A stretch of 64,000 nt of DNA from Syntrophothermus lipocalidus DSM 12680. GTDB taxonomy: Bacteria; Bacillota; Syntrophomonadia; Syntrophomonadales; Syntrophothermaceae. The stretch's first letter is position 1; every line of letters begins with the position of its first letter. Position numbers and translations under genes: made by a program. The notes beneath the pieces were generated by a model. The model ran no database searches. It saw only the letters and a program-made list of their open reading frames with translations, and was not told the origin of the DNA. The stretch covers positions 2,294,001 through 2,358,000 of the forward strand of contig NC_014220.1 in NCBI RefSeq assembly GCF_000092405.1. The letters are read 5' to 3'. Below, piece by piece: positions 1 to 64,000 of the stretch.

Positions 1-165
1 GTCAACGCCGAGAGCCAGAATAGCTTTGGCCCCAACACCTTCGCCCTCTCGAATCAACCCCAACAAAATGTGTTCAGTCCCAACAGCCGGATGCCCAAGA
101 TTCCTGGCTTCTTCTTGAGCGTGTATTATAGCTCGCTGTGCTCTTTGCGTAAATCTTCTCAACAT
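1..165 (-). CDS. clpC: ATP-dependent Clp protease ATPase subunit ClpC, N-terminal part (cut by window edge)
   Basis: The visible 55 codons encode the start of the Clp N-domain: MLRRFTQRAQRAIIHAQEEA, then GTEHILLGLIREGEG, a typical ClpC repeat-I signature. ClpC is the AAA+ unfoldase that pairs with ClpP. In Bacillus its N-domain binds proteins marked with phosphoarginine by McsB. The ATG at 165 has a strong AAGGGGGG ribosome-binding site about 7 nt upstream and lies 21 nt after the mcsB stop, so the gene is the fourth member of the ctsR-mcsA-mcsB-clpC operon. The AAA+ modules lie beyond position 1 and cannot be checked. Confidence 0.93.
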   Translation of the reverse strand, partial: MLRRFTQRAQRAIIHAQEEARNLGHPAVGTEHILLGLIREGEGVGAKAILALGVD

Positions 166-186
166 TTAAAAACCCCCCTTTGGTTT

Positions 187-1257
187 TTATTGTTTTTTCC
201 CAGTCAGCTTTTCCTTAATTATTTCAGCTCTTTTCAGGTCTCGCTCTACTGGATCCATTTCTTTCCCTGCCGCCTTTTGCAGGTGAGCAGGCTTAATCGC
301 GACTATCAGCTCGTTCAAAACCTGGCGATTGACCCATGTTATAATACCCAGATCCATCCCCATGCGCACGTCTGACAGTAAACCCAGAGCTTCGTTCGAA
401 GTTATCATCCTGGCATTAGTCAGTAAACCATAGGACCTGAGTATGCGGTCTTCAAGTTGGAACTTCATTTCTTTAAGCAGTCCATTTCTCAAGTATCTCT
501 CCTGTTCAACAATCTGTATGACCACCGTCCAAAGGTTGTTGATTATATCCTCCTCGGTCTGCCCGAGCGTAACCTGGTTTGATACCTGGTAAAACCTGCC
601 GGTAGCCTCAGTCCCCTCCCCGTACATGCCCCTTACTGTCAACCCGAATTGGGTTACGTTTTGAATCAGAGAGTTGATCTGATTGGTCATGGCGGTTGCT
701 GGTAAATGAAGCATGACTGACGTTCTCATGCCGGTTCCAACATTAGTCGGGCAAGCAGTCAGGTATCCACGTCTCGAATCAAAAGCGTAGTCTAGACTTT
801 CCTCGAGCTTGTCATCAACCGTCTGGGCATACTTGTATGCCTGGTTTACCTGCAGACCAGACAACAGACACTGAATACGCAAGTGATCTTCTTCGTTTAC
901 CATTATGGCCACGGAACCGTCATAGTTGACAGCTACGCCGCGATAAGGCGAATTGCTTTCGGCATGTTCAGGGCTAATCAGATGCTTTTCCACCAAAATA
1001 GTACGGTCCAGGGGAGAGAGCTGGCTCAAAGACACCAGTTCCAGCCCCCGAAAAATACCTTCCTCATTCTCAGGTAGAGCTGCACGGATTTTTTGCATCA
1101 ACTGTTTTCCCGTAGCCTCGTCCGTCAAATGCGGAAAAGGTAATTGATTCAAGTTCCTTGCCAGCCTTACTCTTGTGCTTATGACTATATCCGACTCGGG
1201 GCCAGCAGCATCCATCCAACTCACGTAGGTGCGATTAAGGATGTCGGTTATGCCCAC
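187..1257 (-). CDS. mcsB: Protein arginine kinase McsB
   Basis: The 356-residue protein belongs to the phosphagen (guanidino) kinase family but acts on protein arginine. The nucleotide-binding signature STRVRLARN is at about residues 27-35, and the family cysteine motif ACPTNVGTG places the conserved Cys at residue 169. McsB phosphorylates arginines, inactivating CtsR and marking substrates for ClpC-ClpP. The GTG start is preceded by GAGAGGGGG and sits 6 nt after the mcsA stop, so the two are translationally linked. Length matches the family (about 355-365). The full catalytic core is present. Confidence 0.95.
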   Translation of the reverse strand: MGITDILNRTYVSWMDAAGPESDIVISTRVRLARNLNQLPFPHLTDEATGKQLMQKIRAALPENEEGIFRGLELVSLSQLSPLDRTILVEKHLISPEHAESNSPYRGVAVNYDGSVAIMVNEEDHLRIQCLLSGLQVNQAYKYAQTVDDKLEESLDYAFDSRRGYLTACPTNVGTGMRTSVMLHLPATAMTNQINSLIQNVTQFGLTVRGMYGEGTEATGRFYQVSNQVTLGQTEEDIINNLWTVVIQIVEQERYLRNGLLKEMKFQLEDRILRSYGLLTNARMITSNEALGLLSDVRMGMDLGIITWVNRQVLNELIVAIKPAHLQKAAGKEMDPVERDLKRAEIIKEKLTGKKQ

Positions 1258-1263
1258 GCTACT

Positions 1264-1803
1264 CTACCCCCTCTCCTCTCCGGTCTTTTTCTCCAATTCC
1301 TTTATCTTGTCTCGCAATTCGGCGGCCTTTTCGTATTGTTCCCGTTTTATGGCTGCCTGAAGTTGTTTCTTCAAGTCCTCTATCATTTGCTTCAATTCGA
1401 ACTTCCCTCCAGCTCGCCGGGGAACTTTCCCTGCGTGCTTAGTGTTACCGTGAATCCGGCGCAAGACCGGTTCAATTTCTTGTTCAAAAGTCGTGTAGCA
1501 TTCGCTGCACCCCAAGCGACCTATTTGTCCGATTTGCTGAAAACTCATGCCGCACTTGGGACAATTTTGGACCCGTGTCCTGGGAGTAGGAGCTATTTCT
1601 CCCATCACAGGAACTTCCTGTCCGAATATGCTGCCCAGCAGCTTGGGCAAAGAGAAATAATTATCAAACTTCAATACATGGGTACCTTTCTGAGCAGCAC
1701 ACTCCTCGCATAGATGCATCTCGGTTTTCTGCCCGTCGTGAATCTGAGTTATGTGAACCGTAGCGGGTTTCATCTTGCATTCTTCACAATACAAACCGCA
1801 CAC
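1264..1803 (-). CDS. mcsA: McsA, zinc-finger activator of McsB kinase
   Basis: The 179-residue protein has paired cysteine clusters at its N-terminus (Cys 2, 6, 9, then CEEC at 32-35) and a second CPKC...CSEC module near residues 80-103. A UVR-type coiled segment (LKQMIEDLKKQLQAAIKREQ) lies at the C-terminus. McsA is known to bind and stimulate McsB and to contribute to CtsR control. Its place between ctsR and mcsB is the standard Firmicute order. Zinc binding is inferred from the CxxC pairs. Confidence 0.93.
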   Translation of the reverse strand: MCGLYCEECKMKPATVHITQIHDGQKTEMHLCEECAAQKGTHVLKFDNYFSLPKLLGSIFGQEVPVMGEIAPTPRTRVQNCPKCGMSFQQIGQIGRLGCSECYTTFEQEIEPVLRRIHGNTKHAGKVPRRAGGKFELKQMIEDLKKQLQAAIKREQYEKAAELRDKIKELEKKTGEERG

Positions 1804-1824
1804 CCCCTTGGCCCTCTCTTGGCC

Positions 1825-2262
1825 CTAGTTTTCGCTTCGCAGCCATTGTATTATGGCTTCTAACATCCTGGCCCGAATCACGTCAGCCTGTTCTCCTAGT
1901 TGCCCCAAAACCTGGTTATCTATTAAAGCCCCAATCAGACGCGCCTCTCTCCCGTTTAACAACCCTTGCTGGATCAAAGCGTCAACCCAGTCACAGGCCT
2001 CGGCCTGTGAATACCTAATTTTTTTCACCAAACCAGAACCTTTGATTCGCCTAATCCTCACATACCCTTTCCCTCCCCTTCTGCTTTCTATTACAAATCC
2101 TTCCTCAGGGGTAAACCGGGTAGCCAGTACGTAAGTAATCTGTGAAGGCACGCAGTTAAAAGTCTCTGCCAACTCAGTCCTCTGCAACTCCAGAGTCTTG
2201 CTTTCACTTCTTTCAATAAGTACTTTTATATACTCCTCTATCTTGTCTGCCAGGCTCTTCAT
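1825..2262 (-). CDS. ctsR: CtsR, repressor of class III stress genes
   Basis: The 145-residue protein begins MKSLADKIEEYIKVLIERS and carries the winged helix region LQRTELAETFNCVPSQITYV, followed by the glycine-rich loop ESRRGGKGYVRI characteristic of CtsR. This loop contacts DNA and senses heat in Bacillus homologues. CtsR represses clp genes until heat or McsB releases it. The gene opens its operon. A near-consensus CtsR box lies between the promoter and the ATG (2273-2289), so it is very likely autoregulated. The ATG has a GGGAGG ribosome site that touches the operator. Confidence 0.95.
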   Translation of the reverse strand: MKSLADKIEEYIKVLIERSESKTLELQRTELAETFNCVPSQITYVLATRFTPEEGFVIESRRGGKGYVRIRRIKGSGLVKKIRYSQAEACDWVDALIQQGLLNGREARLIGALIDNQVLGQLGEQADVIRARMLEAIIQWLRSEN

Positions 2263-2272
2263 ATAAACCTCC

Positions 2273-2289
2273 CTTGACTTTCTTTGACC
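2273..2289 (-). promoter_or_regulatory. CtsR operator in front of ctsR
   Basis: Read on the minus strand the site is GGTCAAAGAAAGTCAAG. This fits the known CtsR heptad direct repeat, RGTCAAA-NAN-RGTCAAA, with one mismatch at the last base. It starts about 10 nt downstream of the predicted -10 box and ends next to the ribosome-binding site, so bound CtsR would cover the transcription start and early leader. Confidence 0.85.
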
Positions 2290-2298
2290 TTCGCTTTT

Positions 2299-2327
2299 AT
2301 TCTATACCGCCTGTTTCTGTTTGTCAA
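2299..2327 (-). promoter_or_regulatory. Sigma-A type promoter of the ctsR-mcsA-mcsB-clpC operon
   Basis: On the minus strand a perfect -35 hexamer TTGACA (2327-2322) is followed after 17 nt by TAGAAT (2304-2299). The predicted start of transcription is near 2292, directly abutting the CtsR box. Confidence 0.75.
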
Positions 2328-2332
2328 CCAAC

Positions 2333-2388
2333 GTCAAAAAAAATCAAGCCAGAGTCGCTGCCCGTCTGTGAGGGACAATAACCCTGGC
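2333..2388 (-). terminator. Probable terminator after the FtsA-like gene
   Basis: Just after the stop at 2402 the minus strand can pair GCCAG with CTGGC across a roughly 30-nt loop, and this is followed by TTGATTTTTTTT. The stem is short, so this is a moderate prediction. It would separate the FtsA-like gene from the ctsR promoter. Confidence 0.45.
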
Positions 2389-2401
2389 CTTATTATTTCC
2401 T

Positions 2402-4552
2402 TTAGTGTGCTTTCAGTATCTCTCCATCCCAGAATATCTCGATCTCGCTGCCGTCGAAAATGGGAGTAGTAAAACCGGCCTTTTCTCCGTTGACCCGCAT
2501 CACCAGTTGCCCTTTGCCCACGCGGCCCAGATCAATATGTCCTAGTACATCACTCAGTATGGCACCTCCGTCGCTCTCCGTAACCTCAATATCTGCGCCG
2601 TCTATAAGGTAATCGTCCAGGGAAACAACTCGTCCATTCATGCGAACCGACCATCGGCTGTAGGGTAACTCCACGCTCTTTCCGTTGACGGTAAGCTTCA
2701 TCGATTTCACCGGTCGTTCGGGCAAAACATCTCGCACCCTCGGAGCGAGCGCTTTCAGCTTGTACTCGACTTTGCTGCCAAAAAGCACATACTCATCCAT
2801 GCCAGCCGGTCGCCCGTTGACCTGAACTTCACAAGCCAGCCATCGTACGCTCACAGGCTTATCGTTTAAACGAAGGGTAACGATTTTTTCTTCCAGGTAC
2901 TCTTCCCCAACACCGGACTTCTGCAATATTTCTCGGACCGAGTTTTGAAGGCTGTACTGTATCTTCGCCCTATCCGGCACCGGATCGTCCAAGGCTGCTG
3001 CCTGACCGTTCATCGAAATTGTCGGCAGTATATTGACCTTTTGGCCATTTACGTAGACTTCACCGCCGGCATCTTTAACAATGTCCCTTACCGTACACTG
3101 AGCGTCGCTTCCGTCTTGGCCTTTGACGTAGTCAATCACTGCTCCATCATGCACAACTGTATCGAGGGTAGCCTGCTTACCGTCTACTTTTATTACCGGG
3201 CTTGTCCCCAGCCCTCCTTTTATCACCTTAACGACACCGTTTACGTCGACCGTAAGCCCTAATCCAGGTTTTCCGTATAGTTGCTGAAGACTTATACCTG
3301 CACTTAACAAAGCGGTGGCTACCGTTGTTTCTTTAAGACCCCATACCGGAACCTCTCTCTGGTTAACGACCACCCGCATAAACGGTAACGGCTTTCCTTC
3401 CAAGGCTTTGAACCCTATTCCCAAGGGAGTAACCCCTTGTGGACCTTGTAAAGAAGGGAATTCTCCCTGGATCTCTTTGACGGCTTCCCGCGTTCTGATC
3501 CCCACCCGGTTAGCGGGCAGTTCCAGGCAATCAGCTAGTTCCTGCAAAAACCGGGGAGTTAGACTCCCACCCCCTACACAGATGACCGCATCTGGCGCCT
3601 TCTGATTCAAAACCAGTATTTCCCGCGCCACCCTTACTGCCAACTCCCGCACCACTATGCGAATTACCTCTATCGCTTCTGACGTTTGCACTTCAATCGA
3701 ATTCCCTAATACATCTTCAAACTTGATTTTTTCATTTTCTCCCAGCCGGCACTTTACGTTTTCGGCGGTGTTGAAATCGAGCAAATACTCTTCTGCTATC
3801 CTCTCTGTAACCTCGTCCCCGCCAATGGGAACCATCCCGTAAGCGGTGATAGTCCCCTTCTTTACAACAGCTATGTCGGACGTACCCGCCCCTACGTCCA
3901 CCAAAGCCAGGTTCAGCAACCTCATTCTTGGTGGGATAGCCACGCTCATAGCCGCAATCGGCTCTAGGGTCAGACTGTACATCTCAAGCCCGGCTTTGCG
4001 TAACGCGGATAATAGGCTGTCAACCACCACCCGGGGAAGAAAAGTGGCTATTACCTTTACTCTCACCTCGCTGCCTACTTGCCCAACCAGGCTGCCGATG
4101 ACCTGTCCTTCCAAGTAGTAGTTGATAACACTGTAGCCAACACAAAAGTACCCTTCCCCGCCCTCCTCGCCTTCAGCCGAAGCTATCTTGATTTGCGCTT
4201 CTTGTACAGCTTCAAGCTCTAGAGCATGCACTTCTTCCCTGGTGAATTCCTGGAAATAATCTCTCTGTCTTTCCACTTCACCGGTGGCTGTGCGCAGGGC
4301 TCGCCCCGCCGCTGCTACGGCCGCTTGATTCAGTTGCATTTTTAGTTCATCTTCCAGTTCTTTCTTAATACGGTTAATAACCGCTGCCACGGCTTCGACA
4401 TCGTGTATCTGCCCATCATACATAGCCCGGGTTTCATGTTCTATTGTCCGAGCCCCTAAGATTCGGATATCTGATGCGTTCTTTTCTAACACAAGTCCTG
4501 TCACCGTGCGGGTACCTACGTCCAGAGCAAACACTCGCTGGCTTTCGGACAC
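2402..4552 (-). CDS. FtsA-like actin-fold ATPase with C-terminal repeat array
   Basis: The 716-residue protein has an N-terminal FtsA/actin-like ATPase domain (about 1-385): phosphate-1 motif ALDVGTRTVTG (9-19), phosphate-2 motif LVDVGAGTSDIAVV (217-230), adenosine motif VICVGGGS (323-330), and a segment at about 80-170 that could be the FtsA 1C/SHS2 domain. Ordinary FtsA is about 420 residues and ends in an amphipathic helix. Here roughly 320 extra residues (about 395-710) hold repeated units with the pattern VNG-x-x-V ... DG-x-x-I, resembling beta-grasp modules. The start is GTG with a GGGGGGAT ribosome site. No FtsZ gene is adjacent. It may be a scaffold in division or wall synthesis rather than FtsA itself. 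Confidence 0.75.
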   Translation of the reverse strand: MSESQRVFALDVGTRTVTGLVLEKNASDIRILGARTIEHETRAMYDGQIHDVEAVAAVINRIKKELEDELKMQLNQAAVAAAGRALRTATGEVERQRDYFQEFTREEVHALELEAVQEAQIKIASAEGEEGGEGYFCVGYSVINYYLEGQVIGSLVGQVGSEVRVKVIATFLPRVVVDSLLSALRKAGLEMYSLTLEPIAAMSVAIPPRMRLLNLALVDVGAGTSDIAVVKKGTITAYGMVPIGGDEVTERIAEEYLLDFNTAENVKCRLGENEKIKFEDVLGNSIEVQTSEAIEVIRIVVRELAVRVAREILVLNQKAPDAVICVGGGSLTPRFLQELADCLELPANRVGIRTREAVKEIQGEFPSLQGPQGVTPLGIGFKALEGKPLPFMRVVVNQREVPVWGLKETTVATALLSAGISLQQLYGKPGLGLTVDVNGVVKVIKGGLGTSPVIKVDGKQATLDTVVHDGAVIDYVKGQDGSDAQCTVRDIVKDAGGEVYVNGQKVNILPTISMNGQAAALDDPVPDRAKIQYSLQNSVREILQKSGVGEEYLEEKIVTLRLNDKPVSVRWLACEVQVNGRPAGMDEYVLFGSKVEYKLKALAPRVRDVLPERPVKSMKLTVNGKSVELPYSRWSVRMNGRVVSLDDYLIDGADIEVTESDGGAILSDVLGHIDLGRVGKGQLVMRVNGEKAGFTTPIFDGSEIEIFWDGEILKAH

Positions 4553-4643
4553 CTTATCCCCCCTTTCAACCCTTTTCTCTTTTTCTATTCGTCAAGCCCG
4601 GTTTGACTCCTTCCCTTCTCGGTTCGGAGAGGAAACAGGCCTT

Positions 4644-5408
4644 TCACGGTTCCAGACGAAACAATCCCAGTTTTTGCCGCCATACCGCAAAAACAAACCG
4701 AGGTAAGGCCAACTGCCTACGCCACCGCCGAGGTTCTGTGACAAGACGGTAAAGCCACTCCAAGTTCAAGCGTATAAACAGCTTGGGAGCCCTTTTGACC
4801 TGTCCTGAAAGCACATCTAAACTTCCCCCTATACCCAATGCCACCGGCACACCAAGTTCAGCCAAATGACGGTTAATCCAAAATTCCTGATAGGGAGCAC
4901 CTAAAGCCACCAGTAACAGGTCAGGCTTCGCTTCTTTAATCTCCCTCACAACCTCTGCGGTTTCCTGCTGTTGGAAATAACCGTGGTGGGTCCCGACAAT
5001 CTCGAGTCCGGGAAACCTGGCCACCATCCGAGCTGCAGCTTCCTCAGCAACTCCCGGCTTGGCACCCAGTAAGTACAATCTCCAACGTAGTTTTGAGGCC
5101 AGCTCAGCCAAAGCTAGGGTCAGGTCTATACCCGTAACCCTCTCCCTGGCTCTGTGTCCTAAAAACCGAGCAGCCCAGACTACCCCGGCACCGTCCAAGG
5201 TCACCAGATGAGCCCGGTTGATGATGTCTCGTAGCGGTTTTTGCCGGGAGGCAGCATACACCATCTCCGCGTTGGCGGTGACGACCTGGTGAGGGGTCCT
5301 CTCCTCCACGAATCGTTTTATAACAGACAAGCTCTGCTCCATATCTACCAGATCCAGGCGGCAGCCTAGGATATAAGCTTGATCGAACCCAATTTCCTTT
5401 GCTCGCAT
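4644..5408 (-). CDS. tagA: WecG/TagA/CpsF family glycosyltransferase (GT26)
   Basis: The 254-residue protein contains the GT26 hallmarks: TANAEMVYAA near residue 44, LYLLGAKPGVAEEAA, DLLLVALGAPYQEFWI and the C-terminal GIGGSLDVLSGQVKRAP. Members transfer N-acetylmannosamine (or a related sugar) to undecaprenyl-PP-GlcNAc, starting wall teichoic acid or a secondary cell wall polymer. It lacks transmembrane segments and should act at the inner membrane face. Because SLH proteins are abundant in this window, a role in the polymer they bind is plausible but inferred. The start is ATG, with GAGGAGAG 10 nt upstream. Confidence 0.85.
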   Translation of the reverse strand: MRAKEIGFDQAYILGCRLDLVDMEQSLSVIKRFVEERTPHQVVTANAEMVYAASRQKPLRDIINRAHLVTLDGAGVVWAARFLGHRARERVTGIDLTLALAELASKLRWRLYLLGAKPGVAEEAAARMVARFPGLEIVGTHHGYFQQQETAEVVREIKEAKPDLLLVALGAPYQEFWINRHLAELGVPVALGIGGSLDVLSGQVKRAPKLFIRLNLEWLYRLVTEPRRWRRQLALPRFVFAVWRQKLGLFRLEP

Positions 5409-5448
5409 TGAACTTGTACTCTCCTCAGTGTCCCGTGTCTAAAAAACG

Positions 5449-5551
5449 GCAACCACAGATTAACACTGATAAGTACAGATGGGCACTGATTTTTTGATTA
5501 ACAATAATCATCCGTGCCAATCTGTGAGCATCAGTGTTCATCTGTGGTTGC
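5449..5551. repeat. Large imperfect inverted repeat built from ACAGAT/CACTGAT units
   Basis: The left arm (5449-5490) and right arm (5507-5551) are near-perfect reverse complements, with a 16-nt loop between them. Each arm carries short internal motifs such as AACCACAGAT, AACACTGAT and ACAGAT. It lies in the 166-nt gap between the FlgG-like gene and tagA and contains no reading frame. Similar CCACAGAT-type intergenic palindromes occur scattered in many unrelated bacterial genomes. No long T-run follows on the minus strand, so it is not a classical terminator. Confidence 0.85.
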
Positions 5552-5574
5552 TTCAATTATTAGCGTACACTCGG

Positions 5575-6345
5575 TCACACAGCCCCTACCCGGTTGATGG
5601 CCGCATCCAAGGTTTGATCGTGGGCTTGGACAACTTTTTGGTTGGCCTCGTAGGCTCGCAATACGCTAATCAATTCTACCATTTCTTTGACTGCGACTAC
5701 ATTGGACAACTCCAAATAGCCCTGAATAACCTGTCCGTCTTCTACATCTACAGGCGTACCTGACGGATTCGTGAACAAGTCGTCGCCTGTCTTAACCAAC
5801 TCAGAATTATTTTCAAACCTGACAACCCTAAGAGTATCCAAGACCTCATCCCCAACCAGCAGGTTCCCCTTCTCATCTATGGTGAAGGTTTGATCCCCGA
5901 TGTTGATTGGGCCTGACCTACCGAGTACTGGATACCCTTGAGCGGTGGTCAGGATTCCGTCATCGCCGATCCTGAAACTACCATTTCTAGTATACTTCTC
6001 CCCTTGAGGAGTCTGAATCACAAAAAAACCGTCTCCCGCTATAGCCAGGTCCAAAGGGTTGTCCGTTTTTTGCACCGCGCCTGCCGAGAAGTCGGTGGAA
6101 ATAGTCTGTATCGCCGCACCTGTTCCCAGCCTGCCAATGGCTACTGGGGGTATGGGTTCTTCCTTGCCTGCTACCACTTTAACTTCACCCAAGCGGTTAA
6201 TCATCATATCAGGAAAAGCGGTGCAAACTGCCAAGTCTTTTTTGAACCCCGGTGTGCTGGCATTGGCGAGGTTGTTGGCTATGACATCCTGCTTAGCCAG
6301 CTGCAACAACATTCCCGAGCAGGCTGTATATAACCCCCTAATCAA
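5575..6345 (-). CDS. flgG: Flagellar rod/hook-basal body protein (FlgG/FlhO family)
   Basis: The 256-residue protein starts with the rod signature MIRGLYTACSGMLLQ and ANNLANASTPGFKKD, has the central NPLDLAIAGDGFFVI motif, and ends with the coiled region YLELSNVVAVKEMVELISV...RAYEANQKVV. These are the conserved termini of axial flagellar proteins. In B. subtilis the homologues flhO and flhP directly follow mbl; here a single copy does. The start is a TTG with GGGAGAT upstream. It should form part of the distal rod outside the membrane. Whether it is functionally FlgF or FlgG cannot be settled from one gene. Confidence 0.88.
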   Translation of the reverse strand: MIRGLYTACSGMLLQLAKQDVIANNLANASTPGFKKDLAVCTAFPDMMINRLGEVKVVAGKEEPIPPVAIGRLGTGAAIQTISTDFSAGAVQKTDNPLDLAIAGDGFFVIQTPQGEKYTRNGSFRIGDDGILTTAQGYPVLGRSGPINIGDQTFTIDEKGNLLVGDEVLDTLRVVRFENNSELVKTGDDLFTNPSGTPVDVEDGQVIQGYLELSNVVAVKEMVELISVLRAYEANQKVVQAHDQTLDAAINRVGAV

Positions 6346-6432
6346 AGTTTCATCTCCCTTCGTCCTCTAGGAGAACTCCATCTCTTATTATTTATCGTGG
6401 AATCCAATCCCATTCTTTAGCCGGTTTGACCT

Positions 6433-7461
6433 TTACAGTACCCTCCGGGGACCGCCTTTTTTGGCTTTTACCAATATGTCGAGGCTGGTGAGAACCTTCC
6501 CGGTACCTAGTGCCACACAACAAATAGCGTTTTCGGCCACATGCACCGGCAATCGGGTTTCTTGTGAAAGAAGGGTGTCGAGGCCTCTTAGCAGTGCACC
6601 GCCTCCTGTCATGACGATGCCTCGGTTCAATATGTCAGCCGCTAACTCGGGGGGAGTAATCTCCAACACACCTTTCACCGCATCGACTACGGCTTGGACC
6701 GGTTCCTGGATAGCGTACCAGCTTTCAACCGCGCTTACGCGAACCGTTTTGGGCAGCCCGGTGATTAAGTCACGTCCTTTGACTTCCAGGCCTTCATCTG
6801 GCTTTGTCGGGTCCGGATAAGCGGTACCGATTCTTATCTTGAGTTCTTCAGCAGTACGGTCCCCGATTAAAAGGTTGTACTCACGGCGAAGGTACCTGAC
6901 GATGGCCTCGTCAAACTTGTCTCCACCTACCCGCAGTGAAGTGTGACACACGATACCCCCTAGGGAAAGAACAGCTATGTCTGTAGTACCCCCGCCGATG
7001 TCGACCACCATGTTCCCGGCGGCCTCAGAAATGTTTATGCCTGCTCCCAGGGCCGCAGCGACTGGTTCCTCTATAAGATATGCTTGTCTTGCGCCTGCTG
7101 ACAAGGTTGCTTCCCGAACCGCCCGCTCCTCAACATCGGTGGCGCCAGTCGGTATACAGACAACTACTCGCGGTTTGAAAATCAGACGCCTGCCCACCAC
7201 TTTGCGAATAAAGTGAGCCAGCATTTTTTCCGTAACGTCGTAATCCGCGATAACCCCGTCTTTTAGTGGGCGGATAGCTACGATGGTCCCTGGAGTTCGG
7301 CCCAGCATGCGACGTGCTTCTTCTCCAACCGCTATTATCTTGTTACTCTGCTTCTCGATAGCTACTACTGAGGGTTCGTGAAGCACTATTCCTTTTCCTT
7401 TCACAAACACCAGTACACTAGCAGTTCCCAAGTCGATGCCGATATCTTCCGAAAAGAACAC
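6433..7461 (-). CDS. mbl: MreB-family cell-shape actin, Mbl
   Basis: The 342-residue actin-like protein has MreB motifs IGIDLGTASVLVF (phosphate 1), DIGGGTTDIAVLS (phosphate 2) and GGGALLRGLD near the C-terminus. It organises lateral wall synthesis from the inner membrane face. I place the start at the GTG at 7461 because AAAGGAGG lies directly upstream. A longer reading from 7491 would add ten residues translated through that ribosome site. The name Mbl rather than MreB follows from the spoIIID-mbl-flhO order seen in Bacillus and from the absence of mreC/mreD. Confidence 0.92.
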   Translation of the reverse strand: MFFSEDIGIDLGTASVLVFVKGKGIVLHEPSVVAIEKQSNKIIAVGEEARRMLGRTPGTIVAIRPLKDGVIADYDVTEKMLAHFIRKVVGRRLIFKPRVVVCIPTGATDVEERAVREATLSAGARQAYLIEEPVAAALGAGINISEAAGNMVVDIGGGTTDIAVLSLGGIVCHTSLRVGGDKFDEAIVRYLRREYNLLIGDRTAEELKIRIGTAYPDPTKPDEGLEVKGRDLITGLPKTVRVSAVESWYAIQEPVQAVVDAVKGVLEITPPELAADILNRGIVMTGGGALLRGLDTLLSQETRLPVHVAENAICCVALGTGKVLTSLDILVKAKKGGPRRVL

Positions 7462-7532
7462 GTGTATCCTCCTTTGGGCGAAAATTGCCACGGTTAGTCA
7501 ATGATTCTACTGCGAATCGGAAAAATCCTTTT

Positions 7533-7790
7533 TTAAGCCCTGTGCTGGGCCATGTATTTTTGCCTGGTAGCCTCACCGCCCCGCAAATGACGTTCCGCCT
7601 TGTTCTTATTTAGAATGGCCTTCACTGCTTCGGCCAGTTCCTTGTTTATCCGGGGTAGCCTTTCGGAAACATCTTTATGGACTGTGCTCTTGCTTATGCC
7701 GAACACTTCTGCTGCCTGCCGTACCGTCGCCGAGGTTCGGAGGATATACTGCCCGATTTTTACCGCCCGTTTCCTGATATAATTTTGCAT
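7533..7790 (-). CDS. spoIIID: SpoIIID, mother-cell sporulation transcription factor
   Basis: The 85-residue protein contains the helix-turn-helix TVRQAAEVFGISKSTVHKDV at about residues 22-41 and a basic C-terminal tail (RHLRGGEATRQKY), both typical of SpoIIID. In Bacillus it activates and represses mother-cell genes after sigma-E. It lies upstream of mbl, as in B. subtilis, with GGAAGGTGG as ribosome site. Its size matches the family (about 82-93). Confidence 0.95.
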   Translation of the reverse strand: MQNYIRKRAVKIGQYILRTSATVRQAAEVFGISKSTVHKDVSERLPRINKELAEAVKAILNKNKAERHLRGGEATRQKYMAQHRA

Positions 7791-7848
7791 TATGCCACCT
7801 TCCAGCCTTTTTGAAAAATATATTCACCTCCCGGAACAGCAAGAACAT

Positions 7849-8778
7849 TTAGTAAGCCAATCGGCACAGTTCAGTTCCATGGTAGTAGTGAAAAAGTATG
7901 GACTGGTAAGAGTATCCTTCTTGGGCCAGGCGGTTGGCTCCGTATTGGCACAATCCTACTCCATGGCCGTAGCCGCGGCACCGGACCGTGACCTTTGACC
8001 CTTGTTGGGTTATCGTCAAAAATGTAGAAGGTAGATTTAGTGCCCTTCGAAAAGCAGCCCCTGTCACCAGATAGCTGCCTATTCTTATCTTAGAAGCCCG
8101 GCCTGACGCAGAGCGTTCTGCTACTTCGATTTTCAGCAAACGACTGGAAGTTCTTATCTTAAGCTGATCGGCGATCTGTTTTACGTCGAAAGTAAATTGT
8201 TTTAAGCGATGGGGAGATATGTCAGGGCATGGGCAAGTGACGCTGGTTAGGTAAGGAACGGAACGGTTCCAGATCTCGGACGCGGAAGCAGTTCTTCCCC
8301 CGCAACAGGAATGATAATAGGGAACTGCTAGTTCGCCTCGGTATGTAAGCACTTGGCCTCGAGTAGCTTTGACAGCTCTTTCTATCCTTATTACCCGCCA
8401 AGCATTAGAGACTTTTTCGGGGTCAACGTAAGCCTGACAGTGATTCGGGTCGTCGCAAACATGGGCTCGTCCGGGGTGGTCTGAAGGGCTATATGCCTGT
8501 ACTAAGGCATAGGAACGGGCACAAACGGCTTGGGCTTTCAAGGCTTCGATTTCAAACGAGGCTGGCATCTCGGCCAATACTACCCCGATAACATATTTTT
8601 CAAGAGGAATGGCCTTGACTTGTTTTGAACGATGGAAATAGACTTTTATCTCTGGCCCGGAGCCAGGAATCTCGGAATTCTTCCTTAAGATAAAAACTGC
8701 CGTGCACGCTATAATTATCATCAGTGCGGTTAAAGCTGCTTTGGATAGCCGTTTTCTCTTGACCCACCATATGCTCAT
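7849..8778 (-). CDS. spoIID: SpoIID, stage II sporulation lytic transglycosylase
   Basis: The 309-residue protein has an N-terminal membrane anchor (about residues 13-31) and the SpoIID/LytB domain. The motif LAEMPASFEIEALKAQAVCA contains Glu70, which aligns with the catalytic Glu of SpoIID. Further motifs are YYHSCCGGRT and the C-terminal GYGHGVGLCQYGANRLA. It cleaves glycan strands to denude the septum during engulfment. Extra cysteines (CDDPNHC, CPCPD) may bind a metal, as in clostridial SpoIID. Neighbours are murA upstream and spoIIID downstream; no spoIIQ lies between them. Confidence 0.95.
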   Translation of the reverse strand: MSIWWVKRKRLSKAALTALMIIIACTAVFILRKNSEIPGSGPEIKVYFHRSKQVKAIPLEKYVIGVVLAEMPASFEIEALKAQAVCARSYALVQAYSPSDHPGRAHVCDDPNHCQAYVDPEKVSNAWRVIRIERAVKATRGQVLTYRGELAVPYYHSCCGGRTASASEIWNRSVPYLTSVTCPCPDISPHRLKQFTFDVKQIADQLKIRTSSRLLKIEVAERSASGRASKIRIGSYLVTGAAFRRALNLPSTFLTITQQGSKVTVRCRGYGHGVGLCQYGANRLAQEGYSYQSILFHYYHGTELCRLAY

Positions 8779-8852
8779 TAAGGTATCCCCGGTCTTCCTC
8801 TGTAATCACGTAGTTAAGTATATGAGAGGCCAGGGTTCTTCATCACTGCATC

Positions 8853-10157
8853 TTACCGTCGAGTAACTGAGGCTCCCATAGCTGAAAGCTTGGCAACCAT
8901 ATTCTCATATCCGCGGTCTATGTGGTCGCTTCCGGTGATCTCTGTCTTACCGCAGGCGGCTAGGGCCGCTATCACCAAGGCCGCGCCGGCCCGCAAATCG
9001 GTGGCCCTCACCCGTGCTCCCCACAGCCTGGACAGTCCTTGTACGACCGCGGTTCGCCCCTCAACTTGTATCCGGGCCCCCATCCGTAGCAACTCGTTTA
9101 CGTGTAGGAACCTGTTTTCAAAGATGGTCTCAACTATTAAGCTCGTACCCTGAGCCTTGGTCAATAGGGCCGTAAACTGAGGCTGCATGTCAGTAGGGAA
9201 GCCGGGGTAAGGCATGGTTCTCAGCTGGATGGGTCGCAGAGTTTCCGGGGCTTTAACGTACAGTTTACTAGATTCGCATTCCACCTCAGTCCCCGTTTCT
9301 CTCAACTTAAAAATAATGGATTGCAGGTGGTCAGGTTCTATGTTTCTTAGTACGGCTTCGCCGCCAGTGATAGCAGTTGCCACCATGTAGGTACCGGCTT
9401 CAATCCTGTCGGGAATTATAGGCTGTACAGTTCCCCGCAAGTAACGGACGCCTTCAATCCTTATAACGTTGGTACCTGCTCCCTGGACCTTCCCTCCCAT
9501 GGCATTCAGGAACTGAGCTAGGTTCACGATTTCTGGCTCCAAGGCTGCGTTCTCGATCATTGTTACCCCTCTTGCCAATACACCTGCCATCATCAATGTC
9601 TCGGTCGCGCCCACACTTGGAAAATCCAGGTATATTTTAGCTCCTGTTAATTCGGAGCACTTGGCCTCTATCTTCCCTTCCCTGGTCTGCAAGTCAGCTC
9701 CCATGGCAGACAATCCCTTGAGGTGAAGGTCAATAGGCCTGGTCCCGATTGCGCATCCCCCGGGCAGAGCGATGATCGCACGTCCTTGTCTGGCCAAAAG
9801 CGGGGCCAACACCAGAATCGATGCTCTCATCTTTCGAACCAGTTTGTAGGGTGGTTCATTTCCTTGGATCCCGGCATTCTCAATGAGGAGGCTGGGTGGT
9901 TTGCTCTTGACCCTCAGCCCAAGGTGTTCAATCACAGATATCATGGTCTGAACATCCGTCAAGTTAGGTGCAATCGGAATTACCGTCTGTCCTTCGTGCT
10001 GCAAGAGGCAGGCAGCCAAAATAGGGAGAACCGCGTTTTTAGACGGGCTGATTACCACCTCACCTTTAAGAGGTTCGCCTCCTTGGATAATTATCTTGTT
10101 TTGGCTGATCGAAGAAGTAGCTCCGACTTCCGTCATCGAATAGGAGGCTTTATCCAC
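8853..10157 (-). CDS. murA: UDP-N-acetylglucosamine 1-carboxyvinyltransferase, copy 1
   Basis: MurA transfers enolpyruvate to UDP-GlcNAc, the first committed step of peptidoglycan synthesis. The catalytic cysteine is in LPGGCAIGTRP (Cys135), with Lys40-Asn41 in the SPSKNA motif and the C-terminal RATDLRAGAALVIAALA loop. It carries about 20 extra N-terminal residues compared with copy 2. The active-site Cys suggests fosfomycin sensitivity. The GTG start has AGGGGTGA upstream. The ywmB-murA-spoIID order is as in B. subtilis, where this copy is murAA. Confidence 0.95.
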   Translation of the reverse strand: MDKASYSMTEVGATSSISQNKIIIQGGEPLKGEVVISPSKNAVLPILAACLLQHEGQTVIPIAPNLTDVQTMISVIEHLGLRVKSKPPSLLIENAGIQGNEPPYKLVRKMRASILVLAPLLARQGRAIIALPGGCAIGTRPIDLHLKGLSAMGADLQTREGKIEAKCSELTGAKIYLDFPSVGATETLMMAGVLARGVTMIENAALEPEIVNLAQFLNAMGGKVQGAGTNVIRIEGVRYLRGTVQPIIPDRIEAGTYMVATAITGGEAVLRNIEPDHLQSIIFKLRETGTEVECESSKLYVKAPETLRPIQLRTMPYPGFPTDMQPQFTALLTKAQGTSLIVETIFENRFLHVNELLRMGARIQVEGRTAVVQGLSRLWGARVRATDLRAGAALVIAALAACGKTEITGSDHIDRGYENMVAKLSAMGASVTRR

Positions 10158-10183
10158 CCGATATCACCCCTTTTCCGCTTGCC

Positions 10184-10915
10184 TCAGTACTCTCCCAACA
10201 ACAAAGGTGTTCCCAGGTATATGTAAGTTTTGTTTTCAGTCGGGTTATAGTGTACCGCGGCCTGAAGGTTATACTGCTTCTTGCCATATCCTAAGTGACT
10301 GGAGATAAATGGGGTATATCCGGTGGCACTCACCGCGTTTGAAGTCTTATACACCTCAATCATCTGGGCCTCAAATACCTCGAACATGCGGTTAATCAAA
10401 GGCTCTCTTTTAGAAGAAGCTACCTCTCCCGCCAAGACGCCCGTGTATTGTGAAGCTGTTTGAGCGGGGAGTATCTTCTTGATCCTTTTTTGGCACTCAA
10501 TAATATTATTCGTCGCGTCCTTTCCGGCGGCAAAGATTACCGAAACCAGTAAGAGAGTATAACCTTTGCTGGCCTGAGCAGTTAGATAATATCGTCCGTT
10601 GTTTTTGGTAACACTAGTCCTGACTACTGTTATGTCCCCTGTACTGCTGGTGCTTATGGTTTGCGGGTCGATTGGAATCTCGAGTGCCCGCCCAATGTCC
10701 ATCAGGCGTTCTTTCATTTCTTGTGTGCTGTTTTTTTTCTTTATTGTGGCCCACGCGTCGAGCCGCGATTCGAGCAAAGTTGCTCCTATTCTTGAAAAAG
10801 CTAGGCAATATAGCGAGTTCTCGTTTCCAGCCAGATTCAAGTTGGCAACGTACCGGGCTTCACACAGTCCCAAGATAAGGCCGGCGCAAATCGCAGCTAT
10901 CACTAACCTCTTCAT
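10184..10915 (-). CDS. ywmB: YwmB family protein (secreted, TATA-box-binding-like fold)
   Basis: The 243-residue protein has a signal peptide (MKRLVIAAICAGLILGLCEA) and the YwmB-type pattern RLDAWATIKKK...IGRALEI, followed by VSVIFAAGKD. The B. subtilis YwmB structure resembles TATA-box-binding proteins, but its job is unknown. It sits next to murA and spoIID in many sporeformers. I choose the ATG at 10915 because GGAGG lies 8-10 nt upstream and a signal peptide follows at once; an open frame continues to 11014 without support. It probably acts outside the membrane. Confidence 0.75.
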   Translation of the reverse strand: MKRLVIAAICAGLILGLCEARYVANLNLAGNENSLYCLAFSRIGATLLESRLDAWATIKKKNSTQEMKERLMDIGRALEIPIDPQTISTSSTGDITVVRTSVTKNNGRYYLTAQASKGYTLLLVSVIFAAGKDATNNIIECQKRIKKILPAQTASQYTGVLAGEVASSKREPLINRMFEVFEAQMIEVYKTSNAVSATGYTPFISSHLGYGKKQYNLQAAVHYNPTENKTYIYLGTPLLLGEY

Positions 10916-10948
10916 CTTCGGGGCCTCCTGACCAAAGCTGTTATTAAC

Positions 10949-10978
10949 AATAATTGCCATTTTCTTTGTTAGATATTC
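10949..10978 (-). promoter_or_regulatory. Weak candidate sigma-E-like promoter before ywmB
   Basis: On the minus strand GAATATCT fits the sigma-E -35 consensus (GHATANNT), and CAATTATT lies after exactly 14 nt. The -10 matches the CATACANT consensus at only about five positions. The location fits, between an upstream terminator and ywmB, but the match is weak. Confidence 0.25.
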
Positions 10979-10992
10979 AGCTCTTCGTCTAT

Positions 10993-11022
10993 GAAAAAGC
11001 TTCGCCGGCCACATGGGCCGGC
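10993..11022 (-). terminator. Rho-independent terminator after the small membrane protein gene
   Basis: The minus strand reads GCCGGCC-CATGT-GGCCGGC, then GAAGCTTTTTC. This is a 7-bp all-GC stem with a 5-nt loop and a short T-run. It insulates ywmB-murA-spoIID from genes upstream, so those genes need their own promoter. Confidence 0.7.
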
Positions 11023-11142
11023 AAGTCCCTTCCGATTGAACAGTTCGTATAGACGCGAGACCCTTGTCTGCAGCATTACAGTAGGGCGCCCTCTAGTCAG
11101 TATTCCAGCCGCCTAATCGCTATATGCCCTTGCTTTGCCATT

Positions 11143-11346
11143 TTAGAGAAACGGGTGATCTTCTGGCTTAATATACTCTTTTTCGGTGTTCGCCGATTCC
11201 TGCTGCCGCTGGCGCAGCGCTTCTCTTCTCTTTTTCGCCTCCATCGCCTTCTTCTGAATCCTAATAGTGGCAATCCATATCAATACGAATAGAGCAATCT
11301 TGGCGAGTAGATAAAGTAACGTGATAAATGCAAACTGTTTTTGCAC
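11143..11346 (-). CDS. Small single-pass membrane protein, unknown
   Basis: I do not recognise this 67-residue protein. It has one hydrophobic helix (about residues 6-26, FAFITLLYLLAKIALFVLIW) followed by a highly charged cytoplasmic-type tail rich in Lys, Arg and Glu. The GTG start is preceded by AGGAGG at good spacing, and a strong terminator follows the stop, which supports a real gene. It occupies the position between atpC and ywmB where B. subtilis carries the small membrane protein YwzB (DUF1146). The sequence does not clearly match that family. Confidence 0.6.
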   Translation of the reverse strand: MQKQFAFITLLYLLAKIALFVLIWIATIRIQKKAMEAKKRREALRQRQQESANTEKEYIKPEDHPFL

Positions 11347-11441
11347 TGTAAGTGACCTCCTGCTTGGGGCTCAGCCCCTACTAGGCGGTTTACCCTTGGT
11401 GACAATGAACCTTTGTACCGGAATAGCGGTATTGAAAGTAA

Positions 11442-11471
11442 GGGAGCCGGATGTCCAGGCCTCCGGCTCCC
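11442..11471. terminator. Hairpin terminator after the ATP synthase operon
   Basis: A perfect 10-bp stem GGGAGCCGGA / TCCGGCTCCC with a 10-nt loop lies about 70 nt after the atpC stop. On the transcribed minus strand it is followed by TTACTTTC. The better T-run (TCTTTTTG) is on the plus strand. It may therefore work in both directions. Confidence 0.65.
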
Positions 11472-11539
11472 TCTTTTTGTGAGACCCTTCGAGAACACAT
11501 CCCTCGTCCGGGCCATTGTCACCATTTACCATACCTGGC

Positions 11540-11959
11540 TTATAGCCTTTGGTCAGCTTCCGCTGCCTTGATACGGGCCAACGCCCGCTGTAAGGCCATC
11601 TGGGCACGTACAAAGTTGATTTCCTCGGTCCGCTGTTGTAGCCTGCGTTCGGCTCTTTCCTTGGCCGCCTTGGCCCGAAGAATGTCGATTTCCGACCCTC
11701 TTTCAGCGGTTTCAGCCAGGACAATCGCCTCGTTGTCGATGACCTCCATGAAGCCTCCACTGACTGCCATGTGCCGCGTTATTCCATCGGTTCCGCGGTA
11801 CCTAAGTACCCCGATCTTCAACCCGGCCACCATCGGAGCGTGGTTTCTCAGTACACCCAGTTCACCTTCGACAGCGGGAACCACCATGAATTCCACCTCA
11901 TCGCTAAGCACGATGCGTTCGGGGGTCACCACTTCTAACATGAAGGTGCTTTCCGCCAT
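11540..11959 (-). CDS. atpC: ATP synthase F1 subunit epsilon
   Basis: The 139-residue protein has the N-terminal beta-sandwich (TFMLEVVTPERIVLSDEV, VEGELGVLRNHAPM) and a C-terminal helical pair rich in Ala, Arg and Glu. Epsilon joins gamma to the c-ring and can inhibit ATP hydrolysis through its C-terminal helices. It is the last gene of the operon, 5 nt after atpD, and a hairpin terminator follows. Confidence 0.96.
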   Translation of the reverse strand: MAESTFMLEVVTPERIVLSDEVEFMVVPAVEGELGVLRNHAPMVAGLKIGVLRYRGTDGITRHMAVSGGFMEVIDNEAIVLAETAERGSEIDILRAKAAKERAERRLQQRTEEINFVRAQMALQRALARIKAAEADQRL

Positions 11960-11964
11960 TTACT

Positions 11965-13398
<1,434 letters not shown>

Positions 13399-14295
13399 TT
13401 ACTTTCCTCCTTTTCTGAGGGCTTCTGCGCCACCTACTATATCAAGAATTTCTTTAGTAATTGCTGCCTGTCGCGCTTTGTTCATCTGCAATGTGAGCGC
13501 ATCGATTAGCTCCGTAGCATTGTCCGTAGCGTTACCCATCGCTGTCATCCGCGCTCCGTGCTCACTGGCCTTCGATTCCAGCAGGGCGTGGTAGACTTGG
13601 CTTTCAATATAACGGGGTAACAGGGTCATGAGGATCTCGTCCGCACTCGGCTCGTATATATAGTCGGCCACAAACTCGCGGGGAGACAATTCTCCTTCCT
13701 CAGCCTGCGGCGGCTCCAGTGGAAGCAGTTTAACCACGGTGGGAACCTGCCTCAGCGCATTCACGAACCGCGCGTATACCAAGTAGACCTCGTCCGTGGC
13801 TCCTTCTTCGTACATCTGAATGATATACTGTCCTATTTCTTTGGCATGCGCATAGCTGATCCTGTCGCCGAGGTTAACAAATTCACCTTGCATCTTGAAC
13901 CCGCGTTTCCGGAAGAAATCCCGTCCCTTGCGGCCTACCCCGGTTATCCCGACCGTTACCGGACGGGTGTCCTCCTTAATCGCTTCCTGGGCTGCCCTAA
14001 TAATGTTGGTATTAAAGGCCCCGCACAAGCCGCGGTCCGCGGTGACCACCACATAGGTAACATTGTCTACTGATTCATGTTTTTCGAGTAGAGGATGCCG
14101 GGTATCGGTCGATATCGCGGACAGTCGGGCCAGCACTTCTGCCAGTTTCCCAGCATACGGACGCGATGCCTCAGCACTCTCTTGGGCTCTACGAAGCTTC
14201 GCTGCCGCCACCATTTTCATGGCCTTGGTTATCTGTCGAGTGTTGGTAACGCTCCTAATTCGGCGTTTAAAGTCTCTGACTGATCTTCCAGCCAT
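13399..14295 (-). CDS. atpG: ATP synthase F1 subunit gamma
   Basis: The 298-residue central stalk subunit has the conserved N-terminal helix [20 protein letters not shown], the [11 protein letters not shown] motif and the C-terminal helix with [20 protein letters not shown]. Rotation of gamma couples proton or sodium flow to catalysis. It lies between atpA and atpD in the usual order. Confidence 0.98.
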
Positions 14296-14306
14296 ACTCT
14301 CACCAC

Positions 14307-16379
<2,073 letters not shown>

Positions 16380-16386
<7 letters not shown>

Positions 16387-16979
16387 AAGAGATCTCCTGC
16401 TTCCTTGACGAACTCTTTGACCATCCCTTTATGGTCCTCTTCAGTAAGCGCTCTGCCCAGAACTTTCTCCGCAGCCATAATAGCCAGAGTAGCAGCCGTA
16501 TCCCTGAGTTCTGTCAAGGCCTGTTCTTTTTCGGCCTTGATCTCGGCCAGGGCCTTGTCTTTCTCCGCACGGGCGTCTTGCTGAGCTTTGGCGATAATAT
16601 CGTTCTTGGCCTCTTCTGCAACCTTGGTGGCTCTGGCTACTATTTCCTGAGCCTCCCGGCGCGCTTCGGCTAGGTTGGTTTGAGCCTCTTTCCTCATTTG
16701 CTCAACCTCTGCCCGCAAATCTTCCGCATGCTTTAGCGACGATTCTATAGTGTTGGTCCGTTGCTCCAGCATATTTACTATGGGTGTGTAGCCGAATTTA
16801 TAAAGAATAGCAAAAAGCACGAAGAAGTTTACTGCTGTCCAACCGATCTTGTAAATGTCAGGGAATGGCGGCACGCCTTCGCTTTCCGCCGCGAAGCAGG
16901 AGGTAGCCAATCCAAGTACGAAGAGCATGCTTAATAGAAGGACTGTCAAAGCCAGCCATCTTTTCCTTATCACGGGCAT
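16380..16979 (-). CDS. atpF: ATP synthase Fo subunit b with N-terminal signal-peptide-like extension
   Basis: The 199-residue protein has the b-subunit layout: one membrane helix (about residues 43-62, GWTAVNFFVLFAILYKFGYT) and a long Ala/Glu/Lys coiled coil forming the stator. In front of it lies a second hydrophobic stretch (residues 8-30), basic at its N-side and ending in SCFAAESEG, which looks like a cleavable signal peptide. The start is placed at the ATG at 16979 with GGAGGT upstream; the open frame continues to 17012. The extension is unusual compared with E. coli or Bacillus b. Confidence 0.92.
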
Positions 16980-17039
16980 GTTACCTCCATTCCTTTGAGT
17001 TGAGCGTTGCATTATACGTTATTAACAGTACTAACAGTG

Positions 17040-17091
17040 TTTTGGGCGATGGGCTAGGTTCCCTCGGTTCCGTTGCCCCATCGCCCCAAAA
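17040..17091 (-). other. Long mRNA hairpin between atpE and atpF
   Basis: The two arms, TTTTGGGCGATGGGC and GCCCCATCGCCCCAAAA, pair over about 15 bp with two single-base bulges and a roughly 20-nt loop that itself contains a GGTTCC-CTC-GGTTCC repeat. No T-run follows on the minus strand, so it is not a normal terminator. It lies directly after the c-subunit gene, where it could protect the 3' end of an atpE-containing mRNA or mark a processing point. Confidence 0.7.
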
Positions 17092-17120
17092 CCATGTCCT
17101 GGTGTAATTATTGACTGGAA

Positions 17121-17348
17121 CTAGCCGATCTTCCCGACCAGCATGAATGCGATTAGTAGACCGTAAATCGTCAGAGTCTCAATGAATGCGAGAGTTATGA
17201 ACAATAGGGTTCTAACTTGGTCTGCAATCTCGGGTTGCCGTGCGATACTCTCGAAACATTTACCCCCGGCTATACCCTGGCCGATACCTCCGCCCAGCGC
17301 ACCAACTGCTACTGCGAGGCCAGCTCCAATGGCGAGTGCTCCTTCCAT
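17121..17348 (-). CDS. atpE: ATP synthase Fo subunit c
   Basis: The 75-residue proteolipid forms a hairpin of two membrane helices joined by the polar loop ARQPE (residues 36-40). The ion-binding carboxylate is Glu57 in FIETLTIY. Gln24 in helix 1, Thr58 and Tyr62 occupy the positions that co-ordinate Na+ in the Ilyobacter c-ring (Gln32, Ser66, Tyr70), so sodium coupling is possible. The position of Ilyobacter Thr67 is Leu here. The gene is flanked by two mRNA hairpins. Confidence 0.97.
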   Translation of the reverse strand: MEGALAIGAGLAVAVGALGGGIGQGIAGGKCFESIARQPEIADQVRTLLFITLAFIETLTIYGLLIAFMLVGKIG

Positions 17349-17365
17349 TCCATTTCCCCCCTTTC

Positions 17366-17389
17366 TTGCTCCAATGCATCATTGAGCAA
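17366..17389 (-). other. Hairpin in the leader of atpE
   Basis: TTGCTC-C-AATG pairs with CATT-GAGCAA around a 3-nt loop, giving a 10-bp stem with one bulged C. It ends about 18 nt upstream of the atpE ATG, just before the purine-rich ribosome site. It could keep that site open or affect mRNA processing. No T-run follows. Confidence 0.55.
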
Positions 17390-17411
17390 TATTGTAGTTT
17401 TTTGATTACTT

Positions 17412-18095
17412 TTAATGCCCTTCTCCGACAACGTCCGCCAAATAACTGGTCGCCAAAATGGTGAACACCAGCGCCTGGATGAGTCCCGTCAGAACTCCCA
17501 GAGCTTGCAATGGCATCGGAACCAGGAACGGAGCCATCAGAACTAGAAAGGCAACTATCATTTCATGACCAAATATGTTGCCGAATAGACGGAGAGTCAG
17601 GGACAATGGCCTGGCAAACTGTTCTAGAATGTTCATCGGCAAGAAGGGCCAGTACGGTGAAACGAAGTGTGCCAGGTAGTGACTTCCTTGTTCTCTAAAG
17701 CCGACAATGATCACTGCAAAAAAGACAATTGTGGCAAGAGTAGCGGTGATGTTCCAGTCTGAGGTAGGTGGTACGAAACCGTGGATGGTTCCCGCTCCGG
17801 GGATAAGACCGAAATAGTTACTGGTGAGAATAAAAAGGAAGAACGTCGCTAAGAGCGGCGTATACCTTTTGGCAGCATGCTCGTTGCCCAAAGCACCACC
17901 AAAGAAATTGTAGCACCACTCTACGACCCATTCGAAAAAGTTTTGCAGCCCACGGGGGACCACCTGCATGTTCCTGGTTGCCAGAATGCATACAACCGCC
18001 AGGATAATCATTACTAGCCACTGTGCCACGACATGATCATAGACAGGTACTGGACCAATATGAAACAGCGGTTCATACGATGCTCCGAAAATCAA
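17412..18095 (-). CDS. atpB: ATP synthase Fo subunit a
   Basis: The 227-residue multi-pass protein has the essential arginine in LSLTLRLFGN (Arg169) and the C-terminal GLIQALVFTILATSYL helix, both diagnostic of subunit a. It forms the ion half-channels against the c-ring. The gene follows atpI and precedes atpE in standard order. Confidence 0.96.
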   Translation of the reverse strand: MIFGASYEPLFHIGPVPVYDHVVAQWLVMIILAVVCILATRNMQVVPRGLQNFFEWVVEWCYNFFGGALGNEHAAKRYTPLLATFFLFILTSNYFGLIPGAGTIHGFVPPTSDWNITATLATIVFFAVIIVGFREQGSHYLAHFVSPYWPFLPMNILEQFARPLSLTLRLFGNIFGHEMIVAFLVLMAPFLVPMPLQALGVLTGLIQALVFTILATSYLADVVGEGH

Positions 18096-18127
18096 TCTTC
18101 TCCCCCCCTTCCGTAATGAAATTTTGC

Positions 18128-18448
18128 CTATTCCTCGCCCGGGGTGTCAATATTACTACCCTTGATTAACCGGGCAATAAGACCCTTGTTTTGGCTGCCT
18201 ATCGCTAGGAGAATAACCTTCGCCAGCACCAATCCCCCCATAGTACCCAGGGCAAACTGCAGTCCTCCTAGCCAGACCAGCACTCCTAACACTACTACGA
18301 GAACCGCGTACCGGAGGTAGTATCTCATAGCAATGTATTTCGGCGCCTCTTCCTCCGGCAGCATTTCAGCTTTGCGTAATACTAAGACCACCAGAAATAG
18401 GTTAACCGTGTAAACAGCCAGACCTGTAATGAGGCCAGCCCATATCAA
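18128..18448 (-). CDS. atpI: ATP synthase subunit I family protein (AtpI)
   Basis: The 106-residue membrane protein has four predicted hydrophobic helices, as expected for AtpI. AtpI helps c-ring assembly and may take part in magnesium uptake. Its ATG overlaps the atpZ stop by 4 nt, so translation is coupled. Sequence similarity between AtpI proteins is low; the assignment rests on size, topology and position at the head of the atp operon. Confidence 0.8.
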   Translation of the reverse strand: MIWAGLITGLAVYTVNLFLVVLVLRKAEMLPEEEAPKYIAMRYYLRYAVLVVVLGVLVWLGGLQFALGTMGGLVLAKVILLAIGSQNKGLIARLIKGSNIDTPGEE

Positions 18449-18867
18449 TCCTGACCATCTTCTCCCTTAGTTTTGTCCTTCGGATCGCTGTCTCCTGTCT
18501 TCTCTTCGTCTTGACTCGGGTAGATATCCTTAACCTTTTCTTGAACTTCCTTGAGACTCTCGCGGGCAACCTTGAGACTTTCTATCACCTGGTCGCCGGG
18601 TCTTATCTTGATGTTGTTATCACTTTCCTTATCTTCTTCGTGCTGGCCGTTCTTCCTGCCTTTGCCGAAGGCCTGATCGTATACTATCTTAAGACCGGTC
18701 GCTACTCCGAGCAAGAACAGCAACAATGTTAGCCACGGGTCAGTCCCCAGCCACTTATCCAGGTACTTCCCTGCAAAGTACCCGAGGGCGATAGCCGCAG
18801 CCATGTTAGTAGCCATGGAAAGGGCATTCCCCAAGGCCCGTTGCCAACCTTGCCTCCGAGCCATCAC
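18445..18867 (-). CDS. atpZ: AtpZ-type ATP synthase accessory protein
   Basis: The 140-residue protein has two membrane helices (about 16-34 and 43-62) with the family pattern AIALGYFAGKYLDKWLGTDPW, as in AtpZ/AtpQ proteins, followed by an unusually long acidic, Lys-rich cytoplasmic tail of about 70 residues. AtpZ and AtpI are thought to form a complex linked to Mg2+ or Ca2+ supply for the synthase. It is the first gene of the atp operon. Confidence 0.8.
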   Translation of the reverse strand: MMARRQGWQRALGNALSMATNMAAAIALGYFAGKYLDKWLGTDPWLTLLLFLLGVATGLKIVYDQAFGKGRKNGQHEEDKESDNNIKIRPGDQVIESLKVARESLKEVQEKVKDIYPSQDEEKTGDSDPKDKTKGEDGQD

Positions 18868-18903
18868 CTCTCACCTTCAGTACGCATGTTCTCACGTAGC
18901 TCC

Positions 18904-18932
18904 ATTATACATTCAGTCACACACCAAAAATC
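18904..18932 (-). promoter_or_regulatory. Candidate promoter of the atp operon
   Basis: A perfect TATAAT -10 (minus strand, 18909-18904) lies about 36 nt before the atpZ start. A -35 at the right spacing reads GATTTT, which is poor. The 189-nt gap upstream also has a run of eight T on the minus strand near 18971-18978, but no clear terminator stem. Confidence 0.45.
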
Positions 18933-19056
18933 TTTATTCGCCACGCGTAACAAAGTTCCTCTTTTTCCCGAAAAAAAAGTTAGTGATGTATGAGCTCTCG
19001 TAACAAGTGGTTATTCTACATCGGTATTAAAAACCCTTTTTAAACAAGTTTCATTA

Positions 19057-19371
19057 TTATTTCTTAATTAAATAGCCCTTCCGGTAAAGCTTTTCATAAT
19101 GATGGTCAAGAGCCTGTTCGATGTCAACTCCATACCTTTCCTCCATCACAAACATCATGGAAACCGCTGTCTGTGCTACATCCAAAAGCTCCTTGGTTAT
19201 CAGTTGCACCGCCTCGTTTTCGCTAACCTCAATCCTCTCTCCGCTGAGCCCGCGTAACTTGCCGATGGCTTGAGCTAGTTCTCCTGCCTCCTCCATCAGC
19301 TTGAGAGCAGTCGACTCCAACGTCGGAGAAAGGCCATTCAGCCGAGGCAAAGAAATAGTTTTGGTTTTCAT
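19057..19371 (-). CDS. MazG-like nucleotide pyrophosphohydrolase
   Basis: The 104-residue single-domain protein has the MazG metal-binding pattern: LMEEAGELAQAIGK (EExxE type) at about 25-38 and KELLDVAQTAVSM at about 60-72. Such enzymes hydrolyse NTPs or dNTPs to monophosphate and PPi. The gene starts 4 nt after comEB, suggesting a shared role in nucleotide housekeeping. The substrate cannot be told from sequence. Confidence 0.8.
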   Translation of the reverse strand: MKTKTISLPRLNGLSPTLESTALKLMEEAGELAQAIGKLRGLSGERIEVSENEAVQLITKELLDVAQTAVSMMFVMEERYGVDIEQALDHHYEKLYRKGYLIKK

Positions 19372-19375
19372 GCCA

Positions 19376-19837
19376 TCACCTGCTTTGAAACGGGACCTTC
19401 ACTACTTCGATTCCCGCTTCTTCCAAGAACTGCAATGCCACTTCATCTCTAAAGTCTCCCTGGTGTATAACCTTCTTGATCCCGGCGTTGATCAACATAC
19501 GCGCACACAGGATACAGGGCTGGTCGGTGCAATAAAGAACCGAATCCAAAGTAGAAACCCCGTAGCGCGCGGCGTTTATTATGGCGTTTTGCTCAGCATG
19601 GACCCCCCGGCATAGCTCGTATCTAACTCCAGATGGAATTCCTTTTTCTTCTCTCAGGCAACCAGCTTCTAAACAGTGTCTCAATCCTTGCGGGGCACCG
19701 TTATAACCGGTCGCGATAATCCTTTCATCTTTGACCAATAGCGCGCCTACGTGCCGCCGCAAACAGGTAGATCTTTTCGCCACTACCTGTGTCAGCTCCA
19801 AAAAATAATCATCCCACGACGGTCGACAATAGTCCAT
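19376..19837 (-). CDS. comEB: dCMP/cytidine deaminase family protein (ComEB type)
   Basis: The 153-residue zinc deaminase has HAEQNAI (His80, Glu82) and PCILC (Cys108, Cys111), the complete zinc and proton-shuttle set, plus the upstream CLRRHVGALLV and GYNGAPQG motifs of deoxycytidylate deaminases. It converts dCMP to dUMP for dTMP synthesis. It lies between glyA, which feeds one-carbon units to thymidylate synthesis, and the MazG-like gene. Confidence 0.93.
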   Translation of the reverse strand: MDYCRPSWDDYFLELTQVVAKRSTCLRRHVGALLVKDERIIATGYNGAPQGLRHCLEAGCLREEKGIPSGVRYELCRGVHAEQNAIINAARYGVSTLDSVLYCTDQPCILCARMLINAGIKKVIHQGDFRDEVALQFLEEAGIEVVKVPFQSR

Positions 19838-19860
19838 GCTGCTCTCCCTCGCAAATCATT

Positions 19861-21132
19861 TTAGATACCGTAAAGAGGGTATTTCTGGCACAACCGAGCC
19901 ACAATTTCTCTGGCCTCGAGCTTTTTCTGGTCATCTTCAGGATGGTTAAGAGCAAGGTTTATTGCCTGCGCAACCTCATACATATCCTGTTCTTGTAGTC
20001 CCCGTGAAGTAACAGCCGGAGTTCCCAGACGAATACCGCTGGTGACAGTCGGTTTTTCCGTGTCAAAAGGTATTGTATTCTTGTTGGCAGTTATGTTTAC
20101 AGCTTCTAAAAGCTCCTCCGCGACTTTACCGGTCATTCCCTTAGCCTTTACATCCACCAGCATCAGGTGATTATCTGTACCGCCAGACACCAGCCTAAAC
20201 CCATGGGCTATAAGACCGCTGGCTAATGCCCGAGCATTCTTAACTATGTTTTGCTGGTAAGTCGCAAACTCTTCGCTCATAGCCTCCTTCAAGCACACAG
20301 CCTTGGCCGCTATAACGTGCATGAGCGGTCCCCCTTGAGTCCCCGGAAACACCGCTTTATCGATGCGTGCCGCCCACTCCGAAGGACAAAGTATCATGCC
20401 GCCGCGCGGTCCTCTCAGGGTTTTGTGGGTAGTCGTCGTAACGAAATCAGCATAGGGAACCGGATTAGGATGAAGCCCCGCCGCTACCAGGCCAGCTATA
20501 TGAGCCATATCCACCATCAGCAATGCCCCTACCTCGTCGGCGATTTCTCTAAAGGCTTTGAAATCTATCACCCGCGGGTAAGCACTGGCTCCGGCTACTA
20601 TCATCTTGGGGCGGGCTTTCCGGGCAATGTCCCTCAATTCCCCGTAATCGATGGTCTCTGTCTCCCGGTTTACACCGTAGGGCACGATATTAAAATACGT
20701 ACCCGAAATGTTCACTGGGCTTCCGTGGGTTAAGTGTCCCCCATGGGACAGGTTCATGCCAAGAATAGTATCCCCCGGTTGTAAAGCAGCAAAATAAACC
20801 GCAGTATTGGCTTGGGCTCCAGAATGGGGCTGTACATTAGCGTGCTGCGCTCCGAAAAGCTTTTTCGCTCTTTCTCTCGCCAGCTCTTCCACCACGTCAA
20901 CGAACTCACACCCGCCGTAATAGCGTTTGCCCGGATATCCCTCAGCGTACTTGTTAGTCATTACACATCCCTGAGCCGCCATAACTGCTCTGGATACAAA
21001 GTTTTCCGAAGCTATCAACTCTAGCTTGGTGGCCTCTCTTCTTTCTTCGTTGGCAATAGCTTCAGCCACCTCCGGGTCAACCGGCCTTACATATTTTTCA
21101 ATGTAATCCAACCTCAAAAACCCCCTCATCAC
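19861..21132 (-). CDS. glyA: Serine hydroxymethyltransferase
   Basis: The PLP enzyme interconverts serine and glycine with tetrahydrofolate. The active-site lysine is in [15 protein letters not shown] (after the Thr run), with [10 protein letters not shown] near the N-terminus and [13 protein letters not shown]. The frame opens at GTG 21132. The next codon, ATG at 21129, overlaps the rpiB stop as TGATG, and an in-frame TTG a few codons later is also possible. The first residues are therefore uncertain; the rest is standard (about 415-420). Confidence 0.96.
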
Positions 21133-21590
21133 CTATACTTTGGGCTCATGTACTTTGTTTCCAGGGCAGTTATTTTTTCTATTCTGCGGCTGTGCCTACC
21201 TCCCTGGAACGATGCACTTAGGAATTCTTTCACAACCTCCCAGGCCTCATTGGGTTCAAGCACCCGTGCCCCTACGGCTATGACGTTCACCCAGTTGTGT
21301 TCCCTGGCCATTCTGGCAGTAAAACGGGAATGACAGACTGCGGCTCTTATTCCCGGTATTTTGTTGGCAGCGATAGACATCCCTATGCCTGTCCCACAAA
21401 CCAAAATCCCCAGGCTCTCTTCGCTGCTTTTCACCGCCAGGGCTACCTTTTCCGCTACGTCCGGATAATCCACAGGTTCCTCCGAATCAGTTCCGTAATC
21501 AACAACCCTGTATCCTTCACCCCCAAGTTTGGTTTTGAGAAACTCCTTGAGGACATACCCTGCGTGGTCACTCCCTATAACAATTGTCAA
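21129..21590 (-). CDS. rpiB: Ribose-5-phosphate isomerase B
   Basis: The 153-residue RpiB/LacAB family enzyme has the N-terminal [11 protein letters not shown], the catalytic-cysteine region [15 protein letters not shown] and the anion-binding [13 protein letters not shown]. It interconverts ribose-5-phosphate and ribulose-5-phosphate. The gene lies between ywlE and glyA, as in B. subtilis (ywlE-ywlF), and is translationally coupled to glyA. Confidence 0.95.
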
Positions 21591-21701
21591 AACCCCTCAC
21601 CTCATAAACTTTTTTCTAGCCCGTCTGTAGCATATCCTCCCGAAACAAGCCAAAAAATCTACCTCGCACACCAAAGAATAGCTCAGGGATAGTTATAGCC
21701 T

Positions 21702-22214
21702 CTATCCTCCCTGTTCTTCGCATAGTTCCACCAATCGTTCCAAGGCTACCTCTATCAGTTGCTTGAGTTCAGTACAAGCTTCTTCGTAAGCGTCCAGCCC
21801 CAGCCCAAACGGATCCATAACGTCGAGGTCGGGGTCCGCTCCGGTGCTGTTTTCGTCCAGCGCAAATTCCTTCAGGGTAAATATTTTGTCTGCTGCCCAA
21901 GGGTATTTTTCTATCAATTCGTCTCTATGTATGGCAGTCATCGCAAGTATCAAGTCCGATTCTTCTATCAGTCCTTGTTGTACCGACTTACTCCGATGCT
22001 CAGTCAAATCCGTCTGTTCGCATAAAGCCATGATCTCTATCGCTTCTTTCGTAGCGGGCGACCCGTCCAGAGCGTAAAGTCCAGCCGAATCGACCACGAA
22101 AGCATCTTTATAGTCGGGGAACTCTTGTTCCAGATACTTGCGGAATAAAGCAGCCGCCATGGGACTGCGACAAGTATTACCGCTACAAACAAATAAAACC
22201 CGGACCTTCCTCAT
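21702..22214 (-). CDS. ywlE: Protein arginine phosphatase YwlE (LMW-PTP fold)
   Basis: The 170-residue low-molecular-weight phosphatase has the P-loop VCSGNTCRSPMA: nucleophile Cys10, Arg16, and Thr14 at the position (Thr11 in YwlE) known to give arginine-phosphate specificity, where tyrosine phosphatases have Ile. The general acid region is VMDPFGLGLDAY. It should reverse McsB marks; mcsB lies 20 kb away in this window. It is slightly longer than B. subtilis YwlE because of its C-terminal helix. Confidence 0.9.
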   Translation of the reverse strand: MRKVRVLFVCSGNTCRSPMAAALFRKYLEQEFPDYKDAFVVDSAGLYALDGSPATKEAIEIMALCEQTDLTEHRSKSVQQGLIEESDLILAMTAIHRDELIEKYPWAADKIFTLKEFALDENSTGADPDLDVMDPFGLGLDAYEEACTELKQLIEVALERLVELCEEQGG

Positions 22215-22241
22215 CCGCTCGTCTCCCCCTAAAGCAACACA

Positions 22242-22823
22242 TTATAACACCATTTTAAGAGCTATTAATAAAAGAACGCAACCTCCAAGCGTCTGCGCTA
22301 TTTTCCCCACCGTTTTCCCCAGCCACCGTCCTCCCCAAAACCCGGCAGCAGTCATCAAGCCGGCGGTAATTCCCATTACCGCGACGGTAACCCCTATTGG
22401 AACCTTGGCCGTTCCTAGCCCGAAACCGACAGTAAGAGCATCCATGCTTACTGATAACCCGAGTACAGCTGTAGCTGCTAAGCTGACTACCGTGGCGCCA
22501 GTTTCTTTTCCCCTTAGGGCCTTTTCTTGCCAGGAATATTCTTTCTGTCCTTTCATCCCTTTCTTTATCATATCGTAGGAAACATAAATCAGAACCAAAG
22601 CCCCTAATCTTCCCGCCCACACTCCCAACACCTTACCGACCGTCAATCCTATCTCCAGTCCGAGCAACGGCATCAGTATGTGGAGCAAGGTAACCATGCC
22701 TACAAATCGCGCTCGAAAACCTGCGACAACCCTAGCAATCCCAAAGCCTAGAGCCACAGAGAAAGCGTCGGTTCCCAAAGCCACGGCCACAGCTACAACT
22801 GTTGCGGCGTCTTCCATTACCAT
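22242..22823 (-). CDS. mntP: Manganese efflux pump MntP
   Basis: The 193-residue membrane protein has six hydrophobic helices in two related halves. The conserved acidic motifs are ALGTDAFSVALGFG in helix 1 and SVSMDALTVGFGLG in the second half. MntP exports Mn2+ and is often riboswitch-controlled; no such element fits in the 20-nt gap to tsaC. The order tsaC-mntP-ywlE equals ywlC-ywlD-ywlE of B. subtilis. Confidence 0.92.
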   Translation of the reverse strand: MVMEDAATVVAVAVALGTDAFSVALGFGIARVVAGFRARFVGMVTLLHILMPLLGLEIGLTVGKVLGVWAGRLGALVLIYVSYDMIKKGMKGQKEYSWQEKALRGKETGATVVSLAATAVLGLSVSMDALTVGFGLGTAKVPIGVTVAVMGITAGLMTAAGFWGGRWLGKTVGKIAQTLGGCVLLLIALKMVL

Positions 22824-22843
22824 TGCCAGCCCTGCCTTTCTTT

Positions 22844-23845
22844 CTATTCCTCTAACCGCTGGCTAGACTTTTTCAAACGATACATAAGAGCTGATCCCTT
22901 CCCTTCCTCGGGATAAGGTTCAAAGAAGAGTATATCTAGACCCCGTTGGTCCGCATCGCGCAGGACGGCATACAAACGCTTCCCTGCCTCTTCCGCACTC
23001 GGCGGCAGCCAATAAACCAGGTCTGATTCTTTCTCGATATGGCGATACTCCTCATAACTATGAGCCACTAACCCTACTTTTTTTCCCTGCTTTTTATATT
23101 CATGTAGAGCGCTTGCCACATCTGCTGGCTCTGACAAAAGGATAACCCGCGCTCGAGTTTGGTAATGGGGGTACCTGTCCGCCGGCCCTTTAGCTTCTGC
23201 GGTCTCAACCATACCAGGAAGTACTTCCTCCAGTTCCTCCAGCGATATCCCCCCGGGACGCAGTATACGGAAAGGTTTTTGCGTCATGTCCAGTACCGTG
23301 GACTCTATTCCCATGCCGGTTGGGCCCGCGTCCAGTATCGCGCTTATCCTGCCATCCAGATCGTTTTTCACATGCTCGGGAGTAGTGGGACTTGGTCGGC
23401 CGGAGAGATTGGCGCTCGGAGCTGCTAATGGCCCCGCTTCATCGATCAAGGCTAAGGCCACGGGATGTCGGGGCATCCTCACTCCCACGGTATTCCCCCC
23501 TGCCCTAGCGGCTGAGGCCACTGACGGCAGACTTTCCATAACCAGAGTCAAAGGACCAGGCCAAAACCTGTCCATGAGAAGCCGGGCTTCGTCCGGAACC
23601 GACTTGATCAACGCTGAAACCTGGCTCATGTTGCTAATGTGAACTATTAGAGGATTGTCTGGCTGTCTCCCCTTAGCGATAAAAATCTTGCAGACCGCTT
23701 CCTCGTTGAAAGCATCAGCGCCTAACCCGTATACGGTCTCGGTTGGAAAAGCGACTACTTCGCCCTTGCGAATAAGAGCGGCTGCTTCTGCTATAACGCT
23801 AGCCTCCGGGGTCTCCGGATCAACCTTATAACACTTGGTTTGCAG
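22844..23845 (-). CDS. tsaC: Threonylcarbamoyl-AMP synthase (Sua5/YwlC type), probable CTG start
   Basis: The enzyme makes threonylcarbamoyl-AMP for tRNA t6A37. The essential N-terminal YrdC region is fully encoded: KGEVVAFPTETVYGLGADAF, then AKGRQPDNPLIVHIS, followed by the C-terminal Sua5 domain. Between the in-frame stop at 23870-23872 and this region there is no ATG, GTG or TTG. The best start is CTG at 23845 (LQTKCYKVD...), which has AAGGAAAGGGG about 9 nt upstream and gives 333 residues, close to YwlC (346). The first in-frame ATG, at 23629, would delete the catalytic N-terminus. It overlaps prmC by 20 nt. Confidence 0.9.
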   Translation of the reverse strand: MQTKCYKVDPETPEASVIAEAAALIRKGEVVAFPTETVYGLGADAFNEEAVCKIFIAKGRQPDNPLIVHISNMSQVSALIKSVPDEARLLMDRFWPGPLTLVMESLPSVASAARAGGNTVGVRMPRHPVALALIDEAGPLAAPSANLSGRPSPTTPEHVKNDLDGRISAILDAGPTGMGIESTVLDMTQKPFRILRPGGISLEELEEVLPGMVETAEAKGPADRYPHYQTRARVILLSEPADVASALHEYKKQGKKVGLVAHSYEEYRHIEKESDLVYWLPPSAEEAGKRLYAVLRDADQRGLDILFFEPYPEEGKGSALMYRLKKSSQRLEE

Positions 23846-24716
23846 GTGATTCAGCCCCTTTCCTTCCGACTACAACTCGGTCTCTTCCTGCCAGATCTTG
23901 TCCTACCTCCACTTCATCAAAGAAATGCTGCATCAAACTAAGCATAGCAGGTCCTTGGTTCCACGCAATCTCGACTAAGATATATCCTCCCTCTCGCAAG
24001 CACTGCCGTGCCTGGGGCATCAACCTCCGATAATAAGCCAGACCATCAGCCCCTCCATCCAATGCAATCCGGGGTTCGAATTCTTTCACTTCTAGAGCCA
24101 GATTCTCCCATTCGTTCGTAGGAACATAAGGAAGGTTGGCTACTACGATGTCTAAACCGGCATTGTCCTGTCCTAATGGGGTCAAAAGGTCCCCTACCAT
24201 AAAATCGATCCTGTCATGAACCTGGTAACGGCGAGCATTTTTGCGAGCTAACTCTACAGCCGCGGAGGAGATATCAATTGCCACTATGCGGGCATTAGGC
24301 AAGTACACGGCCAGAGCTATGGCAATAGCCCCGCAGCCAGTTCCGACATCCGCAACCCAGAGTGATCCGCCCATCCCGCGCCCAATTGCTATCGCTTTTT
24401 CCACCATTACTTCCGTCTCTGCCCGCGGGATAAGCACCTCAGGGGACACATCGAACTCAAGAGAAAAAAACTCCTTCTTCCCAGTAAGATACGCTACTGG
24501 CTCACCCTGGACTCGTCGTTTAATGATTTCCCGGTAACAAGACCTTTCATCCTGATTCACGGGCTGGTAATAATTTACATAAAGGCCTACCCGGTCTATT
24601 CCCAGAACATAGGCTAATAACAGCTCTGCTTCCAATCGAGGTTCTGCTATGTTTTTGCGACGAAAATACCCGGTAGTCCACTCCAAAAGACTTTTAACTG
24701 TCCAAGGCTCCTGCAT
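23826..24716 (-). CDS. prmC: Release factor glutamine methyltransferase PrmC
   Basis: The 296-residue SAM enzyme methylates the Gln of the GGQ loop of RF1 and RF2. It has the helical N-terminal domain and the SAM motif VADVGTGCGAIAIAL (about 118-132). The substrate-binding motif reads NLPY (VVANLPYVP) instead of the usual NPPY. It lies directly after prfA, its substrate gene, with no gap. Confidence 0.93.
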   Translation of the reverse strand: MQEPWTVKSLLEWTTGYFRRKNIAEPRLEAELLLAYVLGIDRVGLYVNYYQPVNQDERSCYREIIKRRVQGEPVAYLTGKKEFFSLEFDVSPEVLIPRAETEVMVEKAIAIGRGMGGSLWVADVGTGCGAIAIALAVYLPNARIVAIDISSAAVELARKNARRYQVHDRIDFMVGDLLTPLGQDNAGLDIVVANLPYVPTNEWENLALEVKEFEPRIALDGGADGLAYYRRLMPQARQCLREGGYILVEIAWNQGPAMLSLMQHFFDEVEVGQDLAGRDRVVVGRKGAESPANQVL

Positions 24717-25796
24717 CTACTCGACCTGCCTCATTTTCTCCGCCTGATCGTGGGTTATCAGGGCTTCGATTATCTCATCCAGCTCACCTTCAAGGACAAC
24801 ATCCAATTTATGCAAAGTAAGGTTTATGCGGTGGTCAGTCACTCGTCCTTGGGGGAAATTATAGGTACGGATCCGTTCGCTGCGGTCCCCGCTTCCCACC
24901 TGGCTCCTCCTGGCATCCGCAATCTCGGCTTCATGTTCAGCACGCTTCAACTCGAGCAAACGCGACCTCAAAACCCGCATGGCCTTGTCTTTATTCTTAT
25001 GCTGTGATTTCTCATCCTGGCAGCTTACCACGATTCCCGTCGGCAGGTGGGTAATTCTTACGGCCGACTGGGTAGTATTCACCGACTGTCCTCCAGGACC
25101 ACTCGAGCAAAAGACGTCTATCCGCAAATCGTTCGGGTTTATATCCACTTCTACCTCTTCTGCTTCCGGCAAGACTGCTACCGTTGCTGCCGAGGTGTGG
25201 ATGCGGCCTCCCGACTCGGTAACCGGTATTCTCTGGACCCGGTGCACCCCGGACTCAAACTTCAGTTTGCTATAAGCCCCTCTGCCTTCGACGATAAAAA
25301 TAATCTCTTTGAATCCGCCTAAATCCGAATAACTCGTGTCCATGATGTCTACTTTCCATCCCTGTTTCTCCGCGTAACGGCTATACATGCGGAAAAGGTC
25401 GGCCGCGAATAAAGCCGCCTCCTCGCCCCCTGTCCCAGCACGAATTTCCATAATAACGTTTTTCTCATCATTAGGGTCTTTCGGCAAAAGTAGCAGTTTA
25501 AGCCTTTGCTCTAACTTCTCTTCCTTGTCACTTAAGACCCTGATTTCCTCTACCAGCATATTTCGAAGATCGTCATCTTCTTCCTCCTCCAGCATTGCCC
25601 TGGCATCGGTTTTGTCTTGACGAACTCGTTTGTACTCCCTGTACGTGTCAACCAATTCACTTAGTTCAGCGTGGGCTTTTGCATATTTTTGAAACCGCGC
25701 TTGATCGGCAATTACCTCGGGTTGAGAAAGCAAGGCGGTTATCTCTTCAAATTTCTCTTCCAGCTTATCCAGCTTCTCTAACATACTTGTCAACAT
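24717..25796 (-). CDS. prfA: Peptide chain release factor 1
   Basis: The 359-residue RF1 has the catalytic GGQ in [11 protein letters not shown] and the stop-codon recognition motif PVT in [14 protein letters not shown] (the PxT position). It terminates at UAA and UAG. Two starts are possible: the ATG at 25796 immediately after AGGAGG, or the ATG at 25784, 12 nt further, giving MLEKLDKL as in other RF1 proteins. Confidence 0.97.
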
Positions 25797-25814
25797 CCTC
25801 CTGCATCCAAAGCA

Positions 25815-26768
25815 TCAGTTTTCGTCCTTCAAAACCTCTTCCAGCGCACGGATAGCTACTTCTAGCTGTTCGTCGTCAGGCTCACGAGTAGTCAACCCCT
25901 GAAACCATAGTCCCGGAGCAATCAAAAACCTACCCCAGGCATGCTGCTGCCATCGCCCCGAAAACCTGATGAACTCATATCCCAAACCAGCCACTGCTGG
26001 CAATACCAGTATTCTGGACCCGATTTTCCAAAACAGGCTTCCTCCTCCCAGCAGAGCAAATATGAAGATAGAAATTACTAAGACTACTAGAAGAAAACTC
26101 GTACCGCAACGAGGATGAAGAGTGGAATATTTACGAGCGTTTTCCACTGTCAAGTCGTCGCCGTGCTCGTACGTATGGATGACTTTATGCTCCGCCCCAT
26201 GGTACATGAAGACCCGCTCTATATCTTTCATTCGCGAAATAGCTACCAGGTAGCCTAGAAAAACCGCAATGCGTATGAAGCCTTCCAAAACGTTCTGAAC
26301 CAAAATCCCTGGCACCCAATGTCTTATCAGATGTACTGCCCCCACGGGCGCCACTATAAATAGTACTATCGCCAAAACAAGGGCCAGCAGTATACTGCCA
26401 GACATTTCTGCCCACGACAACTCTTCCTCTTCTTCCATGGCCAAGTTGGCAGACTTGCTGAGAGCCTTCATTCCTAGAACTAATGAGTCGAAGAGGACAA
26501 AATTCCCTCGTAGCAACGGCCATTTAAATACCGGGTTTCGTTCCGCATAGGCGACGGTTCTTTCCTTCTCGGCAACTATGCTCCCATCTGCCTGCCTTAC
26601 TGCAACTGCGTAGCTGCGTGGCCCCCTCATCATTACTCCTTCGATAACGGCCTGCCCTCCATAGTTAAAAGAGCTGACGACCGAATGCAAACCCACACGC
26701 AGCCGGCCTACCCGAGGGATAAAACTATTCTGGAATAAATATCCTTGTTTCCGGGGCAATAGTACCAA
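25815..26768 (-). CDS. DUF1385 family membrane protein
   Basis: The protein has the DUF1385 hallmarks: NYGGQAVIEGVMMRGP near the N-terminus, FMYHGAEHKVIHTYE with clustered histidines, LHPRCGTSFL, and about four membrane helices. Family members (YqhQ-like) often sit next to rpmE and prfA in Clostridia. Their function is unknown; the His/Cys motifs suggest a metal site. The open frame reaches a TTG at 26768, but the true start may be nearer NYGGQAV, since no good ribosome site supports the first 35 residues. Confidence 0.85.
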   Translation of the reverse strand: MVLLPRKQGYLFQNSFIPRVGRLRVGLHSVVSSFNYGGQAVIEGVMMRGPRSYAVAVRQADGSIVAEKERTVAYAERNPVFKWPLLRGNFVLFDSLVLGMKALSKSANLAMEEEEELSWAEMSGSILLALVLAIVLFIVAPVGAVHLIRHWVPGILVQNVLEGFIRIAVFLGYLVAISRMKDIERVFMYHGAEHKVIHTYEHGDDLTVENARKYSTLHPRCGTSFLLVVLVISIFIFALLGGGSLFWKIGSRILVLPAVAGLGYEFIRFSGRWQQHAWGRFLIAPGLWFQGLTTREPDDEQLEVAIRALEEVLKDEN

Positions 26769-26835
26769 TCCTTTCGGTCCCCTTCATGATTACGGAACTA
26801 TCGTTTAAAAAGAATAGCAGAGATGATCCCTGCTA

Positions 26836-27039
26836 TTACTTGAGCCCGTATTTCTTCTTGAACTTGTCTACCCTACCGCCTGTCTCTACAACCCTTACCC
26901 TTGTTCCGGTATAAAAAGGATGACACTTCGAACAGATCTCGACCCTCAGGTTCTCCTTAGTGGAACCGGTCTCAAAGGAGTTACCGCAAGCACAGGTAAC
27001 GGTAGTCCTGAAGTATTTGGGATGTATCTCTTTTTTCAC
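26836..27039 (-). CDS. rpmE: Ribosomal protein L31 (zinc form)
   Basis: The 67-residue protein has cysteines at 16, 18, 36 and 39 (CAC and CSKC), the complete zinc set of the C+ type of L31. It lies between rho and prfA, as in B. subtilis, though two unrelated genes are inserted between rho and rpmE here. It probably shares the promoter at 27433-27462 with the ribbon-helix-helix gene. Confidence 0.96.
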
Positions 27040-27106
27040 TTTCTCACCTCTTCTCCTCCCTTGGTAACGCAGATAATTATATCAGGTGGGCCTGCCAAAA
27101 ACAAGA

Positions 27107-27382
27107 TTACAGTCGTCTTCGACCGTATATATATCTATCATGAGCTGCCGACCCATCTTCCGGGCCTTCTATTTCGCCGCTTATCCCGATAATGCTTCGT
27201 AAAGGATTAATGTTCAATCTATGCTTTTCCTGTCTGATAAAACTGTCCAGTGCCTCCCGTATTACCTCGGCCTCGGCGACCCGTTTGACTTCGGCCAGCT
27301 TTTTTAGCTCCTCATCCTGTTCGGGCATGATGTATGTCTGTTTTCTCACCATCCGTAATTTCGGCTCCCTGACTTTCCGCAT
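27107..27382 (-). CDS. Ribbon-helix-helix (CopG-like) DNA-binding protein, orphan antitoxin type
   Basis: The 91-residue protein has an RHH-like segment: a beta strand (RKQTYIMPEQ), then two helices (DEELKKLAEVK, AEAEVIREALDSFI). The C-terminus ends in HDRYIYGRRRL, a tail often seen in CopG-type antitoxins. No toxin gene follows; the next gene is rpmE, 67 nt downstream. It may be autoregulatory and thereby affect rpmE. Confidence 0.7.
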   Translation of the reverse strand: MRKVREPKLRMVRKQTYIMPEQDEELKKLAEVKRVAEAEVIREALDSFIRQEKHRLNINPLRSIIGISGEIEGPEDGSAAHDRYIYGRRRL

Positions 27383-27432
27383 CTACTTTCCCCCTGCTAT
27401 CCCATCTCTGTAGTAAGCTTAAATTGTTATAC

Positions 27433-27462
27433 TTTATATCTTGCTTTGGGTGATGTTGTCAA
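27433..27462 (-). promoter_or_regulatory. Strong sigma-A promoter for the ribbon-helix-helix gene and rpmE
   Basis: Minus-strand TTGACA (27462-27457), an 18-nt spacer and TATAAA (27438-27433), with a second TATAAC just downstream. The region is A/T-rich compared with its surroundings. The predicted transcript starts about 45 nt before the ATG at 27382. Confidence 0.7.
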
Positions 27463-27515
27463 AATCCCACGGCCTTCTATCTCATCAGCAACGAGCTCGT
27501 ATCCCGAAATCGTAG

Positions 27516-28769
27516 CTACACGGGTTTGGGACACGTGTACGAACCTACCCGGACCTTGGCGGAACGCAGGGCCAGGATCAAGCCTTTGACACCCATGGTG
27601 GCACCAGAACACGAGAAAAGAGGGAACAACTGTTCAGGATCCAGGTTAAGGTTCCGTAGCTGGACCATGCTTACGCCGTTTCGGGTAACGAAATCGAGAA
27701 GGGTTCTTATTTCATCCTCCCGGTCGGTAAATCCGGGAAAGGTCAGCAAATTCAAGGAGACATATACGCCTTTTTTTCTGGCGTAACGGATAGATTCTTC
27801 TACATCTTCGAGCTGGAAATCTCGAGGTCGGTGATAAACAGCATAATTCTCCGGGCGGCAAGAAAAAATAGTCACCCTCATAGCGTCCAGCCCGGCATCG
27901 ACTATCTTCTTTATCCCCTCAGTAAAACCGGCGTTGGTGTTGAGGTTTATGGTGCCGCGGCCTGTTCTTTTGCGCATGGCCTTTACAGCTTCAGCCAAGA
28001 TTTCATGATTCAGAGAAGGTTCCCCTTCGCATCCCTGCCCGAAGCTTATAATCGCTTCTCGGGCTCGCGCCAGATGGTGCACCCCTACCTCGACAATCTC
28101 TTCTACTTCCGGCACGAAGTCAAGCCGATCCTGGGGTGAAACCGCGTCCCCGTGCTGTTCGGAAATACACCCTATGCATGCCGCGTTGCAAGCCGGGGAC
28201 GTGGGTATTCCCCCTTCCCAGCGCTCGTAGAATATGTTCTGCGCGGTAAAGCAGCTGTAGTGCTTGGCACAGTGCGAAAGGTGCTGCAGTATCCGGTTGT
28301 GAGAGTGGAGCGAAAGCCGCTTTTCGATCCTCTTCTCCAGGGATGGGGTGTTGTAGAAACGAGGGTGCCATTTGCGGTGTTCATCGGTTTGAATCGCAGC
28401 CACGTAAACTTCATCGCCTTTCAAAGCGACAGCCGCGTACCCTAGCAAGGGCAAGGTCTTTTTCCCTGTCGGCACAACCGTGGCCGGAAGATAGGTCCTC
28501 GTAAATCCCTGCGGCAAAAGGGCAGCCACAGCATAAACCCTGCCCCTGCCAGAGTAAGGGTTCGCTTCCAACAGGACCGCTTTACCCTGCTCCGGGTCCC
28601 AACCCACCGGGTAATGCTGAGGTACCATTACCAGAGACGCACCTGAGGGCAACCTCATCATTTCTCCTCGCTTCGGAAGGGCCCAGCTATCAGCGGTCCT
28701 CCCCAGCATCTGCAACTGGGGGTGTTCGAAGACACGCCCCTTCTCATCTGCGAATAGAGTCAAATACAT
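27516..28769 (-). CDS. Radical SAM protein of unknown function
   Basis: The 417-residue protein has a radical SAM cluster motif CNAACIGC (Cys 194, 198, 201, spacing CX3CX2C), unusually far from the N-terminus. A roughly 165-residue N-terminal domain precedes it and ends with further cysteines (CAKHYSC, 167 and 173). SAM-binding features such as ISFGQGCEGEPSL and INLNTNAGF follow. I place the start at the ATG at 28769 because AGAGGAG lies 8 nt upstream. The flanking genes (Fic relic, RHH regulator) give no substrate clue. It may be a tRNA- or protein-modifying enzyme. Confidence 0.85.
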   Translation of the reverse strand: MYLTLFADEKGRVFEHPQLQMLGRTADSWALPKRGEMMRLPSGASLVMVPQHYPVGWDPEQGKAVLLEANPYSGRGRVYAVAALLPQGFTRTYLPATVVPTGKKTLPLLGYAAVALKGDEVYVAAIQTDEHRKWHPRFYNTPSLEKRIEKRLSLHSHNRILQHLSHCAKHYSCFTAQNIFYERWEGGIPTSPACNAACIGCISEQHGDAVSPQDRLDFVPEVEEIVEVGVHHLARAREAIISFGQGCEGEPSLNHEILAEAVKAMRKRTGRGTINLNTNAGFTEGIKKIVDAGLDAMRVTIFSCRPENYAVYHRPRDFQLEDVEESIRYARKKGVYVSLNLLTFPGFTDREDEIRTLLDFVTRNGVSMVQLRNLNLDPEQLFPLFSCSGATMGVKGLILALRSAKVRVGSYTCPKPV

Positions 28770-28865
28770 GTAGGATTCTCCTCTCGACCGCACATACCTT
28801 ATCCAATTATCACTCTTATTTATTCTTTCATAGATAACCCTCGAGCTAATCCTAATACAACTGGT

Positions 28866-29114
28866 TCAATTGCCTAGCGTTTCCAGCCACCAATCCAAGC
28901 TTCTTTCGACGCAGCGGGCAACAAGCAAGGTAAAACTCCGGTAATCTCCTTTAATGTGTGCCTCGTCCAAAGCCTCGTAATATCTCAGACGGTCTCTTTT
29001 CTTGATGATGGCTGGAGGATAGCCTGCCTTTATCAGTTCGAAGTTCATCAGGATGCATATCAATACTAACATGACACTAACCCTTCTGTCTCCCACCCGT
29101 AAGCGGTCGCCCAT
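28866..29114 (-). pseudogene. Fic/DOC family protein, C-terminal remnant
   Basis: The 82-residue frame ends LMNFELIKAGYPPAIIKKRD, then RLRYYEALDEAHIKGDYRSF, the recognisable C-terminus of Fic-domain proteins (the region after the catalytic loop). The catalytic HPFxDGNGR motif is missing. In its place stands a scrambled GDRRVSVMLVLICI. No ribosome site precedes the first ATG. The gene has evidently lost about three quarters of its length, and a terminator of the neighbouring gene lies directly beside it. It should have no AMP-transferase activity. Confidence 0.7.
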
Positions 29115-29129
29115 GACATGCGCACCCCC

Positions 29130-29168
29130 AAAAAAAAGAGCCGAAACCTGTCGCGGCCGGCTCTTTTT
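29130..29168. terminator. Rho-independent terminator after the LysM/M23 peptidase gene
   Basis: AAAAAGAGCCG and CGGCTCTTTTT form an 11-bp stem with a 14-nt loop. On the minus strand eight T follow the stem, and on the plus strand a T-run closes it as well, so it can act in both directions. It begins about 15 nt after the stop at 29184. Confidence 0.88.
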
Positions 29169-29183
29169 GGGTTACGGTCAGTT

Positions 29184-30032
29184 TTAGCGTGACAAGAACA
29201 ACAGAGGGTTTTTTACCTCGTCGTCCACGCGAACTTCGAAATGCAGGTGAGGCCCCGTACTTACTCCCGAACTTCCCACCTCTGCTATCACCTGTCCCCG
29301 CCTTACTTTTTGCCCCTTTTTGACCTTTATTTTGCTGGCGTGCCCGTAAAGCGTGGTTTTGTTTCCCGGGTGTTTTATTATCACCGTTTGCCCATAAACC
29401 GGTTTCCAACCCGCAAATATCACCTCTCCTGCGTCCGCGGCACGGATAGGTGTTCCCTTTTTGGCTGCGATGTCTACCCCGTGATGAAACCCTGATTTCC
29501 GCCCCCCGAACTTTGAAGTAATGGTTCCTACTAACGGCCAACTCAGAGCGGAAGTCAAGAAGCCACGGGAGGTTGGAGCAACAACCGGATACGGCTTGCT
29601 TCCCGGAATTAACAGAACTGTACCGGCTCTCAGGCGTTCCGGCCTGGTAATCCGGTTAGCGTTAAGGATTTCGTTAACGTCCGCCTGATACATGCGGGCA
29701 ATCTTCCACACGGTCTCGCCCGTCTTTACCCGGTGTAACCTTGATTGCCGGTAGGGAATTTTAATCAGCTGTCCTTCTAACAGTAAGCTGTTGTCGTCAA
29801 GACCGTTCATCGCCATCAGCACTTCTACGTCGATGCCCAAGTTGCGGGCTATACCCCACAGTGTTTCTCCCCTCGCTACCCGGTGCAACCTGGTTTCGCT
29901 GTCAGCGGCAGAAGTACCGCTTCTCACGCAAGGGACAAAGTCGTCGCGGGTAATCCAGGCCTGGGCGCGACCTGGGGCCAGGCTTATAACCAGAGCCAAT
30001 ACAAGTGCCAGTTTCCCCGCTTTTGGGAACAT
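29184..30032 (-). CDS. Secreted LysM-LysM-M23 peptidoglycan endopeptidase
   Basis: The 282-residue protein has a signal peptide (MFPKAGKLALVLALVISLAP), two LysM repeats (LHRVARGETLWGIARNLGI and LHRVKTGETVWKIARMY) and a LytM/M23 domain with all zinc ligands (HHGVD, YGHAS, GPHLHFEV). It should cut peptide cross-links of peptidoglycan. The start is ATG 30032 with GAGGTGG upstream; the frame is open to 30083. It is flanked by terminators on both sides and forms a single-gene unit. It could serve in spore engulfment or wall turnover. Confidence 0.92.
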   Translation of the reverse strand: MFPKAGKLALVLALVISLAPGRAQAWITRDDFVPCVRSGTSAADSETRLHRVARGETLWGIARNLGIDVEVLMAMNGLDDNSLLLEGQLIKIPYRQSRLHRVKTGETVWKIARMYQADVNEILNANRITRPERLRAGTVLLIPGSKPYPVVAPTSRGFLTSALSWPLVGTITSKFGGRKSGFHHGVDIAAKKGTPIRAADAGEVIFAGWKPVYGQTVIIKHPGNKTTLYGHASKIKVKKGQKVRRGQVIAEVGSSGVSTGPHLHFEVRVDDEVKNPLLFLSR

Positions 30033-30049
30033 AATTCCACCTCGAAGAA

Positions 30050-30078
30050 AAAAATAAGGGTCAATCACCCTTATTTTT
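30050..30078 (-). terminator. Rho-independent terminator after rho
   Basis: A perfect 12-bp stem AAAAATAAGGGT / ACCCTTATTTTT with a 5-nt loop lies about 40 nt after the rho stop. On the minus strand the stem ends in a run of seven T. Confidence 0.85.
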
Positions 30079-30116
30079 CCCAACAGTGCACAGATTATAC
30101 CGGTTTCGGCCTTTTT

Positions 30117-31373
30117 TTAGTTATCGGCAAACACCATGGGGGCTGCCCGCAGCAGGTCTCGATTCGATTTGGTTTTTCTCAACGTGTCGATCATTATCTC
30201 CATTATTTCGGTTGTCTGGTAATTGCTGAACATCCGCCTTAAGTTCCACATCAGTTCCAACTCTTCCGGAGAAAGAAGGAGCTCCTCTTTGCGAGTACCA
30301 GAACGTTTGAGATCGATGGCTGGGAAAATCCGCCTTTCGGCTAGCTTTCGATCCAAGACCAGTTCCATATTACCTGTTCCTTTGAACTCTTCAAATATAA
30401 CCTCGTCCATACGCGAACCGGTCTCTACCAAGGCCGTAGCCAAAACAGTCAAGCTACCTCCTTCTTCAATCTTGCGGGCAGCACCGAAAAAGCGCTTGGG
30501 CTTGTTCAACGAAGCGGGGTCAAGCCCTCCCGAAAGGGTCCGGCCACTGGGGGGAATTACTAAATTGTGGGCCCTTGCCAGGCGGGTTAAGCTGTCGAGG
30601 AGGATAACCACGTCCTGCTTATGCTCTACTAAACGTTTCGCCCTCTCAAGCACCATTTCCGCGACCTTTACGTGGTTGTCAGGGGGCTCGTCGAAGGTAG
30701 AAGCGATTACCTCCGCTTGTACCGAACGCTGCATATCGGTTACTTCTTCTGGACGCTCGTCGACGAGCAAAATAAATACTATTATTTCCGGGTGATTAGT
30801 AATAATGCCGTTGGCAATCTTTTGCAACAGTACTGTTTTTCCTGCTTTGGGGGGAGCAACTATCAACCCCCTCTGTCCCTTTCCGATAGGAGCTACCAGG
30901 TCTATTATGCGGGTACTGATTTCATGGGAGGTAGTTTCTAGCTTGATTTTTTCGTAGGGGTATAACGGGGTCAGCGCATCGAAGTGCAAGCGTCGGGGAG
31001 ATTCTTCGGCCGCAAACCCGTTAACTTTCTCCACCTTAAGCAAAGCGAAAAACCTTTCGCTGTCCTTTGGCGGCCTTACCTGTCCGGATACCCGGTCCCC
31101 AGTCCTCAAATCGAACTTGCGTATCTGCGATGGAGAAACATAAATATCATCCTGGCTGGGGAGATAAGCAAAGGGTCGCAAGAAACCGTAGCCGTCGGGC
31201 AGAATCTCGAGTACTCCTGATGCTTCCAAAAGCTGGTCTGAGTTGGTAAGCGCCTTCATTATCTCGAATACTAACTCTTTTTTTCGCAGGCGAGAGTACC
31301 CGGTTAGATTAAGCTCTCTGGCCATTTGGTACAACTCGACCATGGTTTTCTGTTCCAGTTCCGATAAGTTCAA
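30117..31373 (-). CDS. rho: Transcription termination factor Rho
   Basis: The 418-residue hexameric RNA helicase has the N-terminal helix bundle ([20 protein letters not shown]), the RNA-binding cold-shock-like domain ([20 protein letters not shown]), the Walker A motif [14 protein letters not shown] and the Q-loop/R-loop region (LTRLARAHN). It starts within the stop of the DUF2062 gene (4-nt overlap). The position after glpX and before rpmE matches B. subtilis, except for insertions. Confidence 0.97.
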
Positions 31374-31828
31374 CCAATATCCTCCTCTCTGGTTGACAGC
31401 AAACTAATAATTCTTTGTCTATATTTTGACAGGAGCACCACTAATACCCCCACCAAAATTGCTCCTAACACCACTGTGTTGGTAATCAGTCCCACCACGA
31501 AAACCTTGGAATAGGCTAAACAAGTCTGAAAGACCAAGCGGGGCGACTCAAGAGGCCAGCTGAAAACCTTTCCCAAATAATTCCCCGTCAAAGCCGCCCC
31601 CACTTTGAAGTTCAAGTATAACATTACAGGAAACAACGGTTTAAATAGAGTCTCTCCAGCAACAGCAGCCACTATGTTGGTGCGAGAAATAAAAGCAACT
31701 GCCACAGCTATCGGAAGCCCAAATCCCATGGTAGGAAGAAAATTCACGCAGGAACCGAGGGCGAAGCCCACGGCTATTCGTAGGGCCGCATCTTCCTTTT
31801 TAAACACGCGCAACAGCAGGTCTGACAA
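31370..31828 (-). CDS. DUF2062 membrane protein
   Basis: The protein has the DUF2062 pattern [21 protein letters not shown] followed by two or three membrane helices. The function is unknown; some relatives are fused to glycosyltransferases. The frame begins formally at TTG 31828, which has no ribosome site. Homologues carry about ten more basic residues, and these are encoded here upstream (ISRIKRLRKS). An ATT at 31858 with GTGAGGAT upstream may be the real start. The gene overlaps rho by 4 nt. Confidence 0.8.
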
Positions 31829-31882
31829 CGACTTACGCAGGCGCTTGATCCTAGAAATAGTACAACATCCTCACTTATCTCT

Positions 31883-32869
31883 TTATGGTTCAAATACTTT
31901 AATTCTATTATCCTTGAAAAGCGGTTTTCTATCAAGCTGATGATCTGCCACAATGTATCTTACCGTCCCGGACGTACCCCTCATCACCAGGCTGTGGGTT
32001 CGAGCTCTCCTTGCCGAATACCGCACTCCTTTCAAGAGATCTCCATCGGTTATACCAGTAGCGGCGAAAATTACATCCTCCGACTGTACTAATTCTTCCA
32101 AAGTGAATAAATGGTTAATGTCGGATATCCCCATGCTACGAGCTCTTTCTACCTCTGCCTCTTCCGTCGGCCAAAGCCGTCCCTGAAAGTCGCCGCCCAA
32201 GCAACGTAGGGCTGCCGCCGAAATAACCCCTTCCGGAGCTCCGCCAATCCCCATCAATATATCGACTCCGGATCCTGGATAAGCAGCCGCCACTGCCGGG
32301 GAAACGTCTCCATCCGTAATCAGCTTAATCCGGGCTCCCGCCATCCTGATTTCCTCTATCAACTCCTGGTGCCGGGGTCGATCCAAAACCACCACCGTTA
32401 GTTCGCATATCTTCTTATTCAAAGCTTTGGCCACTTCTTTCAAGTTGTCCTTTACCGGGGCATCTAAACTTACCCTGCCTTTGCACTCAGGGCCTACCGC
32501 AATCTTGTCCATATACATGTCTGGAGCATGAAGCAGGGTACCCCGAGGCGCCACTGCTAACACGGCAATAGCTCCGGTTAAGCCCTTGGCCACTATGTTT
32601 GTCCCTTCCAGCGGATCTACAGCAACATCGACCATGGGAGGCACCCCCATACCAACTCTTTCTCCGATGTACAACATGGGGGCCTCATCCATTTCCCCTT
32701 CACCAATGACAACAATACCGTCAATCTGAACTGTATCGAAAGTTGCCCTCATGGCTGAGACGGCAGCCTCATCCGCCGCGTCCTTGTTGCCTCTCCCCAT
32801 CCACCTAGCAGCGGATAAAGCAGCTGCTTCGGTAACCCTCACAAACTCCAGTGCGAGTTCCCTCTCCAT
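31883..32869 (-). CDS. glpX: Fructose-1,6-bisphosphatase, class II
   Basis: The 328-residue GlpX has the metal-binding motifs [14 protein letters not shown] and [17 protein letters not shown], plus [17 protein letters not shown] for substrate binding. It dephosphorylates fructose-1,6-bisphosphate in gluconeogenesis. It stands with fba and tal in a sugar-phosphate cluster, as in B. subtilis (fbaA-ywjH-ywjI). Confidence 0.95.
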
Positions 32870-32900
32870 TGTGGTTTCCCTCCCTTGCCGTAACCCGGCC

Positions 32901-33545
32901 TCACGCCCTTACCTTCTTCCAATCCTCCAAAAACCTAGCTATACCCAGGTCTGTCATAGGATGCCTTACCATCTGCTTGATAACGTTGTAGGGAACCGTG
33001 GCTATGTGAGCTCCGATCTTGGCAGCTTCCACCACGTGTACCGGGTGTCTTATGCTGGCTGCTATGATCTCGGTGTCGATGAGGTACTGGTTGAAAATAG
33101 ACACTATATCGTCCAATACCGTCAGCCCGTTATTTCCGGTATCGTCAATTCTGCCGATAAAAGGACTGACGAAACTGGCCCCGGCGCGGGCTGCGAGCAA
33201 AGCCTGGGCTGGAGAAAAAACCAGAGTAGCATTAGTCCTTATCCCCTTATCAGCCAGTAATCTAATGGCCCTCAACCCGCTTTCGCTCATGGGAATTTTG
33301 ATAACTACGTTCGGGTGAATAGCCGCTAATTCCTGGGCTTCAGCTATCATGCCTGCTGTGTCCATGCTTATGACTTCAGCACTAATTGGTCCATCCACTA
33401 TACCACATATTTCCTTTACCACGGTCTTAAAATCTTTTCCTTCCCGGGCAACCAAGGTAGGATTAGTGGTAACTCCAGCCAAAAACCCCATGTCGTTTAT
33501 TTCCTTTATTTCTTCCACGTTGGCCGAATCGATAAAAATGCGCAA
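32901..33545 (-). CDS. tal: Transaldolase (TalC/MipB type)
   Basis: The 214-residue short transaldolase starts [15 protein letters not shown] and has [11 protein letters not shown] and the Schiff-base lysine in [12 protein letters not shown]. The start is TTG 33545 with GGGGGAG 7 nt upstream. The frame is open to 33611, but the extra 22 residues have no counterpart in the family (about 212-218). It exchanges three-carbon units between fructose-6-phosphate and erythrose-4-phosphate. Confidence 0.94.
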
Positions 33546-33609
33546 TGCCAAACTCCCCCTTTCTTTCACCCTGACAGCAGCCAGCCAAAAACCAACAACG
33601 CTCCTCCCC

Positions 33610-33650
33610 AATTCTTAATTCTTAATTCTTAATTCTTAATTCTAAATTCT
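33610..33650. repeat. Tandem heptamer repeat at the end of fba
   Basis: The 7-bp unit AATTCTT is repeated almost six times (the last two copies carry a T-to-A change or are partial). It covers the fba stop codon and the first 32 nt of the fba-tal gap. On the minus strand the unit reads AAGAATT. Such runs change length easily by slippage. Confidence 0.9.
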
Positions 33651-34496
33651 ACCCGCGCTTCCAAACAGTCTTATCTTTTCCCTTATTATTTCTACGGCCG
33701 CTTCCCTGGCTGGGCCGAGAATTTTCCGAGGATCGATTTCGCGCTCGTTCTTGGCTAGTTCCTCCCGCATCTTCCCTACGAACGCTTCCCGGATATTGGT
33801 GTCAATGTTTACCTTTCTCACGCCCAAACTGATAGCCTTCCGGATCTGATCGTCCGGTACCCCGGATGAACCGTGCAGAACGATTGGTATATTAGTAAGT
33901 TGGCGAATCTTGGCCAGCCGGTCGAAATCAAGACGGGGTTCGCCTTTGTACTGCCCGTGCGCCGTCCCTATGGCCACCGCCAGCGAATCCACCCCTGTCT
34001 GTTCTACGAAATACCGAGCTTCTTCAGGATCCGTAAACATTGCCTCGCGCTCGTCTACCGACACGTTATCTTCCGTACCGCCTATTTTCCCCAACTCTGC
34101 TTCCACCGATACTCCAACGGCTCGAGCGATCTCTATCACTTTTTTGGTGATAGCGATGTTTTCCTCCAGAGGCAATTTTGAACCATCATACATGACCGAA
34201 GTGAATCCACCTCTGATACAGCGAATTACCTGCTCAAAACTGGTACCGTGATCAAGATGCAGGGCTACTGGTATGTCCTCGTCTCCTGCCGCAATTTTCA
34301 CCATTCCGGTAATGAAGTCGAGCCCGGCGTACTGGATGGCTCCTTGACTGGCCTGCATTATGACCGGAGCCTTTTCAAGCCTAGCAGCTTCCATGATGGC
34401 TTGAACGATCTCCATGTTGTTGGCATTGAAGGCGCCTACCGCGTACCCCCCTTTCTCCGCTTGTACCAATAGATCAGCTACAGGTACCAAAGCCAT
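33642..34496 (-). CDS. fba: Fructose-bisphosphate aldolase, class II
   Basis: The 284-residue zinc aldolase has the catalytic Asp and His in PVALHLDHGTSFE, and further ligands in EAELGKIGG and PIVLHGSSGVPD. The start is the ATG at 34496 with GAGAGGTG upstream; the formal frame opens 9 nt earlier. It cleaves fructose-1,6-bisphosphate. The position after spo0F matches B. subtilis. Confidence 0.96.
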   Translation of the reverse strand: MALVPVADLLVQAEKGGYAVGAFNANNMEIVQAIMEAARLEKAPVIMQASQGAIQYAGLDFITGMVKIAAGDEDIPVALHLDHGTSFEQVIRCIRGGFTSVMYDGSKLPLEENIAITKKVIEIARAVGVSVEAELGKIGGTEDNVSVDEREAMFTDPEEARYFVEQTGVDSLAVAIGTAHGQYKGEPRLDFDRLAKIRQLTNIPIVLHGSSGVPDDQIRKAISLGVRKVNIDTNIREAFVGKMREELAKNEREIDPRKILGPAREAAVEIIREKIRLFGSAGRI

Positions 34497-34567
34497 TATC
34501 CTCACCTCTCTGACGTGATATTATGTAAATCGCAAAGCCCACTTATGTACAAGAAACGCGGTGCAGC

Positions 34568-34927
34568 CTAGCCGAGTTCTTCGGCCACCATTTCTCTCAA
34601 AACAGATATATCAAACGGCTTCACAATGTACCTTCTAACCCCTATTTTTTGGGATTTTTCTATGAGTTCGATTTCACCGTAAGCGGTCATCAAAATAATC
34701 GGTATATTCTCACTTATGTTTAGTATTTCCTCCGACGCCTCTATCCCGTTCATATTCGGCATTTTCATGTCCATCAACACTATATCGGGGATGCTTTTTC
34801 GCACTTCCTCAACAGCCTGCCTGCCGTCAGCCGCGACAGTTACCTCGAACCCCTCCTGCTTGAACAGTTCCTCCAAAAGCCGGCGAATTCCTTTCTGGTC
34901 ATCGACGACCAACATACGTCGAGCCAT
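34568..34927 (-). CDS. spo0F: Spo0F-type single-domain response regulator
   Basis: The 119-residue receiver domain has DD at 9-10, the phosphoacceptor Asp53 in VLMDMKMP, Thr81 in ILMTAYG and Lys in IVKPFD. There is no output domain. It stands between pyrG and fba, as spo0F does in B. subtilis, though six genes intervene before pyrG here. It may relay phosphate toward Spo0A, but a phosphorelay is uncommon in Clostridia, so the function is inferred from position. Confidence 0.88.
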   Translation of the reverse strand: MARRMLVVDDQKGIRRLLEELFKQEGFEVTVAADGRQAVEEVRKSIPDIVLMDMKMPNMNGIEASEEILNISENIPIILMTAYGEIELIEKSQKIGVRRYIVKPFDISVLREMVAEELG

Positions 34928-35021
34928 CCTTTTCCTCCCTCCAAGCTAGTGCTTCATCGAGAGTATCGTACACTCGATATCCGCCCTTAAAAGCATTATA
35001 TACATTTATTGGCACTTATGG

Positions 35022-35621
35022 CTAGAATCCCCCTGCCGCTACCCCCAACAGAACTATCATTATCACTAAAAGCAACCCTGTTATCACCATGGGAAAAGCC
35101 CACAACATTATTGCCTGTGATGTTGACACCTTTAGTGCCTCGCGCAGGGCCACGACTTGCAGGCCAACGGTCCAAAGGCATATTCCCAACGTCAGCAAAA
35201 TGACCAAAGACTCCCAAACAAACACCCGTCCCAGCAGCCGAAAGGCCGGCCCCAAAGTGCTGGGCAAGTTAGCCAAAGCCAAAGCTGCTAACAGGCCTCG
35301 ACCGTTTCCCCGTTGGTACAACACTTCGGATGCCAATGAATAGACCGCTGCCGAAACAAACCATATTAATAACGACACCACTACATACCCTACCCCGTAT
35401 ACCAGAGAAAAATTGGCTACACGGTCAGCAAGCACACTCCAATCCGGCGGCAAACCAGAAACTACATTTCCCCTGAAAAGGCTGAAACTGACCACAGCCC
35501 CGAACCCCAAAGCCGCCAACCAAATCGCAAAAACCTGCCTGAGAGGCTTTTCCTCTCCCACGTAGCGAAAGGTCGCAGCCGGGTTAAAGAATACCCCGTA
35601 GACTAATTCGTGTGCCCGCAA
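35022..35621 (-). CDS. Yip1-family membrane protein
   Basis: The 199-residue protein has about five membrane helices and the Yip1-domain layout, beginning with a short cytoplasmic segment with YGVFFNPAATFRYVGEEKP. Bacterial Yip1 proteins have no proven function. The gene sits between sppA and spo0F. Confidence 0.75.
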   Translation of the reverse strand: MRAHELVYGVFFNPAATFRYVGEEKPLRQVFAIWLAALGFGAVVSFSLFRGNVVSGLPPDWSVLADRVANFSLVYGVGYVVVSLLIWFVSAAVYSLASEVLYQRGNGRGLLAALALANLPSTLGPAFRLLGRVFVWESLVILLTLGICLWTVGLQVVALREALKVSTSQAIMLWAFPMVITGLLLVIMIVLLGVAAGGF

Positions 35622-35712
35622 GTTCCTCCCCCCTTCCCCAAGAATGCAAAAAGACCATCTGATATTCTGCCGTGTTAGACTTTGCCTTGCGACTCCTAAC
35701 CTTGAAAGCAGT

Positions 35713-36600
35713 TCATCTTATACTTAGATAAGGCTGAAGAATAGCCTTTGAATTCAGTAACTGGGAAAAAACCTTGGAAAAAGGATCTTGTGGGTTTAAC
35801 TCGATGACTTGCGGTTCTCCGGACAGGTTAGCCAGTTCCTTTGTCCTTTCCAAAGCATCGTAGTAGTTGCCCAGGTGATCGACGAGCCCTATTTGTTTAG
35901 CCTTGTTTCCGGTCATGACTCTACCATCTGCAATAGTTCGTATCTCGTCAGGGCTCATCTTGCCCCGCCTACCTTTCTCTACCTGGAGCAAAAACTGCTG
36001 GTAAACATCATCAACCAATTCTTCCAGCAATTTTCTCTCTTCAGGAGATAGTTTTCGGGTTATGGATCCCATATCTTTGTATGAACCACTTTTTATTACC
36101 TCAGTTTCGATCCCCATTCTACTGAACAGTTCTTCCAGATTTACCTGCTCAGTTATGACTCCAATACTGCCGGTAGTAGTAGCCGGGTTGGCAAATATCT
36201 CATCGCAGCTAGCAGCAACCCAGTATCCGCCGGAAGCAGCTACATCTCCCATTGAAGCCACCAGGGGTTTCCCCTTCTTTTTTAGCCGCTCTATCTCCCT
36301 TGCGATTTCTTGGGCGGCTACCGCACTACCTCCCGGACTATCTATGCGAATTAGAACTGCCTTTATGTCGTCCCTTTTTCCGGCCTCTCGTAAAGCTTCC
36401 ATAATCTCCTCTGTCTGGGTAGCTCCCCCGTACCCCTGGCTGGCCCCACTCAACACGCCCTCAATCCTCACCACTCCGATTGCTCCCCCGGCTCCGACCA
36501 TGGACGCTGACCCGGAAGTATCGGGAGACCATTTTACCGCCAACACCAGCACAGCTAAGCAAAAAGCCACGATAAGGCCAACCACTAACCTCTGCCTCAC
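35713..36600 (-). CDS. sppA: Signal peptide peptidase SppA
   Basis: The 295-residue membrane-anchored serine protease has an N-terminal helix (4-22) and the catalytic pair Ser123 in GDVAASGGYWVA and Lys175 in GSYKDMGS. The 52-residue spacing matches B. subtilis SppA (Ser147/Lys199). It degrades remnant signal peptides and affects lantibiotic resistance in Bacillus. Its ATG overlaps the alanine-racemase stop by 4 nt. Confidence 0.93.
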   Translation of the reverse strand: MRQRLVVGLIVAFCLAVLVLAVKWSPDTSGSASMVGAGGAIGVVRIEGVLSGASQGYGGATQTEEIMEALREAGKRDDIKAVLIRIDSPGGSAVAAQEIAREIERLKKKGKPLVASMGDVAASGGYWVAASCDEIFANPATTTGSIGVITEQVNLEELFSRMGIETEVIKSGSYKDMGSITRKLSPEERKLLEELVDDVYQQFLLQVEKGRRGKMSPDEIRTIADGRVMTGNKAKQIGLVDHLGNYYDALERTKELANLSGEPQVIELNPQDPFSKVFSQLLNSKAILQPYLSIR

Positions 36601-37799
36601 TCCACCACCTCCCTCTTGGCACCCAAGACTCCTTCGTCATCCCCTTCCGCTTCAACTAAACATCCGTTCTCTATGTATGCACGACGAATGTCGCTGGGAG
36701 CTAAGGTCCTTTTTACCGGTACCTCCACCACTGTGCCCGGTTCCACTGGAAAATCCGGAGGTAGCTCAACCAAACAAAATTGCATGAACACCTTGCCCCT
36801 GACCGGGTACTCGTCTTTTCCTATCTTGACCTTAACCGTAAACCGGCTTAGATTCAAGTATGATCCTACCAATTTGGCGATTATCTTGAACAGGTCAAAC
36901 CAACTTCCAGGCCTTGATAACGCTTCTAGCCCCAATCCGTCCGCGAACCCGACCGGTACCACTGCTATTTTCGATGCTGCCCTGGTTCGATAGGTACGGT
37001 AATAGCCCAGATAACTGCCTGCTGGCATTTCCCTCACCGCCGTTACTCTCGCCTTGAACCGGTAAGGGTTTTTAAGCTTTATCTTGTTGGGTACGTGTCC
37101 AGCCGGGTGCTGTCCGCCAAGCAACGTTCCTATCCGGACCGCATCTAGGTGCATTTCGGGGAAACGAAGAGCAGCCGCACTGTTACAACAGTGTATTAAA
37201 GCTGGCCTTATACCATTACTGGTTAGAGCATCTACAGTCTTCTGCAACTGTTCGAACTGGCTCTGCGTAAATTTTGGACTCCGCGCCCCAGCCTCCGCAA
37301 AGTGCGTGTACAACCCTTCTAAAACCAGCCACTGGTCGTAGTGTATTAAGCGGGCTAACTCTAAAGCCCGGTCTGCTGTTACCCCGAACCTTCCCAAACC
37401 AGTGTCGATTTTCAAGTGAATTCTCACCTTCTTATTGAAGCGAGAGGCAGCCTCACTCGCTAGCCTGTAGTCCCTGTAGCTCGCCACCGTCAGGGTCAGT
37501 CCCTGCTCAACGGCCTTCTCGATCTCCCGTTCGCCTGCAGGGGCAAATACCAGGATATCGGTACTGATTCCTCCTTCTCGCAGTTCGAAGGCCTCTTCAG
37601 GAAATGTAACGGCGAAATAGTCTACCCCGTGCCGCGCGAGCACCCGTGCCGTCCCCACCGCTCCTAATCCATATGCATTAGCTTTGAGAACGGCTATGAG
37701 GCGGGTGTTTTCCTTCAGCAAGGATCTAACCGCTTCAAGGTTATGAACCAGCGCGTCAATATCAACTTCTATCCAGCGGTTATTCGGCATAAGTTGCAT
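36597..37799 (-). CDS. alr: Alanine-racemase-family PLP enzyme
   Basis: The 400-residue fold-type III PLP enzyme has the PLP lysine in AVLKANAYGLGAVG and the expected Arg in RIGTLLGG. The second-base region reads LGYYRTYRTRAA, with a Tyr near the expected place. The start is taken at ATG 37799 (MQLMPNNRWIEVD); another ATG lies 9 nt later, and the frame is open to 37922. It overlaps the FemAB gene by 20 nt. It should racemise alanine, or another amino acid, for wall peptides. The C-terminal domain is less typical, so substrate is uncertain. Confidence 0.82.
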   Translation of the reverse strand: MQLMPNNRWIEVDIDALVHNLEAVRSLLKENTRLIAVLKANAYGLGAVGTARVLARHGVDYFAVTFPEEAFELREGGISTDILVFAPAGEREIEKAVEQGLTLTVASYRDYRLASEAASRFNKKVRIHLKIDTGLGRFGVTADRALELARLIHYDQWLVLEGLYTHFAEAGARSPKFTQSQFEQLQKTVDALTSNGIRPALIHCCNSAAALRFPEMHLDAVRIGTLLGGQHPAGHVPNKIKLKNPYRFKARVTAVREMPAGSYLGYYRTYRTRAASKIAVVPVGFADGLGLEALSRPGSWFDLFKIIAKLVGSYLNLSRFTVKVKIGKDEYPVRGKVFMQFCLVELPPDFPVEPGTVVEVPVKRTLAPSDIRRAYIENGCLVEAEGDDEGVLGAKREVVE

Positions 37800-38892
37800 G
37801 TCCCTGTTTTCTTCCTCCGCGTTTTCGCCACCGTATAATCCATCTTGTCCCCCGGTAGTATAATGGTAAGGCCCATTCCCACAGCCAATAGAAAAAAGGC
37901 GAGAACACCTTGTCCCATTCACCCACGAATTCTACAAATTCACCGCCAAATCCCTTCTTAAACCGGTACAACCCATACAAGGGGTTATCTTCCCTCAATT
38001 CCCCGGACACCCCGCGAAAATCGTACAGCGTACATCCCTCTTGTTGCGCCCATCGGATCATAGACCACTGCAAAAGATAATTAGGCATAACATTGCGATG
38101 TTGGTTGCTGGAAGCCCCGTAGCTGTACCATACCTTGCTCCCCAGTTTTAATGCTAAGGTACCTGCTATCACCTTTCCCTCGTATTCGGCAAGAAAAAAA
38201 CGGGCAAGGCCTTGCGGTACCAGTTCATCCCAAATGGTACTGAAGTAGTCATACCCGCGAATAAGGAAATTGTCCCTCTCCGCGGTTTCCTTCAAGATGG
38301 AGTAGAACACGGGGAGTTGCTCCTTGGTTTCCATCGGGTAGACCTTTACTCCTTTTCGTACAGCTAGCCGGATGTTATAGCGGGTTTTCGAACTCATCCT
38401 GCCAAGAAGCTCTTCTTCGGAAGGAGAAATGTCCAGTCTAAAGACAAAAGTAGGCTGTACCCCTTCGAACCCTTCTGCGGTCACCGTCTTCTTAAACCCG
38501 TTTTCGCGTAAAAGACGGACAAACTCTTCGTCGCTCGCCGGAACATCCGGATCTATCTTTAGGAATATCGCCCTGTGTTTCCGTGCCAGTTTCCTTACCT
38601 CTGTTATCAAAGCCGCAAAAAGTTCGCGGTCATGCACATCGATTACTGGACCCCTCGGCGCGTAAAAAATGCTCCTTTCGAGTCCTGGTATCGGAAGCCG
38701 CCGTTTCAGTATCAAGATTGCTCCAACTACCTGTCCGTCCCGCTCCAACACCATGGGTAGAGGCTTCCAACCGGTAAATGCCTTGACCTGCCCCCACTCC
38801 CAGGTTTGAAGGATGTGGCCTTTGGGGTGCCGGGATACAAATTCGTCGAACATCTCCTTCTCTCGGTCTATTACGACCCGACCTGTGTACAC
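37780..38892 (-). CDS. FemAB-family peptidoglycan peptidyltransferase
   Basis: The 370-residue protein has the double GNAT fold of FemX/FemAB enzymes: LQTWEWGQVKAFTGWKP near residue 27, MSSKTRYNIRLAVRKGVKVY in the middle, and NYLLQWSMIRWAQQEGCTLYDFRGV in the C-terminal half. A basic tail follows. Such enzymes add amino acids from aminoacyl-tRNA to lipid II. The gene overlaps and precedes a racemase gene, which suggests a joint job in wall peptide chemistry. Confidence 0.88.
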   Translation of the reverse strand: MYTGRVVIDREKEMFDEFVSRHPKGHILQTWEWGQVKAFTGWKPLPMVLERDGQVVGAILILKRRLPIPGLERSIFYAPRGPVIDVHDRELFAALITEVRKLARKHRAIFLKIDPDVPASDEEFVRLLRENGFKKTVTAEGFEGVQPTFVFRLDISPSEEELLGRMSSKTRYNIRLAVRKGVKVYPMETKEQLPVFYSILKETAERDNFLIRGYDYFSTIWDELVPQGLARFFLAEYEGKVIAGTLALKLGSKVWYSYGASSNQHRNVMPNYLLQWSMIRWAQQEGCTLYDFRGVSGELREDNPLYGLYRFKKGFGGEFVEFVGEWDKVFSPFFYWLWEWALPLYYRGTRWIIRWRKRGGRKQGHATYAE

Positions 38893-38929
38893 ACTACTCT
38901 CTCCTTCTGGCCGATATGATTATCAGAAA

Positions 38930-38951
38930 GCCCACCCCTTATAAGGTGGGC
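38930..38951 (-). terminator. Probable terminator after pyrG
   Basis: A 7-bp stem GCCCACC / GGTGGGC with an 8-nt loop lies about 30 nt after the pyrG stop. On the minus strand only TTTCTGAT follows, so the T-run is weak. Confidence 0.6.
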
Positions 38952-38982
38952 ACAGTGTCATAAGATGCTGTCTATGATATGA

Positions 38983-41320
<2,338 letters not shown>

Positions 41321-41331
41321 GGTTTTCCCTC

Positions 41332-41544
41332 CTATCTGACCTTCAATGCCCAGTATCCATCTCCCATATAACCAAACCGGTTATCGAGATTAATCTGGGT
41401 ATAAACGGCGGCCATGTTGCGCGGGTTGATCTCCCGGTTCATAAACTGTAATACAGTTTCCACCAGTTCTCGGTAATACACAGGACCTTCCCGGTTTCGC
41501 AAAACCTCGTAAGCCCAATCTGCCTCGCTTTTCTTAGCGGTCAA
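41332..41544 (-). CDS. rpoE: RNA polymerase delta subunit, short form (HARE-HTH only)
   Basis: The 70-residue protein matches the N-terminal folded domain of delta: ADWAYEVLRNREGPVYYREL, then INPRNMAAVYTQINLDNRF and GYWALK. B. subtilis delta has a further acidic tail of about 80-90 residues, which is absent here. The argS-rpoE-pyrG neighbourhood supports the identity. Without the tail it may bind polymerase but not displace RNA as full-length delta does. Confidence 0.82.
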   Translation of the reverse strand: MTAKKSEADWAYEVLRNREGPVYYRELVETVLQFMNREINPRNMAAVYTQINLDNRFGYMGDGYWALKVR

Positions 41545-41556
41545 AGCTAGTCCCCC

Positions 41557-43236
41557 CTACATCCTTTCCGGGGCCGAAACCCCCAAAACACCCAGAGAAT
41601 TCTTGACGACTCGCCTTATAGCTTCCATCAATACCATTCGAGCGTCTCTCAGATTCTCCTCCTCGTTCAGCACCCGGTGATGGTTATAATAGCTATGGAA
41701 CATCCCGGCCAAGTCCAGCACATAGCGGGCGATGCGGTGCGGGCTCAGGGTTGCTGCTGCCATTGATATCTCGTTAGGGAACTCAGCTACCTTGCGTAGC
41801 AATTCTAATTCCTCAGGTAGGCACAGAAGCCGCAGGTTAACTTCATCCGGATTCTTTAGAAGAATGCCAGCCCTCTCAGCTTGCCTCATAATGCTACAAA
41901 TGCGGGCATGCGCGTACTGGACGTAGTAAACCGGGTTCTCCTGGCTCTGCTTTTGAGCCAGTTCCATGTCGAAGTCCAGGTGGCTGTCTGGACTTCGCAT
42001 TACGAAAAAGAACCGGGCGGCGTCTTTCCCTACCTCTTCCAGCAGCTCGTCCAAGGTTACCAGAGTCCCCGTACGCTTAGACATCCGTACCAGTTCCCCT
42101 CCCCGGTACAACCTCACCAACTGCATCAGGATAACGTCTAACCGGTTCGGGTCATAGCCCAGGGCAGCGATAGCCGCTTTCATCCTCGCTACGTGCCCGT
42201 GGTGGTCTGCTCCCCACACGTTGATAACCCAGTCAAACCCTCGCTCAAACTTGTTCTTGTGGTAGGCTATGTCCGCAGCAAAATAAGTAGGAAGGCCATT
42301 TTTACGAATAACCACCTCGTCCTTTTCGCCAGAGTCTTCTCCTGCTCTAAACCACCAGGCCCCTTCCTTCAGGTACAAATACCCCTTAGTTTTCAATTCC
42401 TCAGTCACTTCTTCTATTTTACCAGAGTCGTGCAAACTCTGTTCACTGAACCAGACATCGTATCTTATACCGAAAGCCTCTAAAGAAGTTTTAATGCTTT
42501 CCAATTTCTCTTTCAGAGCAAATTCCGTGAGTTTCTGCCGTCTCTCGTATGGATTAGCCCCAACCAGATAGTCCCCGTATGCTTCTATGAAATGCCGAAC
42601 CGTCTCTACGACATCCTGTCCTTCGTATCCACCTTCCGGGAATCGGAATTCACATCCACACAACTCCAAATACCGCGCTTCCAAGGACAGTCCAAACAGC
42701 TCAATCTGGTTCCCGGCATCATTTACGTAATACTCCCTCTCTACTTCGTATCCCGCCATGGACAAAATATTAGCCAGGCTATCCCCGATAGCCCCCCCGC
42801 GGGCGTTGCCCATGTGAAGATCTCCGGTAGGGTTGGCGCTGACGAACTCTACTTGAACCTTCTTCCCTACTGGCTTATGTTGCCCGTAACTCTCGCCGCT
42901 TTGCCAAACCACTCTAGGCACATCGAATAGCCAGTCTTCTTTAAGGAAAAAATTTATAAATCCTGCCCCTTTAACCTCCACCCTTGATATAAGGGGATCA
43001 TTCTGGGGCAAGAGATCTATAATGGCCTGTCCTATCGCAACTGGGGACATGCGGGCCTGTCGAGCCAAGAGCATGGCTACATTACAGGCATAATCCCCGT
43101 GCTGTTTTTCGCGCGGAACTTCAATAACAAAGGCCGGTATCTCTTGGTAGTTAAATTTGCCTCCGGTTTTCGCTTTTTCGAGTGCTGTCACGATCTTCTG
43201 CCTCAGATCATCCTGAATCTTCTTTACCAAATCCAT
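41557..43236 (-). CDS. argS: Arginyl-tRNA synthetase
   Basis: The 559-residue class I synthetase has the HIGH-type motif [18 protein letters not shown], an Arg-tRNA-type N-terminal domain, the KMSK-type [15 protein letters not shown], and a helical anticodon-binding C-terminus. It charges tRNA-Arg. The gene sits 59 nt after the cysteine-rich unknown, and no terminator or T-box is seen in the gap, so it may be co-transcribed with the surface operon. Confidence 0.97.
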
Positions 43237-43295
43237 GCTGTAATGCCTCCCACAAACATTATTATATTATGGGGTTAAGCAAAGATTATATACAA

Positions 43296-43772
43296 TTATT
43301 TCCCAGAATCCTCTGGGTAAACCCTGCCCCGGCATACCCCTTCGTTGTCGATTTCGTCAGTCACCATCAGATAAGGTTGCCCCGTCTTGACGGCGATTAT
43401 CCATTTAATGCTGGTCATACGCGGGCATACGAACAGGGTACCTTCCCTTTTGGCCTGTCGGCAGTACTCCCGGTATGCACAAGTGCCGTTTGTGATGTAA
43501 ACGTTTATTACACCATCTTCTTGTACAAATCGATAGTGGCTTTCTTTGAGAAACCCTTGTTTGCCCAACACCCTAACCCAAGCTTGCGCGTAGTCCGTCG
43601 CCTGATTCCCCCGGCTGTAATAGTCGCGCTCGAACTCGTAGTAAACCCGGCGAGATAAGCTCTCAATCACCCGCTCCAGCCACTGCTGCCCATCCGGCAA
43701 CTCCGCAATTACTTCGCTAATGGCCAGGAAGAGCTTGTTGACCAAAGTATACATGAAAGCGAGGTTTTCCAC
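43296..43772 (-). CDS. Cysteine-containing conserved-type protein, unknown
   Basis: I do not recognise this 158-residue protein with certainty. The N-terminal half is helical. The C-terminal half has three or four cysteines in the pattern CAYREYC...FVCPRM, followed by SIKWIIAVKTGQPYLMV, which recalls V4R-type small-molecule or metal-binding domains. I choose the GTG at 43772 because AGGGGGT lies 6 nt upstream; the formal frame starts 9 nt earlier. It follows the M1-type peptidase gene without a gap and precedes argS. There is no signal peptide, so it is cytoplasmic. Confidence 0.7.
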   Translation of the reverse strand: MENLAFMYTLVNKLFLAISEVIAELPDGQQWLERVIESLSRRVYYEFERDYYSRGNQATDYAQAWVRVLGKQGFLKESHYRFVQEDGVINVYITNGTCAYREYCRQAKREGTLFVCPRMTSIKWIIAVKTGQPYLMVTDEIDNEGVCRGRVYPEDSGK

Positions 43773-43773
43773 A

Positions 43774-45297
43774 CTAATCACCCCCTGTTTTGACTTTCAC
43801 CACAGGGGCGGCTTTTTCCTGCCAGTCTCGAAACCACTGCGAGAAATACCGGGTCATGTCTTTTCCTGTCTCGTTCTGCACGGCTCTCAGAACATCTTCG
43901 CTGGTAGCAATTCCGTACCTGTTTTCGGCCAAATACCTTCGTAAGACCCCGACGACTTTGTCCGTCCCTATCTCCCCTTCCAACCCATTCCAGAAAGCCT
44001 CGCCTCCCCGGTAAGCAGAGTACAGGTAATCGCTTCTGGATCTCATTTCCGTCAGGGAACGGGAAAGGTCCGCTGCTTTGATTCCCGCAGATTGCTCGCT
44101 GCCGGTTTGCTTTCCTGTCCTCCTTAGACAAAGCCCTGCCGACCAATTGGCCAGGCCCTCGTCCAGCCAAGGCTCCCGCGATTGATCATTTCCAACAAGC
44201 CCAAACCACCATTGATGAGCAATCTCGTGAGCCAACAGGAACTCGCGTCTGCTCGGGGAATACGCTTTTGACAACACTTGATCTTGTAAAAAAATGACCC
44301 CTGAATACTCCATGCCCTGAAAACCGTCCATCGGCACTTGTATGATATCCAGTTCCTCATAAGGATAAGACCCAAATGTGCAGGCATAATACTCGAGTAT
44401 CTTCTCTGCTTCACTCAAAACCTGCACTCCCGTGTCTTCGTACCCCGGATTTACATACACTCTGATCGGAATATTCATGGCCTTAGTGTCCAACTGCTGG
44501 TGACGCCAGGTTGCCGCGATTACAAAATCGCGGGCTCGGCTGGCCTCAATAAGAACCGTGTCCCTTCCTTCAGCTCCCGCTTCTCTCGCCAGCACATGAC
44601 CGGTTGAAACCACCTGATACTCCGACGGAAGGTTCAACTTCACCAGGTAGTCTGCACAAGCAAAACAGAACGGATCCCCCAAAGGGGTCTCCTCGGCAAA
44701 CCGCCATTCCCCTCCCTTTCTAACAGTGAGAACCGGGTAGAAGTTGCTCAACATGAACACCCCATCCCAGGCACCGAAGCGGTAGGCTGCTTGCGGTATT
44801 TTAACCTTCCACGCCATCTCGATCTTTACGGGTTGCCCGGGAGACAGGGCCTCTTCAAGCGTGAGTTTCAACTTCGTGCCCTGAACTTCATAGGAAGCAG
44901 GGATACCATCAGTCTTTACCTCGGTGACCCTTATATACCCGGGATCAAACCCGTTTTTGTATGCCGATGGGGGCGCAGGTGAAGAGGCTTTTTCCTCGAA
45001 AGCATTAGGATACAAGGTGAAGTACATCTCCGAAAGGGGGCCGTCCAGGTTGTTTTCGGTTTCGATAACACTAGTTCCATATAGTGTCAGTGTTGACACG
45101 TCCAGATAAAGGCCCATGTTGTAACGTGTTTCCTCGGTAGGAGGAAAAGTGTCGCCTCCTCGGCCGAATGCGTCTCCGTTTCCCCCTTTTAGCAGGCCTA
45201 CGGCGTGATAAAGCCAATACTTCCAAACAAAAACAGCGGCACCCGTTATAAGCAGCACCGCGAGTATCATCAGGTAAAACCGCTTGTTTCGCACCAT
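43774..45297 (-). CDS. Membrane-anchored M1-type metallopeptidase
   Basis: The 507-residue protein has one N-terminal membrane helix (7-27) and the gluzincin zinc site HEIAHQWW (His357, Glu358, His361) with Glu380 in WLDEGLANW, the exact HExxH-18-E spacing of M1 aminopeptidases. The family GAMEN motif is replaced by GMEYSG (329-334), so exopeptidase specificity may differ. A beta-rich domain precedes the catalytic domain. It lies downstream of two SLH genes and could process surface proteins. Confidence 0.87.
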   Translation of the reverse strand: MVRNKRFYLMILAVLLITGAAVFVWKYWLYHAVGLLKGGNGDAFGRGGDTFPPTEETRYNMGLYLDVSTLTLYGTSVIETENNLDGPLSEMYFTLYPNAFEEKASSPAPPSAYKNGFDPGYIRVTEVKTDGIPASYEVQGTKLKLTLEEALSPGQPVKIEMAWKVKIPQAAYRFGAWDGVFMLSNFYPVLTVRKGGEWRFAEETPLGDPFCFACADYLVKLNLPSEYQVVSTGHVLAREAGAEGRDTVLIEASRARDFVIAATWRHQQLDTKAMNIPIRVYVNPGYEDTGVQVLSEAEKILEYYACTFGSYPYEELDIIQVPMDGFQGMEYSGVIFLQDQVLSKAYSPSRREFLLAHEIAHQWWFGLVGNDQSREPWLDEGLANWSAGLCLRRTGKQTGSEQSAGIKAADLSRSLTEMRSRSDYLYSAYRGGEAFWNGLEGEIGTDKVVGVLRRYLAENRYGIATSEDVLRAVQNETGKDMTRYFSQWFRDWQEKAAPVVKVKTGGD

Positions 45298-45323
45298 GTT
45301 GCCCCCACTCTCGTCCGGTTGTT

Positions 45324-46850
45324 TCAGCTGCGAGAGAATTCGTAGAGCCTGTCCCGGTAATCCTTGGAAAAATCGCGGTTCAGAAATTCCCTAAACCGGT
45401 CTAACATGGCTGCCATCTCTGCCCTGGTCACGATATCGTTGGGCCTGAAAAAGTTGGCTCCTGCCGCGGTTTCCCCGCCGATTATGCCGTATTCCTGCGC
45501 CACATAAACCGATTCTTTGGCCCAGAGCGGTATCAGCGCATCATCATAGAACCCGGTTGAGGTCTCGGGTCCTGGAGACAGGTTTTCTAGCCCCATGGCT
45601 TTTACCAGTAGCACAGCCGCTTCGGCCCTGGTTATATTATCGTTCAGCCCGAATATTTTGCCGTCTACGAGCCCCTTCTCGCCCGCAATCTGCACATACT
45701 TGAAGTAGGGGCTGCTGGAGTCAACATCATAGAAAAGCGGAGTTGTTGCCTGGTTTTTCGTTCTTCGAGTGCTTTTGGCCGTATTCTCTTCGCTGGCAGA
45801 GGTCATCCCTGCCACTGTGACCAAGGCTCTGATGAAATCTCCCCGACGGGCGGGAAGGTTTGGGTAGAAATAGGCGTTCTCCCCGTCTATAGCCCCCAGA
45901 CCGCAAAGTGACTCCACTGCTTCTTTTGCCCAGTGGCCCCGTAGGTCCTTAAATTCCTTGATGAACAGCCGCTTCTGCTGGGCCGGAGAGGCTGAAGACA
46001 GTTCCAGGGTACCTTCGTTTCTCCGGTCGTCATCAATCCCCTCGCTCCCAGTGGACGGAAGGTCGTACTCAACCGTCATCACTTGTTGGGTGCGCGTCTC
46101 GTCAACGAAGCCTCCGTCAAAGCTCGAAAGTTCTGCCCCCTGGCTTACGTAGGCGAGGGAACGAGAGAGGGTATCGTTCATGGTTATGCGGGCTGAACCC
46201 TCCCAGCTATCTCCATCAGAAGGTTCTCCCTTGACCGATACATCTATAATGCGGGTATCTCCTTTCCCCCAAGCATTTGAGTACCCTTCGCTTTTCCCCG
46301 CAGACTCTACCGTGATTTGGTTCTTGCTGCCCCTTCCGGTTACATACACCTTTTTCATATACCAGTTCCCGGCCCAAAAATCAACCGCCGGCCGGTGGTC
46401 GATAGCCTGCGATCCTGAAAAGTAAAGCTTATCTTTATCCAATTTGTAGGTCGTCTTCCCCAGCGTGAGGCTTTCCGTATACCCGTCCAGGCTCATAACC
46501 TGGACCTCCTGGGCACCGCTACGTTGTACATTATACGTCAGTTTTACGTTGCGGGTCAGTTTTCCGTCTCCCCCGACTTGAACCAGCTTATAGGTAAGGG
46601 TGACCTGCCGACTGTCGCCCCGATCTCGACTGGTCTCCTTGACCGTTCCCTTGAATACCTGCGGAGTGCCAGCTACAAAAACTACTTCCTGGTATTCCTG
46701 CCCATCCGACACCCCGGGATCAAAACCGGTGAAGGCCAGACCCGCTCCTGCTGTACTGAGCACCATTGTCCCAGCTAAAAAAACCGCCAACACCGTTGCA
46801 AAGACACGCTTTCCCAGACTATTCCACCAGAATGGCTGCAGCATAGACAT
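45324..46850 (-). CDS. S-layer homology (SLH) protein with N-terminal beta domain
   Basis: The 508-residue secreted protein has a signal peptide (about 1-39), an unrecognised beta-rich region (about 45-290) and three C-terminal SLH modules starting with FKDLRGHWAKEAVESL, then YFKYVQIAGEKGLVDGK, then WAKESVYVAQEYGIIGG. SLH triplets bind pyruvylated secondary wall polymers. Its start overlaps the preceding SLH gene by 32 nt, with GGAGGGG as ribosome site. The N-terminal region has repeated VTLTYK/VKLTYN-like strands. Function is probably structural. Confidence 0.85.
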   Translation of the reverse strand: MSMLQPFWWNSLGKRVFATVLAVFLAGTMVLSTAGAGLAFTGFDPGVSDGQEYQEVVFVAGTPQVFKGTVKETSRDRGDSRQVTLTYKLVQVGGDGKLTRNVKLTYNVQRSGAQEVQVMSLDGYTESLTLGKTTYKLDKDKLYFSGSQAIDHRPAVDFWAGNWYMKKVYVTGRGSKNQITVESAGKSEGYSNAWGKGDTRIIDVSVKGEPSDGDSWEGSARITMNDTLSRSLAYVSQGAELSSFDGGFVDETRTQQVMTVEYDLPSTGSEGIDDDRRNEGTLELSSASPAQQKRLFIKEFKDLRGHWAKEAVESLCGLGAIDGENAYFYPNLPARRGDFIRALVTVAGMTSASEENTAKSTRRTKNQATTPLFYDVDSSSPYFKYVQIAGEKGLVDGKIFGLNDNITRAEAAVLLVKAMGLENLSPGPETSTGFYDDALIPLWAKESVYVAQEYGIIGGETAAGANFFRPNDIVTRAEMAAMLDRFREFLNRDFSKDYRDRLYEFSRS

Positions 46851-49296
46851 CCCTTTCCCCTCCTACCGACGCCCGTAGCAAGTAGACCGCATCCTTCGTA
46901 GCCAGTTTGGAAGCCGAGCCGCCTTGCCCTTTTTTCACGACTAAAGCATACTTCGTTTTCACCGTAAGATTATCGCTCTGGGCCACCCATTTCTCTGTGA
47001 AACCAGACCAGTTGGTCACGCTGCCGATGGTTATCGAACCAGAGTCGAGCGAAGTCACGGCGCCTTTTGTGATAATCTCATTTGAGAACTCTATCCCGTC
47101 TGCAACAAGTAAGGCTAATATCCGGTCTCCTTCCGCTATAAAGAGAATATCGTCTTCTTCGAGGTCCTCGTCGAGATTGTAGAACTCTTCGGCGTTCAGC
47201 TCCCGCACGGAAGACGACGTGGCAAGGACAATATAGGTCAAGGCATCGTAATAGTACTCGCGGTTGCTTCCCACGTAATCCCATTCGTTGTTCTCCAAGC
47301 AGTCGAGTGAGTCGATTTGAATCGAGCTCCGCGAAAGGACCTCATCCAGAACTCCTTTGCCGATTGTATAGCGGGCTTCCTCCGTTCCCTCGATCACAAT
47401 GACCCTCGCTAATACAGAAGAGTTGTCTTTCCGTTCGGCCAGTACAGTCACCATATCCCCTGCCTGTACCATATCCGGATCCACCAAGCGGTTGTCTTCA
47501 ACTGCTATGGTTGACTGGTCGTATTGGATCAAGGCCGGCTCATACTTTACGGTCATGCAATCACGGTAAGCATCTAGCTCCTCGACCTTCCCGTTTATCC
47601 GACGCTCGGAATCGCCTCTTACTACCAGCCGGACGATACGTTCTTCTCCTCCTTCGATGGAAGTAACGACAAAAGCATACCTGCCGCGATAAGCTTCAAG
47701 CTGGGCTGCGCTCAGCCGGTTGCTGCTGGCGAAGAGTTCGGCGCCGCTAGCCAGTTTCAAAGTCTTGGCTGCTGACGTTTCCTTTACCAGGTCGCCGTTT
47801 TCATACCGGTAGATATCCGTGAAACGTACGGTACTAAAAGCAGCTTTCACTTCGTCCAAATAACCGCGGTAAACCGCCAGGTCTCCTGCATCCTTGCGAA
47901 CATCTACCCGGATCACATTGCCCTGACTATCAACTGTGAGCTTTAGATAGTCCCCGGTCTTGAGGGAATAGTAGGTGCTGACTACGCCGCCAACATAGTA
48001 GTCGGTCTCGCTTGTCAAGGAATAGGTATAAGGATTCCCGTTCTCATCCCGGATGCTGATCTCGCCTGCCGTTTTGGTAAAGAGCGTTCCGTAAACAACC
48101 CGCGTCCCGTTCACTTCACCGCTTGTCAGCGAATCCGGCAGGTCACCTCTTATCTCCGATACCTGGGAACCGCTAACCAGCATAACCACGGGCTGGCCTG
48201 GAACAAGGTCGTTCATCCTCGCCGGATACCCGCTAAGGCTGATCTTACATAAAGGACTTACTGCCAGTTCATAGCTTTTCCCGTCACTCGCGGTCGCCCG
48301 TACGATCCTTTTAACGCTATCCACATAATCCAGGTAGCCACTGACGGATGCTTCGGCTACCTGCCTTTTTTCTATATAAGCAACCAGGTTCTGCGGTGTC
48401 ACCAGAACACTTACCTGATCCCCGCTCGTCAACAGACCCGAAAGACCTGTTTTCCCAGATGTTCGGTCATACACGAATACCTCTTTGTCACTTCCTGCAA
48501 TCACGTAGAAGCTCAGCCCGTCGTTCTGGGCGACCTGAACATATGTATCTGCACTGTCGGCCTGACCGCCGCTCGAAACCCTGACCACCGTTCCGGAAAG
48601 CTCCTTGTATCCCTGTCCGGCCAGGATTATACGGCTGGCCTTGTCCAGGGCGGCAGCCAGTTCTCCCCGCCTTATGCTCGCTTGCGGATAGAACATCCCT
48701 GCATCCCTTCCGCTCATTATCCCTAATTTGACCACGGTTGCGCAGTAGGGGATACGCTCGGAGCTGAACCTTGCCCAATCCTGAAAAGAGTAAACCGGGT
48801 GCTGTTCGGAATCGTATACAGGAGCAAGCCCACTCATCCGGGCTATCCAGTAGGCTACTTCTTCCCTGGTGGCAGGGGCCTGCCAGTTGGCGCTTGCCCT
48901 TTCGGCCGGGGTTACGATGCCCATGTTTTGAGCAAGTCGGGTGTAGTTGGCTCCCCAAGGAGTTCGATAGCTGGCCATTTCCCCAGGTCCAACCGCCAGC
49001 TTCTGGGCTTCGCCTTCTTTTCCGGCCAGCCTCACAACCATTCCCAAGGCCTCTTCTTTGGTCGCATATGCCTCAGGGCGAAAGTCCGGCCCACTACTCC
49101 TCAATACCCCTAGCGCAGCCAGGCGGTAAATTGAGCTACGAGCCCAATGAGAAGCCACATCGGCAAAAGACAGATGGGAAATATCTGTTCCTGCCCCTAG
49201 CCTCCCGTAGTAGACATCCGCTGCCTCCGCCTTCAAGGGAAATACCAGGAACAGCATCAATATCAGAGTTATCCAACTAATCAAAAGTCGCTTCAC
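46819..49296 (-). CDS. Large SLH surface protein with repeated beta modules
   Basis: The 825-residue protein has a signal peptide (1-25), three N-terminal SLH modules (about 43-92, 105-155, 168-222) and about 600 residues of repeated small beta modules of the type SGTVVRV...SGDQVSVLV. No catalytic motif is visible. Placement of SLH modules at the N-terminus, opposite to its neighbour, is seen in many S-layer proteins. It starts 12 nt after the TIG protein gene, with CCTT-rich sequence between, so the two are one transcript. Confidence 0.85.
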   Translation of the reverse strand: MKRLLISWITLILMLFLVFPLKAEAADVYYGRLGAGTDISHLSFADVASHWARSSIYRLAALGVLRSSGPDFRPEAYATKEEALGMVVRLAGKEGEAQKLAVGPGEMASYRTPWGANYTRLAQNMGIVTPAERASANWQAPATREEVAYWIARMSGLAPVYDSEQHPVYSFQDWARFSSERIPYCATVVKLGIMSGRDAGMFYPQASIRRGELAAALDKASRIILAGQGYKELSGTVVRVSSGGQADSADTYVQVAQNDGLSFYVIAGSDKEVFVYDRTSGKTGLSGLLTSGDQVSVLVTPQNLVAYIEKRQVAEASVSGYLDYVDSVKRIVRATASDGKSYELAVSPLCKISLSGYPARMNDLVPGQPVVMLVSGSQVSEIRGDLPDSLTSGEVNGTRVVYGTLFTKTAGEISIRDENGNPYTYSLTSETDYYVGGVVSTYYSLKTGDYLKLTVDSQGNVIRVDVRKDAGDLAVYRGYLDEVKAAFSTVRFTDIYRYENGDLVKETSAAKTLKLASGAELFASSNRLSAAQLEAYRGRYAFVVTSIEGGEERIVRLVVRGDSERRINGKVEELDAYRDCMTVKYEPALIQYDQSTIAVEDNRLVDPDMVQAGDMVTVLAERKDNSSVLARVIVIEGTEEARYTIGKGVLDEVLSRSSIQIDSLDCLENNEWDYVGSNREYYYDALTYIVLATSSSVRELNAEEFYNLDEDLEEDDILFIAEGDRILALLVADGIEFSNEIITKGAVTSLDSGSITIGSVTNWSGFTEKWVAQSDNLTVKTKYALVVKKGQGGSASKLATKDAVYLLRASVGGERDVYAAAILVE

Positions 49297-49308
49297 TTTT
49301 CTCAGCCC

Positions 49309-52300
49309 TTACCCAAAAATGATGAAAAGGTTCGGCTGCGGCACCCGCACTTCTATCCTGCCGGTTAGGCTGCTTGCCACATCCGTGCAGTTCACCCACT
49401 CGAGACGCGGGTACGAGTAATACTCCGCCCGCGTCGGGCGACCGACCCCGCCTTCCACCTGCCAGACCACCCGCAGGCTGCCTGCCAGGGTTGAGGCCTG
49501 AACTTTCCTGGTTTTGGCCTCGAATCCGATCTCGACGGCGAACCCATCAAGAGGTCTCGAACCTGACCGATTGGCCTTAACCGATTCCAAAACCGCCGTA
49601 CTTGTGGGATAGATGTAGATGAAGGCGTAACCTTCTCCCGTTCGGCTCCAAAAGTCCTGCATTTCCGATGTCTTTAATACTTTCAGAGGTACGGACAGGT
49701 TTATCCTGTCCCCGTTAATCCTCAGAGTTACATCAGGGTTCGTTCTAACCCCGACCAAGGGGATCATCAGCCGCAGCCGTTTTAGGGCTGCCTGCTCAGA
49801 GTCTAAGGTGACGTCGTAGTAGCTGCTTGACCAGGACGAAATCTCGTCCCCCACGATTATAACCAGGTCATCTTTCTCCCGGCTGATCCTAGTTGTGTTC
49901 TGTAATATTTCGGCCGTTTGTGGGCGGTTCTCGACATCATCGTCGGAAACGTAAATGGGATTCGATTTGCAAGCGATGAAATCGGAACAGCCGTACTGGT
50001 TGAAGGTCCTCATCCAGAAATAATAGCGCTTGCCGGGCTCGATGTCCTCGAACACGAACTCGGTTTTGTCAGTAGAAACCAGGAACTGTTTGGAGTTGGT
50101 GCTGGAACGGGTGTTTACATATATCTCGTAACTACTCGGCACCGAACTCGCCGACCAGAAAAGCTTGATAGCGCGCCGGTTCCACAATTCCCCGTCGAAA
50201 TCCGACGGCGGAGGAGCTACCGTTTCCTCGAAAGTAAAACCGTTGGCCTTCAGGGCCTCGCCGTAGTCGGGAGCTGGGTTGCGCACCGACACGTCCACGG
50301 ACCCCTTGGCATGTGAGGGAGTCACTACCGTAAGCTGGTCGTACCGGTCATAAGTTACTGAAGCCGCTTCCAACGTTCCGAAGAATACCCTGCATCCGGT
50401 GCGGAAGTTGTCTCCCTTTATTACTACAATCGTACCTCCCAGGGTTGTTCCGTGATCTGGGGTAATGCTGGTTATCGTTGGCTGCAGCTCAGGAGATACG
50501 TAGGTGAACCCTGACGGTTTTACCGCCGTCCCCTGGTCGGCTGTGTTGATTACCGATACATCCACCGCTGCCGTGGTCTGGTTGGCAGGCATGCTGTAAG
50601 CCGGAGTACGCACCACCAGTCTGTTTTCAGACTTTTCGATAATGGTAGCTTGGCCGGTCCCAAAGTATACCTCGACCTGATCCCGGAAGTTGGTACCGGT
50701 TATAGTCACGTTGGTGCCACCGTTAGCGCTCCCCTGAGATGGCTCGATTGAGCTTATCGTCGGCTCTACTACCGGTGATACATACTCTACCGTGCAGTCC
50801 GCCTGTCCCCCGTCCGGGTTACGGACCCGCAGTACCCGTTTTCCTATGAACTGGCCTGTGCTCAAAGGAGGAATTACTACCCTTATACGGGACGCATCCA
50901 GGACTTCGATGTTCGGGTATTCCGCCCCGTCGATAGTCGTCTTGCCGGTAGGAGTTACATCGGCGAGCGAAGTGAATGTCTGCCCGGTGGCATCGCTCAA
51001 AAGAACATCGCTACCGGCCCACTTTACCCCCTCCGCTTCAGATGGAACCACAAAACCGCTACCCGTGATCGTCGCCAGGCTAGGCCTGCTCTTTGGAAAC
51101 TTAGACGGGTTCACACTGCTGATGGTGGGTTTGCTCACTTCGAAGGTGAAGCCCTTCTTCAGCGTATAGGTCCCGGTATCGGGATTGGTAATGGTTACGT
51201 CGACCGCCCCGCCCCCTGAATATAGCGGGGTTATTACCTTCAGTTGGGTACCCTGGCTCTTGGATAGAGTATCGTCCTTGACCACAGTTGCCTCTATTCC
51301 TCCGAAGGTTACCACGGGCCAATCCGTAATTACATTGTTCTCATCTCTGTTCACCCTGAAATCACGCCCGCGAATTATTACTTCCTGAGTTCCGGCCGCT
51401 GGTCCTTTATTAGGCTGAACTGCGGTTATGACCGGGCTGCTGGAAGGCGTAACATAGGTGAACGCCCCCAACGCACGAGCAGTTCCCCCGTCTGGGTTGA
51501 CGATCATGATGTCTGCCGGTCCTGGGGTCTGCCCTGCAGGAAGAGCAGGCGTCTTGGCCCGGACCCGACACTTGCTCCAAATCCCAGCCCCGCTGTCGAA
51601 ATGTACCAATTCGAGCTTTACTTCGCTGGCTAACTGGGTTCCTACATAAAGCTCGAGCCCTTCCCTAAAATCAGCCCCCTCTACCACTATGTCAGTACCG
51701 CCGTATACTGAGCCCCGCTCGGGATTAACCGCCTTTTGGTCCCCATCTATATCCTCGATAGTCGGGTTACTGGTAGGAAGCTGATACACAAACGGCTTAG
51801 CAGCGATGGCTTGGGCCGTATCCGGATTAATCACCTTGATGGCGTACTCGCCAGGAGAGGGCAGTTCCGGAACGATGAACTCGATAAGTTCAGGACTCTT
51901 TACATACACTGCCCCCATTACCTGCTGGTCGCTATTCCACGATGTAACAGCTGTCAAAAGCTGGTCCCCAAGAAATACCCTTGTTTCGGCTCCGACAACA
52001 AAGTCAGCCCCTTCAACCACAACTTTTGTCCCTTTCGTGCCGTGCGTCGGCGCAAACCTGTTTATAGTCGGGTTGGTGTAAACCGCGTGGTACCTGAACC
52101 CTTGAGCAACAGTCGCAACCCCTATACCGTTGGCGGAAACGTTTATCACCTGCACCGGCACCCAAACGTCGCTCCGCGTACCCGGGGGGGTGTGACAGGT
52201 GATGGTCTGCCCTGCCTGGCTTACCGTAATCGCACTGGCCAACTGCCCGTCAAAGGTTACTAGAGCCCCGTCTCTGAAGTTGCTGCCGTTTATAGTTACA

Positions 52301-54984
52301 ACTTCCCCCCCCTGGATGTTCCCTTCATTCGGGGTTATAGTGTTGATCCTGGGGGCCAGCTGGGTGCTGGATTCAAGGTATTGGAACTTGTTCTGCCACA
52401 GAGCTATCCCGCCATCCGGGTTGATGACCCAAAAGTCCTGTTCTTTCGGCTCTCCCGGCGGTACCTCCAGGTATATGCGGTTGCCATTCGCACGGTCGTA
52501 GGGGGCAAGCTCTACCGCGTCCCGCATTACCCTGATTTCGAGTTCATCAAAGAAGGTAACGTTTTCACCAGGAAAAAGGCTATCGATAAGGTCGGTATAG
52601 AAGCGCTGGTTTTCTGTCTCGTCCTCGTAAACGTGACCTATTACCACATTATTTCCGATTTTCACCGCCGACCCGTACATAAAGTCTTTGCCTTCAACAG
52701 TCACAAAAACCCCGCCGGCAGGAGAGCTCACCGCCGGGCTGACTTTAGTAATCGTGGGGCTGCTGATGTATTCAAAGCCCTCCTCGAGAACATCTTCGCC
52801 ACCATCCCAATTCACAACCCGCACGTCTACCCTCTCTCTCTTAGCATGGGCAGGTGCAAGTACGGAAACCTTTGCCTTCGGCCTCCCGTCCTCAACACCT
52901 CCGGGAACAATGTCTACTACGGTCCCCTTCGTTTCCCCGAAAAAGACGCTGAGCCCCTGGTAAAGGTCGAAGCCTTCAATCTCCACCTGGGTTCCGCCCG
53001 CAGTCGGGCCTTTGGTAGGTGTAATGCTCGTTATCTCTGGCACGCTTTTAACTCGCTGGTAGGTATAAGATTTTGACAAGACAGCCCTTTCAGCTACTGC
53101 CGGATCCTCGGGGATGACCAGCCGCTGCCCGCCGGTAAACATCTCTTCCGTTACGGTGACCACTACGTCCACCGTTTCCCCTAGGACCAAGGGATCAAGG
53201 TAGTGAGCGTTGGTGGTACCTTCCAAATACTGCACCCTCTGCCCGTCAGCCTGTATGAGCTCGGTGACCTTGGTTATCTTTACTGGCGTACCGCCGATCG
53301 TGACCGAGATGGTGCGGTAAACAACTACGTCAGTATATTCCAAATAGCTGTTCATCTTTTCGGTTATTACAAGGTTATTGTCCGAGGCCGGTTCAAACCC
53401 TGAAATGACGTAGGGGTTCGAGTTGTAGTCGGCCGAAATAAGTCGGCCGTTAGCATAGCGGAGGGAAGTAACAGGGTCGCTCGAACGGAAGCGGAAAAAG
53501 CTCCTTCCAGTCAGGGTCACGGTCTGCCCGCCTTCCTCGGGTCCACTGATCGGCATAATAGCAGTAAGCCGTAAAGCTTGGCCCTGGGTACTGTAATAAA
53601 AGCCGTTGGTCAGGGTGTCTTTGACGATGTCCGGTAGGTTTTTGTCTCGAACGGTCACGTCCACAGGTCCGGTATAATAGCCGTTGTTAGGCGAGCGCGG
53701 GGTTGAAACCTTAAGAACAACCGCATCTTCAGGGTATCCGGCTGGAAGCTCCTCGCTGGAAAGCAGCCTGGGGTTCGCGCCTAAACCTTCCCATTTGGGG
53801 TTCGCCGATGAAAATAACACCTCGGTGTCGGTATTGAACCCCCGCCCGATAACCATGATCTCGGTACCCCCCGCAGGAGTACCCACATTGGGAACTACCC
53901 CGAGTATCTCGAGCTCTCCTGGGGTCGGGAGAATGTTCACCGCTCCTGCATATATGGCCCCAGATTTTACCTTCCCTGTAGCCGGGTCCTTTATCTTAAA
54001 ACGCAGGTCATGCTGGGTTTTGTCCGCGGAACTAGGGACAGTGACTACTATCTTTTTGCCCATCCCCACCTGCTCCACTGTCTTAACAGTCGCCTCGCCA
54101 CCTGCGATTATGACAACGTTGTTAGCAGGAGTGCTTTCGAAATTCGAACCGGTAATCGCAATATCGATGCCCCTTATTAGAGCTGACGGGCTCGGATTAA
54201 AGCTGGTAGCCTCGGGGATACCGATGTTGGAGAGCCGCATTTCGCCCTGGGCGCCCTCGTAAGCATTAGAAAGCCCTCCGGCCGTGCTTTCCGCGGTAAA
54301 AATCAGGTCGTTGTTCTCCATAAGCGAATTCCAGGCAACGTATATGGCCCCCTCGCTGTCCCAGGAGATACCGCCCGCATAACCTGGTTCCTTTTTGTCT
54401 TCGTCGAGGTTACTGTATAAAATGGAATTGCCGCTCACAGCCGCACTTACCCTTATCTTCGATACCTTCTTCAAATAAGCCCCTTCAACCGCTACCCTCT
54501 TGACTGTAGACTGTATGATTGGCCTTCCATTCTGGTCAAACCCGCTCACTGTGATAAGGCTGTAGGGGTAAACGTTAGTAATAAAGGGATCATGGACATA
54601 GGTGAGCTTCTTCTGGGTATAGGTATAGGTGCGACCGTCGTTGGTTGTGATGGTAACTGCGAGTACCTGCTCCGTTTCCTTAGTCCCAAGAGTATAATAA
54701 GGAGCCCTCACGGTTATCTGGGTATCTGACCAGGTCTGAATGCGGTAAACGTTCATGGATACGGTATTGAACTCGAAGGTCACCTGGCAATCATTGCCGA
54801 AAGCGCCGAAGCCCGAGCCGTCGATTATTACTAAGGAACCGCCCGTAACGTCACTGGTTCCGTTGGCGTTTTTAATATCAGTCACGCTTATAGTGCTGGC
54901 TGCAAAGAGCGAACTAGGGAACAGCAATGACAGAAAAAACGTGATCAGTATAAAAAAAGCCCCTACCCGTCTCATTAGTTTCAT
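49309..54984 (-). CDS. Giant secreted protein with about 14 TIG/IPT domains and a fibronectin-type domain
   Basis: The 1891-residue protein has a signal peptide (about 1-28) and roughly 14 Ig-like TIG/IPT units from about residue 30 to 1590, each with the pattern I-x-P-x-x-G-x-x-x-GG-x-x-V-x-I-x-G-x-x-F (for example TITSITPDHGTTLGGTIVVI). A fibronectin type III-like domain follows (about 1595-1680, YEIYVNT...GKRYYFWMRTFNQYG), then a unique 210-residue C-terminal domain. It has no SLH or sortase signal. It is the first gene of the surface operon; the ATG has AAGGGGAG upstream. It may form fibres or an adhesive layer held by the SLH partners. Confidence 0.9.
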   Translation of the reverse strand: MKLMRRVGAFFILITFFLSLLFPSSLFAASTISVTDIKNANGTSDVTGGSLVIIDGSGFGAFGNDCQVTFEFNTVSMNVYRIQTWSDTQITVRAPYYTLGTKETEQVLAVTITTNDGRTYTYTQKKLTYVHDPFITNVYPYSLITVSGFDQNGRPIIQSTVKRVAVEGAYLKKVSKIRVSAAVSGNSILYSNLDEDKKEPGYAGGISWDSEGAIYVAWNSLMENNDLIFTAESTAGGLSNAYEGAQGEMRLSNIGIPEATSFNPSPSALIRGIDIAITGSNFESTPANNVVIIAGGEATVKTVEQVGMGKKIVVTVPSSADKTQHDLRFKIKDPATGKVKSGAIYAGAVNILPTPGELEILGVVPNVGTPAGGTEIMVIGRGFNTDTEVLFSSANPKWEGLGANPRLLSSEELPAGYPEDAVVLKVSTPRSPNNGYYTGPVDVTVRDKNLPDIVKDTLTNGFYYSTQGQALRLTAIMPISGPEEGGQTVTLTGRSFFRFRSSDPVTSLRYANGRLISADYNSNPYVISGFEPASDNNLVITEKMNSYLEYTDVVVYRTISVTIGGTPVKITKVTELIQADGQRVQYLEGTTNAHYLDPLVLGETVDVVVTVTEEMFTGGQRLVIPEDPAVAERAVLSKSYTYQRVKSVPEITSITPTKGPTAGGTQVEIEGFDLYQGLSVFFGETKGTVVDIVPGGVEDGRPKAKVSVLAPAHAKRERVDVRVVNWDGGEDVLEEGFEYISSPTITKVSPAVSSPAGGVFVTVEGKDFMYGSAVKIGNNVVIGHVYEDETENQRFYTDLIDSLFPGENVTFFDELEIRVMRDAVELAPYDRANGNRIYLEVPPGEPKEQDFWVINPDGGIALWQNKFQYLESSTQLAPRINTITPNEGNIQGGEVVTINGSNFRDGALVTFDGQLASAITVSQAGQTITCHTPPGTRSDVWVPVQVINVSANGIGVATVAQGFRYHAVYTNPTINRFAPTHGTKGTKVVVEGADFVVGAETRVFLGDQLLTAVTSWNSDQQVMGAVYVKSPELIEFIVPELPSPGEYAIKVINPDTAQAIAAKPFVYQLPTSNPTIEDIDGDQKAVNPERGSVYGGTDIVVEGADFREGLELYVGTQLASEVKLELVHFDSGAGIWSKCRVRAKTPALPAGQTPGPADIMIVNPDGGTARALGAFTYVTPSSSPVITAVQPNKGPAAGTQEVIIRGRDFRVNRDENNVITDWPVVTFGGIEATVVKDDTLSKSQGTQLKVITPLYSGGGAVDVTITNPDTGTYTLKKGFTFEVSKPTISSVNPSKFPKSRPSLATITGSGFVVPSEAEGVKWAGSDVLLSDATGQTFTSLADVTPTGKTTIDGAEYPNIEVLDASRIRVVIPPLSTGQFIGKRVLRVRNPDGGQADCTVEYVSPVVEPTISSIEPSQGSANGGTNVTITGTNFRDQVEVYFGTGQATIIEKSENRLVVRTPAYSMPANQTTAAVDVSVINTADQGTAVKPSGFTYVSPELQPTITSITPDHGTTLGGTIVVIKGDNFRTGCRVFFGTLEAASVTYDRYDQLTVVTPSHAKGSVDVSVRNPAPDYGEALKANGFTFEETVAPPPSDFDGELWNRRAIKLFWSASSVPSSYEIYVNTRSSTNSKQFLVSTDKTEFVFEDIEPGKRYYFWMRTFNQYGCSDFIACKSNPIYVSDDDVENRPQTAEILQNTTRISREKDDLVIIVGDEISSWSSSYYDVTLDSEQAALKRLRLMIPLVGVRTNPDVTLRINGDRINLSVPLKVLKTSEMQDFWSRTGEGYAFIYIYPTSTAVLESVKANRSGSRPLDGFAVEIGFEAKTRKVQASTLAGSLRVVWQVEGGVGRPTRAEYYSYPRLEWVNCTDVASSLTGRIEVRVPQPNLFIIFG

Positions 54985-55010
54985 TCGCTCCCCTTCCCGG
55001 TCCCGTAATA

Positions 55011-55041
55011 CTGTTTCTGTTTACCTAACTAACAGAAACAG
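55011..55041. repeat. Perfect 11-bp inverted repeat in the leader of the TIG/SLH operon
   Basis: CTGTTTCTGTT and AACAGAAACAG are separated by 9 nt and lie 27-57 nt upstream of the ATG of the TIG gene. No T-run follows on the minus strand, so it is not a terminator. It may be a repressor operator or a stabilising 5' hairpin of a long-lived mRNA, as known for S-layer messages. Confidence 0.8.
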
Positions 55042-55322
55042 CCCCAGATAGAAATGGCTGCTGTACAGAGCAAAGCGGCACGCATCTCGAGAACATGCTC
55101 ATCTTTTTAAATGCGGACCCCCGTGGGTTGATTGAAATTACCGTTACAATCGTCTGCTACCTCTTTATAAGATAAGCGGTGATAGACTAGTGTTGTTTTT
55201 CGAAAAGTTTTGGCTCGGATTTGAATCTCTTCAACTCCGAATTTTTTGCGTTTCCGCAGGCTAGCTCCTACTTTCTCGTTGAACGACACGTGTTCACTTC
55301 CCTGCTGTTCAACCCTAAAGCA

Positions 55323-55349
55323 AAAAGAGGGCACCTGTTGCCCTCTTTT
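55323..55349. terminator. Terminator after glnS
   Basis: An 11-bp stem AAAAGAGGGCA / TGCCCTCTTTT with a 5-nt loop (CCTGT on plus) lies about 30 nt after the glnS stop. On the minus strand the stem closes with CTCTTTTTGC. It could act in both directions. Confidence 0.85.
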
Positions 55350-55377
55350 CATCCTCCAGTTTATTCAAGTAAACGCT

Positions 55378-57063
55378 CTATTCTTTCTTGATCTTCGCCC
55401 ACGAATCTTTTAAGGGCACGATACGGTTAAACACCAGTTTCTCCCCTCGTGAATCTGGGTCAACGCAAAAATACCCTTGCCGCAAAAACTGGTACCTGTC
55501 CCCAGGTTTGGCCCCGCGCACGGTGGGCTCGATGAGGCAGCCGGTCAGGACCTCGAGTGAACTTGGATTCAAGACTTCTTCCACGGCATCAAACTCGTCA
55601 GGGTTCTCCACAGTAAACAAGTAATGGTACACCCTCACTTCGGCCTTGACCGCATGTTCTGCCGAGACCCAATGTAGAGTCCCTTTCACCTTGCGCCCGG
55701 CAGCCGATCCTCCGCTTCTGGTTTCGGGGTCATAAGTACAATGGACTTCCACAATCTCTCCTGTCTTCTCGTCCTTAATCACCTGATCGCATTTGATGAT
55801 GTATGCGTGTTTTAATCGAACTTCACGCCCGGGCGATAGGCGGAAGAAGCCCTTGGGCGGGTTTTCCGCAAAATCGTCCCTTTCGATGTATATTACTTTA
55901 GAAAACGGCACTTTACGCGAACCCATAGCGGGGTTCTCTGGATTGTTCTCGGCCTCCAGCTCTTCTACCAAATTATCGTGGTAGTTCGTTATCACTACCT
56001 TCAGGGGACGGAGCACTGCCATCACTCTGGGAGCTCTGGCGTTAAGATCATCCCTGACGCAGTGTTCCAAGTATTCTATGTCCACCACACTGTTGCTCTT
56101 GGCTACCCCGATGCGCTCGCAAAAATCGCGGATGGCTTCCGGCGTGTAGCCTCTCCGGCGCAGTCCCGAAATGGTAGGCATACGGGGATCGTCCCAGCCG
56201 TTCACGTAACCTTTTTCCACCAGGTATCTCAGCTTTCTTTTACTCATTACGGTATAAGTGAGATTGAGCCTGGCAAATTCAATCTGTTGTGGTCTGTCAT
56301 CTACCTCGAAATGTAGCGCATCCAACACCCAGTCATAAAGCGGCCGATGATCCTCGAACTCCAACGTGCATATAGAATGCGTTATTCCCTCGATCGCGTC
56401 CGATATGGGGTGAGCGTAGTCGTACATCGGGTAAATACACCATTTGTCCCCGGTGCGGTGGTGAGGTACCCTCATAATTCGATATAGAACCGGGTCTCTC
56501 AAATTGAGATTAGGTGAACCCATATCGATCTTGGCCCTGAGAACCCGTGACCCGTCTGGGAATTCCCCGGCTCTCATCCGTTCAAAAAGGTCCAGGTTTT
56601 CCTCCACCGAACGGTTACGGTATGGGCTTTCTTTCCCGGGTTCGGTCAGGGTCCCCCTGTATTCGCGAATCTCCTCGGGGCTGAGATCACATACATAAGC
56701 CTTACCTTCTTTTATCAGCTGGACCGCATAGTCATACAACTGATCAAAGTAATCGGAAGCGTAAAACTTCCGGTCTTCCCAGTCAAACCCCAGCCAGCGA
56801 ACGTCTTCCTCGATCGAGTTGACGTACTCGATTTCTTCCTTACTGGGATTAGTATCGTCGTACCGAAGATTGCAAAGTCCGCCGTTGGCTAGAGCAATCC
56901 CAAAATTCAAGCAAATCGACTTGGCATGCCCGATGTGCAAGTATCCATTGGGCTCAGGAGGAAAACGAGTATGTACTCTACCCCCGTGCTTACCCCTTTT
57001 CCGGTCTTCGTTAATAATGTTTTGGATAAAATTGGTTGGGGGAGCGGAATAAGTTGCAGCCAT
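55378..57063 (-). CDS. glnS: Glutaminyl-tRNA synthetase
   Basis: The 561-residue class I synthetase has the HIGH motif [18 protein letters not shown], the KMSKS-type motif VMSKRKL, and a C-terminal double beta-barrel anticodon-binding region. Most Firmicutes lack GlnRS and make Gln-tRNA by GatCAB, so its presence suggests acquisition by transfer. Nothing in codon or base use clearly sets it apart by eye. A terminator follows. Confidence 0.95.
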
Positions 57064-57135
57064 TTCCTGTTCCTCCTTGTTAAGTTAGTTGTGTGCCTTG
57101 ACAACTATTTTAATACACCTGTATCCTTCTGTCCT

Positions 57136-57615
57136 CTACCTGTGGTACGGATGAGAATGAATAATCGTAAACACACGGTACAGCTGTTCGGATAACACCA
57201 GCACCGCCAGTTGGTGGGGAAAAGTCAAAGACGATAAAGACAGCACCATATCAGCCCGTGCCTTTACCGACCCGTCCAGCCCGGTCGCTCCTCCCACGAC
57301 AAAATTCAAACGTCGCTTACCCATCACGAGCAGTCGCTCGAGAATTGCCGCTAACTGGTCGGAAGTTACCTGCTCCCCGCCGGCATCCAAAGCTACCAAT
57401 AACTCGTTCTTGTCGATAAGGGAAAGCACCCGCTGCCCTTCACGCCGCCTCGCCTCTTCCTGTTCCCTTGACCCGGCCTTGGGGCTCAGCCTCTCTTCCA
57501 GTCCCTCTGTAAAAGTTACTCTAGCATAAGGTCGAATCCACTTCAAATACTCGTCGATTTTTTCCTTATAAACTTTATCTCTGATCTTACCAACCGAAAT
57601 CAGTCTTATCTCCAT
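57136..57615 (-). CDS. rlmH: 23S rRNA pseudouridine-1915 N3-methyltransferase RlmH
   Basis: The SPOUT-class protein has the N-terminal MEIRLISVGKIRDK, the knot motifs LDAGGEQVTSDQLA and FVVGGATGLDG, and the C-terminal LVLSEQLYRVFTIIHSHPYH. The start at ATG 57615 gives exactly the family length of 159 residues; the frame is open for five more codons. It methylates pseudouridine at the decoding-related helix 69. Confidence 0.95.
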   Translation of the reverse strand: MEIRLISVGKIRDKVYKEKIDEYLKWIRPYARVTFTEGLEERLSPKAGSREQEEARRREGQRVLSLIDKNELLVALDAGGEQVTSDQLAAILERLLVMGKRRLNFVVGGATGLDGSVKARADMVLSLSSLTFPHQLAVLVLSEQLYRVFTIIHSHPYHR

Positions 57616-58062
57616 GTCAGACTTTACCACCTAATCTGAATTTTGGCACAAGTCCTCTTCTCATGCAAATACCACAAATACCAACCCACGCTTTCGGTTT
57701 CGACAAAACTTATTAATTTTCCACAGAGGAAATTTGATGAAGATGAGGAAATATATCCATAAACAATGTAAAGTAGACCGAGGCCTGGTGAATGGAGGGA
57801 GATACAGGGCGAATATAGAAGAGATTCCACCTTACTGTTGGCTGGTCACTAGCTGCCCACACCCGAAGATGCCGAATAAGCCAGGCCAATATGGAAAGGA
57901 TATTTGACCCTTTCTTCTCCACCTTCCCTCATAAGGCTGGCCTAGGACTCACAGTTTGCCAGCAGATACTGCGATCATGCAGAGGCACCATCTCGATCAA
58001 GAGCAAAGAAGGCTTAGGTACAGTGGTAACGGTGACCCTACTTCAAAACTAGCCGCTGCCTG
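57616..58062. other. 447-nt gap between murA2 and rlmH
   Basis: No intact gene is seen. The murA-proximal part holds a histidine-kinase remnant on the plus strand (57891-58052). The remainder has stop codons in all frames read and no recognisable repeat or RNA. It looks like decaying coding sequence. No clear terminator for murA2 is visible. Confidence 0.65.
57891..58052 (+). pseudogene. Histidine kinase C-terminal remnant (HATPase)
   Basis: Plus-strand translation gives MERIFDPFFST, then AGLGLTVCQQILRSCRGTIS and IKSKEGLGTVVTVTLLQN before TAG. These are the F-box, G2 box and final strand of a sensor kinase HATPase domain. Upstream, the expected D-x-G-x-GI G1 box is degraded to HTRRCRISQAN, and a stop follows further up. 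No dimerisation or sensor part remains. This is the only gene trace on the plus strand in the window. Confidence 0.7.
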
Positions 58063-59310
58063 TTACCACACATGAGCGCCTAGATTCTGTAGCTTAGCCT
58101 TAAAATTCTCATATCCCCGGTAAATATAATACGCGTTCTCGATCTCGGTTAATCCCTGAGCTGCTAGACCTGCTATGGCTAGGGCTGCCCCCGCTCTGAG
58201 GTCAGTAGCCTTGACTCGAGCTCCGTACAACGCAGGCACTCCCTCAATGACTGCGGTGTGCCCTTCTACCTTGACCTTGGCCCCCATTCGCTTGATCTCA
58301 TCCACCATTTGGAAACGGTTTTCAAAAACGTTCTCCACGATTACGCTGGTGCCTTTAGCCGTGGCCAACAAGGACATCATCTGGGATTGCATGTCTGTTG
58401 GAAAACCGGGGTAAGGTAAAGTCTTAACATCAACCGGCATTATCTCCTTAGGCCCGATTACCCTGACACCACCGTTGACCTGTCGAATAACTGCCCCGGT
58501 TTCCTGCAGTTTGGCCATGATCGAATACAAATGAGTGGGAATTACATTTTCCACCAGTACATCCCCACCAGTAGCCACTGCTGCCGCCATAAAAGTACCG
58601 GCTTCAATACGGTCTGGAATAACAGTGTAGCGGGTCCCTCTCAGCTCCTTTACACCTTCTATTCTTATCAAGTCCGTTCCGGCTCCCCGAACTTTAGCCC
58701 CTGCTGCATTAAGAAAATTGGCGAGGTCGACGATCTCTGGCTCCTTGGCTGCATTCTCGACGTACGTCTGTCCAGGGGTCAGAGCCGCCAGCATCATTAT
58801 ATTCTCTGTGGCCCCAACACTCGGAAAATCAAGGTAGACCCTTGTTCCTGACAAATTACCGGTGTAAGCTTCAACAAAACCGTGTTCTAGCTTCACCTCT
58901 GCCCCTAGAGCCGAAAGCCCCTTCAAATGCAAATCCATGGGCCTTGACCCTATGTTACAACCCCCCGGAAGGCAAATGCGCGCCTGTCCCTTCCTCCCAA
59001 GCAGAGAGCCCAGCAGCAAATTCGATGCCCTGAGTTTCTTAGCCAATTCATACGGAGTTTCAACGTCGATGTTCTCGGGCACTGAGATGCACAGGCTGTT
59101 ATCTTCTTGCCACGCAACCCTAGCGCCGAGATGCTGGAGGATCCCACACAGCACCTCCACATCCCGAATCCTAGGTACGTTTTCTAAAACCGTTTCTCCT
59201 TTTATCATGACGCTGGCTGCCATTATTACCAGGCTAGCGTTTTTAGCTCCGCTGATCCTTACCCTGCCTCGAAGCGGGTGCCCTCCTTCGATAGTCAACG
59301 GTTCATCCAA
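58063..59310 (-). CDS. murA: UDP-N-acetylglucosamine 1-carboxyvinyltransferase, copy 2
   Basis: The 415-residue enzyme has the catalytic Cys118 in LPGGCNIGSRP, Lys23-Asn24 in GAKNAS, and the RATDLRAGAALAIAGLA loop. It is closer in length to the standard MurA (about 417-420) than copy 1. Firmicutes often have two, murAA and murAB. It stands in the neighbourhood of rlmH and glnS rather than beside fba, as in Bacillus. Confidence 0.95.
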   Translation of the reverse strand: MDEPLTIEGGHPLRGRVRISGAKNASLVIMAASVMIKGETVLENVPRIRDVEVLCGILQHLGARVAWQEDNSLCISVPENIDVETPYELAKKLRASNLLLGSLLGRKGQARICLPGGCNIGSRPMDLHLKGLSALGAEVKLEHGFVEAYTGNLSGTRVYLDFPSVGATENIMMLAALTPGQTYVENAAKEPEIVDLANFLNAAGAKVRGAGTDLIRIEGVKELRGTRYTVIPDRIEAGTFMAAAVATGGDVLVENVIPTHLYSIMAKLQETGAVIRQVNGGVRVIGPKEIMPVDVKTLPYPGFPTDMQSQMMSLLATAKGTSVIVENVFENRFQMVDEIKRMGAKVKVEGHTAVIEGVPALYGARVKATDLRAGAALAIAGLAAQGLTEIENAYYIYRGYENFKAKLQNLGAHVW

Positions 59311-59324
59311 CTAAAAGTACCTCC

Positions 59325-60188
59325 TCACCCTAAGTTATGATCCAGGCGAAAGTACACTTCTCGGGCAAACTGATTAAAATCCATCCCTGTTCCCTTTTTG
59401 ATAGCTTCTTCGAAACTGCAACCATCTCCTAAGGCCTTCATTACCTGCAGCAATCCCTCTTTTCCTGCCTTATCAACTATGCACTCAACCGCCACCAAGG
59501 ATTGCCAATAAGCTAGTCTCTGATCCAGACTGTCAAAGTCGTTCTCCAAAAGCTCAAACTCATAGTACCGAAGCTGGCGATCAGGAGAAGGCTCGGCAAA
59601 TGAAAACCCCGTGACTCTTCGTTCTACGTACTGAGCTACTCCTTCCGTAAACCAGCGATTGTAGTTACCCTTGGTGATGTTATCTACCAGCAGGTGGGTT
59701 AACTCATGGGCCATCGGTCCTTCCCGTTTAAAGACGTCCTCTGTATCTCGGGTGCTGATCCATTCTCCCGGAGAAAGTATCCGAATAGTCCCTGCCCAGT
59801 ACACCCCCATTGCCTGTTCATCCCTGTCCCAACCGAAGCTTGCCGCCAAGCTTTCCCCGTCTGGATAAACCACTACAACCGTCTTGTCCCCAGGATAGTA
59901 ACCAAAAAACTCGGTAACTGGGCCATATACCTCTTCGGCGTTATCTGCAACCATCTGCACGTACGGCTTATCCTTTTGTATGAATTTTATCACAAAATGG
60001 CCGGTCTCCATGGTACTAAAGTTTCGGGTTTGGACATTAGCCTTAACCCCCTCTAGATAACGCCAAACCTTGTATATCCCATGAGTTGAAAAAGCAGGCC
60101 ATTCCCACAGTTGTACAAAAAAAAGCGCCGAACAGGCAAGTAGCAAACCTACTGCCAGACGGGCAAACCATATCCCCTTCCCCAACAA
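59325..60188 (-). CDS. Membrane-anchored MA-type metallopeptidase
   Basis: The 287-residue protein has one N-terminal hydrophobic helix (9-29) and the zinc site HELTHLL (His161, Glu162, His165) with Glu182 in FTEGVAQYVERR, fitting the peptidase MA-like family (gluzincin fold). The region before it (VYGPVTEFFGYYPG, VVVVYPDGESL) also matches these proteins. It faces outward and may act on envelope proteins. The stop lies 14 nt before the murA2 start, so the two are co-transcribed. Confidence 0.83.
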   Translation of the reverse strand: MLGKGIWFARLAVGLLLACSALFFVQLWEWPAFSTHGIYKVWRYLEGVKANVQTRNFSTMETGHFVIKFIQKDKPYVQMVADNAEEVYGPVTEFFGYYPGDKTVVVVYPDGESLAASFGWDRDEQAMGVYWAGTIRILSPGEWISTRDTEDVFKREGPMAHELTHLLVDNITKGNYNRWFTEGVAQYVERRVTGFSFAEPSPDRQLRYYEFELLENDFDSLDQRLAYWQSLVAVECIVDKAGKEGLLQVMKALGDGCSFEEAIKKGTGMDFNQFAREVYFRLDHNLG

Positions 60189-60334
60189 CTCTCTTCCTCC
60201 TCCTTTGTCGCTACCATTATACTACTCAGGGGAGAAAGAGAGGATATCCAATTTATGTCATGCCTGTGTTACCTTTGAGCAAACTATATAAGATATGCGT
60301 TCAAGACCCTCGACTGTAACCGCGAACCACCTTG

Positions 60335-61252
60335 TTAGCGGCGGTTTTCAAGTAGGCGAACTGCTTCCATCCCGGCTATAGCCCCGTCCCCAACCGCTGT
60401 AGCAATCTGCCTGTCCGTTTTATAGCGTATATCTCCGGCTGCCAGTATCCCCGGAACCGAGGTGTGCATGTTCTCGTCCGTGACGATGTACCCTTCTTTC
60501 AGCTCAACCAAGTTTCCCAAAAACTCCAAAGCTGGTTTCATGCCTATGCTCACAAAAGCCCCGTCTACCTCAAGCCGTTCCAAGTCTCCAGTCACCGTAT
60601 CTTTCAACACCAGTGCTTTTAACATCTTTTCCCCTTCTAATCGCTCCACTACCCGGTTGAGCTTTAACTCTATCCTGTTATTGGCCAGCAACTTCTCCTG
60701 AGCCATGCGATTAGCTCTGAGCGTATCTCGCCGGTGGACCAAATACACTCTTTCGGCCAGACCGCTCAGGTAGAGAGCCTCTTCTACCGCCGAGTCCCCT
60801 CCACCCACTACCGCCACCCTGCGGTTCTCAAAGAAGGGCCCGTCACAAGTGGCGCAATACGACACTCCTTTCCCTACCAGCTCGGTTTCTCCTGGTACCC
60901 CCAGTTCCCGTCGGCGAACGCCAGCGGCCACGATAACAATGTCCGCCACCAAACTACCTTTGTCCGTGTCTATCCTTTTCAAGTCCCCTTCCAGGGCTAT
61001 TTTCTTGGCTTCAGCTATCCTGATTTCCAACCCCAACCGTTCTGCCTGTTGGCGAAACCGGTCTGCTAGTTCTGGTCCAGAAATACCGAAAGGGAATCCT
61101 GGATAGTTGTCAATCTGGTCAGTAAGAGCCGCATTCCCTCCCGGAAACGCGGCTTCTAGTAGCAATGCCCGCAAACGGGATCGAGCCACGTAAATACCGG
61201 CTGTAAGCCCCGCTGGCCCGCCCCCGATTATCACTACTTCATATCGGTCCAT
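60335..61252 (-). CDS. trxB: Thioredoxin reductase
   Basis: The 305-residue flavoenzyme has the FAD motif VVIIGGGPAGLTAG, the redox-active CATC (Cys133, Cys136), the NADPH motif VGGGDSAVEEALYL with HRRDTLRA, and the C-terminal GDIRYKTDRQIATAVGDG. It reduces thioredoxin. I place the start at ATG 61252, the usual family N-terminus; the open frame continues 29 codons further without family similarity. Confidence 0.94.
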   Translation of the reverse strand: MDRYEVVIIGGGPAGLTAGIYVARSRLRALLLEAAFPGGNAALTDQIDNYPGFPFGISGPELADRFRQQAERLGLEIRIAEAKKIALEGDLKRIDTDKGSLVADIVIVAAGVRRRELGVPGETELVGKGVSYCATCDGPFFENRRVAVVGGGDSAVEEALYLSGLAERVYLVHRRDTLRANRMAQEKLLANNRIELKLNRVVERLEGEKMLKALVLKDTVTGDLERLEVDGAFVSIGMKPALEFLGNLVELKEGYIVTDENMHTSVPGILAAGDIRYKTDRQIATAVGDGAIAGMEAVRLLENRR

Positions 61253-61411
61253 CTCCGACGCACCCCCTTCGACAATCTCCAAAGAAAGATCTTCCGTTAG
61301 ATTCACGCGAAAATCGCGGATTTCGACGATACTGAACAACGTTTAAACCTTACGTGTTACTAGCCTTGTGATTAGTTTTACCGTCAGATCCCGAAACATC
61401 CTCCTCAAACG

Positions 61412-61442
61412 GAATAGCCCCTGATACGTCCAGGGGCTATTC
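61412..61442 (-). terminator. Terminator after the G5/LysM/M23 gene
   Basis: A perfect 12-bp stem GAATAGCCCCTG / CAGGGGCTATTC with a 7-nt loop sits 8 nt after the stop at 61450. On the minus strand only CGTTTG follows, so the T-run is poor, but the stem is very stable. Confidence 0.7.
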
Positions 61443-61449
61443 GAAGAAA

Positions 61450-62784
61450 CTATCTCAAATACTGTAATGGGTTACGTTGAGTACCGTTGGTAATAACTTC
61501 GAAATGGAGGTGGGATCCCGTGCTGTGCCCGGTAGAACCGACCCGGGCGATTATCTGCCCTTTGTCTACCTGGTCACCTACGTTGACCAGGATACTGGAA
61601 CAGTGAGCATACCGGGTGACAATTCCGTTGCCGTGGCTGATTTCAACCGTCAGCCCGTAGCCTCCTCTTCTGCCCGCAAAAATCACTTGACCATCATCAG
61701 CCGCCCTTATAGGATCACCTGTTCTTCCGTTAATATCCACGCCAGTGTGGCTGCCTCCCCGGGCACCGAAGTAGGAAGTAATCGCACCGAACAGGGGCCA
61801 AGACAATATTCCTGACCCGCCACGCGAGGCCAACTGTACTTTTTGCCCTTTCACTATGATGCGGTCAACGGCTTGGGCTAATATTTTTTCCGCAAGAATT
61901 TCTTTTTTTATTTCCTTGCCGTTTTCTCGAACGGCCCGGTATGTAACCTGCTTTTCTCCTTCTTCCCCTGCCTGCTTGACTCGAACGCTGCTCGATGAAC
62001 GGTCAGTTATGACCTTAGTCTGGTACGGAATCTTCTCGTTCCTGCTTCCTTCTACCACAGCTACCACGTGTACATACGGTTCGCTAGCATACAGCTTCAG
62101 CTTCTGTCCCGGCTGCAGATCTTCCCCTTGCAAGCCGTTTGCAGCTTTGATGTCCGCTACATGCGTGTTGTGTTTCCTCGCAATCAGCCAAAGAGAATCT
62201 CCCTCTTTTACCTGGTAAATAACCGGAGTATCGGTGCCTGTCTTCAAGATTTCAACAGCCCGATTCTGGTCCACGATCTTTTCTATCGGAACCGGTTTTA
62301 CTATCACCTTTACTGATTCCTTGAAAGCCACCGAAACCAGTTTCTCCCCCTGCTCACAGGAGGAATACTGCTGTCGCAAATCATCCAGGACTCGCTTTGC
62401 TATTCCTTCGTTTTTCACAACCGCCACTGTTTTCCCGTTTACTGTGATGCAGGCTCCCTCGACACTGAAACGAAGCTTTTGGGCAACCGCCTGTTTAAAT
62501 TCAGCTACGGTCAATACTTCGCGTTTGTCGACAATAGTAGATTTGTACTCTATACGGTCTCGGATAGCAACCTGCTGGCCGCTCTCCTTTTCTTTTTCCC
62601 GGCAAACCTCACCGATTACTTTTTTCGCCGCGTCCTTGTCCTCGACTATACCTAAAAGTCGGTCTCCAGAGTACACGGCACAGGCAGTTGTGTTGGTTTC
62701 GGCTCGACAGACTCCGATTAGTAACCACAGACCAAGCAGCGCAAGCAGTGGGTAGACCAGGCTTCTGCTGTTAAGATGTTTCAT
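61450..62784 (-). CDS. Secreted G5-LysM-M23 peptidoglycan endopeptidase
   Basis: The 444-residue protein has a signal peptide or anchor (about 8-28), a LysM module (about 191-233, VIYQVKEGDSLWLIARKHNT), a G5-type domain (about 240-320, with EKIPYQTKVITDRSS) and an M23 domain with intact ligands (SHTGVDING, YAHCSS, GSHLHFEV). The first 190 residues are uncharacterised. It should cut peptidoglycan cross-links outside the membrane. It is followed by a hairpin and preceded by the RiPP maturase gene. Confidence 0.92.
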   Translation of the reverse strand: MKHLNSRSLVYPLLALLGLWLLIGVCRAETNTTACAVYSGDRLLGIVEDKDAAKKVIGEVCREKEKESGQQVAIRDRIEYKSTIVDKREVLTVAEFKQAVAQKLRFSVEGACITVNGKTVAVVKNEGIAKRVLDDLRQQYSSCEQGEKLVSVAFKESVKVIVKPVPIEKIVDQNRAVEILKTGTDTPVIYQVKEGDSLWLIARKHNTHVADIKAANGLQGEDLQPGQKLKLYASEPYVHVVAVVEGSRNEKIPYQTKVITDRSSSSVRVKQAGEEGEKQVTYRAVRENGKEIKKEILAEKILAQAVDRIIVKGQKVQLASRGGSGILSWPLFGAITSYFGARGGSHTGVDINGRTGDPIRAADDGQVIFAGRRGGYGLTVEISHGNGIVTRYAHCSSILVNVGDQVDKGQIIARVGSTGHSTGSHLHFEVITNGTQRNPLQYLR

Positions 62785-62892
62785 AGGCCCTCTCCCACTC
62801 TTTGATTTCGGTTGTCATTTATTCGATTCATCCTGGTACGTACTAGTGTATTCTATACGTTGTTCGAGATCTCCTTCTTTATCAATCCATTT

Positions 62893-64000
62893 TTATCTTG
62901 GTATATTATGGTTGGTTTCCTCAGCCAGGAGCTGTTTCTGGGTTTCCAGCCAGATCGCACATTCAATGCGTTTACGCTGCATGGCACAGCTCACCTGTGA
63001 CGGTTTCTTCAAGTCCCCATTTTCAAAATAGGCGTTCGCTGCACACCCTCCCCCGCAATAATGGCGGGCCCAACACGTCCGGCAATCTTCCTTGAAAAAC
63101 AACTGATTCTCGGCGAAAAGCCCGCGCACCTCGGTATTCCTTAGGCCTTTGTATATATCGCCCATCAGGTAATCCTGGTTCCCGACAAACTGGTGACAAG
63201 GGTATATCTCCCCTTTGGGGGTAACCGCCAGGTACTCAACTCCCGCCCCGCATCCTGTCACCCGCTTGGCCAAGCACGGCCCTCGCTCGAAATCGATGTT
63301 AAAGTGAAAAAAATTTACTTCTTTCCCTCTCAGATAATAGTCCCAGAGAATACCCGCTAACTGTTCATATTCGTGGAGAACCCTCGGCAGATCCGCCTCG
63401 CCGATGGCGTAACCCTCGGCCCCGCCTACTGCCGGTTCTAAAGAAACGTTCGTAAATCCACATTCAATAAGGTGCTCCAGGTCGCGACCGAAGTCTAGAT
63501 TTTTCTTGGTAAAAGTCCCTCTTACATAGTAGCTATGGGGGTTTTTGGCGACAGCCATTTGAATCCTGGGTAGAACTAGATCATAGCTGCCTTTCCCGCT
63601 GGAGCTTACCCGGCAGGCATCGTTCACCTCCTGTCGACCGTCAAGGCTCAATATGAGGGCGATGTGTTCGGCGAGCAAGAAATCCATGATCTCTTCCGTT
63701 AATAAAACCGCATTGGTAGTGAGGGTAAAATTGATGGTTTTTCCTAATTTGTCAGCACATTTTTTGCCGTAGCGCACCGTGTCCCGGACTACATCCAGGT
63801 TCAGCAAAGGTTCTCCTCCGAAGAAGTCGATTTCAAGGTTCTTGACCTGGCCACAGTTCGCGAGAAGAAAATCAACCGCCCGCTGTCCTACCTCGCTGGT
63901 CATGAGCATCTCTTCCCCGCCGAAACTACCTTGAGCAGCAAAACAATACCTACAACGAAGATTGCACTTGTGGGCTACGTTCAGACACAATGCCTTTACC
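62893..64000 (-). CDS. SCIFF-type radical SAM/SPASM maturase (5' end cut by window edge)
   Basis: The visible 368 codons begin VKALCLNVAHKCNLRCRYCF, whose CX3CX2C motif and preceding LNVAH are typical of maturases of SCIFF (six-Cys-in-45) ranthipeptides. FFGGEPLLN and the SPASM cysteines (CHQFVGNQ, CRTCWARHYCGGGCAAN) follow. These enzymes form thioether cross-links in a short Cys-rich peptide encoded next to them. The peptide gene should lie upstream, beyond position 64000, and is not visible. The N-terminal leader-binding domain is also outside. Confidence 0.88.
   Translation of the reverse strand, partial: VKALCLNVAHKCNLRCRYCFAAQGSFGGEEMLMTSEVGQRAVDFLLANCGQVKNLEIDFFGGEPLLNLDVVRDTVRYGKKCADKLGKTINFTLTTNAVLLTEEIMDFLLAEHIALILSLDGRQEVNDACRVSSSGKGSYDLVLPRIQMAVAKNPHSYYVRGTFTKKNLDFGRDLEHLIECGFTNVSLEPAVGGAEGYAIGEADLPRVLHEYEQLAGILWDYYLRGKEVNFFHFNIDFERGPCLAKRVTGCGAGVEYLAVTPKGEIYPCHQFVGNQDYLMGDIYKGLRNTEVRGLFAENQLFFKEDCRTCWARHYCGGGCAANAYFENGDLKKPSQVSCAMQRKRIECAIWLETQKQLLAEETNHNIPR

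Follow-up and report, generated by a model that had tools for sequence, protein, structure and literature searches.

Translation of tsaC in Syntrophothermus lipocalidus most likely starts at a CTG codon, at position 23845 of the window (the whole 64-kb stretch of DNA that was analysed), in an intact gene present in a single copy. We put the probability of this reading at about 0.85. In the best reading of the sequence, CUG initiation would be helped by a strong Shine-Dalgarno (SD) site formed by codons of prmC. The original prediction had named this CTG as the probable start, and it gained support on two sides: conservation of the protein began at the CTG column, and CTG recurred in relatives.

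The tsaC gene and its start region

The stop-to-stop tsaC frame (23869..22844, minus strand) comprised 341 aa and matched TIGR00057 with 221.8 bits over residues 17-217, above the family cut-off of 123.2. The Sua5-type C-terminal part was also present, as seen in phmmer alignments to 6f87 (residues 26-336) and 2eqa (residues 11-336); the PDB relatives of Sua5 length were 6f87, 2eqa and 9d3h. The product is predicted to be a TsaC/Sua5 L-threonylcarbamoyladenylate synthase. The frame contained no internal stop and its family match was full-length, in agreement with the intact reading frame described originally. The S. lipocalidus genome (G000; a single contig of 2,405,559 bases) had only one tsaC match, and both tsaD and tsaB were found in it. 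Since tsaC was a single copy accompanied by its partners tsaD and tsaB, it is very likely needed and, judged from gene content, very likely essential in this species.

The minus strand carried, in this order, prfA, prmC, tsaC, mntP-like, ywlE, rpiB and glyA. Names of prmC and tsaC came from family searches, and the remaining genes of the cluster carry the names that we presume from their sequences. The rpiB and glyA genes overlapped by 4 nt in the window. An apparent RpiB-GlyA fusion in one frame of 567-608 aa was seen at L205, L212, L213, L215 and L229 (genomes G016, G013, G005, G009 and G039), and a ywlE-like gene was joined in frame to rpiB (314-375 aa) at L208, L218, L219, L221 and L223 (genus g16, G014).

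Read on the minus strand from 23872, the start region was TAG TCG GAA GGA AAG GGG CTG AAT CAC CTG CAA ACC AAG TGT TAT AAG GTT GAT. We numbered columns as codons counted back from the PTETVYG motif, by which the tsaC N-termini were aligned. In this numbering the S. lipocalidus frame opened at column -41, the codons from TCG to the first CAA filled columns -41 to -32, and the only near-cognate codons among them were two CTG (Table 1). The original prediction made no mention of the one farther upstream. Its other statements on this region were borne out: no ATG, GTG or TTG occurred between the in-frame TAG and the conserved motif, the first being the ATG at 23629, far 3' of PTETVYG; a ribosome site, AAGGGG, was present at the stated 9 nt 5' of CTG 23845; and the end of prmC overlapped the CTG-started tsaC by 20 nt.

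The lack of a canonical start exceeds chance: among the 60 minus-strand ORFs of the window picked as likely genes, tsaC was the only one in which more than 45 codons separated the upstream stop from the first canonical start. The runner-up was pyrG (window 40599), with a TTG start 45 codons into its open frame. In 28 genomes of the order pyrG started with GTG in 21 cases, TTG in 7 and ATG in none.

Table 1. Positions in the window of the features around the proposed tsaC start
Feature	Positions	Strand	Details
tsaC (L-threonylcarbamoyladenylate synthase, Sua5/YwlC type)	22844..23845	-	coding region if CTG 23845 initiates; 333 codons and stop
prmC (release factor N5-glutamine methyltransferase)	23826..24716	-	ATG 24716, TAA 23828-23826; TIGR03534 267.4 bits, cut-off 199.1
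ATG, first canonical start codon of the tsaC frame	23627..23629	-	codon 80 counted from 0; within the catalytic domain
CTG, proposed tsaC start, column -33	23843..23845	-	start column of relatives; CTG without alternative in five more genomes
Upstream in-frame CTG, column -36, less likely start	23852..23854	-	AAGGGG abuts; column -36 not a conserved start
AAGGGG, SD-like, made of prmC codons	23855..23860	-	9 nt before CTG 23845; duplex -13.0 kcal/mol with a presumed anti-SD tail
In-frame TAG, upstream bound of the tsaC frame	23870..23872	-	sequence

The start column across the order and rival readings

The N-terminus was readable at 57 of the 58 tsaC loci of the order, and 54 of the 58 were counted, leaving aside G062 (no N-terminus), the second G001 contig (a duplicate) and the fusions in G042 and G051. 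The column table (n=53) also omitted the other G001 locus, and the SD table additionally omitted G039. In the 54 unfused, readable genes, tsaC started at or adjoining one column, 33 codons 5' of PTETVYG. Of 53 genes, 46 had M, L or V at this column and all had Thr at column -31; conservation fell 5' of -33, except at columns -38 and -37, which carried the ribosome site. The invariant Thr together with the loss of conservation upstream implied that the start must lie at -32 or earlier.

Aligning the prmC/tsaC junction in relatives had been proposed as a check on CTG, and it found the codon conserved in part of the order. Six of the 54 genes had CTG at -33 and no ATG, GTG or TTG from -48 to -26: those of S. 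lipocalidus, of G005, G009 and G050 (one genus), of G035 and of G019. Thus, CTG recurred at the start column in five genomes of three genera besides S. lipocalidus. Most other members of the order had ATG, GTG or TTG at -33, and the congeners of G019 (G007, G013 and G037) had ATG exactly where G019 had CTG. Two further genes had CTG at -33 along with a canonical codon nearby, namely TTG two codons earlier (-35) in G061 and ATG one codon earlier in G039. The tsaC tree, built by a quick method in which 22 of the 62 inner forks were weak and gain and loss of CTG were not told apart, called for at least 4 changes to or from CTG. In close genome triplets, 2 changes to CUG were found among 61,358 ancestral AUG starts (PMC5622118), a rate not directly comparable with ours since divergence in the order was far greater than in those triplets.

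G016, a single-contig genome from the family of G005, had TTT at -33 (L127, G016:C1) and no ATG, GTG, TTG or CTG in reach. A strong ribosome site lay 8 nt before the TTT, and a near-cognate ATT two codons before it was too close to that site. This locus may reflect either UUU initiation or a base error.

Outside the order, 104 of 107 scored loci had a canonical codon in columns -48 to -26. These loci comprised 75 scored out of the 77 in the genome_contigs set that did not duplicate order genomes, and 32 from the same phylum; some genome_contigs loci were unplaced and could be members of the order. Two of the three exceptions had GTG at -24. The third was L167 (G070:C1:136865-137725), the tsaC of another family, with no canonical codon near the expected start and a GTC nearby. 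No tsaC match was found in 7 of the 101 genomes searched, and G034 gave only a weak HypF-like match.

The three congeneric CTG genomes allowed a look at the stretch following the CTG. Two of them had an ATG at -15, and pairwise differences in columns -32 to -16 were 2/0, 4/2 and 4/2 (synonymous/non-synonymous). Since the changes 5' of this ATG were mostly synonymous, the stretch appeared to be translated. These counts are small; taken with the invariant Thr and the pattern of conservation, they support translation from -33. The same comparison of G019 with its two nearest ATG relatives (3/4 and 4/3) was neutral on translation.

Several other readings of the S. lipocalidus gene were considered. 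A start at the in-frame CTG 23854, improbable but the strongest of them, would give three residues more and could draw on an AAGGA stretch 6 nt before that codon. However, column -36 was not conserved, all CTG relatives had their CTG at -33, and AAGGGG could not serve CTG 23854 since it directly abuts it. A sequencing or assembly error concealing a true ATG, GTG or TTG is conceivable in that one transition would turn TTG into CTG, and 8 members of the order started with TTG (in the grouping of the SD comparison). The original prediction had called for the base calls to be re-checked, and an error proved a poor explanation, given the identical CTG in five other genomes and the low error rate stated for this genome: according to the genome report, it was finished with 454 and Illumina reads at 184.6x coverage and a stated error of less than 1 in 100,000 (PMC3035303). 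We therefore regarded an error as highly improbable.

It was equally hard to believe that ribosomes translating prmC shift frame and produce a PrmC-TsaC fusion, with no separate tsaC start. True in-frame prmC-tsaC frames did exist in two members of the order (L134, G042:C134, 607 aa; L137, G051:C185, running off the contig), but a well-spaced SD site preceded each CTG, and the offset of the prmC frame to tsaC was 2 in S. lipocalidus and 1 in G009, G050, G005, G035 and G019. In G061 the offset was 0 with a stop between the genes. Since the frame relation differed between species, a conserved frameshift was unlikely. The least credible reading was that tsaC is a decaying pseudogene or that its product starts at ATG 23629. 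Gene finders limited to ATG, GTG and TTG would presumably call that ATG, but the resulting form would be without PTETVYG, and decay is at odds with the sole genomic copy having an uninterrupted, fully matching frame. A start at CTG 23845 thus remained the preferred reading.

Ribosome site, prmC stop and initiation machinery

The ribosome site of tsaC lay within the final codons of prmC. SD pairing, estimated by a simple duplex model with an anti-SD tail that we took to be the right one, was -12.2 to -13.6 kcal/mol at CTG starts, versus a median of -9.9 at 28 ATG-started relatives (p = 0.0002 by the Mann-Whitney test, and 0.001 when each genus contributed a single CTG genome; G061 was placed in the CTG group by hand). 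CTG and GTG/TTG starts did not differ significantly (p = 0.08), whereas GTG/TTG starts differed from ATG starts (p = 0.017). Since CTG could not be separated from GTG/TTG and these in turn differed from ATG, the stronger ribosome sites look like a graded payment for weaker start codons. The original prediction had suggested that CTG may limit expression of tsaC; a site of this strength argues that expression may be kept up rather than simply throttled.

Reinitiation after termination was strongly distance-dependent in experiments with E. coli and Haloferax, and a stop-to-start distance of -8 to +10 nt was treated as predictive of it, according to PMC10666635. In each of the other five genomes with an unambiguous CTG the prmC stop ended 2-5 nt before that codon, so that ribosomes ending prmC would be well placed to restart there. 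The spacing known for termination-reinitiation coupling was thus found in five of the six unambiguous CTG genomes, the exception being S. lipocalidus, where prmC overlapped tsaC by 20 nt, counted from the first base of the CTG, which exceeded this range. In G061 the stop lay 6 nt before the CTG. Termination-reinitiation probably operates at tsaC in the relatives. The original prediction had raised a link to prmC translation; from these distances we infer that the relatives favour such coupling, and that the case for it is weakest for the S. lipocalidus pair.

Control genes of the same order had a canonical start in all 217 scored cases. For prmC this was 54 of 54 scorable genomes, with G039 and G062 (contig without prmC), G038 (gene truncated at the contig end) and the second G001 contig (a duplicate) left out. 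The other controls came from 30 chosen genomes of the order that included all CTG genomes: rpiB 25/25 scored (30 loci), pyrG 28/28, fba 26/26, atpD 27/27, tsaD 29/29 scored (30 loci) and tsaB 28/28 scored (30 loci). Narrow motifs had scored pyrG in 6/28, atpD in 24/27, rpiB in 25/30 and fba in 27/27 cases, and wider motifs were then used. The count for rpiB is that of the narrow motif; the wider one scored 21, two of them without a canonical start, where rpiB was fused to ywlE. By Fisher's test the contrast of 7/54 with 0/217 gave p = 9e-6, and that of 6/54 gave p = 5e-5, values whose certainty is overstated since related genomes were taken as independent. The method did find a true non-canonical start, as infC had ATT or ATC at the expected position in 18 of 18 scored cases (30 loci of the order).

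As far as sampled, the genomes, the t6A pathway and the operon were thus not lax in their start codons. We rejected a CTG habit of the whole pathway on the counts for tsaD and tsaB, and one of the operon on that for prmC. Loss of IF3 was likewise rejected as a cause, since IF3 was found in 60 of 63 genomes of the order, including all six CTG genomes. Of 10 genomes searched, 9, S. lipocalidus among them, had an intact anticodon stem of the initiator tRNA, GGGCTCATAACCC, which discriminates against CUG, and only the fragmentary G050 gave no match to this pattern; a relaxed initiator tRNA was rejected on this ground. Judged by the presence of IF3 and by the anticodon stem, the weak codon was not excused by relaxed machinery.

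Proposed initiation and known systems

Hecht 2017 reportedly measured a table of all 64 codons as starts. PMC11497404, through which its figures are given here, puts CUG at 0.86% of AUG output and at 0.024% of the initiation codons used by bacteria. In view of such low output and rarity, a CUG start in an essential gene is surprising. In the initiation that we propose, fMet-tRNA would read CUG with a first-position mismatch, and the strong SD site in the last prmC codons would offset the weak codon. Ribosomes that have just finished prmC may also offset it, above all in the relatives, and the result would be TsaC at a low but sufficient level. TsaC output may track IF3 activity to some degree because IF3 disfavours codons such as CUG.

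A bolder idea is that the CTG acts as a sensor: poor t6A supply or low IF3 would loosen start selection, directly or indirectly, raising TsaC and steadying t6A. If so, the repeated switching to or from CTG in the order and the stronger ribosome sites would be the tuning of a loop. We considered this very unlikely; A37 of the E. coli initiator tRNA is unmodified, as given in PMC4717488, which speaks against the direct form of the idea.

Repetition at one column, in one gene and one order, with a canonical codon in some of the closest relatives, is unusual. One start column switching between ATG, GTG, TTG and CTG among close relatives, in a gene that is very likely essential, forms a natural series in which it can be asked how a bacterium affords CUG, and whether the cost is covered by a strong ribosome site together with an adjoining stop codon. 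Moreover, gene finders that accept only ATG, GTG and TTG cannot find CUG, so true CUG genes would be missed or cut short.

Our searches of the open-access literature listed no paper on a CTG or other non-canonical start of tsaC. Two marks of a non-canonical start were seen in tsaC: no ATG, GTG or TTG could give an intact product, and the codon recurred at the start column. The textbook exception with such a start is infC. Both infC, with ATT or ATC and autoregulation by IF3, and tsaC are translation-related essential genes (tsaC very likely so) whose near-cognate start persists among relatives. However, the infC start is mismatched at its third base and the gene is under control of its own product, whereas tsaC is mismatched at the first position and, unlike infC, its start varies among relatives.

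Non-canonical starts are already known from infC and from sigR of Streptomyces, as noted in PMC5472188. According to the same paper, sigR has a GTC start repressed by IF3, and it is like tsaC in having a very rare start within a closely packed gene pair. The two cases differ in that the role of the sigR codon, which is to hold the anti-sigma factor in excess, was examined with mutants, whereas the tsaC start is proposed from sequence. They differ also in the ribosome site, which at the CTG-started tsaC is stronger than at its ATG-started relatives.

Follow-up and report, generated by a model that had tools for sequence, protein, structure and literature searches.

A conserved predicted surface module of Bacillota that sets an anchorless giant TIG protein beside two partner proteins, P2 and P3

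In cellulosomes, SLH anchoring scaffoldins are SLH proteins that hold a large, anchorless surface protein via another domain. Among proteins with TIG domains, the nearest studied one is CmoA of Paenibacillus sp. NAIST15-1, which is secreted, is 1,064 amino acids (aa) long with eight TIG domains and a vWFA domain, and is encoded in a flagellar operon (PMC5072692). A sequence-only reading of a locus in Syntrophothermus lipocalidus had proposed a five-gene surface module that includes a giant TIG protein and two SLH proteins, and knew of no named system composed in this way; our literature search turned up no work naming the set of TIG, P2 and P3 described here.

We analyzed a window of 64,000 nucleotides of S. 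lipocalidus (contig NC_014220.1, positions 2,294,001 to 2,358,000); coordinates given below without a locus name are those of this window. The genome is a single contig of 2,405,559 bp, and 2,405,559 bp is the published genome size for strain TGB-C1 (PMC3035303). The features of the locus are as follows.

49309..54984, minus strand: giant TIG protein, 1891 aa, signal peptide (ORF, Pfam)
Giant, aa 45-1585: 12-13 TIG domains (Pfam and our own HMM)
Giant, aa 1592-1665: weak fn3 (21.8 bits against a gathering score of 25)
Giant, aa ~1666-1891: C-terminal domain, no family match
46819..49296, minus strand: P2, 825 aa, signal peptide (ORF, Pfam, AlphaFold)
P2, aa ~38-227: N-terminal SLH triplet (Pfam finds two SLH; the AlphaFold model aligns with a triplet)
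P2, aa 231-825: core, about seven small OB-like beta-barrel domains in a row (AlphaFold, Foldseek)
45324..46850, minus strand: P3, 508 aa, signal peptide (ORF, Pfam, AlphaFold)
P3, DNA 45978-46721: N-domain, 250 aa, beta-rich, without known family
P3, aa ~297-495: C-terminal SLH triplet (three SLH by Pfam)
43774..45297, minus strand: M1-type metallopeptidase, membrane-anchored, 507 aa; a neighbor, not a dedicated part
43296..43781, minus strand: 161-aa protein without signal peptide; a neighbor, not a part
41557..43236, minus strand: argS, the housekeeping gene to which the M1 gene and that of the 161-aa protein are linked

The five genes from TIG to the 161-aa protein lie on one strand and are tightly spaced, as had been claimed, the successive gaps being +12, -32, +26 and -8 nt. 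Scans for promoters and terminators scored no higher here than shuffles, so the case for an operon rests on how closely the genes are spaced and on their conservation. The G+C content is 0.525-0.545 across the module (44001-54000) versus ~0.49-0.51 on both flanks, which could fit a later arrival at the locus. Long ORFs on the plus strand (for example, 41114-41371) overlap most genes of the region; from their appearance we took them for mechanical antisense frames and did not count them as genes. Farther along the window, next to murA, the minus strand of 59325-60188 encodes a 287-aa protein that has a HELTH motif and whose N-terminus is signal-like, apparently a peptidase of the gluzincin type; another locus, L214, has a relative, also beside murA.

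Pfam resolves the TIG region of the giant into 13 stretches (E 7.5e-113), and an HMM built in this analysis counts 12 domains; the array seen in the sequence-only reading holds, while its size, put there at about 14, should be 12-13. Likewise, a fibronectin-type domain had been proposed, and an fn3 match does occur, but below the gathering score. Two further claims agree with our searches: neither SLH nor any other anchor family is found in the 1891 residues, and the C-terminal domain, described as unique, is matched above cut-off by none of the Pfam and NCBIfam families. This domain differs strongly from family to family. Pfam detects no vWFA in the giant, and the TIG repeats match NCBIfam NF058597 (choice-of-anchor Z repeat).

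The SLH assignments of P2 and P3 score 55.5 and 69.3 bits, respectively, against a Pfam gathering cut-off of 20.8, and in both proteins the triplet fold is predicted by structural models. The AlphaFold model of P2 (mac07585fe70b; mean pLDDT 85.6) aligns with the SLH triplet of Bacillus anthracis Sap (3pyw) at TM 0.69, and Foldseek matches it to SLH structures (3pyw/6cwn) and to strings of OB-folds; at its pTM of 0.44, single beads are visible, their mutual arrangement is not. The P3 model (m3072252565de; mean pLDDT 87.3) has ~12 long beta strands and an SLH triplet that Foldseek aligns with 3pyw at TM 0.84. Against PDB structures, the SLH part of P3 alone was significant and the N-domain had no significant match, nor did a profile of the N-domain match any PDB sequence; no Pfam or NCBIfam family was found above cut-off for this domain or for the P2 core. 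The genome also encodes the ketal-pyruvyl transferase CsaB (TIGR03609, 291.5 bits against a cut-off of 213.1).

The TIG-P2-P3 order reappears in many lineages of the phylum, far beyond close relatives. With a profile of the P3 N-domain we found relatives among which 80 named loci were retained, and, in a sample of 398 genomes of the phylum, relatives in 77. When the P2 core served as profile for the same 398 genomes, strong matches came from exactly these 77; weak matches, which cover shorter stretches and occur in 207 genomes at E up to 0.001, were excluded from the count by score. P2 lies directly upstream of P3 in 76 of the 77 genomes, and in the last the pair is divided between contigs. 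The pair is usually single-copy and is present in about one in five of the sampled Bacillota genomes. We read 66 phylum loci, 60 of them with at least 1.4 kb of sequence upstream of P2, and in 55 of these 60 a giant TIG gene immediately precedes P2, the complete TIG proteins being mostly 1,750-2,330 aa long. The five loci without it comprise three of a family designated f85, where P2 is ~1,010 aa long and P2-P3 occur without TIG, as well as L228 and L251; the latter is a second copy in its genome, whose other copy (L259) has TIG. Such a recurrence is not chance, and the scattering of homologues that the earlier reading had set as its refutation is not what we find for these three genes, which reside side by side in the same genomes.

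The named set agrees. P2 adjoins P3 at 78 of the 80 loci, the remaining two being broken by contig ends, and TIG is directly upstream of P2 at 43 of the 44 loci from Clostridia that extend at least 1.5 kb upstream, and at none of the 27 Bacilli loci. At the single clostridial exception, L083, a draft sequence of the same genome as L039, TIG consists of three consecutive ORFs of 1082, 423 and 362 aa, none of which was counted; either sequencing errors or a broken gene would account for the split. Among the loci read, none showed TIG fused to P2 or P3; long open frames in G058 and G055 that resembled TIG-P2 fusions were rejected, each being two separate ORFs. Other genes surround the pair in Bacilli: many loci have a gene of 750-990 aa in the place after P2-P3, the one in Sporosarcina (L144, 11329-13851) encodes a surface protein with SLH, Ig-like and VWA domains, and in Paenibacillus alkalitolerans (L105, 6981-8093) the gene ahead of P2 resembles, by eye, TagO, the first enzyme of wall-polymer synthesis.

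Within the order Syntrophomonadales, where 61 genomes were searched with P2 and 20 loci were read, TIG, P2 and P3 occur in the same order at all 20 loci. Most of these continue from the module into M1 and then argS-MBL-pyrG, some stop at contig ends, and one (L046) has the module without M1. Two forms of P2 are found: in families f1 and f2 it is ~825 aa long with N-terminal SLH (type A), and in family f3 it is ~560 aa long without SLH (type B). The earlier observation that P2 and P3 carry their SLH triplets at opposite ends consequently holds for the lineage of S. lipocalidus and not for type B. Several f3 loci have a second TIG-like protein, UP (up to 961 aa), ahead of TIG; it is anchorless as well, and its C-terminus bears a modest similarity to that of TIG (hhalign P 2e-6, probability ~90%). 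Many f3 genomes, including L210, which we take to be Syntrophomonas wolfei, have no P3 at all; in the order as a whole, the P3 domain was found in 26 of 63 genomes and M1 in 43 of 61.

In a P3 tree of 109 rows, types A and B split almost cleanly (SH-aLRT 97), with types assigned by P2 length (>700 aa being A), a rule that may mislabel rows such as L128. The tree requires 3 changes of P2 type, compared to a mean of 36 after shuffling, which indicates that P2 and P3 travel as a unit. Families f1 and f2 carry a different type from f3 of the same order, in the same slot ahead of argS, and pyrG is close downstream in several type B families too. The window TIG protein matches type A giants of other families (645 bits for L198, 556 for L184) better than those of f3 (~85-133 bits). 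Replacement in place and old tandem copies would both explain the presence of different types at the argS slot.

We consider it fairly probable that TIG, P2 and P3 form an SLH-anchored surface fiber or outer-layer system, in which TIG is held by P2 and/or P3. All three proteins carry signal peptides and would be secreted. P3 would bind the pyruvylated secondary cell-wall polymer via its C-terminal SLH triplet and display its 250-aa beta N-domain, and P2 would form a rod of OB-like beads, with an N-terminal SLH triplet of its own in this lineage. The anchorless giant would be kept at the wall by one or both of them, most likely via its C-terminal domain, and would extend as a long exposed fiber or form an outer layer. 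An S. lipocalidus strain has been described with an electron-dense outermost wall (PMC3035303), and the module is a candidate for this layer. Against this reading stand Bacilli and family f85, which have P2-P3 without TIG, indicating a role of the pair that does not depend on the giant. The main S-layer subunit could also be any one of the other SLH proteins that the genome encodes.

The original proposal went further, taking all five genes as one operon that exports, anchors and trims a surface structure. Its description of a membrane-bound zinc peptidase was accurate: the protein matches Pfam Peptidase_M1 (68.5 bits, cut-off 27.7), has the active-site motif HEIAH with a Glu 18 residues on (HExxH-(18)-E, aa 357-380), and is membrane-anchored. 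M1 enzymes are typically aminopeptidases; this one has QGMEY at the place of the expected GAMEN (GxMEN exopeptidase motif). That it would trim or mature surface proteins as part of the operon seems very unlikely, even though the spacing in S. lipocalidus is tight and M1 adjoins the module at most loci of the Syntrophomonadales, as it does in one family that lies outside this order. In four relatives (L210-L213) M1 is close ahead of argS without TIG, P2 or P3, and, conversely, M1 is missing from the module of G016 and from most module loci outside the order. The 161-aa protein, introduced as a Cys-rich member, has four Cys only, which are kept in relatives, and no evident signal peptide, and at the module locus it is limited to family f1. 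It has no significant match in PDB or Pfam, V4R included; its relatives in family f30 are ~340 aa long, reside upstream of argS without the module, and have a V4R match that falls just short of the gathering score and covers the half missing from the 161-aa protein. The 161-aa protein is related to the N-half of V4R-domain proteins. In f30 the V4R-domain protein is encoded close upstream of argS in L214 (6814-9210) and L217 (5936-6955); in L214 a PAS-histidine kinase lies between this gene and argS, and the two look like a sensor pair. As M1 and the relatives of the 161-aa protein occur beside argS without the module, both genes go with argS, and we rejected the five-gene operon with dedicated peptidase and Cys protein. 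What survives of the proposal is a conserved predicted surface module of three genes; we found no evidence for trimming.

Three other readings concern the module itself. It is conceivable, though we hold it only tentatively, that P2-P3 is a platform or assembly pair bound to the wall polymer, with its own envelope function and an exchangeable large partner, TIG in Clostridia and something else in several Bacilli. The pair is the invariant part, Bacilli and f85 do without TIG, and the SLH and VWA protein encoded next downstream in Sporosarcina would suit such a partner; yet the clostridial TIG is almost always there, directly upstream, and our domain scan of the downstream Bacilli proteins covered one protein. 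This reading is compatible with the SLH-anchored fiber or layer. We find it unlikely that the giant is the main S-layer lattice protein with P2-P3 as lattice anchors: its size, its repeats, its broad conservation and the electron-dense outermost wall described for the strain (PMC3035303) make it a candidate, but it bears no SLH or other known wall anchor, and other SLH proteins are encoded alongside it in the genome. Comparison with two other species also speaks against this role. The genome that we take to be Caldicellulosiruptor bescii has P2-P3 at 2.483-2.487 Mb without TIG, and the presumed S. wolfei genome lacks the module. An ABC-2 transporter lies at 2.490 Mb in the former, and Athe_2347 is a transporter of this class. 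Athe_2303 is reported as the abundant S-layer protein of C. bescii (PMC6500515); by its gene number, it is probably not the P2-P3 locus. For S. wolfei, another protein has been suggested as the S-layer protein (PMC5101538). Finally, P3 joins SLH to ~12 long beta strands, and porins are among its insignificant Foldseek matches, as if it were akin to, or left over from, an OmpM-like tether of the outer membrane, in which a beta-barrel is combined with SLH. We rejected this idea as highly improbable: Omp85 and LpxC are both missing from the S. lipocalidus genome, while control genomes gave matches, the strands of P3 are rich in charge and do not show the alternating hydrophobicity that membrane barrels have, and the porin matches have an rmsd of 11-30 Å.

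The proposed SLH-anchored module of TIG, P2 and P3 names specific proteins that may make up the outermost wall, so far undefined, of syntrophic Clostridia, and it offers an example, open to experiment, of a giant surface protein that would rely on partner proteins for its anchor. The P3 N-domain, the P2 core and the TIG C-terminal domain are without family in Pfam and NCBIfam above cut-off, although about one-fifth of the sampled Bacillota genomes have the P2-P3 pair, in Clostridia nearly always behind a giant TIG protein. As a speculation to which we give limited credence, the module might be an unrecognised ancient envelope apparatus of Bacillota that constructs, on a split-anchor plan, the outermost layer of the wall in many clostridial lineages, with two anciently diverged versions of it sharing one chromosomal position ahead of argS-pyrG in families of a single order.

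Compared with known systems, the module resembles surface proteins of the Sap/SpaA type in its SLH triplets of solved fold and in the presence of CsaB, and differs from them in that a giant without an anchor is accompanied by two distinct smaller proteins, which carry the anchors. The many tandem TIG domains and the absence of SLH liken the giant, a predicted secreted protein, to CmoA, which was found around cells; the giant has no vWFA, and no P2-P3 partners are described for CmoA. Unlike cellulosome scaffoldins, the module has no cohesin or dockerin, neither being among the Pfam matches of the window proteins. NF058597, which the TIG repeats of the giant match, is a repeat model only and is silent on P2 and P3. 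P3 is like the OmpM tether of diderm Firmicutes (PMC10628300) in combining SLH with a beta-rich domain, but this domain is soluble-looking, the SLH is at the other end, and the host is without outer-membrane markers.
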